Of a stretch of 64,000 bases of DNA, positions 1 to 64,000 are shown one piece after another. The notes beneath the pieces are model-generated. The model was not told the DNA's origin and did not search any database. It saw only the letters and a list, made by a program, of their open reading frames with translations. A program made the translations under genes and the position numbers. This stretch comes from Nitrosopumilus oxyclinae (lineage in GTDB: Archaea > Thermoproteota > Nitrososphaeria > Nitrososphaerales > Nitrosopumilaceae), in assembly GCF_013407165.1 (NCBI RefSeq), contig NZ_CP026994.1, positions 62,001 through 126,000 on the forward strand, written 5' to 3'. Position 1 is the stretch's first letter. The number at the start of each line of letters is the position of its first letter.

Positions 1-2220
1 TGGAAGGGTGCAAGCAACGTACCTGTCTTTAATAGAACTTCAACAACTGATGCAATTGATGTTTCATATGCTGTAGTTGAATTTACTGGTAAGAACTGGG
101 ATTTGCAAAGAATAGAACATTTAGGAACTGATATTCCTTCTAATGCAGAACAAACTGAATCAATTGATGATGTAGGTGATCTTTCTCGTGCTTTTATCTT
201 ACAAGCTCAGCAAAGAAGCCCCGATACTAATGATACAGATGGTCTTTGTGAAATGGGTGAGCAGGTATGGTTATCTGACACTGATACTTTATCATTTGCT
301 CACGATGCTGATACTGGTTGTGATTATGAGGGTCATAACATAAACGAAGTTGTATGGATTCTTTCTAACTCTAATGCACAAACTGGAAAGAAGATGATCG
401 TAGAGCATCAACAACCAACTCGAGCTCCAGGAGGATTAGAAGAAGATAATTGGCAAGTATCAATTAATTCTCTTACATATGGTACTGATGAGACGGCAAT
501 TCTTGGTTTGACATCAAACTCTGATGGTAGTGGTAGTGCATTTCCTAGAGGATGGGTTATTGCAGAACTTACTGATTCTACTACGGTTGATTTCTGGCAA
601 TCAGACTCTGATACACAACAACAAAAATACTCTTTCAGTGTTGTACAATGGCCTCGTTCAAAAATCATATCTTTATCACTTGCTGAAGATTTGGGATTAG
701 CTGACATTATCCTTGTAGACAAGCCATACACTGAATCTCTAACAATTTCTGATGTTGTTGAAGTTGTAAATGATGCTAGAGTTGAACTTGTAGAATCATT
801 ATCTCTAGTTGATAGCCCTGTATTTGTAGACAAGGACGGTCAAGTTCTATCTAATCTTGCTGAATCATTTTCATTTGATGATGGAACAGTATCTGTCTTA
901 ATTCTACCAATTAAACCACAAGAATCATTGTTACTAGTTGATTCTGTAGAATTTACTCATGATAAAACTCTCACACTTGTTGAATCATTAGTGTTTGATG
1001 ATGAAATTCCTATTAGTGAAGTATTTCGATCTTCAAATCCTGACTTTAAGACACAACATGGTACATTTACAATAAGTGCTGCATCTACTACTGGAACAAT
1101 TACTAGTTCTGGTGGTGCAAATTTTGATGTATGTACAGGTGACTGTTTCATTATGCACACAAGTACAAGACAAACAGGTTCAGGTGATACGACTAATGGC
1201 GGTGTTCAAACTCCAGATAACTTTATGACCCATGTGTCAAATGATGGTGGTTTAACTACTGCAGGTACTGTTACATTTGCAAGATCTGGTTCTACTAATG
1301 ATAACAGAGTTGCATGGCAGATTCTAGAATACATTGGTCCTGCAGGAGGTCCAAACGAGATGAAAGTATTAGATACAGGTATTGTTTCATTTGGAACTAC
1401 AACTGCTAATGTAGCAGGAGCTACAATTAGTGGAGGTGCAGCAGATGATAATGATGTCGCAGTAATTATTACTGGTGTTAGCTCTGATGGTGGTGCAACT
1501 GACTATGATTCTTCTCTTGTTACTACTGAGTGGAGTGGTGCAAGCAACGTACCTGTCTTTAATAGAACTGCAGTAAATTCTGTATCACTTGATGTTTCAT
1601 ATGCTGTTGTAGAATTTACTGGTTCTGCATGGAATCTTCAAAGAGTTGAAAAAGTTGGCTCTGATTCTCCTTCTCCAATACAAACACAATCAATTACGGA
1701 TGTAGGTGATCTTTCACGTGCATTTGTATTACAAGCTCAGCAAAGAAATGCAGATAACACTGCATCAGATGGTCTTTGTGAAACTGGTGAAAGAGTATGG
1801 TTATCTGATACTACAACTGTATCATTTTACCACGAAACTGCTACTGATGCTTGTACATATGATAGTAATATGAACAGAGTTGTATGGGTTCTTTCTAACT
1901 CTAATGCACAAACTGGAAAGAAGATGATCGTAGAGCATCAACAACCAACTGATCAATTAAACACTGTAGATCCTAATCCACCAGAAGAGGAGAACTGGCA
2001 AAGATCCATTAATTCTCTTACATATGGTATTGATGAAACTTCAATTCTTGGATTTACATCAAACTCTGATGGCACATCTACTAATTATCCAAGTGGTACA
2101 ATTGTAGCAGACCTTACTGATTCTACTACAGTTGATTTCTGGCAATCAGACTCTGGTGAAGAGCAATCTTATTCTTTCAGTGTTGTACAATGGCCTCGTT
2201 CAAGAGTAATTAGTATATCA
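1..2220 (+). repeat. Direct duplication of a ~510-residue module (1530 bp offset)
   Basis: Stretches around 1-40 and 361-420 recur almost base for base around 1531-1570 and 1891-1950. The copies therefore sit 1530 bp apart inside one reading frame. Degenerate SLxESLSLxD units (about 670-1015) separate the modules. Confidence 0.85.
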
Positions 2221-5200
2221 CCTGTTGAAAGTTTCTCATTTTCTGATGATGTATCAATTGATCTTAGATTAACTCTAAATGAGAATTTATCATTTAATGA
2301 TGGTACAGTTGAGACTATGAATGCAGTATCTGTATCCCTCACTGAGAATTTATCATTTAATGATGGTACAGTTGAGACTATGAATGCAGTATCTGTATCC
2401 CTAGATGAGTCTCTCTCACTAGTAGACGACATCAATAGAAACATACCTGTCTCTCTAACAGAGTCACTCTCCCTAGTAGATGACATCAACAGAACATTCA
2501 ACATCTCTCTAACAGAATCACTTTCACTTCAAGATACTATTGCCAAGACATTTACTGTATCACTAACTGAAAACTTGACACTAGTAGATGACATCAACAG
2601 AACATTCACTGTATCACTAACTGAAAACTTGACACTAGTAGATACTATTGCCAAAACATTCAACATCTCTCTAACAGAGTCACTCTCCCTAGTAGATGAC
2701 ATCAACAGAACATTCAACATCTCTCTAACAGAATCACTTTCACTTCAAGATACTATTGCCAAAACATTCAACATCTCTCTAACAGAATCACTTTCACTTC
2801 AAGATACTATTGCCAAGACATTCACTGTATCACTAACTGAAAACTTGACACTAGTAGATACTATTGCCAAAACATTCAACATCTCTCTAACAGAGTCACT
2901 CTCCCTAGTAGATGACATCAACAGAACATTCAACATCTCTCTAACAGAATCACTTTCACTTCAAGATACTATTGCCAAAACATTCAACATCTCTCTAACA
3001 GAATCACTTTCACTTCAAGATACTATTGCCAAGACATTCACTGTATCACTAACTGAAAACTTGACACTAGTAGATACTATTGCCAAAACATTCAACATCT
3101 CTCTAACAGAGTCACTCTCCCTAGTAGATGACATCAACAGAACATTCAACATCTCTCTAACAGAGTCACTCTCCCTAGTAGATGACATCAACAGAAACAT
3201 ACCTGTCTCTCTAACAGAATCACTTTCACTTCAAGATACTATTGCCAAGACATTTACTGTATCACTAACTGAAAACTTGACACTAGTAGATGACATCAAC
3301 AGAACATTCACTGTATCCTTAGCTGAAAACTTGACACTAGTAGATGACATCAACAGAACATTCAACATCTCTCTAACAGAATCACTTTCACTTCAAGATA
3401 CTATTGCCAAAACATTCAACATCTCTCTAACAGAGTCACTCTCCCTAGTAGATGACATCAACAGAACATTCAACATCTCTCTAACAGAATCACTTTCACT
3501 TCAAGATACTATTGCCAAAACATTCAACATCTCTCTAACAGAATCACTCTCCCTAGTAGATGACATCAACAGAACATTCAACATCTCTCTAACAGAATCA
3601 CTTTCACTTCAAGATACTATTGCCAAGACATTTACTGTATCACTAACTGAAAACTTGACACTAGTAGATACTATTGCCAAAACATTCAACATCTCTCTAA
3701 CAGAGTCACTCTCCCTAGTAGATGACATCAACAGAACATTCAACATCTCTCTAACAGAGTCACTCTCCCTAGTAGATGACATCAACAGAACATTCAACAT
3801 CTCTCTAACAGAATCACTTTCACTTCAAGATACTATTGCCAAGACATTCACTGTATCACTAACTGAAAACTTGACACTAGTAGATACTATTGCCAAAACA
3901 TTCAACATCTCTCTAACAGAGTCACTCTCCCTAGTAGATGACATCAACAGAACATTCAACATCTCTCTAACAGAGTCACTCTCCCTAGTAGATGACATCA
4001 ACAGAACATTCAACATCTCTCTAACAGAATCACTTTCACTTCAAGATGCTATTGCCAAGACATTTACTGTATCACTAACTGAAAACTTGACACTAGTAGA
4101 TACTATTGCCAAAACATTCAACATCTCTCTAACAGAGTCACTCTCCCTAGTAGATGACATCAACAGAACATTCAACATCTCTCTAACAGAGTCACTCTCC
4201 CTAGTAGATGACATCAACAGAACATTCAACATCTCTCTAACAGAATCACTTTCACTTCAAGATACTATTGCCAAGACATTCACTGTATCACTAACTGAAA
4301 ACTTGACACTAGTAGATGACATCAACAGAACATTCACTGTATCCTTAGCTGAAAACTTGACACTAGTAGATGACATCAACAGAACATTCAACATCTCTCT
4401 AACAGAATCACTTTCACTTCAAGATACTATTGCCAAAACATTCAACATCTCTCTAACAGAATCACTCTCCCTAGTAGATGACATCAACAGAACATTCAAC
4501 ATCTCTCTAACAGAATCACTTTCACTTCAAGATACTATTGCCAAAACATTCAACATCTCTCTAACAGAATCACTCTCCCTAGTAGATGACATCAACAGAA
4601 CATTCAACATCTCTCTAACAGAATCACTTTCACTTCAAGATACTATTGCCAAGACATTCACTGTATCACTAACTGAAAACTTGACACTAGTAGATACTAT
4701 TGCCAAAACATTCAACATCTCTCTAACAGAGTCACTCTCCCTAGTAGATGACATCAACAGAACATTCAACATCTCTCTAACAGAGTCACTCTCCCTAGTA
4801 GATGACATCAACAGAACATTCAACATCTCTCTAACAGAATCACTTTCACTTCAAGATACTATTGCCAAGATATTTACTGTATCACTAACTGAAAACTTGA
4901 CACTAGTAGATGACATCAACAGAACATTCAACATCTCTCTAACAGAGTCACTCTCCCTAGTAGATGACATCAACAGAACATTCAACATCTCTCTAACAGA
5001 GTCACTCTCCCTAGTAGATGACATCAACAGAACATTCAACATCTCTCTAACAGAATCACTTTCACTTCAAGATACTATTGCCAAGACATTCACTGTATCA
5101 CTAACTGAAAACTTGACACTAGTAGATACTATTGCCAAAACATTCAACATCTCTCTAACAGAGTCACTCTCCCTAGTAGATGACATCAACAGAACATTCA

Positions 5201-6942
5201 ACATCTCTCTAACAGAGTCACTCTCCCTAGTAGATGACATCAACAGAACATTCAACATCTCTCTAACAGAATCACTTTCACTTCAAGATACTATTGCCAA
5301 AACATTCAACATCTCTCTAACAGAATCACTCTCCCTAGTAGATGACATCAACAGAACATTCAACATCTCTCTAACAGAATCACTTTCACTTCAAGATACT
5401 ATTGCCAAAACATTCAACATCTCTCTAACAGAATCACTTTCACTTCAAGATACTATTGCCAAAACATTCAACATCTCTCTAACAGAATCACTTTCACTTC
5501 AAGATACTATTGCCAAGACATTCACTGTATCACTAACTGAAAACTTGACACTAGTAGATGACATCAACAGAACATTCAACATCTCTCTAACAGAGTCACT
5601 CTCCCTAGTAGATGACATCAACAGAACATTCAACATCTCTCTAACAGAGTCACTCTCCCTAGTAGATGACATCAACAGAAACATACCTGTCTCTCTAACA
5701 GAGTCACTACCACTAGATGACGGTACAGTTGATCCTACTGCAATCATTAACATCTCTCTAACAGAATCACTCTCCCTAGTAGATGACATCAACAGAACAT
5801 TCAACATCTCTCTAACAGAATCACTTTCACTTCAAGATACTATTGCCAAAACATTCAACATCTCTCTAACAGAATCACTTTCACTTCAAGATACTATTGC
5901 CAAAACATTCAACATCTCTCTAACAGAATCACTTTCACTTCAAGATACTATTGCCAAGACATTCACTGTATCACTAACTGAAAACTTGACACTAGTAGAT
6001 GACATCAACAGAACATTCAACATCTCTCTAACAGAGTCACTCTCCCTAGTAGATGACATCAACAGAACATTCAACATCTCTCTAACAGAGTCACTCTCCC
6101 TAGTAGATGACATCAACAGAAACATACCTGTCTCTCTAACAGAGTCACTACCACTAGATGACGGTACAGTTGATCCTACTGCAATCATTAACATCTCTCT
6201 AACAGAGTCACTCTCCCTAGTAGATGACATCAACAGAAACATACCTGTCTCTCTAACAGAGTCACTCTCCCTAGTAGATGACATCAACAGAACATTCAAC
6301 ATCTCTCTAACAGAGTCACTCTCCCTAGTAGATGACATCAACAGAAACATACCTGTCTCTCTAACAGAGTCACTCTCCCTAGTAGATGACATCAACAGAA
6401 CATTCAACATCTCTCTAACAGAGTCACTCTCCCTAGTAGATGACATCAACAGAAACATACCTGTCTCTCTAACAGAGTCACTCTCCCTAGTAGATGACAT
6501 CAACAGAACATTCAACATCTCTCTAACAGAGTCACTCTCCCTAGTAGATGACATCAACAGAAACATACCTGTCTCTCTAACAGAGTCACTACCACTAGAT
6601 GACGGTACAGTTGATCCTACTGCAATCATTAACATCTCTCTAACAGAGTCACTCTCCCTAGTAGATGACATCAACAGAAACATACCTGTCTCTCTAACAG
6701 AGTCACTCTCCCTAGTAGATGACATCAACAGAACATTCAACATCTCTCTAACAGAGTCACTCTTCCTAGTAGATGACATCAACAGAAACATACCTGTCTC
6801 TCTAACAGAGTCACTACCACTAGATGACGGTACAGTTGATCCTACTGCAATCATTAACATCTCTCTAACAGAGTCACTCTCCCTAGTAGATGACATCAAC
6901 AGAAACATACCTGTCTCTCTAACAGAGTCACTCTACCACTAG
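1..6942 (+). CDS. Giant repeat surface protein, N-terminal part (open at left edge)
   Basis: The frame is open from base 1, so the true start lies outside the window. An internal ATG at 103 is not the natural start. Two copies of a beta-rich module are visible. The first is partly cut off and the second spans about 1015-2215, with a DNA offset of 1530 bp. Each module carries a 'LSNSNAQTGKKMIVEH' segment. They are followed by tandem 18-residue units of the form SLTESLSLVDDINRTFNI with QDTIAKTFNI, RNIPV and 21-residue DDGTV variants. There are almost no Cys, aromatic or Lys residues in the array, and its Thr, Ser and Asp content suits an extracellular stalk or adhesin; this function is inference. 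The stop at 6940-6942 lies in a scrambled repeat unit, and the same frame resumes at 6979, so this is probably one gene with the next entry. Confidence 0.85.
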   Translation, partial: WKGASNVPVFNRTSTTDAIDVSYAVVEFTGKNWDLQRIEHLGTDIPSNAEQTESIDDVGDLSRAFILQAQQRSPDTNDTDGLCEMGEQVWLSDTDTLSFAHDADTGCDYEGHNINEVVWILSNSNAQTGKKMIVEHQQPTRAPGGLEEDNWQVSINSLTYGTDETAILGLTSNSDGSGSAFPRGWVIAELTDSTTVDFWQSDSDTQQQKYSFSVVQWPRSKIISLSLAEDLGLADIILVDKPYTESLTISDVVEVVNDARVELVESLSLVDSPVFVDKDGQVLSNLAESFSFDDGTVSVLILPIKPQESLLLVDSVEFTHDKTLTLVESLVFDDEIPISEVFRSSNPDFKTQHGTFTISAASTTGTITSSGGANFDVCTGDCFIMHTSTRQTGSGDTTNGGVQTPDNFMTHVSNDGGLTTAGTVTFARSGSTNDNRVAWQILEYIGPAGGPNEMKVLDTGIVSFGTTTANVAGATISGGAADDNDVAVIITGVSSDGGATDYDSSLVTTEWSGASNVPVFNRTAVNSVSLDVSYAVVEFTGSAWNLQRVEKVGSDSPSPIQTQSITDVGDLSRAFVLQAQQRNADNTASDGLCETGERVWLSDTTTVSFYHETATDACTYDSNMNRVVWVLSNSNAQTGKKMIVEHQQPTDQLNTVDPNPPEEENWQRSINSLTYGIDETSILGFTSNSDGTSTNYPSGTIVADLTDSTTVDFWQSDSGEEQSYSFSVVQWPRSRVISISPVESFSFSDDVSIDLRLTLNENLSFNDGTVETMNAVSVSLTENLSFNDGTVETMNAVSVSLDESLSLVDDINRNIPVSLTESLSLVDDINRTFNISLTESLSLQDTIAKTFTVSLTENLTLVDDINRTFTVSLTENLTLVDTIAKTFNISLTESLSLVDDINRTFNISLTESLSLQDTIAKTFNISLTESLSLQDTIAKTFTVSLTENLTLVDTIAKTFNISLTESLSLVDDINRTFNISLTESLSLQDTIAKTFNISLTESLSLQDTIAKTFTVSLTENLTLVDTIAKTFNISLTESLSLVDDINRTFNISLTESLSLVDDINRNIPVSLTESLSLQDTIAKTFTVSLTENLTLVDDINRTFTVSLAENLTLVDDINRTFNISLTESLSLQDTIAKTFNISLTESLSLVDDINRTFNISLTESLSLQDTIAKTFNISLTESLSLVDDINRTFNISLTESLSLQDTIAKTFTVSLTENLTLVDTIAKTFNISLTESLSLVDDINRTFNISLTESLSLVDDINRTFNISLTESLSLQDTIAKTFTVSLTENLTLVDTIAKTFNISLTESLSLVDDINRTFNISLTESLSLVDDINRTFNISLTESLSLQDAIAKTFTVSLTENLTLVDTIAKTFNISLTESLSLVDDINRTFNISLTESLSLVDDINRTFNISLTESLSLQDTIAKTFTVSLTENLTLVDDINRTFTVSLAENLTLVDDINRTFNISLTESLSLQDTIAKTFNISLTESLSLVDDINRTFNISLTESLSLQDTIAKTFNISLTESLSLVDDINRTFNISLTESLSLQDTIAKTFTVSLTENLTLVDTIAKTFNISLTESLSLVDDINRTFNISLTESLSLVDDINRTFNISLTESLSLQDTIAKIFTVSLTENLTLVDDINRTFNISLTESLSLVDDINRTFNISLTESLSLVDDINRTFNISLTESLSLQDTIAKTFTVSLTENLTLVDTIAKTFNISLTESLSLVDDINRTFNISLTESLSLVDDINRTFNISLTESLSLQDTIAKTFNISLTESLSLVDDINRTFNISLTESLSLQDTIAKTFNISLTESLSLQDTIAKTFNISLTESLSLQDTIAKTFTVSLTENLTLVDDINRTFNISLTESLSLVDDINRTFNISLTESLSLVDDINRNIPVSLTESLPLDDGTVDPTAIINISLTESLSLVDDINRTFNISLTESLSLQDTIAKTFNISLTESLSLQDTIAKTFNISLTESLSLQDTIAKTFTVSLTENLTLVDDINRTFNISLTESLSLVDDINRTFNISLTESLSLVDDINRNIPVSLTESLPLDDGTVDPTAIINISLTESLSLVDDINRNIPVSLTESLSLVDDINRTFNISLTESLSLVDDINRNIPVSLTESLSLVDDINRTFNISLTESLSLVDDINRNIPVSLTESLSLVDDINRTFNISLTESLSLVDDINRNIPVSLTESLPLDDGTVDPTAIINISLTESLSLVDDINRNIPVSLTESLSLVDDINRTFNISLTESLFLVDDINRNIPVSLTESLPLDDGTVDPTAIINISLTESLSLVDDINRNIPVSLTESLYH

Positions 6943-8883
6943 TAGATGGTACAGTCAACAGAACCACTAGTACACTAAGTGTATCCTCTAACAGAGTCAC
7001 TCTCCCTAGTAGATGACATCAACAGAAACATACCTGTCTCTCTAACAGAGTCACTACCACTAGATGACGGTACAGTAGAAACAATCAACACAATCATTGT
7101 ATCACTCACAGAAAACTTGACACTAGTAGATGACATCAACAGAAACATACCTGTCTCTCTAACAGAGTCACTACCACTAGATGACGGTACAGTAGAAACC
7201 ACTAGTACACTAAGTGTATCCCTAACAGAGTCACTCTCCCTAGTAGATGACATCAACAGAAACATACCTGTCTCTCTAACAGAGTCACTACCACTAGATG
7301 ACGGTACAGTAGAAACAATCAACACAATCATTGTATCACTCACAGAAAACTTGACACTAGTAGATGACATCAACAGAAACATACCTGTCTCTCTAACAGA
7401 GTCACTACCACTAGATGACGGTACAGTAGAAACCACTAGTACACTAAGTGTATCCCTAACAGAGTCACTCTCCCTAGTAGATGACATCAACAGAAACATA
7501 CCTGTCTCTCTAACAGAGTCACTACCACTAGATGACGGTACAGTAGAAACAATCAACACAATCATTGTATCACTCACAGAAAACTTGACACTAGTAGATG
7601 ACATCAACAGAAACATACCTGTCTCTCTAACAGAGTCACTACCACTAGATGACGGTACAGTAGAAACCACTAGTACACTAAGTGTATCCCTAACAGAGTC
7701 ACTCTCCCTAGTAGATGACATCAACAGAAACATACCTGTCTCTCTAACAGAGTCACTACCACTAGATGACGGTACAGTAGAAACAATCAACACAATCATT
7801 GTATCACTCACAGAAAACTTGACACTAGTAGATGACATCAACAGAACATTCAACATCTCTCTAACAGAGTCACTACCACTAGATGACGGTACAGTAGAAA
7901 CCACTAGTACACTAAGTGTATCCCTAACAGAGTCACTCTCCCTAGTAGATGACATCAACAGAAACATACCTGTCTCTCTAACAGAGTCACTACCACTAGA
8001 TGACGGTACAGTAGAAACCACTAGTACACTAAGTGTATCCCTAACAGAGTCACTCTCCCTAGTAGATGACATCAACAGAAACATACCTGTCTCTCTAACA
8101 GAGTCACTACCACTAGATGACGGTACAGTAGAAACCACTAGTACACTAAGTGTATCCCTAACAGAGTCACTCTCCCTAGTAGATGACATCAACAGAAACA
8201 TACCTGTCTCTCTAACAGAGTCACTACCACTAGATGACGGTACAGTAGAAACAATCAACACAATCATTGTATCACTCACAGAAAACTTGACACTAGTAGA
8301 TGACATCAACAGAACATTCAACATCTCTCTAACAGAGTCACTACCACTAGATGACGGTACAGTAGAAACCACTAGTACACTAAGTGTATCCCTAACAGAG
8401 TCACTCTCCCTAGTAGATGACATCAACAGAAACATACCTGTCTCTCTAACAGAGTCACTACCACTAGATGACGGTACAGTAGAAACAATCAACACAATCA
8501 TTGTATCACTCACAGAAAACTTGACACTAGTAGATGACATCAACAGAAACATACCTGTCTCTCTAACAGAGTCACTACCACTAGATGACGGTACAGTAGA
8601 AACCACTAGTACACTAAGTGTATCCCTAACAGAGTCACTCTCCCTAGTAGATGACATCAACAGAAACATACCTGTCTCTCTAACAGAGTCACTACCACTA
8701 GATGACGGTACAGTTGATCCTACTGCAATCATTAACATCTCTCTAACAGAGTCACTCTCCCTAGTAGATGACATCAACAGAACATTCAACATCTCTCTAA
8801 CAGAGTCACTACCACTAGATGACGGTACAGTAGAAACAATCAACACAATCATTGTCTCACTCACAGAGTTACTACCACTAGAT
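2272..8883 (+). repeat. Coding tandem array of 54- and 63-bp units with higher-order periodicity
   Basis: There are about 115 near-identical in-frame units of 54 bp (18 aa) or 63 bp (21 aa). Higher-order structure is clear. A rare variant, 'ctgtatccttagctgaaaac', occurs at 3311 and 4337, exactly 1026 bp (19 units) apart. Landmarks at 3015, 4041 and 5067 show the same 1026-bp step, with 216-bp (four-unit) sub-periods. From about 6990 the repeating block is 234 bp (18+21+18+21 residues). Near identity at third codon positions points to recent amplification. Confidence 0.95.
6929..6990 (+). other. Scrambled repeat unit with in-frame stops (probable consensus error)
   Basis: Compared with neighbouring units, this stretch carries small insertions and deletions that create in-frame stops at 6940, 6943 and 6976 yet add a net 6 bases, so the frame is preserved outside it. 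Bases such as 'cactctaccactagtagatg' look like an interleaving of the two standard unit types ('cactctccctagtagatg' and 'cactaccactagatg'). That is what a consensus of misaligned repeats would give. A real disabling mutation is the alternative. Confidence 0.7.
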
Positions 8884-11670
8884 GATGAAGATCTCAAGTT
8901 TGAAGGAACTTTAAAAATTAGAGTTACTAGAGATTCTCTATTGATTGGTAGCGCGGCATTCTCAATTACTCCAAATCCAATAACTGGAACTGGAAGTCTA
9001 AGTATTACAGATAATATGGGACTTGATGTAAACGGGACATTAGGAGAGATACAAATTCTGGAAGTCCCAGTAAGGGATTATGATATTGTAATGACTACTG
9101 TTCCAAGTGGAAATTCAGTAGATGTTGATGAGGCTACTATCTCAGTAGGTGGAGATGATGTAAATCCTCTTGTAGAATTTGAATTATTTAGTACTGCAAC
9201 TGATTTATCGATGCTTCCTCCACAACCATCAAAAACATCACCAAATCTTAATGCAACTCAGCTTGCAGTTCTAGAGGGATTTACAGCAACAGTTGTAGAA
9301 GGTGCATCCACTACAACAATCAACACATCAACTCAATCTCTAAAAATAATTAGAGTTGGTGTGAATAATACATCCGGTATACAGACTGCCATTTCACAAC
9401 AATCAAACATAAAATATGATAATTCTTATGCAGTTGGAACAAGTGGAACTGTTGTACAAAACACAATAAAGATTCCAAAATACACTCTCTCATCTAATAG
9501 CTCTCTAACTGCAATTATTCCTCTAGCAGTATCTATAGAACCATCACACCAAATAATTTCTACTCCACCAATCAAAAACATTGTTCCTGGAAAACAAATG
9601 ATATTCCCTGTAGAGTCAAGCCTTATTCCTAGCTTTGGAGGTATATCAAAACTTGATATCACAACAAATGCAAGTTCAACTTCTGTTGGAATCTTTACTA
9701 AGGATTGGGTGGTAATTGAGGTTGATGATGGTCACATTAATTCACCAACATTAGCAAGTAGTGGAATTACAAATGAATTGGAATTAGAAATTGATGTCAA
9801 ATACAGATATGAAGATGATGTAGTTGGATTTAACTTTGGTAATTCTTCTAACTTTAAATCAAAACCAGTTATGACAGTATTAGTACCAAAACCAATATCT
9901 ACTGATATTATCACACTTGCAAATGGATGTGCAGATGTTGAAGTTCATACACTTGTAGGTGGAGTATGGACTGCAGGAATTGATACAGTTTTATCAAATA
10001 CACCATCAACAATTAATTCTAATTATTGTGATGTAGAGTTTGAATCTGATCACTATTCCAAGAAATCAGTATCCTCAAAGAAGAGCTCTGGTACTGGAGG
10101 TACTGGAGGTACTGGAGGTACTGGAGGTACTGGAAGTACTGGAAGCAGTGCAGGAAGTGGCGCTGGTAGAAGTAGTGGAGGTACTAGTTCTGGCGGATTT
10201 GGAGGAATTCTAGCAAGTCCATTAACAATTAACGAGATTTCATATGACAAATGTTCAGAGAATATGGCAAGAATCATAGTTTCAAGTGATGCAGATATGC
10301 CACCAACTGTCAAAGTAACTACTGCAAAATCTGGAGTTGTATTTGCCAAATTAGCTGAAATCCAACCATATGAGGAACAAAACAAATTCATTACTGTAGA
10401 TAGATATCTCTATGAACTTCCAATTTCATCTGATGAGTCATTCATGTATGTATCAGTTACAGAAGAAATAGGAAATACATCAAACACTGTACAAGCTTCA
10501 GTTAAACTACTTTCATGTGAAGGAACTACTGTTATTGTTCCACTCCCAGATGATATATTCTCAGAAATTTCAGAGGCTGCTGCAAGAATATTTGATACCA
10601 AGATTCAGATTGGTAATGCAACATCAATTGATGCAGCAGAATCAGAATTCTTGTTTGTCAGCAGCCAAGATTTGACAGTTTCTGCAATCATTGATAGTGA
10701 AACACCACTAGAACGTGTAGAATTGAGATCAATTACAATGGGACAACCAGTTTCTGATTACATTGGAATCAAGATGGATATCACACCATTGTATGTTTCA
10801 AACTCAACCTATGTTGTAACTGGAACAATCCCATCATTCTGGATGGGAGAACCTGGAATGACTTACTGGATACACATTACTGATGAGGATAAAGCACAGA
10901 CAGAATCAATCCAATATAACATTGGTGCAAAACCAACTAGTGTATCTAATATTGCAGTTGAAGTTGATATGCCAACGATCAAGGCATCAGGCTCTATTGT
11001 AAAACCAGAATTCTATATGTTTAATGAGGATAAACCATCATATGGAATTGTATCACTGGTAGTAGATGGTGAAGTAGTCTCAAAGAGATCACAAATGTTT
11101 GGAACAGGTCAGACCCAAATTATCTTCAATTGGAATACACCAAAATCTGATGTATATGTTGAATATGATATTCAGGGTCTAGTTGAATTGTATGATAGCA
11201 AAGTCAGTACAGCAACATCAATACTTGCAACCCATCCAAAGACTGTAACAGTATCTGCAAATGAAATGCCAGCATTACAAGTAATACAGAGAGATGACAC
11301 AATACTTGCAGATCCTGCACTAGTCTACGCATCTAATGCTAATTCTGAACTTAGATTTACTGTAACTGATCCTCAAGGACAGTGTATCATTGGTGGTACA
11401 GATGAATGCCTAGTTAATGAAAGTACTAGAGGAAAACGTGGTGGAATGGAGAGTGTTCCATATGGTGACCAAATACTCAGAGTCAGATATTCAGGACCAG
11501 ACAATGCACTTGAGAGATTCTCAATTACATCAATTGATCCAATTGTAGGACAATGGAGTGTATCATTAGAAACTGAAGATGGATTTGTACAACAAGCACA
11601 TGCATCAGAAAGTGTAGATGTAAAAATCAAATATAGATATCACTCTGAAACAATTACTGCATTTTCATAG
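6979..11670 (+). CDS. Giant repeat surface protein, C-terminal part
   Basis: This is in the same frame as the preceding frame and probably continues it; the apparent GTG start at 6979 falls inside a repeat unit and is unlikely to be real. Residues 1 to about 635 continue the tandem repeats, here mostly alternating 18-residue (LVDDINRNIPV) and 21-residue (LPLDDGTVET...) units. After about 8880 the sequence becomes unique and beta-rich. A Gly/Thr/Ser linker with GTG repeats lies at about 10090-10200. The region after it (SPLTINEISYDKC onward) resembles C-terminal modules of thaumarchaeal cell-surface proteins as I recall them. No C-terminal membrane segment or sorting motif is visible. If joined to the previous entry, the visible part is close to 3,890 codons. 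A secreted, S-layer-associated or adhesive role is inferred only from composition and architecture. Confidence 0.85.
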   Translation: MYPLTESLSLVDDINRNIPVSLTESLPLDDGTVETINTIIVSLTENLTLVDDINRNIPVSLTESLPLDDGTVETTSTLSVSLTESLSLVDDINRNIPVSLTESLPLDDGTVETINTIIVSLTENLTLVDDINRNIPVSLTESLPLDDGTVETTSTLSVSLTESLSLVDDINRNIPVSLTESLPLDDGTVETINTIIVSLTENLTLVDDINRNIPVSLTESLPLDDGTVETTSTLSVSLTESLSLVDDINRNIPVSLTESLPLDDGTVETINTIIVSLTENLTLVDDINRTFNISLTESLPLDDGTVETTSTLSVSLTESLSLVDDINRNIPVSLTESLPLDDGTVETTSTLSVSLTESLSLVDDINRNIPVSLTESLPLDDGTVETTSTLSVSLTESLSLVDDINRNIPVSLTESLPLDDGTVETINTIIVSLTENLTLVDDINRTFNISLTESLPLDDGTVETTSTLSVSLTESLSLVDDINRNIPVSLTESLPLDDGTVETINTIIVSLTENLTLVDDINRNIPVSLTESLPLDDGTVETTSTLSVSLTESLSLVDDINRNIPVSLTESLPLDDGTVDPTAIINISLTESLSLVDDINRTFNISLTESLPLDDGTVETINTIIVSLTELLPLDDEDLKFEGTLKIRVTRDSLLIGSAAFSITPNPITGTGSLSITDNMGLDVNGTLGEIQILEVPVRDYDIVMTTVPSGNSVDVDEATISVGGDDVNPLVEFELFSTATDLSMLPPQPSKTSPNLNATQLAVLEGFTATVVEGASTTTINTSTQSLKIIRVGVNNTSGIQTAISQQSNIKYDNSYAVGTSGTVVQNTIKIPKYTLSSNSSLTAIIPLAVSIEPSHQIISTPPIKNIVPGKQMIFPVESSLIPSFGGISKLDITTNASSTSVGIFTKDWVVIEVDDGHINSPTLASSGITNELELEIDVKYRYEDDVVGFNFGNSSNFKSKPVMTVLVPKPISTDIITLANGCADVEVHTLVGGVWTAGIDTVLSNTPSTINSNYCDVEFESDHYSKKSVSSKKSSGTGGTGGTGGTGGTGSTGSSAGSGAGRSSGGTSSGGFGGILASPLTINEISYDKCSENMARIIVSSDADMPPTVKVTTAKSGVVFAKLAEIQPYEEQNKFITVDRYLYELPISSDESFMYVSVTEEIGNTSNTVQASVKLLSCEGTTVIVPLPDDIFSEISEAAARIFDTKIQIGNATSIDAAESEFLFVSSQDLTVSAIIDSETPLERVELRSITMGQPVSDYIGIKMDITPLYVSNSTYVVTGTIPSFWMGEPGMTYWIHITDEDKAQTESIQYNIGAKPTSVSNIAVEVDMPTIKASGSIVKPEFYMFNEDKPSYGIVSLVVDGEVVSKRSQMFGTGQTQIIFNWNTPKSDVYVEYDIQGLVELYDSKVSTATSILATHPKTVTVSANEMPALQVIQRDDTILADPALVYASNANSELRFTVTDPQGQCIIGGTDECLVNESTRGKRGGMESVPYGDQILRVRYSGPDNALERFSITSIDPIVGQWSVSLETEDGFVQQAHASESVDVKIKYRYHSETITAFS
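10088..10150 (+). repeat. 9-bp tandem repeat encoding a Gly-Thr-Gly linker
   Basis: The nine-base unit 'ggtactgga' is repeated several times and encodes GTG repeats. It passes into a GSS/GSG-rich linker before the C-terminal region of the surface protein. This looks like a flexible hinge. Confidence 0.8.
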
Positions 11671-11701
11671 TTATTTATAAAAATAATTTAAAAATTTAAA
11701 A

Positions 11702-13159
11702 TTATGGATAGGCTATTGATTGAATAACTTCAGAATCAAGTTCAGAAATATTAATTCTTTTTTGTTCCATACTATCTCTCATACGAATTGTTACTGTTCC
11801 ATCTTCTAGTGTTTGATGATCTACTGTAATTGCAAATGGTGATCCTATCTCATCTAGTCTTCTATATCTTCTGCCTATTGCACCAGAGTGATCTAAAAAT
11901 GCATCACATTTTCTTTTTAATTGAAGATAAATTTCATCTGTTTTTTCTTTTAATCCATCTTTTTTTACTAGAGATAAAATTCCAATATGAACAGGAGACA
12001 AGTATGGTTTTAAGGCTAAAACTATTCTTTCATGTTCTTTATCCTCTTTCAAACTATGCTCTAATATTGTATACAAACTTCTGTCAATTCCCATCGAAAT
12101 CTCAAATACATGAGGTAAAACTTTGTCATCGCCATCCATTATCTCAAATTTTTGCTTGCTTTTTGTTGCATGACTGGTCAAGTCATAGTCAGATCTGTAA
12201 TTACATGCTACTAGTTCTAGCCAACCAATAGTAGTCTCTACTTCAAAATCAAATGCTACTTCAGCATAGAATGCCTTTTCTTTATCTCCTAATTTTCTAA
12301 ATCTACTTTTTGTAATATCAATACCTGTTTTCTCATAAAATTCAGTTAAAATTCCCAAGTAATATGCTACAAGCTTGTTAGGAACAACACCTGATTCTAC
12401 TGCTTCTTTACATGTCATAGAGACCGGATCTCCATCTGTTTGTATTCTTAGAGTAACATCTTGAATCTCTGAAAACTTTTCTACCTCAGATAGGTTATTT
12501 GGATTACAAAACACTTCAATCTCTGCTTGATAGAATTCCCTTAGACGAAGTAGGCTCTGTCTTGGTGCAATTTCATTTCTAAAACTCTTTCCTACTTGGG
12601 CAATTCCTATAGGAAGTTTTCCTCTCATGGTCTTGTATAGCCTAGGAAAATCTACAAAGATTGATTGACATGTTTCAGGTCGTAGATATGCTTCTTCTTC
12701 TTCAGGGCCAATACCTACTTTGAACATCATATTGAAATTTTTTGTCTTATCAAAGTCACCTTTACACTTTGGACATTTGATATTGTTTTGTGAAATTACA
12801 TTATCGAACTCTTCCAAGTCTGCACTCTCAGGAATTTCTATTTGTGTAAGTTCAGCAATAGTTCTGTCTGCCCTAAATGTTGCATTGCATTTTATACATT
12901 TGATTATTGGATCCGCAAAATTTCCTAAATGTCCAGATGCTTCAAAAACTGATTTTGACATAATCTGAGAACCATCAATTTCAAGCATCCCATCTCTTCG
13001 GATTAACTCTCTTCTCCATAGTTCTAGAAATTTATTTTTTAAACTAACACCAGATGGACCATATTCCCAAAACCCAGCCTGAGCATCTGCATAAATTTCA
13101 CAGCTAGGAAAGTAAAATCCACGCTCAAGTGCTAGTTTCATTACTGCTTCATAGTCCAT
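11702..13159 (-). CDS. glyS: Glycyl-tRNA synthetase (class II, archaeal/eukaryal type)
   Basis: The protein charges tRNA-Gly with glycine in the cytoplasm. The 485 residues begin with the family-typical MDYEAVMKLALERGFYFPSC and continue with YGPSGVSLKNKFLELWRR (motif 1 region). Cys pairs at about residues 88-91 and 132-135 form the expected zinc-binding insertion. Motif 2 (FRNEIAPRQSLLRLREF) and the motif 3 region (EISMGIDRSLY) are followed by an anticodon-binding domain at the C-terminus (PVHIGILSL onward). The length fits the homodimeric alpha-2 enzyme. The ATG at 13159 agrees with the family N-terminus. It lies 31 bp downstream of nfo and is probably cotranscribed with it. It converges with the surface protein gene across 31 AT-rich bases. 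Confidence 0.97.
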   Translation of the reverse strand: MDYEAVMKLALERGFYFPSCEIYADAQAGFWEYGPSGVSLKNKFLELWRRELIRRDGMLEIDGSQIMSKSVFEASGHLGNFADPIIKCIKCNATFRADRTIAELTQIEIPESADLEEFDNVISQNNIKCPKCKGDFDKTKNFNMMFKVGIGPEEEEAYLRPETCQSIFVDFPRLYKTMRGKLPIGIAQVGKSFRNEIAPRQSLLRLREFYQAEIEVFCNPNNLSEVEKFSEIQDVTLRIQTDGDPVSMTCKEAVESGVVPNKLVAYYLGILTEFYEKTGIDITKSRFRKLGDKEKAFYAEVAFDFEVETTIGWLELVACNYRSDYDLTSHATKSKQKFEIMDGDDKVLPHVFEISMGIDRSLYTILEHSLKEDKEHERIVLALKPYLSPVHIGILSLVKKDGLKEKTDEIYLQLKRKCDAFLDHSGAIGRRYRRLDEIGSPFAITVDHQTLEDGTVTIRMRDSMEQKRINISELDSEVIQSIAYP

Positions 13160-13190
13160 TATTACATCAATTCACTCATGAAATAAATTT

Positions 13191-14030
13191 CTACGCAAAT
13201 CCCTTTGCCACTCTAATATTCTCAAAGTCATCTCTGTCATCATCAATAGGGGTTTCTAAAATTATGGGAATTTTTTTCTTATTTGCAAATTTAACAACAG
13301 CTGAAATTCCTTTTTCTCCAATTCCACCCAATCCTAAATGATAATGTCTATCTAAATTGCAACCAAGATCCCCCTTTGCATCATTTAGATGAAGAATTTT
13401 TAAATTATCAGTTCCTACGTATTTTTCAAATTCTGAAAAAGTTTTCTTTACATTCTCTTCTGTTCTCAAATCATAACCTGCAACAAATGCATGACAAGTA
13501 TCTATACAAACACCAAATTTTTTTGCTGGTTTTAGTTGTTTGAAAATCTCCCCCAGCTGTTTAAAATCAGAACCAACAGAATTTTTTTGTCCTGCAGTAT
13601 TTTCTAATAGTATGATTACATCATTTTTTGCTTTTCCAGCTAAAGTTAACCCTTTTACTAATTTTTTAATCCCAGCTTCATCTCCAGTACCTAAATGACT
13701 TCCAAGATGAGTTACTAAATATGGAATTCCTAATTGTGCACATCTTTCACTTTCATCAATTAATGTTTTGACAGATTTTTCAAATCCATCCTCTTTTGGA
13801 GTTGCAAGATTTGGTAAATATGGCATGTGTGCACAAGTTGCAAATCTATCAATTTTACTTGCTTTGAGTTTTGATTTGAAGCTATCAATGTTTTCTTTGG
13901 TGAGTGGCTTTGCATGCCAACCTCTTGGATTTCTTGTAAATATTTGAAATGCGGAGCATTCTCTCTCAACAGCATTGTCTACAGACTTGTCGATGGATCC
14001 AGATATTGAAACATGACATCCGATCTGCAT
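13191..14030 (-). CDS. nfo: Endonuclease IV (AP endonuclease)
   Basis: This is a base-excision repair enzyme that cuts DNA 5' of abasic sites using a trinuclear zinc centre in a TIM barrel. The 279 residues match the usual length and start at IGCHVSISGS. Conserved metal-ligand segments are visible: THLGSHLG, LLENTAGQ, GVCIDTCHAFVAGYD, LHLNDAKGDLG and the C-terminal ILETP. The gene is divergent from priL across 84 bp containing TATA-like boxes in both directions, and it is probably transcribed into glyS downstream. The context places it with replication and repair genes. Confidence 0.96.
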   Translation of the reverse strand: MQIGCHVSISGSIDKSVDNAVERECSAFQIFTRNPRGWHAKPLTKENIDSFKSKLKASKIDRFATCAHMPYLPNLATPKEDGFEKSVKTLIDESERCAQLGIPYLVTHLGSHLGTGDEAGIKKLVKGLTLAGKAKNDVIILLENTAGQKNSVGSDFKQLGEIFKQLKPAKKFGVCIDTCHAFVAGYDLRTEENVKKTFSEFEKYVGTDNLKILHLNDAKGDLGCNLDRHYHLGLGGIGEKGISAVVKFANKKKIPIILETPIDDDRDDFENIRVAKGFA

Positions 14031-14114
14031 ATGTGTATTTTCTTAAAACATAATTTAAACCAGCGTCAAAATTCAAAAAATCAGATTTTTAAGTATACTC
14101 TGTAAATTACTATC
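14031..14114. promoter_or_regulatory. Divergent promoter region nfo / priL
   Basis: On the plus strand 'tttttaagtatact' lies about 26 bases upstream of the priL ATG. On the minus strand 'ctggtttaaattatg' lies a similar distance upstream of nfo. Both fit archaeal TATA boxes giving short or absent leaders. Confidence 0.45.
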
Positions 14115-15140
14115 ATGTTAGCTCTTGGCCAAGATGAAATTGCAAAATATCCATTCCTAGCAGATGCAGGTCAGTATCTCAAAGATCAAGGATTTTCCCT
14201 TGAACAATTTGGTTCAGATCCTGATTTGAAGCAGCTAATTGAGAAGGCATATGACCGGATTTTAGTTGCAGCAGATGGTAAAATCTACAAATCTGATCTA
14301 GACGGTGATCATGTTTCAAAGGAAGCTGCCCTTCCTAGAGAGGTTTTTTCATTTCTTTTAGCAATTGTTTTGCTGAAATTAAGTGGGATGCATACTCTAA
14401 TCAAAAGATTTGCGCTTGCTGAAGCAAGACGAGCAGAAAAATATCTGGAAAAGGATCTTGCAAATATTTCAGATGAATCAAAAAATCAACTTGCAATTAG
14501 AGTAATAGATGATCTTTTTTCAGTGCAAGTTGAAAAATCCGACGATTATTTCATTATTCCAGTATCTGATTATCTCAAACATTCTATAAATTTTCATGAA
14601 AGAGAATGGAAATTAATCAACAGGCATGTAGAAAATGGCAAAGTGTATCTTTCACCCCATGAAACTGTTAGACTAATAAGAAAAGAATTGGGAACATACA
14701 TCAATTCAAAAATAATTAATGCAAAAACTCCCACAATGATTCCTGGATTTGAAAATTCAGTAAATAAACTAGTTTCATTATCCAAAAAATTTACCACATA
14801 CACAGTATCTACTGGAGAATACCCACCTTGCATAAAACATGCAATTGAAATTTTAGAAAAAGGTGAAAACCTTCCGCATTCTGGAAGATTCATGCTTGCA
14901 ACTTTTCTTCTATCAAAAGGACAAACAGTACAACAAATTGCCCCATTATTCAAAAATGCACCTGATTACAATCCACGTGTTACACTGTATCAGCTAAACC
15001 ATTTAGCAGGGACTTCAGGTAGTGGCACTCAATACTCTTGTCCATCATGTGAGAAATTAAAAACTCAAAGTTTGTGTTTTGCTATTCCTGAATGTGATAA
15101 CATCATTAATCCCTTACAATTTGGAAGGAAGAAAAAATAA
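14115..15140 (+). CDS. priL: DNA primase large subunit PriL
   Basis: This is the regulatory, iron-sulfur subunit of archaeal primase, which works with PriS to synthesise primers. The 341 residues show a helical N-terminal half. The C-terminal domain has Cys residues in PPCIKH (about residue 237) and in the tail cluster C309, C312, C321 and C327. Four of these would ligate the [4Fe-4S] cluster known for this family. The motif HSGRFMLATFLLSKG is typical of PriL. Its stop overlaps the priS start by one base (TAATG), so translation of the two subunits is probably coupled. Confidence 0.93.
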   Translation: MLALGQDEIAKYPFLADAGQYLKDQGFSLEQFGSDPDLKQLIEKAYDRILVAADGKIYKSDLDGDHVSKEAALPREVFSFLLAIVLLKLSGMHTLIKRFALAEARRAEKYLEKDLANISDESKNQLAIRVIDDLFSVQVEKSDDYFIIPVSDYLKHSINFHEREWKLINRHVENGKVYLSPHETVRLIRKELGTYINSKIINAKTPTMIPGFENSVNKLVSLSKKFTTYTVSTGEYPPCIKHAIEILEKGENLPHSGRFMLATFLLSKGQTVQQIAPLFKNAPDYNPRVTLYQLNHLAGTSGSGTQYSCPSCEKLKTQSLCFAIPECDNIINPLQFGRKKK

Positions 15141-16261
15141 TGCAAGAAGCAGATTTGCAATTTTTAGAAGGTTCTTTCAAAAAATATTATTTTAATCATT
15201 TTGATCTAATCAAAGTTCCAGAGAGAACATCTGAAAGAGAATTTGGTTACCAGAAATTTAATTCAGGAATGACTAGACATATTCCCATTAAAGATGATAA
15301 AGAATTACATCTGATGCTGATACAAAACATTCCATCTGATGTTTATTGTTCCAACGCATACTATACATTCCCAAATTTACCAATGAATGAAAAGGATTGG
15401 AAAGAGGCTGATCTAATTTTTGATATTGATGCAAAAGATCTTAATTTACCATGCAGAGAAGGACACACAGTATCAATTTGTAATGAATGCAATGAAGTAT
15501 CTAAAACTTTAACTCAATGTTTAAAATGTAATTCATCAAAGTTAGAAAAAAAATCACTACCATGTAAAAATTGTATTGGTGCTTCAAAAATTGAAGTTAA
15601 AAAATTATCCGAAGTGCTAATTCATGATCTTGCAATTGCTAAAGAAAACATTCAAGTATTTTTTTCTGGTAATGAGGGATTTCATGTTTATGTTTATAAT
15701 TCACAATTTCAAGAAATTGGTTCTAGAGAAAGATCTGAATTAACTGATTACATCTCTCTTCGTGGAGCAATCCCTGAAACATTTGGAATTAGAAAACTTA
15801 AACAAGATCGTGCTGCACTTCCTAACTTTGATGATCGGGGTTGGAGAGGCAGATTCTCAAAATATGTTTTTGGTTCCAAGTCAAAACGCTCAAAAATAGT
15901 TACAGAATTACTTTCAAATGGCTATTCTTCTTTTCAAAAAACCTTGGATGATGTTTCAGAAAACATTGGAGTGAAAATTGATCCAAATGTTACTATGGAT
16001 ATACACAGAATTTTTAGATTACCAGGATCTATTAATAGTAAAAGTGGACTCACAAAAATCCAATGTGATGATTTAGAAAACTTTGATCCGTATACTGAAG
16101 CATCTTTTCTTAGTGATGATGCAGTAGAAGTTATTGCAAATTGCCCCATTGAATTTAAATTAAAAAACAAAAAATTTGGACCATATCTAAACGAAAAAAT
16201 CACGGTTCCAACATTTGCCGCAGTCTATATGATTTGTAAAAAACTTGCCAGAATAGCTTGA
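15140..16261 (+). CDS. priS: DNA primase small (catalytic) subunit PriS
   Basis: This is the polymerising subunit of archaeal-eukaryal primase. The 373 residues contain the catalytic acidic motif DLIFDIDAKDL (about 95-105), and FFSGNEGFHVYVY carries the conserved SGxxGxH nucleotide-binding motif. A Cys-rich insertion between them (CNEC, CLKC, CKNC) should bind zinc. MDIHRIFRLPGSINSKSGL is the conserved late motif. The start overlaps the priL stop by one base, the usual arrangement for a stoichiometric complex. Confidence 0.95.
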   Translation: MQEADLQFLEGSFKKYYFNHFDLIKVPERTSEREFGYQKFNSGMTRHIPIKDDKELHLMLIQNIPSDVYCSNAYYTFPNLPMNEKDWKEADLIFDIDAKDLNLPCREGHTVSICNECNEVSKTLTQCLKCNSSKLEKKSLPCKNCIGASKIEVKKLSEVLIHDLAIAKENIQVFFSGNEGFHVYVYNSQFQEIGSRERSELTDYISLRGAIPETFGIRKLKQDRAALPNFDDRGWRGRFSKYVFGSKSKRSKIVTELLSNGYSSFQKTLDDVSENIGVKIDPNVTMDIHRIFRLPGSINSKSGLTKIQCDDLENFDPYTEASFLSDDAVEVIANCPIEFKLKNKKFGPYLNEKITVPTFAAVYMICKKLARIA

Positions 16262-16308
16262 TTTTGCCGGTAAGACATTAATTTACCGAATCTAAAGAAA
16301 ATTCAGTT

Positions 16309-19167
16309 TTGTATAGCGCCTCTACTGATAAACAAGCTCCGCCTCCTGATGCTGGAAAATACATCAGATTAGGCATTGTTGCAATTATTGGAATAGTCAT
16401 TTTCACAATGGTTGGAAATCAGGCAGTTATTCTATCAATGAATTTTACAGAATTTGGAGATCAATTTACCAAACCTCTCTACTATACACTTGTTTCAACA
16501 ATAATTCTTTCTGCCATTGCTCTTATTCGAGTTAACATTGTAGGAAGATCATCAATTTTCTGGTATGCAATTAGCACAGGAATAGGATTTTTAGGAAGTG
16601 GGGGACAGCAGCCAATTACAAATACTCTAAAAAGTTTTAGAGATTACAAATTATCATCAGTACAATTTGTAATTTGGCAAATTACAAAGATCTTGCTTTT
16701 CGGAGCTTTCTTTGCAAATATTATGTTTGGATTTGCAGCAATGTCATTTATTGATGGAAATACTTTGGGAATTGAAAATTTACCTTCCTTGTTTACTTTA
16801 CCTTTTGTAACTCCTGATAATAATCCAAACTATGCTGCAGAAAATGTCGTTCCGATGATTCCAGCTTTAGTAATATTAATTCCACCCTTACTTGCAGCTA
16901 TTGGACTTCGTTTATTTTTGTATGTTGGAATTCATAGAATAATTAATGTAGTTACATCTTATCTCCAAGATTCAAATGAAGGAAAACCACGATATTTAAA
17001 TTATGTTTCAACTATTGAGGGAATAATAGGTATTGGAATAATTTGGGCAGGAATTAATCTATTCTTCACAGATCAAATTGATTACAATACAAGATATGTA
17101 ATTGGAGGTACTCTTGTCATAGGTTTTGCATTAATTGCGTTTTCCCTAGTTGATAGAATTCGAGCACGTGTACTAACTCATATGTTTAAACGAGATGTAT
17201 ACATTAGATTTTTAACAATTCTTGCAATTGCAATTATTGTAGCTGGTGTTGTTTCAGTAAATAATAGTATTGCAGATGCAAAGAAAATTGAATTTTTAGG
17301 ACCATACACTGCTCAGCAGATAGGAGTAAATCGTTATCTAGGAGAATTAAATGATGTTCAAGAAAATATTCATGACGTTCAACTGACATCTGTTTCTGCA
17401 AATAATATCAAAAATTATGTAAAACAAAATAGTGATGTTCTTGATGTTATTCGAGTTTGGGATTGGGAAGCAGCATTTGCCAAATTAAAACCTGAGATAG
17501 GTCTTATCCCATATGTAGACTTTGAAGATAATGATATTCTTCGCTTTAACAATACATTATACTGGACTGCTTCAATGAAGCCAATTTTACCTACTTCTGT
17601 TAGTCTTGAAAATCGATGGTATAATGAACATCTTGTTTATACTCATGTTCCAAATGGATTCCTTACGTTAGAGGCTACTGATGGACAAATTATTGACAGT
17701 GGTAAATTTTTCAAACAAAGAGAAATTTACTATGGAGAAGGAGGATTATTTGAGCAAACCTGGTCTGGTTATCCTAACTCAAGAGATGCCCAAAATAGTG
17801 CAGAACTTGGAGGCGTTTCATATTCTGGTTTAGGTGGATTGGATGTTTCACCTCCATTGAGTTGGATTTTTGAGCCAAACTTTTTGTTATCATTTCCAGG
17901 CGAATCAGTTCACATTATGAGATACAAAGATGTCCATGACAGAATGGAAGTATTGTATCCTTATTTCTTGTATGATTTATTTGGAAAAGAATTAGATTCA
18001 CTTCCTGTAACTGATGGAAAAAATTCCTATTGGCTAATCCCATTAATTATTGGATTTGATACAGGTGATGTTCCTTGGTCTGTAGGGAACCCATACTTGC
18101 GTCTAGTAGGATATGCACTTGTCGATTCTTACAATGGTGATATTCAATTATTAAAAACTGGAGATGATTTTTTTACTGACATGTTTGCAAGCCAATATGA
18201 TGAGCAATTCCAACCAATGCCTTCATGGTTAGAAGAACAAATTAGATACCCTGTAGAATTATTTAATTGGAAAACTGAAATGTACAATATTTACCATGTA
18301 ACTAACGTTGAGACATTTATTCAAGCAAATGAATTCTATGAAATTCCTCGAGGCCTTGATACCTATTATGTTGAAGCGAAACCTCCTGGATTTACTCAAA
18401 CAGAATTCTTAGGATTGCTTTCATTGGAATTAAGAGGTTCTCAAGGTAGAAACCTTGCAGGATACATGGTAGTTGAAAATGATCTTGAAAGATTAGGTGA
18501 TATGCAATTCTATGAAGTTCCATTAAATTCTAGTACTAAACTAATTGGACCTACAGCCGTTAGAGAAGCACTTGATAGAGATCCTGAATTTGCCCAACTG
18601 AAGACTTTGTTACGAAATCCAAGAGTTGGTGATAATATTTTATATCGTGTAGGTGATCATGATGTTTACTTTATTCCTGTTTATACTGCAGGTGCAGGTG
18701 GAGTAGTTGCCCAATTAGGAACTATTGCAGCAGTAGGTGCTGCATTCAACGGAGAATATTTTGTTGGATTAGGTGAAACGCAAGAAAAAGCATTTGAAGC
18801 ATACTTGAAGAAAGTTTCTGGTGTAGCTTCAACTACAACTACTGCTGATGATAATTATGTTGAATTAGTTAGAAGTGATAGAATTGACATTATAAAGAAG
18901 TTATTTGAAACAAATGGTATTTCTGTTTCAGAACCAACATCAATTCAAATTCCATTATCATTTAATGAAGGAGAATTGTTCTTCTTTACTGAAAGTGATC
19001 GTGAAGATGCTGAAAAATTCCTATTAGAATTCATTGATGACTTTGTAAAACCACGTAGTGATAGAGTCTTCATGTGGCAAGAGGATACTAACCTCAATAT
19101 TGGAACTGTATTTGTAAAGGATGGACTTCCAGAGATTCATTATGTCTCAATTGAGGTTGGCAACTAA
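16309..19167 (+). CDS. UPF0182 family large membrane protein
   Basis: The 952-residue protein begins at a TTG codon. About seven hydrophobic segments occupy the first 320 residues (for example IRLGIVAIIGIVIFTMVG and IIGIGIIWAGINLFF). A long soluble, probably extracytoplasmic, portion follows. The length, the order of membrane and soluble parts, and segments such as NRYLGELNDVQENIHDV and LGGLDVSPPLSW match the UPF0182 (DUF1550-type) family of bacteria and archaea. Its biochemical role is not established. It ends directly against the next start codon, so it is cotranscribed with the amidotransferase gene. No signal peptide other than the first membrane segment is seen. Confidence 0.8.
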   Translation: MYSASTDKQAPPPDAGKYIRLGIVAIIGIVIFTMVGNQAVILSMNFTEFGDQFTKPLYYTLVSTIILSAIALIRVNIVGRSSIFWYAISTGIGFLGSGGQQPITNTLKSFRDYKLSSVQFVIWQITKILLFGAFFANIMFGFAAMSFIDGNTLGIENLPSLFTLPFVTPDNNPNYAAENVVPMIPALVILIPPLLAAIGLRLFLYVGIHRIINVVTSYLQDSNEGKPRYLNYVSTIEGIIGIGIIWAGINLFFTDQIDYNTRYVIGGTLVIGFALIAFSLVDRIRARVLTHMFKRDVYIRFLTILAIAIIVAGVVSVNNSIADAKKIEFLGPYTAQQIGVNRYLGELNDVQENIHDVQLTSVSANNIKNYVKQNSDVLDVIRVWDWEAAFAKLKPEIGLIPYVDFEDNDILRFNNTLYWTASMKPILPTSVSLENRWYNEHLVYTHVPNGFLTLEATDGQIIDSGKFFKQREIYYGEGGLFEQTWSGYPNSRDAQNSAELGGVSYSGLGGLDVSPPLSWIFEPNFLLSFPGESVHIMRYKDVHDRMEVLYPYFLYDLFGKELDSLPVTDGKNSYWLIPLIIGFDTGDVPWSVGNPYLRLVGYALVDSYNGDIQLLKTGDDFFTDMFASQYDEQFQPMPSWLEEQIRYPVELFNWKTEMYNIYHVTNVETFIQANEFYEIPRGLDTYYVEAKPPGFTQTEFLGLLSLELRGSQGRNLAGYMVVENDLERLGDMQFYEVPLNSSTKLIGPTAVREALDRDPEFAQLKTLLRNPRVGDNILYRVGDHDVYFIPVYTAGAGGVVAQLGTIAAVGAAFNGEYFVGLGETQEKAFEAYLKKVSGVASTTTTADDNYVELVRSDRIDIIKKLFETNGISVSEPTSIQIPLSFNEGELFFFTESDREDAEKFLLEFIDDFVKPRSDRVFMWQEDTNLNIGTVFVKDGLPEIHYVSIEVGN

Positions 19168-19710
19168 TTGCTTCTGGTTGTCGATAACGGTTCTATCTAT
19201 ACAAAACAGTTAACTGATTTTTTAACCCAAAAAAATATTTTATTTGAAAAACAATCTCCTCAAAGTTTAGGATTAGATTCACTTTTCAATTATGATTCTT
19301 TTATTCTTTCTGGACGAAAAAAAAATAAAAAAAAAATAAATGAAATTAATTCTAAAATTATCTCACATTGTATTAAAAATAATAATAAATTATTAGGAAT
19401 TTGTTATGGTGCAGAAATTTTAGCACTTACTTTAGGTGGTACAATTAGAAAAATTTCTACCCTTCAAAAAGGAATGGAATCAATTCAAATTATCAAAAAA
19501 AATTCTATTTGTAATAAAACTATTAATGTTTTTGAAAGTCATAGTTATGAGATTTCTAAATTGCCTACTTTTTTATTTTCAATTGCTAAATCAATGAATT
19601 GTAAGAATGAAATAATTCAATATGAGGAAAGACCAATTTTTGGAACTCAATTTCATCCAGAAATGAGTCCTGATGGTAATGATTTAATTGAAAAATTCTG
19701 TTCCCTTTGA
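19168..19710 (+). CDS. Class I glutamine amidotransferase, GuaA glutaminase-like
   Basis: The 180-residue single-domain protein begins at a TTG immediately after the preceding stop. The catalytic triad is visible: Cys in LLGICYGAEILALTLGG, then His and Glu in GTQFHPEMSPDG. The N-terminus LLVVDNGSIYTKQL and the overall length fit the free-standing glutaminase subunit of archaeal GMP synthase (GuaAA). The usual SGGP motif is replaced by SGRKKNKKK, and the second conserved segment reads ESHSYEIS. It may therefore serve another amidation reaction. No synthetase subunit gene lies nearby. Confidence 0.75.
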   Translation: MLLVVDNGSIYTKQLTDFLTQKNILFEKQSPQSLGLDSLFNYDSFILSGRKKNKKKINEINSKIISHCIKNNNKLLGICYGAEILALTLGGTIRKISTLQKGMESIQIIKKNSICNKTINVFESHSYEISKLPTFLFSIAKSMNCKNEIIQYEERPIFGTQFHPEMSPDGNDLIEKFCSL

Positions 19711-19744
19711 TTGATTTTAATAACTCTTAAAATTTCTTTGTTTA

Positions 19745-20707
19745 ATGGAAGAAGAAAACCATGAATTACTATTACCACTTGTAGATGATGAAAATATTTG
19801 TTTACCTTTACCAATTAATGTAGTATCAAAATATTGGAATATTGATTTACCTATGGCAGAAGCCATAGAGTCTGCAAAAAAATATTCTGGATTTGTTGGT
19901 AGTATTTTGATTGAGGGAATAGAAATGGCTGAAAGACATGGTTTAACATGTAAAATAATTCATTCATCACTTTCTGAATTAAAAAAAATTATTGATTTAG
20001 GAATTCCACCAATTGTAATTCTACCTGGAATCCCTGAAATAACTCAACACGCTTCTGTAATTACAGGATATGATAAACAAGAAAAAACAATTTTACATTA
20101 CATTCAGAAAGGTAATCAAGAAGGAGAACAACAAGAAGGTGCAATTCCTCAAGATATTTTTGAAAAAGAATGGTCTGAAGAAGGAAAATTATTGTTAATT
20201 TTAGCACCTTCTGACATAATTGCATCCATAAATCTAGAAAAAGACTCTAGTGACAAATCAAATAGATTATGCTTTATTTCTGAAAAACAAAATATTTTAA
20301 AAAATAACTCTGAAGCACTTGAATCATTAAAACAATCTTTAGAACTTGATCCAAATAATTCTACTGCACTTAATCTATTTGCTGCAATCCTTAACGCTCA
20401 AAATTCCCCAGAATGTATAAAATATTATGAGAAATGTTTACAAATCAACAAGAACTCATATTTGACCTATAATGGTATGGGAAATTTTTATCTTAAGACC
20501 GGTCAATTCGATAAAGCAGAAAATTCCTACAGTAAGGCAATCAAAATTAATCCAAAACGCTCTGCAAAAATATACAAAAACCGTGCTTATCTTTTGGAAA
20601 AACAAAATAAAAATTCTGAGGCAAAAAATGATCTCAAAAATTATTTGAAATTTAATCCTAAAGCTTCTGATAGAGGGATGATAGAACAAACAATTAGAGA
20701 ATTATAA
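19745..20707 (+). CDS. Peptidase C39-like domain protein with TPR repeats
   Basis: The 320-residue protein has two parts. Residues 1-165 resemble papain-like C39 domains: a Cys in ENICLPLPINVVSKYW aligns with the usual CGPAAL...YW segment, and a His in QHASVITGYD aligns with the catalytic His. The acidic third residue is not obvious (ILHYIQKG). Residues about 180-320 are tetratricopeptide repeats (ALESLKQSLELDPNNSTAL, TYNGMGNFYLKTGQFDKAE, AYLLEKQNKNSEAKNDL). No signal peptide is seen, so it probably acts in the cytoplasm, as a peptidase or as a catalytically weak binding protein. It follows the amidotransferase by 34 bp. Confidence 0.7.
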   Translation: MEEENHELLLPLVDDENICLPLPINVVSKYWNIDLPMAEAIESAKKYSGFVGSILIEGIEMAERHGLTCKIIHSSLSELKKIIDLGIPPIVILPGIPEITQHASVITGYDKQEKTILHYIQKGNQEGEQQEGAIPQDIFEKEWSEEGKLLLILAPSDIIASINLEKDSSDKSNRLCFISEKQNILKNNSEALESLKQSLELDPNNSTALNLFAAILNAQNSPECIKYYEKCLQINKNSYLTYNGMGNFYLKTGQFDKAENSYSKAIKINPKRSAKIYKNRAYLLEKQNKNSEAKNDLKNYLKFNPKASDRGMIEQTIREL

Positions 20708-20781
20708 TGCGGAGTGCGGGATTTGAACCCGCGGCCTTCAGCTTGGGAAGCTGACGTCATACCAGACTAAACTAACTCCGC
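20708..20781 (-). tRNA. tRNA-Gly (anticodon CCC)
   Basis: The reverse strand folds as a cloverleaf. The acceptor GCGGAGU pairs with ACUCCGC and the discriminator is A. The anticodon stem UCAGC/GCUGA encloses the loop UUCCCAA, giving anticodon CCC. The T arm is GCGGG-UUCAAAU-CCCGC. No intron is present and CCA is not encoded. Confidence 0.95.
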
Positions 20782-20833
20782 CTAGAATTGTATCATCAAT
20801 TATGATTAAATATCTTAATTACTATCTCAAAAT

Positions 20834-21007
20834 ATGGATGCAAGATGCCCAGAATGTGAAAAAGTTGCAATATTAGATGATGATGTAACTATTGTAAAAT
20901 GTCCTCATTGTAATTTTGAAGCAGATTATGATACATATCTTGAAATTATGAAAGATCAGGCTATCAACATGTCAGCTGATTACATTCCAGATAGACCTGG
21001 AATTTAA
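20834..21007 (+). CDS. Small zinc-ribbon protein, 57 aa
   Basis: The protein begins MDARCPECEKVAILDDD and has a second knuckle, VKCPHCNFEAD. The two CxxC pairs are about 20 residues apart and form a probable zinc ribbon, followed by a short helical tail (YLEIMKDQA). A TATA-like 'gattaaatatc' at 20804-20814 sits about 25 bases before the ATG. The stop abuts the stop of the opposing gene at 21008. Function is unknown; it could bind nucleic acid or a protein partner. Confidence 0.75.
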   Translation: MDARCPECEKVAILDDDVTIVKCPHCNFEADYDTYLEIMKDQAINMSADYIPDRPGI

Positions 21008-21130
21008 TTACCAATAATTTCCTTTGTCAGAACAATCTAAATGAGCTCCACAATTTGGGCAAAACATATGACATGCTTGCATGTCTACCATTTTATTATC
21101 ACATCTAGGACATTTGATCTCTTCTGTCAT
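21008..21130 (-). CDS. Tiny zinc-ribbon protein, 40 aa
   Basis: It translates as MTEEIKCPRCDNKMVDM followed by CHMFCPNCGAHLDC. The CPRC and CPNC pairs should form a zinc ribbon. An in-frame ATG nine bases further upstream (21139) is an alternative start. A TATA-like 'tttttaaatcaag' on the reverse strand lies upstream. The gene ends base to base against the plus-strand zinc-ribbon gene (TAA|TTA). The compact Cys pattern supports a real gene, but no function can be assigned. Confidence 0.65.
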   Translation of the reverse strand: MTEEIKCPRCDNKMVDMQACHMFCPNCGAHLDCSDKGNYW

Positions 21131-21204
21131 GCCTATCATTACAAATCTTGATTTAAAAATAATGTCCAAAGGTTAATTAGTCGTTCAACTTTTTTTTGGA
21201 ATAA

Positions 21205-21606
21205 TTGGCAAACTTCAAACTTACGATCTCAGATATTAAAGGAAAATCAATTTCAAAAGAACTCAAAGATAGTGATGCTAATCCTTTGTTAGGGTTAGAG
21301 TTAGGAAATGAAACTGATGCTTCTATTGTAGGATTAACTGGAAAATTAAAACTCACTGGAGGTAGTGACAAATCTGGAGTTCCAATGAGAAATGATATTC
21401 ATGGTGCAGCAAGAAAAAGAGTTTTACTTTCTAAAGGTGTCGGTTTACAAGATGCAGAATATGGACAACGAAAAAGAAAACTAATGAGAGGCAATTCAGT
21501 ATCAGAAGAAATCTATCAAGTAAATTGTAAGTTTGATGGAGAATTACCAGTTGAAGCTCCTGTTGAAGAAGCAGCAGAAGAAAAAACTAAAGATAAAAAA
21601 GAATAA
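21205..21606 (+). CDS. rps6e: Ribosomal protein S6e
   Basis: This is a small-subunit ribosomal protein of archaea and eukaryotes. The 133 residues start at a TTG, and MANFKLTISDIKGKS matches the family N-terminus. The diagnostic core GGSDKSGVPMRNDIHG is followed by the basic segment GQRKRKLMRGNSVSEEIYQVN. An acidic, Ala/Glu-rich tail ends the protein. It lies 31 bp upstream of the aIF2 gamma gene, the common archaeal order of S6e before IF2 gamma. Confidence 0.96.
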   Translation: MANFKLTISDIKGKSISKELKDSDANPLLGLELGNETDASIVGLTGKLKLTGGSDKSGVPMRNDIHGAARKRVLLSKGVGLQDAEYGQRKRKLMRGNSVSEEIYQVNCKFDGELPVEAPVEEAAEEKTKDKKE

Positions 21607-21637
21607 CTTAACATATACCGCTACTACTTTTTGACTC

Positions 21638-22900
21638 ATGCATTGGAGAGAAACTCTTCCTGATTGGTACATCAAAAAATATGGTTATCAGCCATGTGTT
21701 AACATTGGTACTGCAGGTCATGTAGATCATGGAAAAACTACTCTGATTCAAGCTTTAACTGGTTCATGGACTAGTGTTCATAGTCAAGAACTAAAACGTG
21801 GAATTACAATTCGTGTTGGTTATTCTGATGCAGCATTTTACAAATGTAAAAAATGTGAAGATCCTCTGGGATATTCTACGACTCCAAAATGTAATAATTG
21901 TGGAAAAGAAAGTGAATTATCTAGAGTTGTAAGTTTTGTAGATAGTCCTGGACACGAAAGTTTGATGGCAAATATGCTTTCAGGTTCGGCATTAATGGAT
22001 GGAGCATTACTTTTAGTTGCTGCAAATGAAAAAGTACCAAAACCACAAACTAAAGAACATCTCTTAGCACTACAAACCCTTGGAATCCAACAAATAGTTG
22101 TACTTCAAAATAAAGTTGATTTACTTTCGTACCAAGAGGCCCTTGATAATTATAAAGAAATTACAAATTTTGTTAAAGGAAGTTATGCTGCAAAAGCTCC
22201 AGTGATTCCAATTTCTGCACAATCTGGATTAAACATTGATGCATTAATTGGAGCTATTGAATCAACAATCAAAACACCCGATAGAGATGAAAAAGCAGAT
22301 ACAGTAATGCATGTTTTACGTTCTTTTGATGTTAATAAACCTGGAATAAAATTAAAAGATATCAAAGGTGGTGTAATTGGTGGAAGTTTAACTCAAGGAG
22401 TTTTCAATATTGGTGATGAAATTGAAATTAAACCAGGAATTATGAATGAAAAGAAAAAGACATACGAACCATTACTTACTGAAATTACATCCTTAGGAAC
22501 TGCTGCTGGTATTGTTGAATCAGTAAAGCCTGGTGGCTTAGTTGCTATAGGAACAAAATTGGATCCTTCAATGACTAGAAGTGATTCTTTTATTGGTTCA
22601 GTTATTGGCAAACCTGGAACACTTCCTGATAATTCAACTTTGTTAAAATTAGATGTTAACTTGTTTGATTCTGCAGTTGGTGCTACAGAAGACATTAAGG
22701 TACAACCAATTTCATCAGGAGAACTTCTTCGACTTAACATTGGTACTGCACCAGTTTTAGGCACAGTAAAAAAAATAAAATCAAAGAGTGTTGAGATTGA
22801 ACTTAGAAGGCCTGCCTGTATATTTGAAGGTGGTAATGTAGCAATTAGCAGAAGAATTTCTGAAAGATGGCGACTTATTGGTGCAGGAATAGTTGGTTGA
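21638..22900 (+). CDS. eif2g: Translation initiation factor aIF2 gamma
   Basis: This is the GTPase subunit of aIF2, which brings initiator Met-tRNA to the ribosome. The 420 residues carry the P-loop GHVDHGKT, the DSPGHE G3 motif and NKVDLL as G4. A zinc knuckle (CKKC then CNNC, about residues 70-88) is specific to the gamma subunit, and beta-barrel domains II and III follow. The partner alpha subunit is encoded at 26106-26903. Its end overlaps the PIN gene start by eight bases, so the two are cotranscribed. Confidence 0.97.
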   Translation: MHWRETLPDWYIKKYGYQPCVNIGTAGHVDHGKTTLIQALTGSWTSVHSQELKRGITIRVGYSDAAFYKCKKCEDPLGYSTTPKCNNCGKESELSRVVSFVDSPGHESLMANMLSGSALMDGALLLVAANEKVPKPQTKEHLLALQTLGIQQIVVLQNKVDLLSYQEALDNYKEITNFVKGSYAAKAPVIPISAQSGLNIDALIGAIESTIKTPDRDEKADTVMHVLRSFDVNKPGIKLKDIKGGVIGGSLTQGVFNIGDEIEIKPGIMNEKKKTYEPLLTEITSLGTAAGIVESVKPGGLVAIGTKLDPSMTRSDSFIGSVIGKPGTLPDNSTLLKLDVNLFDSAVGATEDIKVQPISSGELLRLNIGTAPVLGTVKKIKSKSVEIELRRPACIFEGGNVAISRRISERWRLIGAGIVG

Positions 22901-23261
22901 AGTAATCTGTGACACAAGTTTTTTAATTCATCTAGCCACAAACAGAATCAAAAATTTAGATAATCTTGACGTTGAGATTGGTCAGATTAGTTTTGTTGTA
23001 CCACAAGTAGTAAAAAATGAATTATTTGAATTAGAAAAAAATCCTGAAAAAAAACAAGACGCACAATCAACTCTGAATTATATTAAAAATTTAAAAATAA
23101 TTCCGATACTTGGTTCATTTGCAGACAAGGAATTACTTGATTATGTTTTAAAAAATAGAGTAATTGTAGCTACAATGGATAAAGAACTAAAAAAACAGAT
23201 TAAAAATAATGGAAGTTCAATTATGTCTTTTTCAAATAACAAAATCGTTTTAGAATCTTAG
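22893..23261 (+). CDS. PIN-domain protein (Fcf1/UPF0129-like)
   Basis: The 122 residues are read from a TTG that overlaps the end of aIF2 gamma. PIN nuclease acidic residues are visible: Asp in VICDTSFLIHL (residue 7), Glu in VKNELFELE and Asp in VATMDKELKK. Free-standing archaeal PIN proteins next to aIF2 gamma are usually related to the Fcf1/Utp24 rRNA-processing family, so a role in rRNA maturation is likely. It is not paired with an antitoxin gene, which argues against a VapC toxin. Confidence 0.8.
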   Translation: MVEVICDTSFLIHLATNRIKNLDNLDVEIGQISFVVPQVVKNELFELEKNPEKKQDAQSTLNYIKNLKIIPILGSFADKELLDYVLKNRVIVATMDKELKKQIKNNGSSIMSFSNNKIVLES

Positions 23262-23296
23262 AAATATTTAAGATTGAGTAATTATCAATAATTTCA

Positions 23297-23749
23297 ATGA
23301 CTTTGAGTTTTGAGAGTGAAGCATTTGAAAATGGTGGAGTCATCCCAAAAAAATATGGCTATAAACATGGAAACATTAGTCCTCCTCTAAAAATTAATAA
23401 AATTCCTGAAAACACAAAATCTCTTGCTTTGATAATGGATGATCCTGATGCAATGGGAGCTGTCGGTAAAGTTTGGGTGCATTGGGTTGTATGGAATATA
23501 GATCCTAAAAATTGTGAGTTTAAAGAAAATTCTATACCGGAATATTGTAGTGAAGGAGAAACTGACTTTGGTGAAATTGGTTATGGGGGTCCAGCTCCTC
23601 CAGATAAAGAACATACGTATATTTTCAAATTATATGCTTTAGATAAAAAATTAGATAATATCAAAGGCTCAACTAAACAAGAAATTGAATTATCTATGAA
23701 AAATCATATTATTGAAGAAACTATACTTCAGGGAATATTTGCACCTTAA
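23297..23749 (+). CDS. PEBP family protein (YbhB/YbcL type)
   Basis: The 150 residues match the phosphatidylethanolamine-binding protein fold. MDDPDA (about residue 47), VWVHWVVWNI and GYGGPAPP form the anion-binding pocket, and HTYIFKLYALD follows. Prokaryotic members are small cytosolic proteins of uncertain ligand. A TATA-like 'aaatatttaag' lies about 30 bases before the ATG, so it may have its own promoter. Confidence 0.9.
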   Translation: MTLSFESEAFENGGVIPKKYGYKHGNISPPLKINKIPENTKSLALIMDDPDAMGAVGKVWVHWVVWNIDPKNCEFKENSIPEYCSEGETDFGEIGYGGPAPPDKEHTYIFKLYALDKKLDNIKGSTKQEIELSMKNHIIEETILQGIFAP

Positions 23750-23813
23750 TTTAAAATAATTTTAATATTTTTTATACAAAGAGTAATAAACAAAGTTTTT
23801 TCAAAAACATTAC

Positions 23814-25952
23814 TTGCAAACAAATACAAAACTTGTTTCTATAGGTAATTTTAATTTAAAATTAAATCATCTTTTAATTATTGGAGTTTTATCTTTAGCA
23901 TTCACCATATCTTTACTTCTTCGTGCTCAACCTGCCGATTATGGATTTGAACTAAATGAATTTGATCCTTTTTTTAATTATCGCGCGACTCAATATATTG
24001 TTGATAATGGAATACCATCATATTTTGAATGGAATGATGATCGTAGTTGGTATCCTCTAGGTAGAGATGTTTCATCAACTTCTCAAGTAACTCTTCATCT
24101 AACTGCTGCAATTACATATTGGATTTTTGGAGGTGGGAGTGATCTATATGATTTCACAATTGTATTTCCTGCAATTTTTGGTTCACTATCTGCGATAGTT
24201 ATTTTTGCATTGGTTAGAGTAATAGGCGGTACTACTGCTGGTTTATTTTCTGCCCTTTTATTTTCGGTCTCATTACCAATTTTAATTCGGAGTCCAATAG
24301 GATGGTTCAAATCTGAACCTTTAGGGTTATTTTTTGCTCTTTTAGCAGTGTATTTACTTTTAAGTGGAATATCTTCTCAAAATAAAAAAATAACTATTTC
24401 TAAACTTGTAGGAGCTGGAATTTTTACAGCATTTTCTATTTCAGCATGGGGCGGAAACCAATTTTTTATTATGCCTTTAGCCTTTTTCTTTATTGTTTTA
24501 CCTTTTTTGAGGACGGATCACAAATTCATTATTTGGTCTATTCCTGTTTATACAATTAGTACTATTATTACTTCATTAGCATTTGAACGTGTCAGTTCTA
24601 GTTTTATTTTTGGTATGGGTGGAATTTTATTAATATTCTCTACTTTATTTTTAGTATCTTGTATTTTAATTCAAAATAAAAGCACTAAAAATAAAACAAG
24701 AAATGGGTTAATATTTTTATTAGCATTTTTAATTATTGTTCCTTTAGTTTTAGTGATAAATTCTGAATCTCAATTTTTACCTTCAGCCAGTCATAGATAT
24801 CTTAATGCACTGAATCCATTTTTAACAACAACAGATCCATTAGTAGATTCTGTATCAGAACATGCTACCACAACTTTATCTCAATCATTCTTGTTTCATT
24901 CAGTACTTATGATTTTTTCAGGGTTAGGAATTTGGTTAATTATTAAAAATATTCAAAATTCAAAGTCTAACTTTATTAAAAATGATATGTTGTCATTTGC
25001 TTTAATTTTAGGAATTATTGGAGTATACACAAGTTCAACATTTGTTAGATTAGAAGTTTTTGCATCCGTTTCTATAATTATTTTAGCATCATTAGGTTTA
25101 ACTGTATTAACAAAAGAATTCTTCAAAGTTGGATTTGATTCAAGAAAATCTATTGGTAATTTAATGAAATTACCTTATGTTGTCGGAATTATTTTTCTTC
25201 TTACCGTACCAATGGTTTATCCAGTTGGTTCAGAAATATCGCGAATGATCGATATACCTCCTACAATTTTGAATGGTGGAACTGCTTATACTATATCAAC
25301 AAATGATTGGCTAGATACTCTAGATTGGATAAAAAATAATACTCCTAAAGACGCTGTTGTAGCAGCCTGGTGGGATTATGGGTACTGGATTTCAACTATG
25401 GGTGAAAGAGCTACTTTAGCAGATAATTCAACAATTAGTACAGAGATTATTCAAAATATAGCAAAAATGTTATTGAATAATCCTAATTCATCATGGCATT
25501 CTTTAAATGAAATGCAAACAGATTATGTACTTGTTTTTGTTGCTGGTGAAAAATTAAATTTGGATTCTCCTCAATCATTTTATAGATTAGGCGGTGGAGG
25601 TGATGAATCAAAGAAACAATGGTTCATGAGAATTGCAGGATTAGATGAATCAAAATATCTGCATGCTGATGGATCAAGTGGTACTGATTATTTCTGGAAT
25701 GAAACTTTACTAGGTAAAATGTTCCCATTTACTTTATTAGGATATGTAAATCCTAATAATTTGAATCAACAATCTGAAACATATGTAAATGGTATGATAC
25801 CAATTTATGAAAAAAACATAAAATACACTTCTGATGGAAATGGACCTCTAAAATTAGTTTATACATCACCCAGTTATGTTGAAGAAAAAGTTGGACCTAT
25901 GATTGGTGTTTTTATTTATGAAGTAAACAAAAATTACCAGCCTGTATCTTAA
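23814..25952 (+). CDS. aglB: Oligosaccharyltransferase AglB (STT3 family)
   Basis: This membrane enzyme transfers a lipid-linked glycan to Asn in secreted and surface proteins. The 712 residues begin at a TTG. About a dozen membrane segments fill the first 480 residues. The first external loop has the acidic motif ELNEFDPFFNYR, and the catalytic-domain motif WWDYG is at residues 519-523. The soluble C-terminal domain follows. The giant repeat protein in this window contains NxS/T sequons (NRT, NIS) in almost every unit, so it is a plausible substrate, though that is inference. The stop shares four bases (TTAA) with that of nop10. Confidence 0.95.
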   Translation: MQTNTKLVSIGNFNLKLNHLLIIGVLSLAFTISLLLRAQPADYGFELNEFDPFFNYRATQYIVDNGIPSYFEWNDDRSWYPLGRDVSSTSQVTLHLTAAITYWIFGGGSDLYDFTIVFPAIFGSLSAIVIFALVRVIGGTTAGLFSALLFSVSLPILIRSPIGWFKSEPLGLFFALLAVYLLLSGISSQNKKITISKLVGAGIFTAFSISAWGGNQFFIMPLAFFFIVLPFLRTDHKFIIWSIPVYTISTIITSLAFERVSSSFIFGMGGILLIFSTLFLVSCILIQNKSTKNKTRNGLIFLLAFLIIVPLVLVINSESQFLPSASHRYLNALNPFLTTTDPLVDSVSEHATTTLSQSFLFHSVLMIFSGLGIWLIIKNIQNSKSNFIKNDMLSFALILGIIGVYTSSTFVRLEVFASVSIIILASLGLTVLTKEFFKVGFDSRKSIGNLMKLPYVVGIIFLLTVPMVYPVGSEISRMIDIPPTILNGGTAYTISTNDWLDTLDWIKNNTPKDAVVAAWWDYGYWISTMGERATLADNSTISTEIIQNIAKMLLNNPNSSWHSLNEMQTDYVLVFVAGEKLNLDSPQSFYRLGGGGDESKKQWFMRIAGLDESKYLHADGSSGTDYFWNETLLGKMFPFTLLGYVNPNNLNQQSETYVNGMIPIYEKNIKYTSDGNGPLKLVYTSPSYVEEKVGPMIGVFIYEVNKNYQPVS

Positions 25953-26104
25953 GAGTATCTTTCAGCTAACCTATATCTCATGTATTTGTCATCTGGTGAA
26001 AATTTAGCAGGATGTACTGAAATTGTTTCTTCACTACACTTTGGACATTTTTCTTTTAATGTGTAGTGATAGCACTTTGAACATTTTCTTAGTAAAAATC
26101 TCAT
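25949..26104 (-). CDS. nop10: Ribosome biogenesis protein Nop10 (H/ACA RNP)
   Basis: The 51-residue protein starts MRFLLRKCSKCYHYTLKEKC. It has the archaeal Nop10 zinc ribbon (CSKC and CPKC) followed by the conserved linker and helix AKFSPDDKYMRYRLAE. Nop10 binds Cbf5 in box H/ACA particles that pseudouridylate rRNA. The gene starts one base after the aIF2 alpha stop, the widespread archaeal aIF2 alpha-nop10 order. The S27e and L44e genes that often precede them are not here. Confidence 0.93.
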   Translation of the reverse strand: MRFLLRKCSKCYHYTLKEKCPKCSEETISVHPAKFSPDDKYMRYRLAERYS

Positions 26105-26105
26105 T

Positions 26106-26903
26106 TTAGTTTTCTCTTGTCTTCTTTGAATCTTCTCTTGTAAATTTGAATGAACCTTTTTTCTTTTCTATGTTTGTTTCAATTTCCTCTATTATTGGCT
26201 TTAATAATTTTTCAGCTGATTTAAAATCTTCTGAAGTAATTGAGAGTCTATATTTTGGTGCACCCAAATATGTGATATCTATAGTGGAATCTTTTTTAAT
26301 AATATCTAACAATGTTTTTTTAATTATTTCAACACCATTAGACTGATTATTTGTAATTTCCATAATTCCTCTAATTTCAACTGACGGAAGTTTAATTTTT
26401 GAACAGATATCTTCAATTACAGTTGCAGTTTTTTTTGCAAGTTTTAATTCTTTGACTGATTCTATTCCATTTCTTCCAATTAATATGAAGGCATCATATA
26501 CTGAATCAAATTTTGAATAAATATTATCTTCTAATTTTTCAACTTCCTCATCTGATAATTTAGCTTTTTCTTGAACGTTTTGTAACAGAGTTTTACCTTT
26601 TTCAAACTTTTTAACTTCTTTTAGTTTTTGTTTTTTCTGATCTTTTGAAACTTGTTTTAATGAGAGATCTATATCTCCTCGTTGAGCATTTACTTTTTTT
26701 ACAAGAAGAACTTTTTTCTCCCCATCTCTGACAAATCTACTTACTGATCTTATCCATCCAGGAGCAATTTCTGAAATGTGTAAAAATCCTTGAATGTCAT
26801 CATATTCATCTAGTGTGACATATGCTCCATGATCCATCACTTTGGTAATGGTTGCAAGAATTATTTCCCCTGGTTCTGGCATTTCTTGGATTTCAGTAGA
26901 CAT
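26106..26903 (-). CDS. eif2a: Translation initiation factor aIF2 alpha
   Basis: The 265 residues start with an S1-type OB domain (GEIILATITKVMDHGAYVTL, about residues 12-85, with GFLHISEIAPGWI). A helical middle domain and a C-terminal alpha/beta domain follow. This subunit binds initiator tRNA together with aIF2 gamma. It is upstream of nop10 in a two-gene unit separated by one base. The last residues are Lys-rich (FKFTREDSKKTREN). Confidence 0.96.
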   Translation of the reverse strand: MSTEIQEMPEPGEIILATITKVMDHGAYVTLDEYDDIQGFLHISEIAPGWIRSVSRFVRDGEKKVLLVKKVNAQRGDIDLSLKQVSKDQKKQKLKEVKKFEKGKTLLQNVQEKAKLSDEEVEKLEDNIYSKFDSVYDAFILIGRNGIESVKELKLAKKTATVIEDICSKIKLPSVEIRGIMEITNNQSNGVEIIKKTLLDIIKKDSTIDITYLGAPKYRLSITSEDFKSAEKLLKPIIEEIETNIEKKKGSFKFTREDSKKTREN

Positions 26904-26944
26904 TTCTTCTAAAACTCACTCATGCGTAAATTAATGTTTGCTGA

Positions 26945-27478
26945 CTAGAAATCAATGCCTTTTTTTGCTTTAATTCCTTGCTGAAATGGATGTTTTATCT
27001 CTCTCATTTCTGTTACAAGATCTGCAATTTCAATAACTTCATCTTTAGCATAATTTCCTGTTAATACTAAATCTACTCCTTTCGGTTTTGATTTTATTAT
27101 ATTTAAAACATCATCAACTGAAATTAAATTAAGATTTACTGCATAGTTTATCTCATCTAAAATTACAATATCATAATTTCCTGATTGAATTCTTTCATTA
27201 CTAATTCTAATTGCTTCTTTTGCCACTTTTTCATGATCTTCTTTTGGACTTTTATCATCAATTATTCCAACAAATCCTTTACCCACTGCAACCATTTCAA
27301 ATTCAGGTTCAAGTCTCTTTGATGAATCCATTTCACCATAATGCCATGAACCTTTAATGAATTGAATCATACAAGTTTTTTTTGTATATCCTGTTGCACG
27401 TAAAGCAATTCCTAAAGCTGCAGTTGTTTTACCTTTACCTTTTCCAGTATATACTATGGTTAAACCATCATTTTCCAT
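26945..27478 (-). CDS. cobO: Corrinoid adenosyltransferase (CobO/BtuR type)
   Basis: This enzyme adds the 5'-deoxyadenosyl group to reduced corrinoids, giving the adenosyl form. The 177 residues contain the P-loop GKGKGKTTAALG near the N-terminus and ATGYTKKTCMIQF. The core VILDEINYA and VLTGNYA motifs, and the terminal EIKHPFQQGIKAKKGIDF, are typical of the family. It is divergent from the cbiA/cobB gene across 86 bp, as part of the cobalamin cluster. Confidence 0.95.
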   Translation of the reverse strand: MENDGLTIVYTGKGKGKTTAALGIALRATGYTKKTCMIQFIKGSWHYGEMDSSKRLEPEFEMVAVGKGFVGIIDDKSPKEDHEKVAKEAIRISNERIQSGNYDIVILDEINYAVNLNLISVDDVLNIIKSKPKGVDLVLTGNYAKDEVIEIADLVTEMREIKHPFQQGIKAKKGIDF

Positions 27479-27564
27479 AATTTCTATTCAATGGATCTTA
27501 CTAAAAACATTGAGGATATCTGTAATCTATCAATTTAAATAAAAAATCACCCTAGTCATGCAAA

Positions 27565-28920
27565 TTGAGAATTCCTAGAATTGTAATTACAGGTGCTACT
27601 AGTGGGGTTGGAAAGACATCCATAACATGTTCAATAATTTATGCATTACAAAAACATGGATTTTCTGTTCAACCATTTAAGGTTGGACCTGATTATATTG
27701 ATCCCGGTTATCTATCTAGCATTTCAAACAATGAAACATATAATTTGGATGCATGGCTTATGGGTAAAAACCAATTATTGAATAGTTTTACTTCAAATTC
27801 AAAATCTAAAATATCTGTAATAGAAGGTGTAATGGGATTTTATGATGGATTTAGCGGAAATTCAAATTATGCTAGTACACATCATGTGGCATCATTAACA
27901 AAATCCCCTGTACTGCTAGTTTTAGATGCAAGTAAAACTTCTCGTTCTATTGCTGCAACTGCACTTGGATTCATAAAATTCCATAGAAATTCTCGTATTG
28001 TTGGCATCATTTTAAATAAAATAGGTAGTAAAAAACATGAATTACTATGTAAAAGTGCTCTAGAAAAAACTAAAATTCCAATAATTGGTGTGATTCCAAA
28101 AAACCCTTTACTAAATATGCCATCAAGACATCTTGGATTAATTTCAACATTAGAAAATAACATTCTTAAAAAACAAATTAAGAAAATATCTAAAATTATT
28201 TCAGAAAATATTGATATTAATCAAATAATAAAAATTGCAAAAAATACATCTGATCTTACTATAAAATCTAAACCAATATCTAAAAAACCTAGAACTACTA
28301 TTGCAGTTGCACTTGACACTTCATTTAATTTCTATTATCAAGATAATTTAGAAGCATTACGTCGTGAAGGTGCTAATCTAAAATTCTTTAGTCCTGTCAA
28401 AAACAAAAAGCTTCCAAAATGTGATGGTCTTTACATTGGTGGTGGCTTTCCAGAAGTTTTAGGAAACGCTCTTGAAAAAAATCATGTTATGAAAAAATCA
28501 ATAAAGAAATTATCTGAAGATGGATTTCCAATTTATGCTGAATGTGGTGGATTGATGTATCTAACAAAATCAATTTTATCTGAAAATAAAAAATATAAAA
28601 TGATTGGTCTATTTGACGCTGAAACTAAAATGACAAAAAAAATGAGACTAAATTACACAAAAGGTAAAATTATTTTAAAAACCCCGATATCTGAAAAACT
28701 ACATAATTTTCATGGACACGAATTTCATTATTCACATTTAGATTCAGTTTCCTCTGATTCAAAATTTGCTTATACTTTAGAAATAGGTGAAGGAATAAAG
28801 AAGCATCAGGATGGACTAATTCAAGATAATACATTAGCATCTTATGGCCATCTTTACTTTGATAGCTCAAACTATGCAGAAATTTTTGTTAGAAATTGTA
28901 TAAAATCTTCAAAGAGATGA
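27565..28920 (+). CDS. cbiA: Cobyrinate a,c-diamide synthase (CbiA/CobB)
   Basis: This enzyme amidates the a and c carboxylates of cobyrinate, using ATP and glutamine. The 451 residues have an N-terminal P-loop domain (ITGATSGVGKTS) with GPDYIDPGY and VIEGVMGFYDG. A C-terminal glutaminase-like domain carries GLYIGGGFPEV, the Cys of AECGGLMYL and a His-rich FHGHEFHYS. The start is a TTG at 27565; a nearby ATG at 27558 is out of frame. The end overlaps cbiC on the opposite strand by 12 bases. Confidence 0.94.
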   Translation: MRIPRIVITGATSGVGKTSITCSIIYALQKHGFSVQPFKVGPDYIDPGYLSSISNNETYNLDAWLMGKNQLLNSFTSNSKSKISVIEGVMGFYDGFSGNSNYASTHHVASLTKSPVLLVLDASKTSRSIAATALGFIKFHRNSRIVGIILNKIGSKKHELLCKSALEKTKIPIIGVIPKNPLLNMPSRHLGLISTLENNILKKQIKKISKIISENIDINQIIKIAKNTSDLTIKSKPISKKPRTTIAVALDTSFNFYYQDNLEALRREGANLKFFSPVKNKKLPKCDGLYIGGGFPEVLGNALEKNHVMKKSIKKLSEDGFPIYAECGGLMYLTKSILSENKKYKMIGLFDAETKMTKKMRLNYTKGKIILKTPISEKLHNFHGHEFHYSHLDSVSSDSKFAYTLEIGEGIKKHQDGLIQDNTLASYGHLYFDSSNYAEIFVRNCIKSSKR

Positions 28921-29550
28921 TTCTGCTCTAATTAATTTGAAAATTGCATTAATTGTAGCAGAGACTGAAGAACTTCCTCCTTTTCTACCTATATTGGTGA
29001 TAAATGGCGTTTCCTCCAACTTTGATAATTCTTCTTTAGATTCTGCAGCACAGATGAATCCTACTGGAATTCCAATAATCAAGGCTGGTTTCACTATGCC
29101 TTCTTTGACCATTTGAATTACTTCTTGAAGTGCAGTTGGGGCATTTCCTATTGCTACAACTCCCCCATCAATATCTGACGCAGCAACCCTCATGGATACT
29201 TGGGAACGAGTTTTACCTTCTTTTTTAGCCAATTTCATTATTTTTGGTTTTGAAATATTACAAATTATATTATTTCCAAAATCTTTTGGATTTTGTTTGT
29301 TCATTCCTCCGAGTACTCCGTTAACATCAACTACTATACTACATCCATTTTTCAAAGCTTTCATTCCACTTGCAATTGCATCTTTATGAAAAATTAATTT
29401 ATTTTTATCTGCAAAATCAAAATCTGCTGTTGAATGAATTATTCTTCTAACAATAGGCCATTCTTTTTCACTAAAATTATGTGATCCTATCTCATCTTCA
29501 ATCATTTGCATACTGGCATCTTCAATTGATTGACCTTTCTTAGTTTGCAT
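28909..29550 (-). CDS. cbiC: Precorrin-8X / cobalt-precorrin-8 methylmutase
   Basis: This enzyme moves a methyl group from C-11 to C-12 to form (co)byrinate. The 213 residues include the catalytic-His segment RRIIHSTADFDFA, the segment DVNGVLGGMNK, and AIGNAPTAL with IIGIPVGFICAAESKE. It is the last gene of the minus-strand unit cbiD-cbiG-cbiX-cbiC. Its start overlaps the end of cbiX by 11 bases, so translational coupling is likely. Confidence 0.95.
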   Translation of the reverse strand: MQTKKGQSIEDASMQMIEDEIGSHNFSEKEWPIVRRIIHSTADFDFADKNKLIFHKDAIASGMKALKNGCSIVVDVNGVLGGMNKQNPKDFGNNIICNISKPKIMKLAKKEGKTRSQVSMRVAASDIDGGVVAIGNAPTALQEVIQMVKEGIVKPALIIGIPVGFICAAESKEELSKLEETPFITNIGRKGGSSSVSATINAIFKLIRAESSL

Positions 29551-30292
29551 CTTCTACCTCTTTTGCTCTCTCTAAAATCAAATCTATCATTTTTTGATCC
29601 GTTCCAATATGTTTAGTAATGTATGATTTTTCTATAGTAGATTTTTCAAGTGCTGGAATCAAATCATTATTAATGTCAGTTTTTACATGTGCTCCTTCAT
29701 GAAGAAAATAAAAAACAATTATCAAAACTTTAGGATTATCTTTTTCACATTTTTTAATTCCCTCAAAAATATCAGGTTGTTCTATTTCTAGCCAACATCT
29801 ACTAATATTTCTGTAAGAATCTTTTAATTCATTTAAAATATAATCTAATGATCTTTGTGCATTAGGATCTTTACTTCCGTGTCCAATAACCATTACATCT
29901 ACTTCATTATTTGAAAGAGTAACTTCATTTTCTTTTAATGTTGCAGCTATTCTACTTTCTACAATATCTGCCAAAGTTTTGTGCATACTCATTTGTTTTG
30001 TAACTACAAATTTTACTTTGGTATCTTTTTGATATTTCATTGCTTCAGTAACTGCAATTTTCACTTTTCTACCAGGATACAAAAAATAAGGAACTATAGT
30101 CAAAGAATCAATATCATGTTTCAGACATTTTGGAATTCCATCCTCAATATATGGTGGTTCTACCTCTAGGAAACAATAATCTGTAAAAACATAGTCTCCT
30201 TTTGCTTTTATTCCCTTACAAATTACATCTAATTCTTCAGATGCTTCTCTTTCTCTACTACCTCTGTCAATAAGTAATAACCCTTTTTTCAA
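29540..30292 (-). CDS. cbiX: Sirohydrochlorin cobaltochelatase, two-domain CbiX
   Basis: This enzyme inserts Co2+ into sirohydrochlorin, an early step of the anaerobic cobalamin route. The 250 residues form two homologous halves. The second half has the catalytic His residues in VIGHGSKDP and FYFLHEGAHVKTDI. In the first half the equivalent positions read LIDRGSRE and YFLYPGRKVKIAV, so both His residues are missing and that half is probably structural. The start is a TTG overlapping the end of cbiG by four bases. Confidence 0.9.
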   Translation of the reverse strand: MKKGLLLIDRGSREREASEELDVICKGIKAKGDYVFTDYCFLEVEPPYIEDGIPKCLKHDIDSLTIVPYFLYPGRKVKIAVTEAMKYQKDTKVKFVVTKQMSMHKTLADIVESRIAATLKENEVTLSNNEVDVMVIGHGSKDPNAQRSLDYILNELKDSYRNISRCWLEIEQPDIFEGIKKCEKDNPKVLIIVFYFLHEGAHVKTDINNDLIPALEKSTIEKSYITKHIGTDQKMIDLILERAKEVEDAN

Positions 30293-31341
30293 TTCATTAT
30301 CCTCGCTATAGCTATTGTCAAATTTGGTGGGAATTTCTGCTTTTCTACTATCAATTCACCATTTGATACTTTGATGGCAGCAGCTTCAGACACACTTGCA
30401 GTTCCTTCAAAGGCTTTTACAGTTTCAGAAGGATTTGGAGCAGAAATCTCTGCTAAATCTTCTCTATTTACATACTCTACTGGAATTCCCATTTCTATTC
30501 CAAGATCAATCAATCCTTTTACATCCTCTGGTTTTTTTATTGATACCAATTTTGCAATTGATTTTGAACTTAGTTTGAATTTTTCTAAACAAAACTCGAT
30601 ACCTTCTCTGATTGTTTCTTTTGAAGTATCCCAATGTAATCCAATCCCAATTACTAAGCTCGGTGGACGATATATCACAGACTCTTTTGATACATCATCA
30701 TCAATAGTTTTATCAGAAATTATCAAGTGCGCTTTGGAATTTGATTTTTTTAAATCTTCAAAATTTTCATAAATTGTAACATTTTTTGGTAATTTTTTAT
30801 ACCAATTTTTTTCCCCAGTCTCCTGAAATATCCCTATTGGTTCTTCATTTACCATATGAGCACTAATTTTAGTTACAGTTGAATCATCATCTATTTTCCA
30901 ATTAAATTTTCTTCCCACAAGATCCACTGCAATTGTTTTGTTTACATCAGCTGCTGTGGTAATTACAGGTAAAGCTCCCAGTTTTTCTGCAATTTCTTCA
31001 GTAAGTTCATTGGCTCCACCTATATGTCCAGATAAAACACTGATTACAAAATTTGTTTTATCATCAATCACAATTACTGCAGGATCTGTTTTTTTATCTT
31101 TCAAATATGGAGCAATTAATCTGATTACTGCCCCTAATGAAAAAATACAGATTAATGCATTATTATTTTTAAAAAGTTCAACAATTTTCTCTGTTGTAGG
31201 CTCAGAATACCATATTATTCCTACTGCATCAGTTGTTAGTTTTGATGGAGCAAATACATTCCAATCGGGAAATAGTTGTTTCAAACTTTCTCCAATTTTT
31301 ACTCCGTTTTTAGTAATAGCAAGAACTGTAGTCTTTTCCAT
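30289..31341 (-). CDS. cbiG: Cobalt-precorrin-5A hydrolase CbiG
   Basis: CbiG opens the delta-lactone ring of cobalt-precorrin-5A and releases acetaldehyde. It has the family architecture: an N-terminal domain (VLAITKNGVKIGESL), a core with FSLGAVIRLIAPYLKDKK and SVLSGHIGGANELTEEIA, and a C-terminal domain (VIGIGLHWDTSKETI onward). The ATG at 31341 gives MEKTTVLAI. A TTG two codons earlier (31347) is an alternative. It sits between cbiD and cbiX in one minus-strand unit. Confidence 0.93.
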   Translation of the reverse strand: MEKTTVLAITKNGVKIGESLKQLFPDWNVFAPSKLTTDAVGIIWYSEPTTEKIVELFKNNNALICIFSLGAVIRLIAPYLKDKKTDPAVIVIDDKTNFVISVLSGHIGGANELTEEIAEKLGALPVITTAADVNKTIAVDLVGRKFNWKIDDDSTVTKISAHMVNEEPIGIFQETGEKNWYKKLPKNVTIYENFEDLKKSNSKAHLIISDKTIDDDVSKESVIYRPPSLVIGIGLHWDTSKETIREGIEFCLEKFKLSSKSIAKLVSIKKPEDVKGLIDLGIEMGIPVEYVNREDLAEISAPNPSETVKAFEGTASVSEAAAIKVSNGELIVEKQKFPPNLTIAIARIMN

Positions 31342-31372
31342 AATCAAAATCTTTCAACTTTAATAAAATACC

Positions 31373-32476
31373 TTACTGTTCAGATTTTCTAGCTAAAATA
31401 TTTCCTTCAAAATCAAACAATATTACATCAATTGGAACATTTTCTTCAGAATGTTTTCTCATATGTTTATAGGTCTCACCGCAAATCAAGTCAAAAAACC
31501 CCACAATCTTATTTTCTTGAATAATTTCTGAAACATGTCTTGCTGTATTTGCTTTTTTTATCTCTTGTATTACACTTTGATTAGCATTACATTTTTGAGC
31601 TAATTCAGCTAGGAAACTCATGTTCACTTTTGATCCTTTAACATGAGTTTGTTTTACTCCTGCTGCCATTTTTGCTAGCTTTCCAATAAAACCTACAACA
31701 TATGCTCTTTTGATATCTTTTTTACCGCATTGTTGAATTGCATATCCTGAAAAATCACCAATCTGTACAAAACAATGTACTGGTAAATCTACTATTTTTT
31801 TTGCAAAATCTTCACTTCTTCCACCAGTTGTAAGTACTACTGTGTCATTTCCTGCTGCAATTGCTACATCCAAATTCTGTCTAATTGATGCCGCATAAGC
31901 TGCTGTAGAAAATGGAATTACAATTCCACTAGTTCCTAAAATTGAAATCCCATTCATAATTCCTAATCTTGGATTGTCAGTTTTTGGTCCTAACTCTTTT
32001 CCTTTAGGTACTGAAATGACTACTCTAATTCCTTTCTTTGAAAGAATTTCTTTTCCTACTTCTCTTAGATTTTCAGTAATCATTTTTTTAGGAACTGGAT
32101 TTATTGCTGGTTTGTTAATTTCTAAGCCTAATCCTGGCTTGGTTACTATGCCAACTCCATCTCCACCATCTATTTCAATTTCGTTTATTTTTTCAGTAAA
32201 TGACAATTCTACAATAATTTCTGCTCCATGAGTAACATCAGGATCATCACCTCCATTTTTAATTACAATACATTTTGCTTTGTCAGACTCAAATTCACAC
32301 GAATCAATTGGAATTTGAATATAGGATTTTTTTGGTAATAAAATATCTATATTCTCAATTTTTTTTTGATTAATTATTGATAATAATGCAGCTTTTGATG
32401 CAGCAGTTGCACAACTTCCTGTAGTATAACCTGTCTTTAATTTTGTCTTTTCTTCTTCCACATTAGTTGTATTCAT
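31373..32476 (-). CDS. cbiD: Cobalt-precorrin-5B C1-methyltransferase CbiD
   Basis: This SAM-dependent methylase acts in the anaerobic corrin pathway and is the first gene of the minus-strand unit. The 367 residues show the signature KLKTGYTTGSCATAASKAAL, then KNGGDDPDVTHGAEI and the Gly-rich IDGGDGVGIVTKPGLGL. NPRLGIMNGISILGTSGIV and VLTTGGRSEDFA follow, with FIGKLAKMAAGVKQTHVKGS. A divergent promoter region of about 80 bp separates it from the SDR gene. Confidence 0.95.
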   Translation of the reverse strand: MNTTNVEEEKTKLKTGYTTGSCATAASKAALLSIINQKKIENIDILLPKKSYIQIPIDSCEFESDKAKCIVIKNGGDDPDVTHGAEIIVELSFTEKINEIEIDGGDGVGIVTKPGLGLEINKPAINPVPKKMITENLREVGKEILSKKGIRVVISVPKGKELGPKTDNPRLGIMNGISILGTSGIVIPFSTAAYAASIRQNLDVAIAAGNDTVVLTTGGRSEDFAKKIVDLPVHCFVQIGDFSGYAIQQCGKKDIKRAYVVGFIGKLAKMAAGVKQTHVKGSKVNMSFLAELAQKCNANQSVIQEIKKANTARHVSEIIQENKIVGFFDLICGETYKHMRKHSEENVPIDVILFDFEGNILARKSEQ

Positions 32477-32555
32477 TTTATGGTATTAACTCTTATTTCT
32501 TAATTTTTGAAAATTATTCAAATAGATTTAAAATTAAAACAAACTTGGTTCTATT

Positions 32556-33425
32556 ATGGTTAAACCTCTAAAGATTGTTGTAACTGGAGCTAGTGGATTT
32601 ATTGCAAAAAATCTTCGAAAATATTTATCAGAAAAAAATCTTGAATTAGTCTCAATATCTAGAAATGACTTTAAAAATTATAAATGTGAAACTAAAATTA
32701 TTTCAAAAAATTATGAAGAAAAAAATCTTCTTAAAAAAATACAAAATTCAGATGTATTAATTCATCTTGTTGGAATAGGAAAACAATCTGTAAACACTGA
32801 TTATGATATGATAAATACTGAACTAACAAAATATATTGTAAATTTAAGTAAAAAAGCTAGAATAAAAAAAATTATTTTTTTAAGTGGTTTAGGAGTTTCA
32901 TCAAGTACATCATTAGGTTACTTTATTTCAAAATACAATGCAGAAAAACAAATTATTAATTCTGGTTTAGATTATACAATTTTTAGACCTTCATATATTG
33001 TTGGGAAAGATGATTTGTTTTCAAGAAATTTAAAAAAACAAATTAAATCTGGAGAAATTATTATTCCAGGCTCTGGAAACTATTCAATTCAACCTATACA
33101 TGTATCCGATGTTGTAAAAGTTATTTTTGAATCGGTATTGGAATTAAAATTTAATAATAAAATTATTGATCTTGTGGGGCCTGATTATGTAACTTTTGAA
33201 AAATATGTTAAACTCTTTTCTAAAGGGACTAAAACAAAAATTAGAAAAATTAAACTTGAAGAGGCGTATCATAATGCAATAATTAATTCAAAATCTGATT
33301 TTGGAATTGATGATCTCAATATCCTAATTGGTAATTTTAAAGGAAATTACAAAAAATTATCTAAAATATCTAAAATTGAATTTAAATCAGTATTGAAATT
33401 ATTACAATCCGGCAGATTGCTTTAA
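32556..33425 (+). CDS. NAD-dependent epimerase/dehydratase, NDUFA9-like atypical SDR
   Basis: The 289 residues start with a Rossmann dinucleotide-binding motif ([13 protein letters not shown]). The usual catalytic Tyr-Lys pair is not clear: the segment corresponding to YxxxK reads [24 protein letters not shown] and [13 protein letters not shown] resemble the atypical SDR group that includes the complex I subunit NDUFA9. The substrate is unknown. Codon usage is particularly Lys/Asn/Ile-rich. A TATA-like 'gatttaaaatt' precedes the ATG by about 30 bases. The 3' end overlaps metK by 24 bases. Confidence 0.8.
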
Positions 33426-34568
33426 TATTTCAGATTTATCGGTTTTTTCCCAAGTAAATTCAGGTTCATTTCTTCCAAAATGACCATAAGCAGCAGTTTT
33501 TTTGTAAATGGGTCTTTTCAAATTTAATTGAGATATAATTCCAGATGGTTTCATATCAAAATTCTTTCTAACTATTTCCTCAATTTTACTTTCAGGAATT
33601 TTATTTGTTCCAAATGTATTAACATAAAGTGATACTGGTTCTGCAACTCCAATGGCATACGCTAATTGCACTTCACATCTATCTGCTAATCCTGCAGCTA
33701 CAAGATTTTTTGCAATATATCTACACATGTAACATGCAGATCTATCCACTTTAGATGGATCCTTTCCTGAGAAAGCCCCTCCTCCATGTCTTCCAAATCC
33801 ACCATAACTATCAACAATTATTTTTCTTCCTGTTAATCCTGCATCTCCATGTGGACCACCAATTACAAATTTTCCTGTTGGATTAATGTGAGTTTTAACT
33901 TCTTCATTCCAAAGATTTCCTAAAACTGGTTTGATTACTTTCTCAATAATCTCTCTTGTTATTTCCTCTTGAGAAACTTCTGGAGCATGCTGTGTTGAAA
34001 TAACGACTGTTTCAATCTTTGTAGGTTTGTTATCTTCATATCTTACAGATACTTGTGATTTACCATCAGGTCTAACCCATGGTAAAGTACCATCTCTTCT
34101 AACTTGTGATAATTTTTGAATAAGTTTGTGTGCTAGTAAAATTGGCATAGGCATTAATTCTTTAGTTTCATTTGACGCATAACCAAACATCAAACCTTGA
34201 TCTCCTGCACCTTGTTCTTTTTCTTCAGTTGCTGTAACACCTTGACTGATATCTGGACTTTGTGAATGCAGTTTTAACTCAACTTTACAACTATCCCCAT
34301 CAAACATCAAATCTTTGTTATCGTAACCAATTTCTTTGATTGTCTTCCTAACTAACTTTTCTTGAGCTTTTTTATCAAATTCTGCTTTTGATGTAACTTC
34401 TCCTGACACTATAACATAATCAGTTGTAACCATTGTTTCAACTGCAACTCTAGAATTAGGATCTTGTTTAAGATATTCATCTAAAAATGCATCAGAAATA
34501 TTATCACATATTTTATCTGGATGCCCTTCGGTTACCGATTCAGATGTAAATAGAAAATTATTGGTCAT
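33402..34568 (-). CDS. metK: S-adenosylmethionine synthetase, bacterial/eukaryal MetK type
   Basis: This enzyme makes SAM from methionine and ATP. The 388 residues start [17 protein letters not shown] and carry both classical signatures, [11 protein letters not shown] and GGGAFSGKD, along with [17 protein letters not shown]. Most archaea instead use the divergent archaeal MAT family, so the bacterial/eukaryal type here is notable. It overlaps the convergent SDR gene by 24 bases. SAM would feed the nearby cobalamin methyltransferases and the Tes-like radical SAM enzyme. Confidence 0.96.
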
Positions 34569-34584
34569 AAAACCACACTATTTA

Positions 34585-34830
34585 CTAGAGTTCGTTTTCT
34601 AGTTTGATAAATAATACATTATTGCCTCTTACGATAACTCTACCATAATTTGCAATTGTCTTGCCATCATGAATTTCTTCGGCATCAGTCATAATCAAAT
34701 TCATATAGGAATCTACATTGTCCATCTTTCCTTTATACTCAACTTCATTTTTCAGTCTTACTGTAACTTTCTTCTTGGTACTTTTTTGAAGAGTTGTTAG
34801 AGGTCTTTTTGCGCTAGTTGGTTGGGACAC
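34585..34830 (-). CDS. LSm (Sm-like archaeal) RNA-binding protein
   Basis: The 81 residues form a single Sm fold. The Sm1 motif is VTVRLKNEVEYKGKMDNVDS with MNLIMTDAEE, and the Sm2 motif is YGRVIVRGNNVLFIKLE. Archaeal LSm proteins form heptameric rings that bind U-rich RNA. It lies 16 bp upstream of metK and may be cotranscribed with it. It is divergent from the RecA-like gene across about 108 bp. Confidence 0.93.
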   Translation of the reverse strand: MSQPTSAKRPLTTLQKSTKKKVTVRLKNEVEYKGKMDNVDSYMNLIMTDAEEIHDGKTIANYGRVIVRGNNVLFIKLENEL

Positions 34831-34938
34831 TAATTGTTCACTTAATTTGCAACTTTGTTCTCTAGCATAAAAGCCTTACCTCTTTTATGAAAATTGAAAT
34901 TCCTTAAATTTTTTCTTCTATTTCTAATAATTATACAA

Positions 34939-35598
34939 ATGATCTCTACTGGTTTACAAAAATTAGACAAATTCTTGTCAGGAGGAATCCCTGATAATGT
35001 AATTGTAGATGTATTTGGTGGAAATGGAACTGGAAAAACTCTTTTCTTGCTGCAATTAGCAATAAATTCAATTAAAAATGGTGGTAATGTTCTGTATTTA
35101 GACACTACAGGTGGGTTTAGACCTGAACGAATTATTGAGATTCAAAAAGAATTAGAAATAGAGATTAATTTATTAGAAAAAATTACTGTGTCTAGAATTA
35201 CAAATACTTCAGAACAAATCAAATCCTTTAGTTCTCTTGAAGAAAGCAATTTTTCTTTAATACTGATTGATAACATAACTGATTTATTTTCATATGAATA
35301 TCAAAAAGATGAATCTACATTTGAAAAAAATCTACTATTTATGAAATACATGCATGAATTATCAAAATTCGCTATTAGAAAAAAAATTCCAATAATTATT
35401 ACTAATATGATTAGAATACTAAATGATACTGAGGTAGAAAATATGCAAAATGCAATTGATCCTTACACTCATATCAAAATTCATCTTTTTAAAAATTCAT
35501 CCAAATTTAATGGTCAAATCTATTGGGCATTAAAAAAAGAAAATTTCTCTTACACAATTAACAAAATTGGATTATCTGATAATAGTGAAGATTTTTAA
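34939..35598 (+). CDS. RecA/RadA-superfamily ATPase (RadB-like)
   Basis: The preferred start is the ATG at 34939, which gives MISTGLQKLDKFLSGGIPDN, the normal beginning of RadB/KaiC-type ATPases. The frame stays open upstream, but the extra residues there are an AT-rich hydrophobic artefact and the promoter should lie there. Of the 219 residues, GGNGTGKTLFLLQLA is Walker A and FSLILIDNITDLF is Walker B. It lacks the N-terminal DNA-binding domain of RadA, so a recombinase paralogue or mediator role is likely. The end is followed by a small membrane-protein frame and the helicase. Confidence 0.8.
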   Translation: MISTGLQKLDKFLSGGIPDNVIVDVFGGNGTGKTLFLLQLAINSIKNGGNVLYLDTTGGFRPERIIEIQKELEIEINLLEKITVSRITNTSEQIKSFSSLEESNFSLILIDNITDLFSYEYQKDESTFEKNLLFMKYMHELSKFAIRKKIPIIITNMIRILNDTEVENMQNAIDPYTHIKIHLFKNSSKFNGQIYWALKKENFSYTINKIGLSDNSEDF

Positions 35599-35620
35599 CG
35601 GTCTCTTCTAATGATAAATA

Positions 35621-35740
35621 ATGGCAGGAATTTTTGATTCAATACCAATTATCACTGTAGTTTTATTTGCACTTGGGTTAGTAGGTGTAATTGTTTATGA
35701 ACGATCACGATCAAATACACCAGTTGAATCAACTTCTTAA
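35621..35740 (+). CDS. Single-span mini membrane protein, 39 aa
   Basis: It translates as MAGIFDSIPIITVVLFALG, then LVGVIVYERSRS and a short polar tail. There is one clear membrane segment (about residues 8-28) with a positively charged cytoplasmic flank. It overlaps the start of the helicase frame by up to 44 bases in another frame. The composition is unlike a random AT-rich frame, which supports it modestly. Its function cannot be guessed. Confidence 0.5.
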   Translation: MAGIFDSIPIITVVLFALGLVGVIVYERSRSNTPVESTS

Positions 35741-38438
35741 TTCTTTATTTGGAAAATTTGGTTTTTCTAAACTAACTGAAATTCAAAAAAAAGCATCACC
35801 CATAATATTACAAAAAAAAGATTGTCTTGTAATTGCACCTACTGGTTCTGGTAAAACAGAATGCTCAGTAATTCCAATCTTTTCACTTGTAAAAAATGTC
35901 AAAATATCTGGAAAAATCAAAACTCTATACATCACTCCGCTAAGAGCATTGAATCGTGATGTATTTCGAAGAATTACAAAATATGCGAATGAAAATCAAT
36001 TAACACTTGAAATTCGTCATGGTGATACTAGTCAAAAAGATAGAAAAAAAATAACTGAAAATCCACCTGATATTCTAATTACAACTCCTGAAACTCTTGT
36101 TATTCTTTTAACACAAGTCAAAATGCTCTCTGCATTAACTGATTTAGAATGGATTGTAATAGATGAAGTACATGAATTACTATCTAGTGAAAGAGGATCG
36201 CAACTATCACTAAGTATTGAAAGACTAGAAATAAACTCAAGATACCCTCTTACAAAAGTTGGATTATCTGCTACTGTCGGAAATTTTGAAGACGCAGGAA
36301 AGTTTCTTGTTGGCACTAAGCGAAAATGTGAGATCATTCGAGATACTTCTGTGAGAAAATATGATGTAGAAGTAAAATATGTTGATGGGACTATTTCAGA
36401 TGTTGCTCAAAAAATTATTGATTATGTTGTAGAGTTAGAATTAGATTCTCCAATTCTTCTCTTTACAAATACTAGAGGAGAAGCTGAATTTTTAGCATCA
36501 ATCTTAAAAGAAAAATCATCTTTTCCAATTGAATTACACCATGGTTCTCTCTCAAAACAAGTAAGAGAAGAAACTGAACTAACTTTACGTGAAGGAAAAC
36601 GTGGAATTGTAGTATGCACATCTTCATTAGAATTGGGTCTAGATATTGGATCAATTGAATTGGTAATTCATTATGGTTCTCCTAGACAAGTGTCTAAATT
36701 TGTTCAAAGAATTGGTAGAAGTAAACATAATCGAGATGCATCAGCCCAGGGATTAATTATTACAAATAATTCTGATGATGAATTTGAAACAAGAGCTATT
36801 CTTGATCGTATACATGAAGGTTCAATTGAAGAGCAAACAATTCATGAAGGTTCTCTTGATGTTTTAGCTCATCATTTAGTTGGATTATCAATGCAAATTG
36901 GTGAGGTTTCAATAGAGCAAGCTTTTGATTTAGTAACTAAAGCATATCCATTTAGAAATTTGAAAATTGAAGATTTACTTGATGTGATAAATTTACTTGA
37001 TTCAAATTATTTAATATTTTTTGATAGAATAAAAATGACTTATTGGAAAAAAGGCGGCTCTTTCAAATATTATTTTGAAAATCTCTCAACAATACCTGAT
37101 ATTTTGAAATTCAAAGTTTTTGATAGTGTTGGAAAAAAAATTATTGGATCTCTAGATCAAAGATTTGTTGGTGATTTTGGTGATTCCGGAAATATTTTTG
37201 TCTTAAAAGGTTTACAGTGGAGAATTCTCAATGTTGATGAAAAATCATTCAGTGTAAATGTTGAGCCTTTCAGAGGGGGAGGAATTACTGTGCCATATTG
37301 GGAAGGCGAAAGTATTCCGATTGATTATAAGACTGCAAGAAAAGTAGGATCTTTTCGTAGCAAAGTTAAGAATGGAGATATTACATTGACAAATAAAATA
37401 ATTGAAAAATTAACTATTGATCCAATTCCAGATCAAAATAACATTGTAATTGAATCTAATCGTTCTCAAGGATCAATAGTTATTCATTCCTGTATGGGCT
37501 CAAAAATTAATTCCACAATATCAACAATACTTTCTTCAATGCTGTCTACAATGTTGGGATCAATAGTTGACTCTCGTTCTGATGGATATAGAATTGTTTT
37601 ATCTTCTACAGCAAGAATTTCAGAAAAACTCTTCATAGAAATTCTAGAAGATGATTATAATTTACAATCTGTTGTTAGTGCATCTTTAACTGGAACACAT
37701 AATGTAAATTGGCGAACTTGGTGTGTTGCAAAAAAATTTGGAGTCGTTGGTCGTGGTGCAGTATATGAAAGAAAATCTGCCAGATTTTTATATGAACGAT
37801 ATTCTAAAACAGCACTTGTACATGAAGCGTTACGTGAATTATTTCATGATAAATATGATCTTAAAAACACTGAAAAAATTCTAAAAAAGATCAAAGATGA
37901 TGAAATTCATGTTACTTGGTTAGAAGTTGATAAATTCTCAAAATTGGCTGAACCTGTTTTAGATCACACTGCAAAATATTATGCATCTCCAGCAAATCTT
38001 GATAAAGGAATTATTGATCTTGTTATAGCCAGACTAGAAAAAACTAAACATCGTTTGATTTGTGCTCGTTGTGGAAAATGGGAACGTGTAATGCAAACCT
38101 TTGAGGTAAAAGATTTGATGATTTGTCCTTATTGTAAGGCAAGACAAATCACTGCTACATATTATTCAGATTATGATTTACCTAAAATAATTAGAAAAAA
38201 ACATGATGGAAAAAAACTTTCTACAGAAGAAAAACACAAGTTTGTTCGTGCCTGGAAAGTTGCCTCATTAATTGAAAATTTTGGTAAAACTGCCATTACT
38301 GTAATATCTGGATATGGTGTGGGTGCTGACACTGCTGCAAGAATTTTAAGAAATATGGTTGATGAAGAACATTTGTTTAAACAAATCTATGAAGCAGAAA
38401 GACAATATGTTGTGACGAGAGGTTTTTGGGATTCTTAA
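35697..38438 (+). CDS. lhr: Lhr-type large DEAD/DEAH-box helicase
   Basis: This ATP-dependent superfamily 2 helicase is linked to DNA repair in archaea. Motifs in order are Q-like TEIQKKA, I (APTGSGKTE), Ia (ITPLRALNRDV), Ib (ITTPETL), II (VIDEVHELL), III (LSATVGN) and the C-terminal RecA domain (LLFTNTRGEAEFLA). The arginine-finger region IQRIGRSKHNR-like segment (VQRIGRSKHN) follows. A winged-helix/Lhr core and a late zinc motif (CARCGKWERV ... CPYC) come next. The ATG at 35697 gives MNDHDQIHQ; a TTG at 35724 is an alternative with less overlap onto the mini membrane gene. Its stop shares TTAA with that of RPA. Confidence 0.9.
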   Translation: MNDHDQIHQLNQLLNSLFGKFGFSKLTEIQKKASPIILQKKDCLVIAPTGSGKTECSVIPIFSLVKNVKISGKIKTLYITPLRALNRDVFRRITKYANENQLTLEIRHGDTSQKDRKKITENPPDILITTPETLVILLTQVKMLSALTDLEWIVIDEVHELLSSERGSQLSLSIERLEINSRYPLTKVGLSATVGNFEDAGKFLVGTKRKCEIIRDTSVRKYDVEVKYVDGTISDVAQKIIDYVVELELDSPILLFTNTRGEAEFLASILKEKSSFPIELHHGSLSKQVREETELTLREGKRGIVVCTSSLELGLDIGSIELVIHYGSPRQVSKFVQRIGRSKHNRDASAQGLIITNNSDDEFETRAILDRIHEGSIEEQTIHEGSLDVLAHHLVGLSMQIGEVSIEQAFDLVTKAYPFRNLKIEDLLDVINLLDSNYLIFFDRIKMTYWKKGGSFKYYFENLSTIPDILKFKVFDSVGKKIIGSLDQRFVGDFGDSGNIFVLKGLQWRILNVDEKSFSVNVEPFRGGGITVPYWEGESIPIDYKTARKVGSFRSKVKNGDITLTNKIIEKLTIDPIPDQNNIVIESNRSQGSIVIHSCMGSKINSTISTILSSMLSTMLGSIVDSRSDGYRIVLSSTARISEKLFIEILEDDYNLQSVVSASLTGTHNVNWRTWCVAKKFGVVGRGAVYERKSARFLYERYSKTALVHEALRELFHDKYDLKNTEKILKKIKDDEIHVTWLEVDKFSKLAEPVLDHTAKYYASPANLDKGIIDLVIARLEKTKHRLICARCGKWERVMQTFEVKDLMICPYCKARQITATYYSDYDLPKIIRKKHDGKKLSTEEKHKFVRAWKVASLIENFGKTAITVISGYGVGADTAARILRNMVDEEHLFKQIYEAERQYVVTRGFWDS

Positions 38439-39832
38439 TTCTTTTTTGTAATTTTAGAAAATGGGGTGATGAAAAGTTCTATTCTACCTTCTAGTCCAGG
38501 TTTTGCATTTAGTCCTGTAATTGAAATAATTTCTCCCAATTCGCATTTATCAATAATCCTTGCTTGATTTCTCCAACCTTTTACCCAAATTTGACCTGTA
38601 TCATCTTCAACAAACATTTCTGAAAGTGCTATTGATTCACCTGATTTTGTTTGAACTTCACGTCTTTCAGGAACTTTCAAAACTATTGCTTCAATACAAT
38701 AACTTGCATCTACCTTGACATCATTAATTTTAGTTCTAATCTGAGATAATGAAGGAATGGATTCATCATTTTCTAATTTTCTCACAAAAGAATTTTCATC
38801 TAATGATATTGAATTTCCATAAACTTTTGATGGCATGCATTCAATGACATCTCCTTCTACACAAATACTAGTTGAGTTTGACGAATCGGTGATGTTGAAT
38901 ATTTTTTTTTTATTATCAACTGCTAAAATCATACTTTTACCATTTTCTGTTGGTGTTATGGAAAGAACTCTTGTAATTATTGGCTCTGCTTCTTTACCGC
39001 CCTCAATTTCAATTATTGTAGAATCATTTCCATGAATTTCAAGGCCTTGATTTCCAGATTTCACTCTGACACCAAGTAATCTTACTTTGGCAGATTGTGA
39101 AATCATATTTGGTATGGCCGATTCGTCTTTCCCCCATAGAACTACTCTCATTCCACTCCCATCTTTTCCTTTTATTCTCATTCTTAGCGCTTTTCCAGGC
39201 ATGCCGCGAGAATTTGTAAATTCCATTCCGCTGATCACTCCATCAATAGTTCCAGAAATTACTAGATCTTTTTGACCTTCTTTAGATTCACTAATATCTT
39301 TTGTAATCGTATCAATAGTTGGAATTTCACTTTTAGTATCTGTAGTTTCTATATTTGATCCAGAACCTATGTTAATTGTTGGAGAGCCATCTAGATCTGA
39401 TTTTACGTAAGCTTTGATTATTTTAATTAAATCTCCTGGTTTTAGATTTTCAAGGCTAGGAAGATTTGCTTTTTCATCCCATAATTTTACACTAGCTGTA
39501 GAATTTGTATCGTATACAGTCATTGTTCTAAGGTAAAATGGAGAGCCGTCCTTTCTAGAAAATTGTTTTGCAGGTGAAAGATTCAAAACTCTTGTTTCTA
39601 ATGAAATTTCTTTTGCCCCAGCGTATAGATCCTTTAAACTAATTTCAACTTTTTCTGGTTCTGATAATGTAATTCCGTAATCTGATGCAATTAGAAATAA
39701 TGCCCCCTGGTCTGTAAGATAACCTGCACCAATTTTTTCTTTCTTTTGCTTAATCTGTTCTTCAAGATCACTTTTAGTTAATTCTGGCTTTTGTGCAAGT
39801 AATTTATCAATAAGATTTTCAAATTCAGACAA
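38435..39832 (-). CDS. rpa: Replication protein A, multi-OB-fold ssDNA-binding protein
   Basis: The 465-residue protein contains several OB-fold repeats. These include ISLETRVLNLSPAKQFSRKDG (about 75-160), LVISGTIDGVISGMEFTNSRG (about 190-270) and a C-terminal YCIEAIVLKVPERREV domain ending in QIWVKGWRNQARI. It should coat single-stranded DNA in replication and repair. No Cys4 zinc finger is seen. Translation starts at a TTG, since an ATG five bases upstream is out of frame. It converges on the Lhr-type helicase gene with a shared four-base stop. Confidence 0.88.
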   Translation of the reverse strand: MSEFENLIDKLLAQKPELTKSDLEEQIKQKKEKIGAGYLTDQGALFLIASDYGITLSEPEKVEISLKDLYAGAKEISLETRVLNLSPAKQFSRKDGSPFYLRTMTVYDTNSTASVKLWDEKANLPSLENLKPGDLIKIIKAYVKSDLDGSPTINIGSGSNIETTDTKSEIPTIDTITKDISESKEGQKDLVISGTIDGVISGMEFTNSRGMPGKALRMRIKGKDGSGMRVVLWGKDESAIPNMISQSAKVRLLGVRVKSGNQGLEIHGNDSTIIEIEGGKEAEPIITRVLSITPTENGKSMILAVDNKKKIFNITDSSNSTSICVEGDVIECMPSKVYGNSISLDENSFVRKLENDESIPSLSQIRTKINDVKVDASYCIEAIVLKVPERREVQTKSGESIALSEMFVEDDTGQIWVKGWRNQARIIDKCELGEIISITGLNAKPGLEGRIELFITPFSKITKKN

Positions 39833-40056
39833 TTCATTTTTTGATAAACTTAATCTATTAATAAAAATTTCATTAAGGTAAAATTTTATTTATTTACCAA
39901 AATGATCGCTTAAACATATTTTTCTCCAATTTCAAAATCATGAAGATCGCCTATTTTCAAAATCTCTACATGATTTATCATAATTAATTCAAATTTTCTA
40001 AAAAATATCTTGATTTACCTCACTAACTAAATTAATAGGAAGATCGCAGTTTTGGT
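39833..40056. promoter_or_regulatory. Divergent intergenic region between rpa and the ABC exporter
   Basis: These 224 AT-rich bases hold TATA-like stretches ('taaattaata' near 40025 on the plus strand, 'ttattaatag' upstream of rpa on the minus strand). The motif GATCGC recurs three times, at about 39904, 39945 and 40043. A 23-codon minus-strand frame (39910-39981) is too weak to call. Confidence 0.35.
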
Positions 40057-40995
40057 ATGTCGTGTATTGATGTGAATCATCTATCAAAATTATATGGCTC
40101 AGTTCATGCAGTGGATGATCTAATTCTATCAGTAAAATCAGGTCAAGTTTTTGGATTTTTAGGCCCTAATGGTGCAGGAAAATCCACAACAATTAAGCTT
40201 CTTACAACACTCATTCCACCCTCAAGTGGCTCATTATCTATTTTAGGCATTGATGCTGTAGCAGAACCTCTCAAAATTCGTCATAAAATTGGAGTAGTCT
40301 TGCAACAACCCAGCTATGAACCTACATTATCAGTGGAAAAATCTCTTGAAAAATATGGGATGATGTGGAATGTTCCTAAAACTGAACGTAAAAAAAGAAT
40401 GGAGCAACTTTTGAATGATTTTGATCTAGTTGAAATTCGTAAAAAAAGAAATGAAGATCTATCTATTGGTCAAAGAAGAAGAGTTCAAGTTGCACGTGAA
40501 TTTATGCATGATATGGAATTATTATTTTTAGATGAACCTACAGTTGGATTAGATCCAAGTGCTAGACGAAAATTATTAGATTATTTAAAAAACAAAGTTA
40601 AAACAGGATTGACAATTTTTTACACTACACATATTTTATCTGAAGCAGAATATTTGTGTGATCAAATAGCTATTATTGATAAAGGCAAAATTGTTACTGT
40701 TGATTCGCCTGATGCATTAAAAAATAGATTTGGAAAAGAAAAAACTATTAAAATTCATTTATTAGAAAAACAACCTGAAATAAGTTCTCTTTTATCTGGT
40801 ATTGTTGATTGTAAAATTGATTTTGAAACTGGAACAAATATAATTATTCGCTCAGAGCAATCTGAATTAGTATTGTTGAAAGTATTGAAAATACTTAATG
40901 ATAATAAAATTGATATTGAAGATCTTTCAGCTGTACCCACAAATCTTGAAGAAATCTTTTTGAATATGGTAAGAGAAAATGCATCCAATAATTAG
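40057..40995 (+). CDS. ABC exporter ATP-binding protein (DrrA-like)
   Basis: The 312 residues form an ABC ATPase that drives the membrane partner encoded next. Walker A is GPNGAGKST, the Q-loop is VVLQQPSYEPTL, the signature is LSIGQRRRV (a variant of LSGGQ), and Walker B is LLFLDEPTVGLDPSARR, with the switch His in TTHILSEAEYL. The C-terminal extension of about 80 residues is usual in DrrA/NatA-type exporters. The gene overlaps the permease by 17 bases. Confidence 0.93.
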   Translation: MSCIDVNHLSKLYGSVHAVDDLILSVKSGQVFGFLGPNGAGKSTTIKLLTTLIPPSSGSLSILGIDAVAEPLKIRHKIGVVLQQPSYEPTLSVEKSLEKYGMMWNVPKTERKKRMEQLLNDFDLVEIRKKRNEDLSIGQRRRVQVAREFMHDMELLFLDEPTVGLDPSARRKLLDYLKNKVKTGLTIFYTTHILSEAEYLCDQIAIIDKGKIVTVDSPDALKNRFGKEKTIKIHLLEKQPEISSLLSGIVDCKIDFETGTNIIIRSEQSELVLLKVLKILNDNKIDIEDLSAVPTNLEEIFLNMVRENASNN

Positions 40996-41740
40996 ACTTG
41001 TAAATAGAAATCTTACGATTTCTCTTAATCCTGGGTTTTTAATTTGGCAAGTAATTTTCCCTTTAATCTATATTTTTGTAGCTGGTTTTGCTTATGCTCC
41101 GTTAATCAATGCTGTTCCATTTGGAAATAAAGAACTTGATTATCCTGCATTTCTAGCATCTGGAATGATTGGGTTTAACATAATGAACAGTACACTGATC
41201 TCTGGTATTATAATCTGGAATGATAGAAAACATGGAATGTTTGAACAAATTATGTCTGGACCATTCACTAGGAGTCATTACATTCTAAGTAATATTTGCA
41301 CAATTGGGATAATTGGATTAGTTAGTGCAGGATTAATAGCTGTAGTTGGATACCCTGTATTTTTTGAATCTGTAGAATTTTCATTTGTTACAATTCCAAT
41401 AATCATTTTTGGTGCTATTACAGGCTCAGTTCTTTTTGGTTCTTTGGCATCAATTATCTCAACTAGATTACGTTCAAGTGAAGGATTCAATGTAATAATT
41501 AATACTGTTTTTCTTTTCTTTGCTTTTGTTAGTACTGCATTTTATCCTGCAGGTGGGGCTCCAGAACCATTACGTACTGCATTTTATCTAAATCCATTAA
41601 CATATCTTGTAGATGTAATTAGAGCAGGAATTTTTGGTACAATCAATGAATTTGTAATTATTGAAATGATTGTTCTAGTGGCAATTGCCTCAACTTTATT
41701 TGTTATTGCTTCACGACTTCTTACGAAATTAGATTTTTAA
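40979..41740 (+). CDS. ABC-2 type exporter permease
   Basis: The 253 residues have about six membrane segments, such as FLIWQVIFPLIYIFVAGFAY, IGLVSAGLIAVVGYPVFF and VIIEMIVLVAIASTLFVIAS. The segment FVSTAFYPAGGAPEPLRTAFYLNPLTY is typical of ABC2-membrane (DrrB/NodJ-like) proteins. It pairs with the overlapping ATPase gene upstream. The substrate (drug, glycolipid or polysaccharide) cannot be told from the sequence. Confidence 0.9.
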   Translation: MHPIIRLVNRNLTISLNPGFLIWQVIFPLIYIFVAGFAYAPLINAVPFGNKELDYPAFLASGMIGFNIMNSTLISGIIIWNDRKHGMFEQIMSGPFTRSHYILSNICTIGIIGLVSAGLIAVVGYPVFFESVEFSFVTIPIIIFGAITGSVLFGSLASIISTRLRSSEGFNVIINTVFLFFAFVSTAFYPAGGAPEPLRTAFYLNPLTYLVDVIRAGIFGTINEFVIIEMIVLVAIASTLFVIASRLLTKLDF

Positions 41741-41743
41741 AAG

Positions 41744-41816
41744 TAGCCCGGCCCAGACTCGAACTGGGGTCAAAGGCTTCAAAGGCCTCTATGCTTGACC
41801 GCTACACTACCGGGCT
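41744..41816 (-). tRNA. tRNA-Gln (anticodon UUG)
   Basis: The reverse strand folds with acceptor AGCCCGG/CCGGGCU and discriminator A. The anticodon stem GAGGC/GCCUU encloses CUUUGAA, giving UUG. The T arm is CCCAG-UUCGAGU-CUGGG. The first pair is A1-U72, the element by which archaeal GatDE is known to recognise tRNA-Gln; gatE and gatD lie in this window. Confidence 0.95.
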
Positions 41817-41885
41817 GCTAAATCGAACACTGATACTCCCTTAATGAACTTTTTTTCAATTTTATTATATTGAACATATGAAAAA

Positions 41886-42914
41886 TTATTGTTTTAATTC
41901 TTTAACTAGTATTTTGATAGGATCTTCCATTTCAGAAATAATCTTTTTTACTCTTTTTTCATGTTCTTTATTTGTTGATGTAAAAATTTTGTTAATATTT
42001 TTACTAATTTTACTTGGATTTGTTTCTCTTTTTACAAGGTGTTTTTTTACTAAATAATTTTCGATAATATTTGGTACGGCATTATATGAAATTGTTGGAA
42101 TTCCTAATAAAGCAGATTCTGCAGTCATGGTTCCACCTGATCCGATAAACACATCAGTATTTTTTAACAAATGTTTTCCATCAAAAGACATTTTTACAAT
42201 ATTTGCTTTTTGACCAAAATGTCTTTGAAGATTTTTAATTTGTTTTGAATATCTTCCTAAAATAACAATATTTTCATTCTCAAAATTATCTGTGATGTTT
42301 TTAATTATAGATAAGATTTTACTTGATTTTTTTATGTAAGAAGCATGTTCTTCTTCCATTCTAATCAAAATATTTTTTCTATTATTTTTCTTAAATGGTA
42401 ATGGTTTTTTTCTATTAATTTTTCTCTTTATCGTAACTGCAGCATCAATAGATTTGTATGAAATAATATCTCCTTTATTTATTCCATATTTTGAAAATTC
42501 TTCTTTTGGTATGATTTTTGGAATAAGTAATTTTTGAATTAAAGGCAATGTTAATCTCATTACTGCATTTGCATGAGGAGAATCACAAAATGCCACATGT
42601 TTTATTCCTAATCCAAAAGAAATTCTTGCAGCTTCTGGAGAACAAAAACTTATTGTTATATCTGGAGAAAATTTTTTAATTTTTTCAGTTAGTTTTGACA
42701 TTCTATTAATACTTGATTTGAGTTTACTTTCATTGTCTTTACCACCATGTTTTCCAACAATAATGAGGTTAAAATTCCGAATTTCAGCTAATTTAGCAAT
42801 TTCACCATAATTTCTAGATGTACACAAAAGATCGTGTTTTTTACCTAATTTTTCAATTATTGGTTCAGAAAATAATAATTGTTTTGGTGTAAGAATATCT
42901 ATCCAAATTTTCAA
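41886..42914 (-). CDS. DUF354 family protein (GT-B-like)
   Basis: The 342 residues match the archaeal DUF354 family. The N-terminal segment is MKIWIDILTPKQLLFSEPII, SFCSPEAARISFGLGIKHVAFCD lies near residue 100, and a C-terminal half contains the glycine-rich VFIGSGGTMTAESALLGIPT. That last motif resembles the donor-binding site of GT-B glycosyltransferases and UDP-GlcNAc epimerases. A role in surface glycan synthesis is therefore likely but unproven. The protein is Lys-rich. It is divergent from the Rossmann protein gene across 62 bp. Confidence 0.8.
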   Translation of the reverse strand: MKIWIDILTPKQLLFSEPIIEKLGKKHDLLCTSRNYGEIAKLAEIRNFNLIIVGKHGGKDNESKLKSSINRMSKLTEKIKKFSPDITISFCSPEAARISFGLGIKHVAFCDSPHANAVMRLTLPLIQKLLIPKIIPKEEFSKYGINKGDIISYKSIDAAVTIKRKINRKKPLPFKKNNRKNILIRMEEEHASYIKKSSKILSIIKNITDNFENENIVILGRYSKQIKNLQRHFGQKANIVKMSFDGKHLLKNTDVFIGSGGTMTAESALLGIPTISYNAVPNIIENYLVKKHLVKRETNPSKISKNINKIFTSTNKEHEKRVKKIISEMEDPIKILVKELKQ

Positions 42915-42976
42915 GTGATTTCTCTAATTATGGTAAGTTCAATAAGTTTTTCTTAGTGCAATACTTGCTCTAATGT

Positions 42977-44128
42977 ATGGGGGGAGCAAAAGTTGTTGTT
43001 TATGGTCTTAGTACAGAAGGATATGCAATTGCATCTCAAATGGCAATAAAGGGTGCTGATGTTTACATAATTGATGAATCCACACCGTCAGCAATTTCAC
43101 TAAAAGCTGAAATTGCTAAAACATATCCAAATGTATCTTCTCTCAAAGAAGATGAACCTCTATTAGCTATGGAACCAATTGATGTAGCAATTTCAAAAGC
43201 ACAATATCTTTTCTTTACGCCAAGAATTAGAAAAACTGGTCAAGATATTAAAACTGAAATTCATTCCAAATTTAAGGATGCAGTTGCATCAATGAAAAAA
43301 AATAGCTCAGTAATTTTTACACTTCCAACAGGATTTGGAGGTAACAATGAAAATATTTCATTACTTGAACATGTAACAGGTCTTGAGACTGGAAAACATA
43401 TTTCATATTTTTACTACCCTCTTGAAGATCTTAAAGAACAACCTAAAATTATTGGATCCTTTAATGGAAAAGAAGATTCAATTTTAGCTGAATTACTTAC
43501 AGTAGGTAAAAAAGAGAAAAAGTTTGTAGCAATTTCGTCCTCTGAACATTTTCATGCAATTGATGTTTTATCTAGATTTTCTAGTCTATGCAGCGTTTTA
43601 GAAGTTTGTAAATATGCTCAAGATGATATTACTAAAAATGATCTTTCTTCAGATGATTTTCAGGAAATATTTTTAGACAATATGATTAGTGGATTATTTG
43701 ATTTAAAATCTCTAGGCTCATCCTTTGAAGGTGCAAATTCTCTCATGTATTTAATTAATGGAAGTGTTAAAGGAATTGATGGATACATTAAGCGTTTAAT
43801 TGATGAGATTCGTTCAACACTAAAGAAAAATGATCTAAAAGCAAGTAGAACAAAGATCGCATTGTCTTGGACACTTGATCAACATGCAATGCGTGGAGAT
43901 AAAATTGAGATGCTTCAAAATCTAACATCTAGATTACGTGATTATATTGGTGATGTTGAAGCTTACGAAGATCCAAACTTTGATCTTTTCCATAGTGATA
44001 AAACAACAATAGTTGTAGCTTGTTCAAAATCCGATTTTGATAATATTGAAAAAACAAAACAGGATTCTGATTTAATTATTGTAAAAGCTAATCCTTTATG
44101 TGAAACAATCAATAATAGTATAAATTAG
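42977..44128 (+). CDS. Rossmann-fold protein, nucleotide-sugar dehydrogenase-like N-terminus
   Basis: I do not recognise this 383-residue protein by name. The N-terminal KVVVYGLSTEGYAIASQMA followed by KGADVYIIDE is a dinucleotide-binding beta-alpha-beta unit like that of UDP-glucose/GDP-mannose dehydrogenases. The conserved catalytic Cys and Lys motifs of those enzymes are not evident. The C-terminal half is helical (about 230-320) and ends with an alpha/beta segment (TTIVVACSKSDFDNI). It lies just upstream of grpE (22 bp) and may share a transcript with the Hsp70 operon. Confidence 0.65.
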   Translation: MGGAKVVVYGLSTEGYAIASQMAIKGADVYIIDESTPSAISLKAEIAKTYPNVSSLKEDEPLLAMEPIDVAISKAQYLFFTPRIRKTGQDIKTEIHSKFKDAVASMKKNSSVIFTLPTGFGGNNENISLLEHVTGLETGKHISYFYYPLEDLKEQPKIIGSFNGKEDSILAELLTVGKKEKKFVAISSSEHFHAIDVLSRFSSLCSVLEVCKYAQDDITKNDLSSDDFQEIFLDNMISGLFDLKSLGSSFEGANSLMYLINGSVKGIDGYIKRLIDEIRSTLKKNDLKASRTKIALSWTLDQHAMRGDKIEMLQNLTSRLRDYIGDVEAYEDPNFDLFHSDKTTIVVACSKSDFDNIEKTKQDSDLIIVKANPLCETINNSIN

Positions 44129-44150
44129 CTAAATTACTATTTTCATTGAA

Positions 44151-44714
44151 TTGTCCAATGAATCTAATTCTGATGAAATACCAGTTAATGTAGTATCTGA
44201 AAATGAAGATGAAAATAATTCTTCTACGATGGAATCAAATTCTTTAGAATCACATATTGATGAATTGACTACACAATTAGAATTAGAACAAAAAAGATCA
44301 TCTGAATATGAAGAAAAATTCAAACTTGTATTGGCTGACTTTCAAAACCTAAGTAGAAAAACACAAACTGATATAGAAAATGGAGTAAATTCGAAAATTA
44401 ATGAATTTGCATTAGATTTTTTACAAATTTATGATGATTTTGTTAGAGCAAAAGAAGTTTTTTCTCAAAGTAAAATTAATTCTGCTGGTCTTGATTCTAT
44501 TTTAAAAAATATGGATTCATTATTACAAAAATACAATATTAAGCAAATTGATGCATTAGGGGAAATTTTTGATCCAAATTACCATGAGGCAATATCAATA
44601 ATTACAGATCCTACTTTAGATGATAATACAATTACAAAAGAGCTCAGGAAAGGATATATTTCTCATGAGAGAGTTATAAGACCGACACTAGTAGAAATTT
44701 CAAAAAAAGGATGA
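44151..44714 (+). CDS. grpE: GrpE nucleotide-exchange factor
   Basis: GrpE releases ADP from DnaK. The 187 residues begin at a TTG with a Glu/Asn/Ser-rich, disordered N-terminus. A long coiled coil follows (HIDELTTQLELEQKRSSEYEEK to about residue 85). The compact beta domain has the signature GEIFDPNYHEAI and VIRPTLVEIS near the end. It lies nine bases before dnaK in the grpE-dnaK-dnaJ order of bacteria and mesophilic archaea. Confidence 0.93.
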   Translation: MSNESNSDEIPVNVVSENEDENNSSTMESNSLESHIDELTTQLELEQKRSSEYEEKFKLVLADFQNLSRKTQTDIENGVNSKINEFALDFLQIYDDFVRAKEVFSQSKINSAGLDSILKNMDSLLQKYNIKQIDALGEIFDPNYHEAISIITDPTLDDNTITKELRKGYISHERVIRPTLVEISKKG

Positions 44715-44723
44715 TGATAAAAT

Positions 44724-46652
44724 ATGGTTAAAATAATTGGTATTGATTTAGGAACAAGTAACTCTGCAGCAGCAGTTGTAATGGGTGGAAAACCCACGAT
44801 TATTCCCGCAGCAGAAGGTTCGACAGTAGGTGGTAAGGCATTCCCATCAGTAGTAGCATTTTCTAAAGATGGAGATCTTTTGGTTGGTGAACCAGCACGC
44901 AGGCAAGCAGTTACCAATCCTGATAGTACAATAGTTGCTGCCAAAAGAAAAATGGGTTCTGATCATTTGTTTAAAGTTTTAGATAAAGAATACAAACCAC
45001 AACAAATTTCTGCATTCATTCTTCAGAAAATCAAAAAAGATGCTGAAGCATTTATTGGTGAACCAGTTAGTAAAGCAGTTATTACTGTTCCTGCTTATTT
45101 TGATGATAATCAACGACAGGCTACTAAAGATGCTGGAACAATTGCTGGTCTTGATGTTGTTAGAATAATTAACGAACCAACTGCTGCATCCTTAGCATTT
45201 GGCTTAGATAAAACAAAGGAAGATATGAAAATCCTTGTATTTGATTTTGGTGGTGGTACCTTAGATGTTACTATAATGGAAATGGGTGGAGGTGTTTTTG
45301 AAGTTCTTAGTACATCAGGTGATACACAGCTAGGTGGTACAGATATGGATAAAGTCCTAATTGATTTCATTATTGATGAATTCAAGAAAAAGGAAGGTGT
45401 TGATCTTTCTCAAGATTCAACTGCAATGACAAGAATTAGAGAAGCTTCTGAAAAAGCTAAAATTGAATTATCTACTGTGATGGAAACTGATGTTAATTTA
45501 CCATTTATTGCACATGATCCTTCATCTGGTGCAAAAAATTTAGAATTAAGAATTACTAGAGCAAAATTAGATGAATTGATTGGTCCTATTGTTGAGCGAT
45601 GTAAACCATCTGTACTCAAAGCACTTGAGGATGCAAAACTTTCCAATTCTGATATTAATAAAATAGTGATGGTTGGTGGACCAACAAGAATTCCACTAGT
45701 GAAAAAATTTGTTAGTGAATTAGTTGGTCAAGAATCTGAATCAGGAGTAGATCCAATGGAAGCAGTAGCGATGGGTGCAGCAATTCAGGCTGGAATTATT
45801 GCTGGAGATGTAAGTAGTGATATTGTTTTACTTGATGTAACCCCGCTAACATTAGGAATTGAAACATTAGGTGGTGTTAGAGAACCATTAATTGAAAGAA
45901 ATACTACTATTCCTACATCAAAGAGTAAAGTATTCACAACTGCAGCTGATAATCAAACAGCAGTTACAATCCATGTTGTTCAAGGTGAACGACCTATGGC
46001 AACTGATAACGTATCATTAGGAAGTTTTAATCTTACTGATTTACCACCAGCTCCTAGAGGAATTCCTCAAATTGAAGTTAAATTTGATATTGATGCAAAT
46101 GGAATAATCAATGTTACAGCAAAAGATCTGGGAACTCAAAAAGAAGCAAAAATTACAATTGAATCTACATCAAAACTTTCTAAAGATGAAATTGAAAAAT
46201 TAAAAGAAGATGCAGAAAAATTCTCTGATGAAGATAAACTAAAGAAAGAGAAAATTGATTTAAGGAATGAAGCAGAAAGTTACATTTACACCACTGAAAA
46301 ATTAGTTAATCACGATCTTAAAGATAAAATTTCACAAGAGCAAGGAATTAAAATTAGTGACGCTGTTAAGGAAGTTAAAGAAGTTTTAGATAAAGAGCCA
46401 GATGAATTAAAACCCAAACTTGAAGCATTACAAACATTGGTAAATGAAGTTACTACAGAACTTTACAAAAATGCATCACCACCACCTGGTGCAGAAGGAC
46501 AACAAGGTGCAGAAGGACAACAAGGTGCAGAAGGACAACAAGGTGCAGAAGGACAACAAGGTGCAGAAGGACAACAAGGTGCAGAAGGACAACAAGGTGC
46601 AGAAGGACAAACTAATGAATCATCTTCAACTGATGAACCAAAAACTAGTTAG
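44724..46652 (+). CDS. dnaK: Hsp70 chaperone DnaK
   Basis: This is the ATP-driven foldase of the Hsp70 system. The 642 residues include the nucleotide-binding domain ([43 protein letters not shown]-like [12 protein letters not shown], and MVGGPTRIP). The linker [16 protein letters not shown] precedes the substrate domain and a helical lid. The tail is unusual: residues 589-630 are seven tandem GAEGQQ hexapeptides, then a Ser/Glu-rich end. The gene lies between grpE and dnaJ. Confidence 0.97.
46488..46613 (+). repeat. Seven 18-bp tandem repeats in the dnaK tail
   Basis: The unit 'ggtgcagaaggacaacaa' occurs seven times in frame, encoding GAEGQQ; the last copy ends QT. The copies are identical at the DNA level, so the tract is probably length-variable between strains. 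Confidence 0.95.
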
Positions 46653-46700
46653 TTTTCTAATTCAATCATTTATACTGTAATTATAATAAAGGAATGATTC

Positions 46701-47762
46701 ATGGCTGCAAAACGTGATTATTATGAGGTTTTGGGTGTCTCAAAATCATCTTCGCCAGATGAAGTTAAACAACAGTATAGAAAATTAGCATTAAAATTTC
46801 ATCCTGACCGAAACAAATCTTCAGAAGCTGGAGAACATTTTAAAGAAATTTCTGAAGCATATGCAGTTCTTTCAGATCCTGAAAAAAAACAAATCTATGA
46901 TCAACATGGACATGCTGGTGTAGATGGAAAATATTCTAGTGAAGATATTTTTCAAGGAGCACAAGGAGGAGGTTTTGATTCTATTTTTGAATCTATTTTT
47001 GGTCGTGGAGGTGGAGGATTTGGTTTTAATCAACAACAGCAACAAGGTTCTGATCTTCTTTATGAGACTCATGTGACATTAGAAGAAGTATTACATGGTA
47101 AAAAAATGGAAATTAATTTACAAAAACAGATTCAATGTGACATTTGTAATGGCTCTGGTGCAAAACCAGGTACTAACAAGAAAACATGTGGAACATGTAA
47201 TGGTCAAGGACAAGTAAGGCAAACTCGCAACATGGGATTTGCTTCATTTGTTACTGCAGCACCGTGTTCTGCTTGTAGAGGTCAGGGATCTATAATCGAA
47301 ACACCGTGCAATGAATGTAAAGGACAAGGAAAGAAAAAAGGTTCAAAAACTGTAACCTTTGATATTCCTCCTGGAATTGATTCAGGAGATTACACTGTAT
47401 CTGGAGAAGGAAATGAAATTCCAGATGGTGTAAATGGAGATTTAATTGTTAGAATACGAGTACAACCACATTCAAAGTTTAATCGAGATGGAAAAGATAT
47501 TTTCTACGATCATGATATTTCTATGATTGACGCTGCTTTAGGTTGTGAAATTACTGTTCCAACTTTGGAGGGAACAGAAAAAATTAAGGTTGATGCAGGA
47601 AGTCAACCAAATACCATTATCAAATTAAAAGGGAAAGGGGTGACCCATATCAATTATAGAGGAAAAGGAGATCAATTTGTAAGAATTGTGGTAAATGTTC
47701 CTAAAAAACTCAATAAACATCAAAAAAATCTTTTAGATGAATTTAGAAAAACTAGTGATTAA
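46701..47762 (+). CDS. dnaJ: Hsp40 co-chaperone DnaJ
   Basis: DnaJ stimulates DnaK ATPase activity and delivers substrates. The 353 residues have a J-domain (residues 1-70, HPD in LKFHPDRNK), a Gly/Phe-rich linker with polyglutamine ([11 protein letters not shown]), and four zinc-finger repeats ([32 protein letters not shown]). The C-terminal substrate domains follow. It is thus a full type I DnaJ. A TATA-like 'tttatactg' about 30 bases upstream may give it its own promoter. Its stop overlaps the next start by one base. Confidence 0.97.
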
Positions 47763-48310
47763 TGAATAATATGAAAATTGCATTAGATGTTGATGGTGTA
47801 CTTGCAGATGTTATAATTTCTTGGTTAAATTATAGTAATTCTATTAGACCAGAAATTGCTAAACATCAGATAACTAGTTGGGAATTTTGGAATGAATTTA
47901 ATATCAATCGTTATGATTTTTACACTGAGCTTAGCTCTTGTTGGAAAAATTGGCCTTCAATTCCTACTACTGAAAAAAATTTATCATCTATAACAAAATC
48001 TCTTACTGAACTTGGTCAAGTAGATATTGTTACTGCAAGGGAACGTTCAACTAATTCATTTGTAAAATCTTGGTTGGATCATCATAATATTATATATAAT
48101 AATTATGTATCAGTAATTGACGGTCCAATGAAAGCTGATTTAGATTATGATGTTTTTATTGATGATTCTCCATTAAATGCAGAAAAGTTTCTTACAAATA
48201 AGAAAAAAGTAATTCTTTATTCACAACCATGGAATCAAAATTTTTCTGAAAATAATATCCACAGAGTTTCAAATCTTTCAGAAGCAATTGAAAAAATAGA
48301 ATCTTTTTAA
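47762..48310 (+). CDS. HAD-family 5'(3')-deoxyribonucleotidase-like phosphatase
   Basis: The 182 residues begin [17 protein letters not shown], where DVDGV is the HAD nucleophile motif DxDxV. Motif 2 is DIVTARERS (Thr) and the acidic motif 4 is VFIDDSPLNAEK. This pattern fits the 5'-nucleotidase C (NT5C) type, which dephosphorylates nucleoside monophosphates. The ATG overlaps the dnaJ stop (TAATG); a second ATG at 47771 is possible. The stop shares TTAA with the opposing zinc-ribbon gene. Confidence 0.85.
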   Translation: MNNMKIALDVDGVLADVIISWLNYSNSIRPEIAKHQITSWEFWNEFNINRYDFYTELSSCWKNWPSIPTTEKNLSSITKSLTELGQVDIVTARERSTNSFVKSWLDHHNIIYNNYVSVIDGPMKADLDYDVFIDDSPLNAEKFLTNKKKVILYSQPWNQNFSENNIHRVSNLSEAIEKIESF

Positions 48311-48471
48311 TTCTTCTTAAATTTTCTAATGTTAACTTGATGACCATTTCTAATGTGGGTGGAATGTGTTGTATTCATTAATTCACCAATTTTGTCTTCA
48401 CTATAGAATTTAGTATTGTAACGCCCCAAAACTTTCTTACAATTAGAACAATATACTTCACTGAATTCCAT
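48307..48471 (-). CDS. Small zinc-knuckle protein, 54 aa
   Basis: It translates as MEFSEVYCSNCKKVLGRYN followed by KFYSEDKIGELMNTTHSTHI and a basic tail (RNGHQVNIRKFKKN). One CSNC pair plus three His residues (HSTH and NGHQ) could form a zinc site. The start is the ATG at 48471. It shares its four-base stop with the HAD gene. Function is unknown; the basic tail suggests RNA or DNA binding. Confidence 0.6.
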   Translation of the reverse strand: MEFSEVYCSNCKKVLGRYNTKFYSEDKIGELMNTTHSTHIRNGHQVNIRKFKKN

Positions 48472-48549
48472 TTTATCTCTTGATTATTCTGATATGATTG
48501 CTTCATAGTATAATAAAGAAACTTATTCCAGATTTCAAATTTTCCCAAT

Positions 48550-48634
48550 GCGGGAGTCACCCAGCCTGGTCAACGGTGTAAGGTTCAGATCCTTATCTTC
48601 TAGGAGTTCGTGGGTTCAAATCCCACTTCCCGCA
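48550..48634 (+). tRNA. tRNA-Leu (anticodon CAG)
   Basis: The acceptor GCGGGAG pairs with UUCCCGC and the discriminator is A. The anticodon stem UAAGG/CCUUA encloses UUCAGAU, giving CAG. A long type II variable arm (UCUUCUAGGAGU region) and the T arm GUGGG-UUCAAAU-CCCAC complete it. No intron is present. A TATA-like 'tagtataataaa' lies about 40 bases upstream. Confidence 0.95.
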
Positions 48635-48635
48635 T

Positions 48636-50549
48636 TTACTGATTAATTTTTTCTAATTTAGCCTTGATATTCTTTAAAAGTAGTTTGTTAATTATTTCAC
48701 CAGAAGCTTTTCCTCTTAATTCCTTCATGACAATTCCCATCAAAGGCCCCATTGCTCTTTCTTTTTGATTAATAATAATTTCTTGATTTTTATTTATCAC
48801 ACCAACAATAATTTTTTCTATTTCTTCTTCATCAATAGATTCAATTGATGCATTTTTCATTGCTTCTTCTACGTTATTTGATTTTCCAGACATTATACTT
48901 TCAAATATTATTTCAATTGATTCTTTAGCAATTTTATCATCTTCTAACAAACTAAACAATTTAAAAATTTCATCATTTTTCAATAAATTAGAATTTAATC
49001 CACTTCTTTCTAAATTTGTAATTGTTGAACAAAGAATTGATGCAACAAATGTAGGATTAGTTTTAATTTTTTCAACAATTTCTTCAAATAATCCAATATA
49101 ACGTGAATCAAAAATTTGTTCTGCTAATTGTGGATTAAGTTTGTACTTTGTTTCTAATTCTTTGATAGAATCATCCCAAGATTTTGGAATATTATTTTTA
49201 GCTTCTGATAATTCTTCGTTTGTAATAATTATTGGAGGGATATCCGTTTCTGGATACATTCTTGCAGCTCCTGGTCTTGGTCTTAGAAATTTTGTTTCAC
49301 CCGATTGAGTAGCTAATCTTGTATCTATTGGTATTCCATGATTTTTGATGTACTTAATTTTTAAAATTATTTGATCAATTATGGTGAGAATTTTTTCCTC
49401 AGGAGATGCTAAAATCAAAAAAGCATCATTTTCGCTAATTCCAGAAAATTCCTTTAATTTTTCTAAATCTCCTTCTTCTACCCCGTAATTGGGTAATTCA
49501 TCTGAATGAAAAACTCCTCCAATTCCAAAAAATCTGACTAATTCTGCTACTTCTTTCCCTAATCTTATGCCTTCATAAGGAGAATAACCAAACATTCCAG
49601 CCATATTTCTAAATGTAATTGCCATTATTTTCTGATTTTTCTTTAATGCTGTTTGTATAATTTTTGATTTACACTTTAAAAATAATTCTGTAATATCCTT
49701 ACTATCTTCTTTATCATATATCCAATTTTTTTCTTGGATTTTCTTTGAAATTTTTAATAAACCATGTTGTCTTTTTGCTTCATATTCTACAACCTTTTCT
49801 AATTGATCTAATTGTTGTACACCTTTTACTTCAATTACAACTCCGCCTCCGTCTTTTATTGATACATTAACATCTTGTCTTATTGAACCTAATCCTCTTT
49901 TTACTTTCTTTGTACTCCTCAAAATTCTTCCTAATGACAGTGCAATTTTTTTAATTTCTGTTAATTCAACTTCAAAAGGATCTGTTGCAATTTCAATTAA
50001 AGGAACTCCTAAACGTTCTAAACCAAATTTTCTTACAGAACCCTCATCTCCTAAATTTTTAGCAGCATCCTCTTCTAAACAAATTGACTGAACTCCTATC
50101 TTTATTTCTCCTGTATCAAAAAATCCTCCCTGGGAAATTAACATGGTACGTTGGAATCCCGTCGTATTAGAGCCATCAATTACTGTTTTTCTCATTGGAT
50201 AAATTTCACTAAAAATATTTGATTTTAAAGCAGAAGAAATAATTAATGCAATTTTTTTAGCATCTTCATCTAATTCATGTGGTGGCTCTTCGTCTTGTTC
50301 AACTAAACAACTACTTTCATCATTTGCATAATACATAATTGTTTTTGATTTTGTACTTTCAAATAGTGCTGCAGGATCAAATTCACCTAATTCACTTTTA
50401 GATGCACGTAGTTTTCTTTGAAATTTAATTGAATATTCGTTAGATTCTATTGGATTACAATTACAAAATAATTTCTTGTTTGTTGCTAACTGTTGATGAA
50501 TTTCTAATCCAACTTTTACACCTATATCTTTTATTGAAAATTCTTCCAT
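48636..50549 (-). CDS. gatE: Glutamyl-tRNA(Gln) amidotransferase subunit E
   Basis: GatE is the kinase/transamidase subunit that converts Glu-tRNA-Gln into Gln-tRNA-Gln together with GatD. The 637 residues start with the GatB/E core (VGLEIHQQLATNKKLFC, RKLRASKSE, DGSNTTGFQRT). An AspRS-like insertion occupies the middle (about 290-400), with YPETDIPPI after it. A tail domain (AMGPLMGIVMKELRGKASG) binds tRNA. It lies 12 bp downstream of gatD in the same operon and ends two bases from tRNA-Leu on the other strand. Confidence 0.96.
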   Translation of the reverse strand: MEEFSIKDIGVKVGLEIHQQLATNKKLFCNCNPIESNEYSIKFQRKLRASKSELGEFDPAALFESTKSKTIMYYANDESSCLVEQDEEPPHELDEDAKKIALIISSALKSNIFSEIYPMRKTVIDGSNTTGFQRTMLISQGGFFDTGEIKIGVQSICLEEDAAKNLGDEGSVRKFGLERLGVPLIEIATDPFEVELTEIKKIALSLGRILRSTKKVKRGLGSIRQDVNVSIKDGGGVVIEVKGVQQLDQLEKVVEYEAKRQHGLLKISKKIQEKNWIYDKEDSKDITELFLKCKSKIIQTALKKNQKIMAITFRNMAGMFGYSPYEGIRLGKEVAELVRFFGIGGVFHSDELPNYGVEEGDLEKLKEFSGISENDAFLILASPEEKILTIIDQIILKIKYIKNHGIPIDTRLATQSGETKFLRPRPGAARMYPETDIPPIIITNEELSEAKNNIPKSWDDSIKELETKYKLNPQLAEQIFDSRYIGLFEEIVEKIKTNPTFVASILCSTITNLERSGLNSNLLKNDEIFKLFSLLEDDKIAKESIEIIFESIMSGKSNNVEEAMKNASIESIDEEEIEKIIVGVINKNQEIIINQKERAMGPLMGIVMKELRGKASGEIINKLLLKNIKAKLEKINQ

Positions 50550-50561
50550 ATTGACACCTGA

Positions 50562-51851
50562 TTATGTTGAAAATTCTGATGCTATTTTATTTAGCATGAT
50601 TTCTTTAATTTCTTCACGATTTTCAGTGTTTCCTGTAGCCCACATTGCTTTTACCAAGGCAATTTCAGGTATCATATTTTCCAGAGCAATAATTCCTAAA
50701 TCAAGAAGATCTCTACCACTTTCGTAAACTGTCATTCTTACTCTGCCATCAATACACTGTGAAGTCATTCCCATAAAGATGTCTTTTTCATTTGCCATTT
50801 TCACCATTGGATACATGGTTTCTCCAATGTGGCCTAGCCCAGTTCCTTCAAAAATTATTGCTTTGTATCCTGAATCTATGATATTTTTTAACATAATTGG
50901 ATCATATCCTGGATAATATTTTACTAGAGCAACTTTTTCATTTATTTTTATTTTGGGAGTGTATTCATTTATTGTAAAAAAACTATCTTTCATATTATTA
51001 TAAATTTCATTATTTACAATTAAAAATGCAGGATCCTTTCCTACTGTTTGAAATGCCCCTCTTTTACTTGTATGATTTTTTCTTACTCTTGTTCCAATAT
51101 GACATGCAACTGTTTCATCATTTTCATCTTGATGCATTGCTATGTAGATTCCATTTGTTTTACATTCTGTAAGAAATTTTACAGCTCCAATGAGATTTAG
51201 TGCAGCATCTGATGATGCACGGTCTGATGATCTTTGTGAACCTACCAATGCTATTGGAATTTGAAACCCTGCTAATGAAAAAGAAAGATAGGCAGATGTG
51301 TAATGCATGGTATCTGTACCATGTGCAATAATGATTCCAGTATAATCTGAATTCAAATATTCATTTACTGTTTGAGCAATTTTTAACCAATGTTCCGGCA
51401 TAATATTTTCAGAATATTCTGAAAACAATACTTTGGTGTCTATATTTGCAATTTTAGCAAGTTCAGGAACAGATGAATTTAATTCTTCAGCAGTTAATAC
51501 TGGCGTAACTGCGCCAGTTCTGTAATCAATTTTACTTGCAATTGTACCTCCAGTTGATAATAATAGAATTTTTGGCAACTTTTCATTTTTTTCAATCTTT
51601 TCAATCTTCTCAACGATTTTTTCTGAGGTTTCATTTTTTTCAATCTTCTCAATTTTAGATATTTCTAAACCAATATTGTATCCACTCTTTAATTTTAAAA
51701 CAATATGTTTATCGTCACTATGTTCGTATCTGGGCATGATAATCCCTGAATAAGTGATATCTGCTAGAATTTTTACAGAATCGCTAATTGAAATTTTATT
51801 TGTTTTAAGAAATTCTAAGGATTTCCCTTCATATCCAGTATATTCTGACAT
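50562..51851 (-). CDS. gatD: Glutamyl-tRNA(Gln) amidotransferase subunit D
   Basis: GatD is the asparaginase-like subunit that frees ammonia from glutamine. The 429 residues have an N-terminal beta domain, then the catalytic Thr motif LSTGGTIASKIDYRTGAV (Thr near residue 100) and the second-site motif IIAHGTDTMHYT. The lysine of the triad is in HTSKRGAFQT. Between the two domains is a low-complexity SKIEKIEKNE-type linker (residues 65-91). It is in one operon with gatE. Confidence 0.96.
   Translation of the reverse strand: MSEYTGYEGKSLEFLKTNKISISDSVKILADITYSGIIMPRYEHSDDKHIVLKLKSGYNIGLEISKIEKIEKNETSEKIVEKIEKIEKNEKLPKILLLSTGGTIASKIDYRTGAVTPVLTAEELNSSVPELAKIANIDTKVLFSEYSENIMPEHWLKIAQTVNEYLNSDYTGIIIAHGTDTMHYTSAYLSFSLAGFQIPIALVGSQRSSDRASSDAALNLIGAVKFLTECKTNGIYIAMHQDENDETVACHIGTRVRKNHTSKRGAFQTVGKDPAFLIVNNEIYNNMKDSFFTINEYTPKIKINEKVALVKYYPGYDPIMLKNIIDSGYKAIIFEGTGLGHIGETMYPMVKMANEKDIFMGMTSQCIDGRVRMTVYESGRDLLDLGIIALENMIPEIALVKAMWATGNTENREEIKEIMLNKIASEFST
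51579..51659 (-). repeat. Low-complexity Ile-Glu-Lys linker inside gatD
   Basis: Residues 65-91 of GatD are imperfect IEKIEKNE repeats, probably a charged helix inserted between the N-terminal domain and the asparaginase-like core. The DNA shows matching 'tttcaatcttttcaatctt' repeats. Confidence 0.7.
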
Positions 51852-51883
51852 TTATGAGAATTAGATTTGTTATTTTATTAAAA

Positions 51884-54070
51884 CTACCTGTAATAGGAAG
51901 CTACTAATTTTTCGCCTATCTTGAGGTCTTTTTGTTCTCTTACTTTCTTTACTGCTTCTTCAAAGTGCTTCATGGTAACTTTAGCATCGACATCCTTCTT
52001 TTCAATATCTTTTACATCTGGATTTTTATCTAAGAATTCGTGAATGACTAAAGATACTGCAGTATTTGCAATAGATGCTGTATCTGCACCACTAAGTCCA
52101 TCAGTTAGTTCTGATAGTTTATCGAAATTGACATGTTGAGGATCACTCTCATCACTAATGAATGGAATCTTCTCAGCATTAATTTTCAATATACTCTTTC
52201 TACTTTCTTTATCTGGAAGTGGGATTTGAATAATTTTATCAAATCTTCCTGGTCTTAATAATGCAGGATCAATCATGTCTGCTCTATTTGTTGCTGCTAA
52301 TACTATGACACCGTGCATATTTTCCATTCCATCTAATTCTGTTAGTAATTGACTTACTACCCTTTCAGTAACTGCGGTCTCTCCACCAGCACCTCTAATT
52401 GGAGCAATAGAATCAATCTCATCAAAGAATACAACACATGGTGCAGACTGACGTGCACGTTTGAATATTTCTCTAATTCCACGCTCTGATTCTCCTACCC
52501 ATTTAGATAATAGTTCGGGGCCTCTAACTGAAACAAAGTTTGCTTCACTTTGAGTAGCCACTGCTTTTGCAAGTAAAGTTTTACCAGTACCGCTTGGACC
52601 GTGAAGTAATATTCCTCTTGGCATACTATGTCCTAGTTTATCATAAAGACCAGGATACTTCATTGGCCATTCTACTGCTTCTTGTAACTCTCGTTTGACT
52701 TCTTCTAAACCTCCAACATCTTCCCACTTTACATCTGGGTTTTCAATGAAGACTTCTCGCATTCCAGATGGTGTTACCTCTATCAATGCTTTTTGGAAAT
52801 CCTCATGATTTACAATTAGTTTATCTAAAGTCTCTGGTGGGAGTTTTTCTTCTTCCAAATTCAAAACTGGTAATAATCTTCTCAAACATTTCATTGCAGC
52901 TTCTTTACATAGATATTCTAAATCTGCACCAACATATCCATGACTGACTGCAGATATTTTTTCCATGTTAACATCATCTGATAAAGGCATGTTTCTACTG
53001 TGAATTGCAAGGATGTCTTTTCTTCCTTTTTTGTCTGGGACTTTAATTTCAATTTCTCTATCAAATCTTCCAGGTCTCCTTAGTGCTGGATCAATTGCAT
53101 TTGGTCTATTTGTTGCAGAAATAACAATTACTTTTCCTCTAGATTCTAGACCATCCATTAATGATAACATTTGAGAAACAACTCTTCGTTCAACTTCTCC
53201 TGTAACTTCTTCTCTTTTTGGAGCAATAGAATCAATTTCATCAACAAAGATAATTGATGGAGCTTTTTCTCTTGCTTCTTTGAAAATTTCTCTTAATCGT
53301 GCTTCACTTTCACCATAAAACTTACTCATAATTTCAGGACCTGAAATGCTAATGAAATGTGCTTGACTTTCATTTGCTACTGCTTTTGCAAGTAATGTCT
53401 TACCAGTTCCTGGTGGACCATACAACAATACACCTTTTGGAGCTTCAATTCCTAATTTTTCAAATATTTCAGGATGTCTTAATGGAAGCTCAATCATTTC
53501 CCTTACTTTTTTAATTTCATTTGAAATTCCACCAATGTCTTCATAAGTTACTTGAGGAACTCCACGTAATGTTTCTCCTTTTTCTGCAATATGGAAAACA
53601 GTCTTTTGAGTTACTAATACAGCATCAGCTGCTGGATTAACACCGATTACTTGAAAAGTTAAACGTCCACCAAAGTATGGAACCATTACATTATCACCTT
53701 TAATCAAAGGAACACTTTCTAAAGCATCTGCAAGATATCTTTCATCTATTGGAGGAATTGCTTCAAGTGGTGCAACTACTACTTTTTCTGCAGCAACTGC
53801 TTTTATTTTTCTAACTGATATTGTATCTCCAATTGCAATTCCTGAATTATTTCTTCCAAGTCCATCAATTCTGATAATTCCCTTACCTTCATCTGAAGGA
53901 TAAAGTGGAAGACATTTTGCTACTGTTCTTCTTTTACCTTTAATTTCGATAACATCACCTGTTGAGGCATTTAATGTGTCCATTGAATCATAATCGATTC
54001 TTGCTACTCCTCTTCCAACATCTCGTGTATATGCTTCAAGAACTTTGAGAGAAAGAGCATTTTGACTCAT
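51884..54070 (-). CDS. cdc48: Cdc48/p97 (VCP-like) AAA ATPase
   Basis: This hexameric unfoldase extracts and unfolds proteins for degradation. The 728 residues have the N domain (double-psi barrel, about 1-90, then the second N subdomain to about 175). D1 follows with [15 protein letters not shown] and [14 protein letters not shown], and D2 with [15 protein letters not shown] and [15 protein letters not shown]. Each ring has second-region-of-homology arginines ([20 protein letters not shown]). The tail lacks the eukaryotic HbYX-type ending and finishes [10 protein letters not shown]. It is divergent from rpl2 across 98 bp. Confidence 0.97.
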
Positions 54071-54168
54071 ACATACTGGCCTGAATTCTAATTTTTATAC
54101 CTTTGTGGTAATTTCCAAAACTAACAGGTAAAATTATCAGATAACACCACAAGCTTAAAATTCTCTTT

Positions 54169-54921
54169 GTGTCGGAAACGATCAACTTGGGTAAAAGACC
54201 ATTAGTACGAAGACGAGGCCGTGGAGGCAATCAATTTAGATCTACATCTACTGGAAAAGTAGGCGCAAAAGCAAATTATCCACGTTTTCCACTATCTGAA
54301 CAGCATACAGGTGAAATTATCGATTTAGTTCATGAGCGTGGAAGAGAAGCACCATTATCCAAAATTAGATTTGAAGATGGTTCTGTTTCATTTGTACCGG
54401 CAGTTCTTGGAACCACAGTAGGTGCAAGTTTACAATTTGGATTAAAATCAGAAATTAAAAAAGGAAATGTCATCAGTGTTCAAAATATTCCTGATGGTAC
54501 AATTGTTTGTAATATTGAAAAACACTTTGGTGATGGTGGTGCTATTGTTAAATCAGCAGGTACTGATGCAACCATATTTTCTCATGGTGATGATGGTGTA
54601 ACAGTTAAACTCCCATCTGGAAAGTTTGCTACTCTTAATCCTAAAAACAGAGCCATGATTGGTACACTAGCTGGTGGTGGAGCAAGTGAACGACACTTTA
54701 TGAGTGCAGGTAACAAGTGGCGTAGTTTTAAAGCTAAAGGAAAGAAATATCCTATTGTAAGAGGTGTTGCTCAAGCAGCATATGTACACCCACACGGTGG
54801 TGGTCGTCATCAACACGTTGGACAAAGTTCTACAGTTTCAAGAGACGCTCCTCCTGGTGCAAAGGTAGGTAGCATTGCTGCAAGAAAAACTGGAAGAGCC
54901 AGAATCAAAGAAAGAAAGTAG
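54169..54921 (+). CDS. rpl2: Ribosomal protein L2 (uL2)
   Basis: This large-subunit protein helps form the peptidyl transferase centre. The 250 residues start at a GTG. RRRGRGGNQFRSTSTGKVG is the N-terminal archaeal sequence, and HPHGGGRHQHVGQSSTVSRD carries the essential conserved His. The end is basic (ARKTGRARIKERK). It is placed alone rather than in the S10 operon. Confidence 0.97.
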   Translation: MSETINLGKRPLVRRRGRGGNQFRSTSTGKVGAKANYPRFPLSEQHTGEIIDLVHERGREAPLSKIRFEDGSVSFVPAVLGTTVGASLQFGLKSEIKKGNVISVQNIPDGTIVCNIEKHFGDGGAIVKSAGTDATIFSHGDDGVTVKLPSGKFATLNPKNRAMIGTLAGGGASERHFMSAGNKWRSFKAKGKKYPIVRGVAQAAYVHPHGGGRHQHVGQSSTVSRDAPPGAKVGSIAARKTGRARIKERK

Positions 54922-54971
54922 TTTTTCTTTTAACCTGAAATTGATTAATAGTTCATCTAATTACTATTTTC

Positions 54972-55250
54972 GTGATAAAACAACGTGTTAGACTTTTTGT
55001 AACTGGAAAGGTACAAGGTGTTTTTTTCCGTCAAACTTTGAAAGTAATGGCAAAGAAAAATGATGTTTTTGGTTGGGTAAAGAATCTCAAAGATGGGAGA
55101 GTTGAAGCTGTTTTAGAAGGTGAAGGAGAAAAAATTGACCGATTAATTGAATGGGCTCATGGTGGTCCTGCTAATGCAAGAGTAGAAGATGTAGAAATAC
55201 GTAATGAAAAATTTACTAATGAATTTTCAAAATTTGATGTTTTATACTAG
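54972..55250 (+). CDS. acyP: Acylphosphatase
   Basis: This small enzyme hydrolyses acyl phosphates. The 92 residues start at a GTG. The signature is VTGKVQGVFFRQTLKVMAKK, where the Arg of FFR is catalytic and the Asn of VFGWVKNLKDGRVEAVLEGE is the second active-site residue. It follows rpl2 by 50 bp. Its stop shares CTAG with that of the opposing gene. Confidence 0.95.
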   Translation: MIKQRVRLFVTGKVQGVFFRQTLKVMAKKNDVFGWVKNLKDGRVEAVLEGEGEKIDRLIEWAHGGPANARVEDVEIRNEKFTNEFSKFDVLY

Positions 55251-55579
55251 TGAATTTCTTCAAATGCATTTTTAATAGTTTGAGTAATTTCTGAGATTTC
55301 TTGGTCTATTTTTATTTGAATTATTTGGATTGGATCTTTCCTGCTTTTCTGAATTTTTATAATAACTCCTTCTCTTTCTGGTTCAACATCTGCAAACCAT
55401 CTGAATGTCATTGATTTACAAAAAACTACTCTATGCATTCGTATATCTTCAATTACTTTATCACCCAAAGAAAAACAAAATTCTCTAATTGAATCAAATA
55501 ATGGTATTACTGGAGTTGGAATTTGCTTTTTAAAGTCTTCATAACTTCTTTTAGTTCCAAATGAAATAATTCCTTCCAT
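55247..55579 (-). CDS. DUF5655-like small protein
   Basis: The 110 residues include PLFDSIREFCFSLGDKVIED and FRWFADVEPEREGVIIKI, which resemble the DUF5655 ('predicted transport protein') domain, a small alpha/beta fold. The function of that family is unknown. The length and compact fold fit a single domain. It converges on acyP with a four-base overlap, and the SRP RNA gene lies just upstream. Confidence 0.65.
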   Translation of the reverse strand: MEGIISFGTKRSYEDFKKQIPTPVIPLFDSIREFCFSLGDKVIEDIRMHRVVFCKSMTFRWFADVEPEREGVIIKIQKSRKDPIQIIQIKIDQEISEITQTIKNAFEEIH

Positions 55580-55608
55580 GAAATTCCAATTTTTATTTTA
55601 ATTATAAA

Positions 55609-55924
55609 GGTAGTAGATCTGTTGGTTCCAGTCTAGACGAATAGCCCCATTTCAAGGCGTACAAGATCCGCCACGTTGACGAGGAAGCGTGGATGCTCCA
55701 CCTTAGGATTGCTCCCTCCCGGACCTCATCCCTTTCGATGGTTCGGTCTTAGAAGTTATCCCTTCGGATATTTCTAGTCCTGCAACCACCCGCCTCGGCG
55801 TGATTTCATTTCCGCACACCAAGCGGGAATTACCCATCTAGAGATTTACCCAACAGTTGCTGATCTCTGCATATAGCCGGTTTCAGAATAGGGCACGGCT
55901 GGCACCCTGATCCTACCTACTACC
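55609..55924 (-). ncRNA. Signal recognition particle RNA (7S RNA)
   Basis: The reverse strand, about 316 nt, begins GGUAGUAG and ends CUACUACC, giving the terminal helix 1. The S domain carries the SRP54-binding helix 8 sequence GAGGUCCGGGAGGGAGCA (at about 55706-55727), the hallmark of SRP RNA. A short helix-6 arm precedes it. The 5' part holds the Alu-like domain (UGUUGGGUAAAU). The segment is strikingly GC-richer than its surroundings. It has no open frame. Exact ends are estimated from the terminal helix. Confidence 0.9.
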
Positions 55925-55942
55925 AATTTTCCTAAGAAAGTA

Positions 55943-55952
55943 TGTTATATTT
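55943..55952 (-). promoter_or_regulatory. TATA box of the SRP RNA gene
   Basis: The reverse strand reads 'aaatataaca' about 25 bases upstream of the inferred first base of the SRP RNA at 55924, the spacing expected for an archaeal TATA box. Confidence 0.55.
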
Positions 55953-55955
55953 GCA

Positions 55956-56870
55956 TTAGGTTTGATTTTCTTTTAGTTTTAAAACTACACTGCATACTGA
56001 GCATACATTTCCTGTACAATCGTTTCCACATTTTTCACATTTTATTTTTTCTTTAGAACTGGAATTTTTTATTGCCGTTGAAACTTTGAGAATTGATTGA
56101 TACAAATTATTTTTTATTCCACTATGTTGATTTTCTAACGAATTTAAAAATTCACGAATTTCTGTTCGTATTCCCTCATTCATGTGTGGACATGGTTCAG
56201 ATTGAAATGGCATGTCATTTGTAAATGCGTAAAAGACTATTTCAGCCTCATAAATCTCACAAAAGGGTTTTATTTTTCTTAAATCATTTGCAGACGTATC
56301 AGGATCCATCCATCCGATCTTAGTTGTATCTCCAGAAATCATGTTTATGACAAATGTTTGCAATGTATCATCAAGGTTATGACCTGTTGCAATTACATCT
56401 GCACCAATATCTTTTGCTGCATAATCTATTGCTCTTCTCCTTAGAGTTCCACAAATTGAACATGATGATGTTTTATCACTTTCTCGTAAATCTAGAGCCT
56501 CATCTAGTGTTAATTCAAAAAGATCTTTGTATGCGTAAACCTTGTGTTCTACATTTAGTTCTGCACAAAATTTTTCTACAATTTCTAATGCTTCATTTCT
56601 ATACCCTGGAATTCCTTCATCAATGGTAATGGCTTTTATTCTAAAACTATGAGTTAATGCCATTTCATTAATAATTTTTAATAATGCTAGCGAGTCTTTT
56701 CCTCCTGATACTGCAACAGCTACTAAATCATCATGTTTTATCATATTATATTTTGAAATGGTTTTTGCAGTTTTTCTTACAATTGATTTTGAGAAACATT
56801 GTGAACAAAGTTTTTCCCCAGAATATTTTCTTGTATATGCTGCAGGGTTATCGCATCTGTCACAATTCAT
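55956..56870 (-). CDS. tRNA 2-thiolation protein, TtuA/Ncs6 family
   Basis: This PP-loop ATPase activates a tRNA uridine for sulfur insertion. The 304 residues have an N-terminal zinc finger (C3, C6, C22, C25), the P-loop VAVSGGKDSLALL (SGGKDS at 55-60), and catalytic Cys residues in SSCSICGTLRRRAID. TGHNLDDTLQTF follows, and a second C-terminal zinc finger reads CEKCGNDCTGNVCSVC. Two zinc fingers fit the TtuA/Ncs6 group rather than TtcA. Whether it thiolates U34 or U54 cannot be told from the sequence. Confidence 0.88.
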   Translation of the reverse strand: MNCDRCDNPAAYTRKYSGEKLCSQCFSKSIVRKTAKTISKYNMIKHDDLVAVAVSGGKDSLALLKIINEMALTHSFRIKAITIDEGIPGYRNEALEIVEKFCAELNVEHKVYAYKDLFELTLDEALDLRESDKTSSCSICGTLRRRAIDYAAKDIGADVIATGHNLDDTLQTFVINMISGDTTKIGWMDPDTSANDLRKIKPFCEIYEAEIVFYAFTNDMPFQSEPCPHMNEGIRTEIREFLNSLENQHSGIKNNLYQSILKVSTAIKNSSSKEKIKCEKCGNDCTGNVCSVCSVVLKLKENQT

Positions 56871-56914
56871 GAAATCAACTGAGTTTTTTTCATTAATGAT
56901 TCTTTAGGTATTTT

Positions 56915-58135
56915 TTATATTGTAAACCAGCCAGATTTCAAATATGATAAGGCAATATTGAGGCCAAATAGGGCAAAGGTGAATGCGTATATTCCCCACA
57001 TTACAATGTTGACTGATTTATCTGAAATTTTTTTATCAATAATAGTATGAATGAATTTACCTCCATCTAAAATTGGTAGTGGAAGCATATTGATAATTCC
57101 AATAAAAAACGAAATCATCCAAAGCCATAACAAAAACATTGAAATGTTGAAATCTACATTTGTCCAATCAATGAAATTCATTACAGGTTTGTATGGGATG
57201 GAATTATCTCTCATTATTCCTATTAATCCTCTTTCAGGATCATCTGGTGATGCCATTACTTGCAATGTTTTTTCTAATGCCTGACCATCTCTTAGTATGG
57301 ATACACTAGCTGTTTCTCCTGGATGTAATACAGGGAAATCCGCCGGACCACGAATTGGCACATCGTTTATTGTAGTAATTATATCATTTGCAAGTAATCC
57401 TGCTTGTTCAGCACCTGAATTTTCTATAATTGAAAGTATCAAAACTCCTTGTGATAATTCATAAAATGTGTTTAAGATAACATCTCCAAACAATGGAATG
57501 CTTTCTAAAACCATTCCAAAAACTGGATTTGTCAATAAAATTGCCCCAAAAACAATTGCAAATAATACATTTGATGTAGCTCCTGCTCCAATTACTCGTA
57601 ACTTTGAAATCCTTTTAGCTTTATCAAATTCTTCTTCATCGGGTTCAACAAATCCTGCAAATAATGCAATGAATACTGCAAATCCACCTGTCTTAATTTT
57701 TATTTTTTCTAATGCAGCTACTATTCCATGTGCCCCTTCATGCATAACTAACACAATTGGAATTGAAAGTAAAAAATACGTAATAGCTGGAGCTGAAGTT
57801 AATGTAACACCTGGAATAAGCACTGTTAATTCTGAAAAATTTGATTGCGCAACAAAATAGTTTGAAACATTATTTAACAAAAAGTAAAATGCAAATCCCA
57901 TCATTATGAAACCTGCAATCACACTTACATCTGCAAAAACTTTGATACCTCTTTTCGTTCGTCCAAGTACTTTGATTAAAACATCATTAACACCTTTGTT
58001 CTTGTATACAAGACTGTACGCCTTTAATTCAAAACCATATTTTTCTAATTTGAGAGCTTTTGCAATCACTATAATGACTACCCAAGCCATTAAGACATAG
58101 ATTATTGCATTCTGAGTAATAAAATCAAGTTCCAA
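56915..58135 (-). CDS. Site-2 protease family (M50) membrane metalloprotease
   Basis: The 406 residues have several membrane spans. VLVMHEGAHGIVAALE (His132, Glu133, His136) is the HExxH zinc motif inside a span. A PDZ-like segment follows (GAEQAGLLANDIITTINDVPI), and LPLPILDGGKFIH supplies the third zinc ligand (Asp of LDGG). Such enzymes cut membrane-bound regulators or stress sensors. The substrate is not evident. It is divergent from cutA across 43 bp. Confidence 0.92.
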   Translation of the reverse strand: MELDFITQNAIIYVLMAWVVIIVIAKALKLEKYGFELKAYSLVYKNKGVNDVLIKVLGRTKRGIKVFADVSVIAGFIMMGFAFYFLLNNVSNYFVAQSNFSELTVLIPGVTLTSAPAITYFLLSIPIVLVMHEGAHGIVAALEKIKIKTGGFAVFIALFAGFVEPDEEEFDKAKRISKLRVIGAGATSNVLFAIVFGAILLTNPVFGMVLESIPLFGDVILNTFYELSQGVLILSIIENSGAEQAGLLANDIITTINDVPIRGPADFPVLHPGETASVSILRDGQALEKTLQVMASPDDPERGLIGIMRDNSIPYKPVMNFIDWTNVDFNISMFLLWLWMISFFIGIINMLPLPILDGGKFIHTIIDKKISDKSVNIVMWGIYAFTFALFGLNIALSYLKSGWFTI

Positions 58136-58178
58136 ACTAATTGTTAATTTTTTAAAGTACGGTCATTTATCGTTTACT

Positions 58179-58490
58179 ATGAAACCTGTGATAATCATCT
58201 CCACATATCCTACGAAAAAATCACTTTCTAAAATTGCAAATGAACTTGTAAAAAACAAGATAGTTGCATGTGTAAATATTTCTAAAATTTCATCAATTTA
58301 CTCTTGGGAAGGAAAAATAAAAAATTCGTCAGAATATTTAGCTATTTTTAAAACTGTTACAAAAAATAAGACCCTGTTGAAAAAGAAAATCAAAGAAACT
58401 CATCCTTATGATGTTCCTGAGATAGCAGAAATTGATGTCACATCAATTGATGAATCTTATCTGAGATGGTTAGTTGAATCCACTAATTAG
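58179..58490 (+). CDS. cutA: CutA divalent-cation tolerance protein
   Basis: This is a small trimeric ferredoxin-like protein linked to copper tolerance in bacteria, of uncertain role in archaea. The 103 residues include LVKNKIVACVNISKISSIYSW, typed by ACVN and the YxWxGK motif, and the conserved HPYDVPEIAEIDV. Its stop overlaps that of pelA by four bases (TTAG). Confidence 0.95.
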   Translation: MKPVIIISTYPTKKSLSKIANELVKNKIVACVNISKISSIYSWEGKIKNSSEYLAIFKTVTKNKTLLKKKIKETHPYDVPEIAEIDVTSIDESYLRWLVESTN

Positions 58491-59539
58491 GATTCAACTG
58501 TATATCTTAACAAAGATACAATTCCACCTAAACCTGTAACTCTAAGACCAATGTCTGTTGAGGAGTCAACACTGTAAATTTTTACTCCCTTGTTTTCTGC
58601 ATCATTTAGAAAATCCATTATTTGTTGTTCATCATTATCTTGTATTGCTTTATCAGAAAATACTAATGATTCAACTGCACCCATTTGGTTTGCATTAAAA
58701 GTTTCATTATATCCCATAGTGAATTTTCTACTTTTCTTGTTTGCTAAAATCATAACTTGATCAATAATTGATGAAGCTTTTGCCAATTTACTATCTGACA
58801 TTATTTCTTGCATTGTATGTGATTTTGTGAATATGTAGATTCCATCTTCTCCTCCAGAATCAATTCCATCAACAAGTTGAATTTTGAATTTCTGAAGTTT
58901 TTGAGATTTTTCTAAGAAATTTGCAAATCTTTTCTTTGTTTCACCTGGACCAAAAATTACAATTGTATCTCCTTCTTTGAAAATAGATGATAATGCTTGC
59001 TGTACCTGTTCAAAGAATTTTTCAATATTGAAACTAGTCTTGTATCTTTTTCCGCCAGAACCTGAATAAATATTTGGCATAAATTCCAAATGTGTACCTC
59101 TTAATCTAGCAATTCCACTGTCGCTAGTATCAATTGCTACTAAAACAAAACTAATTTGATCATTACTTGATTCCAAAAGTTTTTTTTCTATTGGTAACCA
59201 TTTTTTCTTTGAAATTGTAATTCCATCATTTAATTTTAGAATAAATGAATGGTGTGATCCATTTGGTACTGATTCATTACTTGATTCAGAAATTGTACCA
59301 CCTACTCTTAATTTATCTAAGACATCATCAAGTGAAATTTTTTCTACTGTTAATTCTATTCTAACTTTAATTCTTTCACCTTTATCTGGCCTTGCATAAT
59401 CTTTATCTTGTTTTAGAACTCTTGTTGTATCTCCAATTACTTTGTCATCTTTTTTGATAATACGACGTAAATTCAAAAGATCTTCAGAGTCTTCTGGAAT
59501 AACAGATATTGAATTATCATCTATTGTCTTTGTAATCAT
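58487..59539 (-). CDS. pelA: Pelota (Dom34) ribosome-rescue factor
   Basis: This factor splits ribosomes stalled on mRNA, acting with aEF1A and ABCE1. The 350 residues show the N-terminal Sm-like domain (residues 1-130, DLLNLRRIIKKDD). The middle domain resembles eRF1, without the GGQ loop (FEQVQQALSSIFKEGDTIVI). The C-terminal domain is LVFSDKAIQDNDE. The gene overlaps cutA at the stop and follows the 163-residue gene by 32 bp. Confidence 0.94.
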   Translation of the reverse strand: MITKTIDDNSISVIPEDSEDLLNLRRIIKKDDKVIGDTTRVLKQDKDYARPDKGERIKVRIELTVEKISLDDVLDKLRVGGTISESSNESVPNGSHHSFILKLNDGITISKKKWLPIEKKLLESSNDQISFVLVAIDTSDSGIARLRGTHLEFMPNIYSGSGGKRYKTSFNIEKFFEQVQQALSSIFKEGDTIVIFGPGETKKRFANFLEKSQKLQKFKIQLVDGIDSGGEDGIYIFTKSHTMQEIMSDSKLAKASSIIDQVMILANKKSRKFTMGYNETFNANQMGAVESLVFSDKAIQDNDEQQIMDFLNDAENKGVKIYSVDSSTDIGLRVTGLGGIVSLLRYTVES

Positions 59540-59571
59540 GATATTATTCTAATTTTCAAAAAGAAAAGAGT

Positions 59572-60063
59572 TTAGCTAGTTGTTTCTTCTGCTTTTGCTT
59601 CTTCTGATTTCTTTTTTAGATAATTTTCAACCCACTCTAAAGTGAGAACTCCTGATTCAGATAAATTTGTTAAAGAATTTGCAGAAGCTTCTCCTGAAAC
59701 TTTACCGTTGTTTCTTTTTAATTGCCTCCATTTTAGAGATGTATTACCACTTTTTGAATTATAGATTATTCCTAAAACATCTTTTCCATTAACAAAAGTA
59801 ACATCTCTGATTTTTTTTAAAGTAACTTTATCAGCTGCCTCAACATAAATTGCTCCAAGATTATCTTCTCTTTCAGCAAAAACCTCAGTATCTTCCAAAT
59901 ATGCTCTTGGTGCATAAGACATACATGTACTAGAAATGACAAATCGTCTAAAACTCTCCAATGAAGCTGGGGTATCTATTGCAACCATTTGGAATGATTG
60001 AACTATTGGCCATTTATCAAGCTTCTTGAAAGACTCAATAGGTAACTGCTTGAAATATGCCAT
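59572..60063 (-). CDS. Uncharacterised 163-residue protein upstream of pelA
   Basis: I do not recognise this family. The 163 residues show no signal peptide or membrane segment. A compact alpha/beta N-terminal half (FKKLDKWPIVQSFQMVAIDT) is followed by a Ser/Lys-rich stretch and a Lys/Glu-rich C-terminal tail (KKKSEEAKAEETTS), a composition common in ribosome-associated proteins. It is probably cotranscribed with pelA, 32 bp downstream. Its ATG is immediately adjacent to a C/D box sRNA on the other strand. Confidence 0.75.
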   Translation of the reverse strand: MAYFKQLPIESFKKLDKWPIVQSFQMVAIDTPASLESFRRFVISSTCMSYAPRAYLEDTEVFAEREDNLGAIYVEAADKVTLKKIRDVTFVNGKDVLGIIYNSKSGNTSLKWRQLKRNNGKVSGEASANSLTNLSESGVLTLEWVENYLKKKSEEAKAEETTS

Positions 60064-60123
60064 GCGGGCTGTGATGTACCTATCCCTTTGATTGATGATG
60101 AGGATCTTGAGTTCTGAGCCTGC
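60064..60123 (+). ncRNA. C/D box guide sRNA (2'-O-methylation)
   Basis: In order: a 5' stem GCGGGC that pairs with GCCUGC at 60118-60123 (one G-U), then box C GUGAUGU (60071-60077) and a guide of about ten bases. D' is UUGA (60088-60091), C' is AUGAUGA (60095-60101), the second guide is exactly 12 bases (60102-60113), and box D is CUGA (60114-60117). Box C differs from the RUGAUGA consensus at its last base and D' is UUGA, so both are slightly degenerate. The size, about 60 nt, is typical of archaeal C/D sRNAs. Confidence 0.75.
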
Positions 60124-60158
60124 TTATGATTTTAATTAATGCTATTAATTAAAAAATC

Positions 60159-60578
60159 ATGAAATCACTTACTGAATATCTAACATTTGAAGTTAAAACT
60201 AGAAGAGCCTTTGTCAATATTTCTCCTGATGTGAGTAAATTGGTAACTAAAAGCAAAGTTCAGGAGGGTCTTTGTCTTGTAAATGCAATGCACATCACAG
60301 CAAGTGTTTTCATTAATGATAATGAAGGTGGTCTATTACATGATTATGAAAAATGGTTAGAGGGATTGGCTCCACATGCACCAACTACACAATATGATCA
60401 TAATAAAACAGGTGAAGACAATGCTGATGCTCATCTAAAACGACAAGTAATGGGAAGAGAAGTTGTAGTTGCTATTACAAAAGGTAAATTAGATTTTGGA
60501 CCATGGGAAGAAATTTTCTATGGTGAATTTGATGGTAAAAGACCAAAAAGAGTTTTAGTTAAAATTATTGGCGAATAA
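60159..60578 (+). CDS. YjbQ/UPF0047 family protein
   Basis: The 139 residues match the small YjbQ family, sometimes named secondary thiamine-phosphate synthase because of activity seen in vitro. [36 protein letters not shown] and [19 protein letters not shown] hold the conserved His, Asn and Asp residues. The ATG lies about 35 bases downstream of the sRNA. Its stop directly abuts that of the opposing zinc-ribbon gene. Confidence 0.9.
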
Positions 60579-60743
60579 TTATCCAAAGTCTGCATCACGT
60601 TTTTGACTTTGTGATTCATTCTTTCTTGCAGCATCTCTGAATTCATCATTATGATTTTGAGGTCCATGTCCACATTTTACACATGCAATTTTGAATCCAT
60701 CATCATTTTTTTCATATGTTTTGCAGCCACAAAAACATGCCAT
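60579..60743 (-). CDS. Small Cys-rich zinc-binding protein, 54 aa
   Basis: It translates as MACFCGCKTYEKNDDGFKIA followed by CVKCGHGPQNHND and a charged helical tail ending KRDADFG. Five Cys residues (CFCGC and CVKC) plus two His residues indicate a zinc-binding fold. A 'gatatatc' TATA-like box lies upstream on the reverse strand. It meets the YjbQ gene stop to stop with no spacer. Function is unknown. Confidence 0.65.
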   Translation of the reverse strand: MACFCGCKTYEKNDDGFKIACVKCGHGPQNHNDEFRDAARKNESQSQKRDADFG

Positions 60744-60786
60744 GATCAAATATAATTTCTAAGATGATATATCTTTTGGGTTAAGA

Positions 60787-61236
60787 TTATGCTGACTTGC
60801 AACATTCGCCCATGGGAATCTCATGATCATGGGGACATTTTCTTGGATGTTTTAGCATTACACAAAGAGCATCTGTAAATTGTTTGTTCATGTGATGTTC
60901 AATTCCACAAACCATCTCTTCATCAATTTCTACTTTTAGTGCACTATCCATTAGTACTTCTAGTAATCTACTATTTCTCATCATACTGGAACCTATTCTT
61001 TCCCCGTCTTCTGTTAGTTTAACACCTGCTTTATTGTAATTTACAAGATTTTTGAGATTTAATTTCTTGAGCATTTGAACAACACTTGGTTGCCTTACAT
61101 TGAGCATTTTTGCAATTGTACTAATTTTCACATCTTCTCCTCTTTCTTTGATATGCCAAATTGCTTTAAGATACATCTCAACATGCTCTGCTTCTGCAGT
61201 TCCTACAAAGAGTGTTTCTTCATCTATTGCATCCAT
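60787..61236 (-). CDS. DtxR/MntR-family metal-dependent regulator
   Basis: The 149 residues form a winged-helix N-terminal domain (VEMYLKAIWHIKERGEDVKIS with IAKMLNVRQPSVVQMLKKL, about 18-70). A dimerisation helix set follows, with the metal-ligand segment EMVCGIEHHMNKQFTDALC. It ends with a Cys/His-rich motif, HPRKCPHDHEIPMGECCKSA, as in iron- or manganese-sensing regulators. It lies two bases after trmB, in one operon. Metal-responsive repression is likely; its targets are unknown. Confidence 0.92.
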   Translation of the reverse strand: MDAIDEETLFVGTAEAEHVEMYLKAIWHIKERGEDVKISTIAKMLNVRQPSVVQMLKKLNLKNLVNYNKAGVKLTEDGERIGSSMMRNSRLLEVLMDSALKVEIDEEMVCGIEHHMNKQFTDALCVMLKHPRKCPHDHEIPMGECCKSA

Positions 61237-61238
61237 GT

Positions 61239-62006
61239 CTATACCTTCTTTGAATCTTTTAATAAATATTCAAAGTATTGACGTGCAAAACCTGCTAATC
61301 CTGCATGATCTGCCCAAATAGCAACAACTTCTGAAGAATTTACTCCTCCTAATTCTGGTCCTAAGAGAATTACTACATATCTTTTATCTGAAATTATACC
61401 TCCTCCAAACAACCCTTTCTTGATAATTACTTTGGCAACTCGTTTGATTGCCTTGATTGATTCTTTATCCATTTTATCTGATGCAAGAATTGTAATTTGT
61501 ACTCCTTTATCATGAAGTGATCTTAGTTTTGGCAATGCTTGTTTTACTAGATCTACTCCTGCTTCTGGTAATGCAATCATCACTTCATTTCTACATGTAT
61601 CTACCATTTCTAAAATTTTAGCTGCAATGTTAATGGCACCTGATAAAACCCAAATATCTGGTCTTTCACTAGTACCACTTTTCTCGTATAATGGAACTAG
61701 TTCATTTAGAATTATGTTCTGATTTTGTGAAAAATCAGTTTCCATTTTTTGTTTTGTAGTTTCTAGTCCTGTAGATGGAGATTTTGCAAAATATTTTGTT
61801 GGTCTTGCATCATCTGAACCAATCCATCCTTTCTCTTCCAAAGTTCCTAACACTTCGTAAATTTTTGAATATGGAACTCCTGATTTTTGGCTAAGATCTG
61901 ATGCTGTTAATTCTCCTGATTTGAGTAAAGCTGAAAATGTTCTAATTTCATAACTGGTAAGACCAATCTTCTCTAATGACTTTCGTGTTTTATCAGATAT
62001 ACTCAT
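61239..62006 (-). CDS. TrmB-family transcriptional regulator
   Basis: The 255 residues have the TrmB winged helix at the N-terminus (LTSYEIRTFSALLKSGELTA, then SGVPYSKIYEVLGTLEEKGW). A coiled linker is followed by a phospholipase-D-like C-terminal effector domain (NEVMIALPEAGVDLV, LRSLHDKGVQITILAS). TrmB proteins often respond to sugars or metabolites. It is divergent from the Tes-like gene and upstream of the DtxR gene, so it may regulate either. Confidence 0.9.
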   Translation of the reverse strand: MSISDKTRKSLEKIGLTSYEIRTFSALLKSGELTASDLSQKSGVPYSKIYEVLGTLEEKGWIGSDDARPTKYFAKSPSTGLETTKQKMETDFSQNQNIILNELVPLYEKSGTSERPDIWVLSGAINIAAKILEMVDTCRNEVMIALPEAGVDLVKQALPKLRSLHDKGVQITILASDKMDKESIKAIKRVAKVIIKKGLFGGGIISDKRYVVILLGPELGGVNSSEVVAIWADHAGLAGFARQYFEYLLKDSKKV

Positions 62007-62124
62007 ATGCGATCTTGTCGATCAGTTTTGGTATTTAAATCAGGTATGCCTACCTCCTAAATCCCCCACGGGGGCAAGTAGGAAATGGATTATATACCAT
62101 CTTGGAAAAATCAACAATACAGGC
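62007..62124. promoter_or_regulatory. Divergent trmB / tes-like promoter with GC-rich dyad
   Basis: On the plus strand TATATA at 62091-62096 lies 29 bases before the ATG at 62125, implying an almost leaderless transcript. On the minus strand 'gatttaaatacc' serves trmB. Between them CCTAC (62049-62053) and GTAGG (62078-62082) enclose CCCCC (62063-62067) and GGGGG (62070-62074). This GC-rich inverted repeat directly upstream of the TATA box is a candidate operator. Confidence 0.55.
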
Positions 62125-63789
62125 ATGGCACTAATTCAGATATCCAATCAATCAACTAAAAATTTAGGTAAGAAATCTACAATTAGATTCACTCAAAGTA
62201 TCTGTCCAGACTGTAACATGATTCTGGATGCTGAAGTCTTTGAGAGAGATAACCAAGTGTTTATGTCAAAAGTTTGTCCAACCCACGGTGAATGTGAGGA
62301 ATTATACTTTGGTTCTTATGAAATGTACAAAAAATTCAGTACATACTGGATGGATGGAAAAGGTGCTCATTCTCCAAATGTAATGATTGACAAATGTTCA
62401 TGTCCAAACAACTGTGGATTATGTTCAAACCATTTGTCCCATAGTGGATTAGCAAACATGATTGTAACTAATAGATGTGATTTAACATGCTGGTACTGTT
62501 TCTTTTATGTAAAGAAGGGACTTGAAGGTGCTTACATGTACGAGCCAGACCATACTCAAGTTAGAGGTATGATGAAAACTCTAAGAGCAGAGAGACCAAT
62601 TCCAGGAAACTCTATGCAAATTACTGGCGGTGAACCAATGCTTAGAGAAGATATTGCTGATGTTATTAAAATTATGAAAGAAGAAGGTGTTGACCATATT
62701 CAGATGAACACCAATGGTATTAGACATGCAATGGATCCAGAAGCAGCAAGAGAAGTTAGACTTGCTGGATGTAACAACTTGTATCTTTCCTTTGATGGTG
62801 TAACTGCAAGAACAAACCCAAAGAACCACTGGGAAATTCCATATGCACTTGATAGTTGTAGAAAAACAGGTACTACAGTAGTATTTGTTCCAACAGTAAT
62901 CAAATCAATTAACGACCACGAACTAGGTGGAATTATCAGATATGCACAAAAGAACATGGATGTAGTTCATGCAGTAAACTTCCAACCTGTATCATTAACT
63001 GGTAGAATGGGTAAAACTGAACGTGAAAAATACAGAATCACTGTTCCTGATTGTGTTCAAAGAATTGAAGAACAAACAAACGGTGAAGTAACTGTTGATG
63101 ATTGGTTCCCAGTCCCAAGTTGTATGCCACTAACTAATGTAATTGAAGCATTCTCAAGCAAACCAAAATATGAATTATCAATTCACTTTGCTTGTGGAGC
63201 AGGAACATACATCTTTGAAGATGCAGATACAAAGAAGTTTGTCCCATTAACAAAATTCTGTGACATTCAAGGAATGCTAGAATTATTTGAAGATAAAGCA
63301 GAAGAAATTCGTTCTGGTAAAAACAAGTACTTTACAATGCTTGAAGTTGTTAGAAAACTCAAAGGCTTTGTTGATACAAAGAAACAACCAGCAGGATTAG
63401 ATTTAGCAAAGATGTTTGGTAATATCCTAATGAAGAGATCATTTGATTCAGTTGGTTCATGGCATGTCAAAGGATTATTCCTTGGTATGATGCATTTCCA
63501 AGACAAATACAACGAAGACCTTGAAAGATTACAAAGATGTGATATTCACTATGTAACTCCAGACCTTAGAATAGTTCCATTCTGTGCATTCAATGTAATT
63601 CCAGAATGGTATAGAGATAGAATTCAAAAGAAATATTCTATCACTGTAGAGGAATGGGAAGAACGAGAAGGCGTTAAATTAGAAGATGGTCTATACAGAG
63701 GACTAATGAGACGTGGTGCAGGTGATGAACTTGCTGCTGGATGTGCAAAGAGTCAGATGTTCCATGATGCTTCTCAAGCAACAATGTAA
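62125..63789 (+). CDS. Tes-like tetraether-lipid radical SAM enzyme
   Basis: The 554 residues have an N-terminal Cys set (C27, C30, C51, C57; CPDC ... CPTHGEC) and a second cluster, CSCPNNCGLC (C91-C100). The radical SAM motif CDLTCWYC (C118, C122, C125) and MQITGGEPM follow. This multi-cluster layout is that of MJ0619-type enzymes. Members known as Tes join the phytanyl chains of archaeal diethers into GDGT tetraethers. Thaumarchaea carry more than one member, so the exact reaction here is inference. A TATA box gives a leaderless start. TrmB and DtxR genes are divergent. Confidence 0.8.
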   Translation: MALIQISNQSTKNLGKKSTIRFTQSICPDCNMILDAEVFERDNQVFMSKVCPTHGECEELYFGSYEMYKKFSTYWMDGKGAHSPNVMIDKCSCPNNCGLCSNHLSHSGLANMIVTNRCDLTCWYCFFYVKKGLEGAYMYEPDHTQVRGMMKTLRAERPIPGNSMQITGGEPMLREDIADVIKIMKEEGVDHIQMNTNGIRHAMDPEAAREVRLAGCNNLYLSFDGVTARTNPKNHWEIPYALDSCRKTGTTVVFVPTVIKSINDHELGGIIRYAQKNMDVVHAVNFQPVSLTGRMGKTEREKYRITVPDCVQRIEEQTNGEVTVDDWFPVPSCMPLTNVIEAFSSKPKYELSIHFACGAGTYIFEDADTKKFVPLTKFCDIQGMLELFEDKAEEIRSGKNKYFTMLEVVRKLKGFVDTKKQPAGLDLAKMFGNILMKRSFDSVGSWHVKGLFLGMMHFQDKYNEDLERLQRCDIHYVTPDLRIVPFCAFNVIPEWYRDRIQKKYSITVEEWEEREGVKLEDGLYRGLMRRGAGDELAAGCAKSQMFHDASQATM

Positions 63790-63808
63790 AAGAATTAAAT
63801 TTTATTTT

Positions 63809-64000
63809 CTAATTACTTCCATTTTCAATTGATTTTAGAAATTTTCTAAGATCCTCTACTTCTTTAGTAGATGCTTTTCCTTCTAAAAGATCTAAAAGAA
63901 TTCTAAAGTTTTTTGCCATCAATGGACTCTGTTTCATAGACTGTTCATGCTCAATCTTCATCTGAGTTTTTCTATGCCAATTACCAATCAATATGGCAGC
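63809..64000 (-). CDS. C-terminal end of a gene entering from the right edge
   Basis: The minus-strand frame is open to base 64000 and ends at a TAG at 63809-63811, so only the last 63 codons are seen. The residues are helical and Lys-rich (NWHRKTQMKIEHEQSMKQS, then LLEGKASTKEVEDLRKFLKS). The TTG at 63991 is not taken as the start because the frame continues. Nothing is recognised. It converges with the Tes-like gene across 19 bases. Confidence 0.55.
   Translation of the reverse strand, partial: AAILIGNWHRKTQMKIEHEQSMKQSPLMAKNFRILLDLLEGKASTKEVEDLRKFLKSIENGSN

Follow-up and report, generated by a model that had tools for sequence, protein, structure and literature searches.

The locus raises the question of what kind of gene carries more than a hundred near-identical coding units in tandem, and by what process such an array has been formed. 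The window analysed here is a 64,000-nucleotide stretch of the Nitrosopumilus oxyclinae genome (G000:C1:62001-126000), which is assembled as a single contig of 1,585,110 bp. The explanation that we consider likely is that the array encodes the stalk of a giant Nitrosopumilus surface protein, which resembles an adhesin, is exported and is anchored in the membrane, that the stalk DNA evolves by recurrent unequal recombination, and that one aberrant unit (6919-6987) is a consensus error.

The gene was found to extend beyond the window. It starts with a TTG codon at G000:C1:54732, 7,269 bp to the left of the window, ends at window position 11670, and forms one frame of 6,312 codons with three stops, all of which lie inside the unit at 6919-6987. 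As a result of these stops, the window displays two open reading frames, 103-6942 and 6979-11670. Both the start outside the window and the in-frame stops had been missed in the preliminary description of this DNA, which had read the gene as that of a giant thaumarchaeal surface protein bearing a stalk of repeats; that reading was supported, with a gene of ~6,300 codons. The parts of the gene within the window are as follows.

Positions 1-2274, forward strand: coding region ahead of the stalk, in which an extracellular module occurs twice and stalk-like units are dispersed (frame open from G000:C1:54732 as far as window position 6942).
Positions 2275-8886, forward strand: the stalk, an array of 119 units measuring 54 or 63 bp (25 DNA types in the unit parse).
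Positions 2401-6918, forward strand: sub-array A, mostly 54-bp units, periods of 54, 216 and 1026 bp (autocorrelation).
Positions 6919-6987, forward strand: garbled 69-bp unit with in-frame stops at 6940, 6943 and 6976, located where sub-array A gives way to sub-array B (mosaic of seven pieces from unit types A and F).
Positions 6988-8859, forward strand: sub-array B, alternating 54- and 63-bp units, periods of 117, 234 and 468 bp (autocorrelation).
Positions 8887-11670, forward strand: conserved C-terminal region of ~929 residues (17-row alignment, 48-75% identity).
Positions 10090-10143, forward strand: Gly/Thr-rich linker, 9 bp x 6, within the C-terminal region (Tandem Repeats Finder).

A signal peptide is encoded at the start of the gene, and two hydrophobic segments are located near residues 201 and 233. 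The signal peptide and both segments have counterparts at matching positions in the orthologues of two other genomes (G110 and G041), and the hydropathy of this conserved hairpin (residues ~200-260) suggests that it is probably a membrane anchor. The first 1,050 residues contain two stretches of Laminin_G_3 (E=1.2e-20; 74.6 bits, against a Pfam cut-off of 27.6), and the same domain was detected in the G110 orthologue (51.8 bits). Membership in this domain family points to a binding function, and the domain, taken together with the large biofilm-induced adhesion proteins reported in relatives (PMC12448741), suggests a role in adhesion. A module with the pattern GPNEMKVLDTG...SFSVVQWPRS occurs in two copies before the stalk (window 1-660 and 1030-2200), so that duplication has enlarged the head region as well. 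Also ahead of the stalk are three more perfect arrays, with units of 165, 30 and 42 bp, all multiples of 3.

At the other end of the protein, the C-terminal region is conserved throughout the genus. Its structure model (pLDDT 72, pTM 0.43) was matched by Foldseek to Ig-like chains at low TM-scores, and the region is predicted, with low to moderate confidence, to be a chain of Ig-like beta-sandwich domains. Its last Ig-like stretch (query residues ~804-885) is shared by a ~1,092-residue protein at G000:C1:1006201-1006392 (L063), and most Nitrosopumilus genomes encode this protein. Elsewhere in the window, a perfect 18-bp tandem repeat of 6.8 copies, GGTGCAGAAGGACAACAA, is located at 46488-46610.

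The stalk had been described as about 115 coding units of 54 or 63 bp; the two unit sizes were confirmed, and the parse raised the count to 119. These comprise 95 units of 54 bp, 22 of 63 bp, the garbled unit of 69 bp and an end piece of 27 bp. They represent only 25 distinct DNA types and 20 distinct peptides. The two main types translate as LTESLSLVDDINRTFNIS and LTESLSLVDDINRNIPVS, and the 63-bp types as LTESLPLDDGTVE plus eight residues.

The order of the units was analysed for the nested blocks of 216, 1026 and 234 bp that had been described. The best lags in base autocorrelation were 54 (0.735), 216 (0.734) and 1026 bp (0.696) for sub-array A, and 468 (0.943) and 234 bp (0.932) for sub-array B. 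Larger duplications were delimited in sub-array A as follows.

Positions 3311-4336, forward strand: 1026-bp block of 19 units, first copy (97.4% identical to 4337-5362).
Positions 4337-5362, forward strand: 1026-bp block of 19 units, second copy (97.4% identical to 3311-4336).
Positions 5308-6206, forward strand: tandem duplication with a period of 441 bp (exact-repeat search; unit string HCCELABI twice).

The two 1026-bp blocks differ at 27 positions. The longest exact direct repeat spans 625 bp, with copies at 6988 and 7222 (period 234 bp), and the second, of 458 bp with copies at 5308 and 5749 (period 441 bp), was absent from the preliminary description. When 500 plain and 500 first-order Markov shuffles of the units were used as nulls, the identity between units four apart was 0.39 (shuffle maxima of 0.174 and 0.313, respectively), and that between units 19 apart was 0.23 (0.18 and 0.19), so that both lags exceeded every shuffle of either kind. 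The longest repeated unit string (10 units) lies within the Markov null (maximum of 14 in 500 shuffles) and was therefore rejected as a sole proof of higher order. The autocorrelation, the exact repeats and the lags bear out the three block sizes.

The composition of individual units revealed how they are related. The 95 units of 54 bp are built from eight first halves (heads) and ten second halves (tails) in 17 combinations, and 202 of the 528 informative site pairs show the four-gamete pattern. Units with the same peptide have codon differences of 1.2%, mainly at one Glu codon, and few point variants are restricted to a single unit. Such a pattern is produced when misaligned copies exchange sequence, and not by old repeats that protein-level selection alone has held alike. 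Recurrent unequal recombination, a process that had been suggested at the outset, is supported by the mosaic units and by a silent divergence close to zero.

The garbled unit at 6919-6987 is of a different nature. It consists of seven pieces that alternate exactly between unit types A and F with zero novel bases, and every one of 2,000 shuffles of its core needed at least nine pieces. Natural exchange is expected to give one or two switches. The unit is most likely an assembly consensus error, produced from two mis-stacked units where sub-arrays A and B join. Alternatively, the unit could be real and the gene truly broken, in which case the protein would stop at residue 4736 and the gene would be a recent pseudogene or encode a shorter form without the C-terminal region. 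The in-frame stops at 6940, 6943 and 6976 agree with this alternative, as do the frame breaks in the orthologues of G007, G059, G047 and G063, which make gene decay possible in some lineages. However, six parent switches in 69 bp without a new base are hardly natural, the frame resumes past the unit and stays open for 1,563 codons, all the remaining 54- and 63-bp units are intact, and the orthologues of G110 (5,212 codons) and G041 (3,338 codons) are open throughout. A genuinely broken gene is accordingly considered quite unlikely.

Since the unit has the appearance of a consensus collapse, the printed length of the array is unreliable and its true copy number uncertain. Consistent with this, the array breaks assemblies of other genomes: of 22 multi-contig assemblies, 15 have a contig end no more than 1.3 kb away on the array side, compared with 1 of the 22 on the opposite side (Fisher p=1.8e-5). 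Two genomes assembled as single contigs, G046 and G140, start near or within the array of the orthologue, suggesting that closure failed there. In a genome comparison of ammonia-oxidising archaea that covers cultured species, sequencing was by Illumina or PacBio (PMC7490402). With a garbled junction and contig ends at the array, the order of units inside each sub-array is credible but their total number is not. The risk of misassembly, which had been named beforehand, is real at this one junction. The blocks have their own distinguishing variants. That the higher-order blocks are largely an assembly artefact would fit with the collapsed junction and the breakage of most draft assemblies, but it is highly improbable, given the 27 differences between the 1026-bp copies, the singletons at several units, and the long arrays in separate single-contig assemblies of other species, two of them with independent higher-order periods.

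The C-terminal region was then used as a marker of orthologues and sought in 95 genomes of the genus and 151 of the family. It is present in many Nitrosopumilus and related genera. An alignment-based contig scan with this region detected 19 named relatives, including Nitrosopumilus and Nitrosarchaeum; the contig scan with a single C-terminal protein as the query gave no match. Among the loci that were read, glycyl-tRNA synthetase adjoins or nearly adjoins the gene in eight (G000, G046, G082, G002, G076, G059, G063 and G047), and the next gene is a different one in six (G110, G083, G041, G067, G012 and G007). The arrays of the orthologues are highly diverse, with 13 to 119 units per array between species: 60 bp x67 plus 54 bp x42 in G110, 240-bp blocks of four units in G007, 480-bp blocks of eight units in G059, and 13 units only in G041. 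The architecture had been called unusual, and this must be qualified, as independent higher-order arrays of the same gene occur in at least two other species. Homogenisation of the units is species-specific: mean unit identity is 0.59-0.97 within species versus 0.21-0.59 between species, while the C-terminus keeps 48-75%, indicating that the stalk turns over much faster than the ends.

Short tandem repeats were also observed near the start of the gene. A perfect 15-bp array of 14.5 copies (L016 8164-8380; G000:C1:54164-54380) sits in the interval that separates the giant gene from its upstream neighbour, ~350 bp ahead of the TTG, and unrelated arrays lie similarly far upstream in the orthologues of G110 (29 bp x8.5) and G041 (23 bp x16). 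In loci L051, L060 and L049 (G059, G047 and G007, respectively), N-terminal frame breaks in or beside short tandem repeats split the signal peptide from the rest; in G059, a 21-bp unit is 8 bp short. These breaks may represent assembly error, decay or switching.

The preliminary description had further envisaged phase variation or length variation of the stalk. An on/off switch of the protein through changes in repeat number would be in keeping with the frame breaks in the N-terminal tandem arrays of G059 and G047 and with the perfect array upstream of the start. The stalk itself argues against it: all intact units (54 and 63 bp) are multiples of 3 bp, as are the N-terminal arrays of 30, 42 and 165 bp, and therefore the gain or loss of units alters length and not frame. 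Moreover, the repeats that contain the breaks in the orthologues are long, perfect and prone to assembly errors. Phase variation is thus very unlikely, whereas variation of stalk length between strains is plausible; a second assembly of the same species was not found in the searches, which covered the contig scans and the 95 genomes of the genus. A broader and rather doubtful proposal is that of a hypervariable surface locus in marine ammonia-oxidising archaea, in which independent arrays in and just upstream of the gene would recombine fast, and stalk lengths, and perhaps expression, would differ within one population.

The fold of the stalk was predicted with AlphaFold2 for a 252-residue repeat piece, which gave a regular beta-solenoid with one unit per coil (pLDDT 85.6, pTM 0.74). 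Confident but false beta-solenoids have been reported for repeats modelled by AlphaFold2 (PMC11795689). A Foldseek search of the PDB with the repeat model gave no match at E<=0.001, and PDB sequence searches with the repeat and C-terminal profiles gave no credible match. A beta-solenoid with one repeat per coil is thus an uncertain assignment for the stalk. The best-scoring curated repeat family on the whole array was the LED repeat (Pfam PF20854; 82.5 bits, cut-off 59), which scored below the cut-off on the 252-residue piece (32.4 bits) and gave no match in the per-locus search of the G000 genome. This family was rejected because its score sums over the array, and plainly spurious families (PhageMin_Tail, UBC_like and Gam) score similarly; the match is probably an effect of repetition. 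The stalk contains 123 sequons, compared with 51 in residue shuffles. Glycosylation was nevertheless rejected as a general, conserved feature of the stalk, as the array of G110 has just 2 sequons in 2,280 residues. The exact array motif had no match in viral contigs.

Among known systems, the huge archaeal proteins are the closest in architecture. An N-terminal Laminin_G_3 is reported as their commonest arrangement, and their function as not understood (PMC11573180). The present protein resembles them in its very large size and in Laminin_G_3 toward the N-terminus, where it sometimes occurs in two copies in those proteins; here the domain scores above the Pfam cut-off in the N-terminal part. 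With respect to a size of at least 5,000 residues in one frame, the present gene has 6,312 codons with three stops, and that of G110 is open for 5,212. Higher-order repeats, their turnover and this locus, in contrast, are not among the features described in the available text of that report. The periscope proteins of bacteria are likewise surface rods with tandem repeats that are near-identical in DNA, for which length change by homologous recombination has been proposed (PMC9704523). The coding-DNA identity of the present repeats is similarly very high (25 types in 119 units; 1.2% codon differences), but periscope repeats are by definition individually folding domains of >50 residues, whereas those of this archaeon are units of 18 or 21 residues. 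Large adhesion proteins (~1,000-3,000 residues) of ammonia-oxidising archaea, induced in biofilms, are surface proteins of S-layer-bearing relatives with an irregular distribution (PMC12448741), and a repeat-rich thaumarchaeal adhesin of Ca. Nitrosocaldus cavascurensis lies at a contig join where closure was difficult (PMC5797428); the resemblance of both to the present protein is one of description.

In summary, the giant protein would be exported by its signal peptide and anchored by the hydrophobic hairpin near residues 200-260. The hairpin would be followed by Laminin_G/concanavalin-type and other modules (a head of the sugar-binding type), the stalk repeats of 18 or 21 residues and the Ig-like C-terminal region. 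Unequal homologous recombination would act repeatedly on units and blocks that are nearly identical and generate duplicated blocks, higher-order periods and mosaic units, always in frame, and stalk length would shift stepwise. In this way the stalk would be renewed in each species, between ends that are conserved.

Giant repetitive archaeal surface proteins are already known, with a function reported as not understood. The new points are that blocks are nested in an archaeal gene, that such a structure recurs independently in orthologues and that the stalk turns over fast between conserved ends. One gene of abundant marine ammonia oxidisers thus keeps its ends, and duplications of nested blocks rebuild its stalk in each species, a counterpart of satellite DNA within a protein-coding sequence. 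The array accounts for the breaks that many Nitrosopumilus assemblies show at this locus, and array lengths in published genomes are not to be trusted without long reads. If these lengths vary within populations, the gene would be an archaeal system in which surface variation driven by recombination could be tested.
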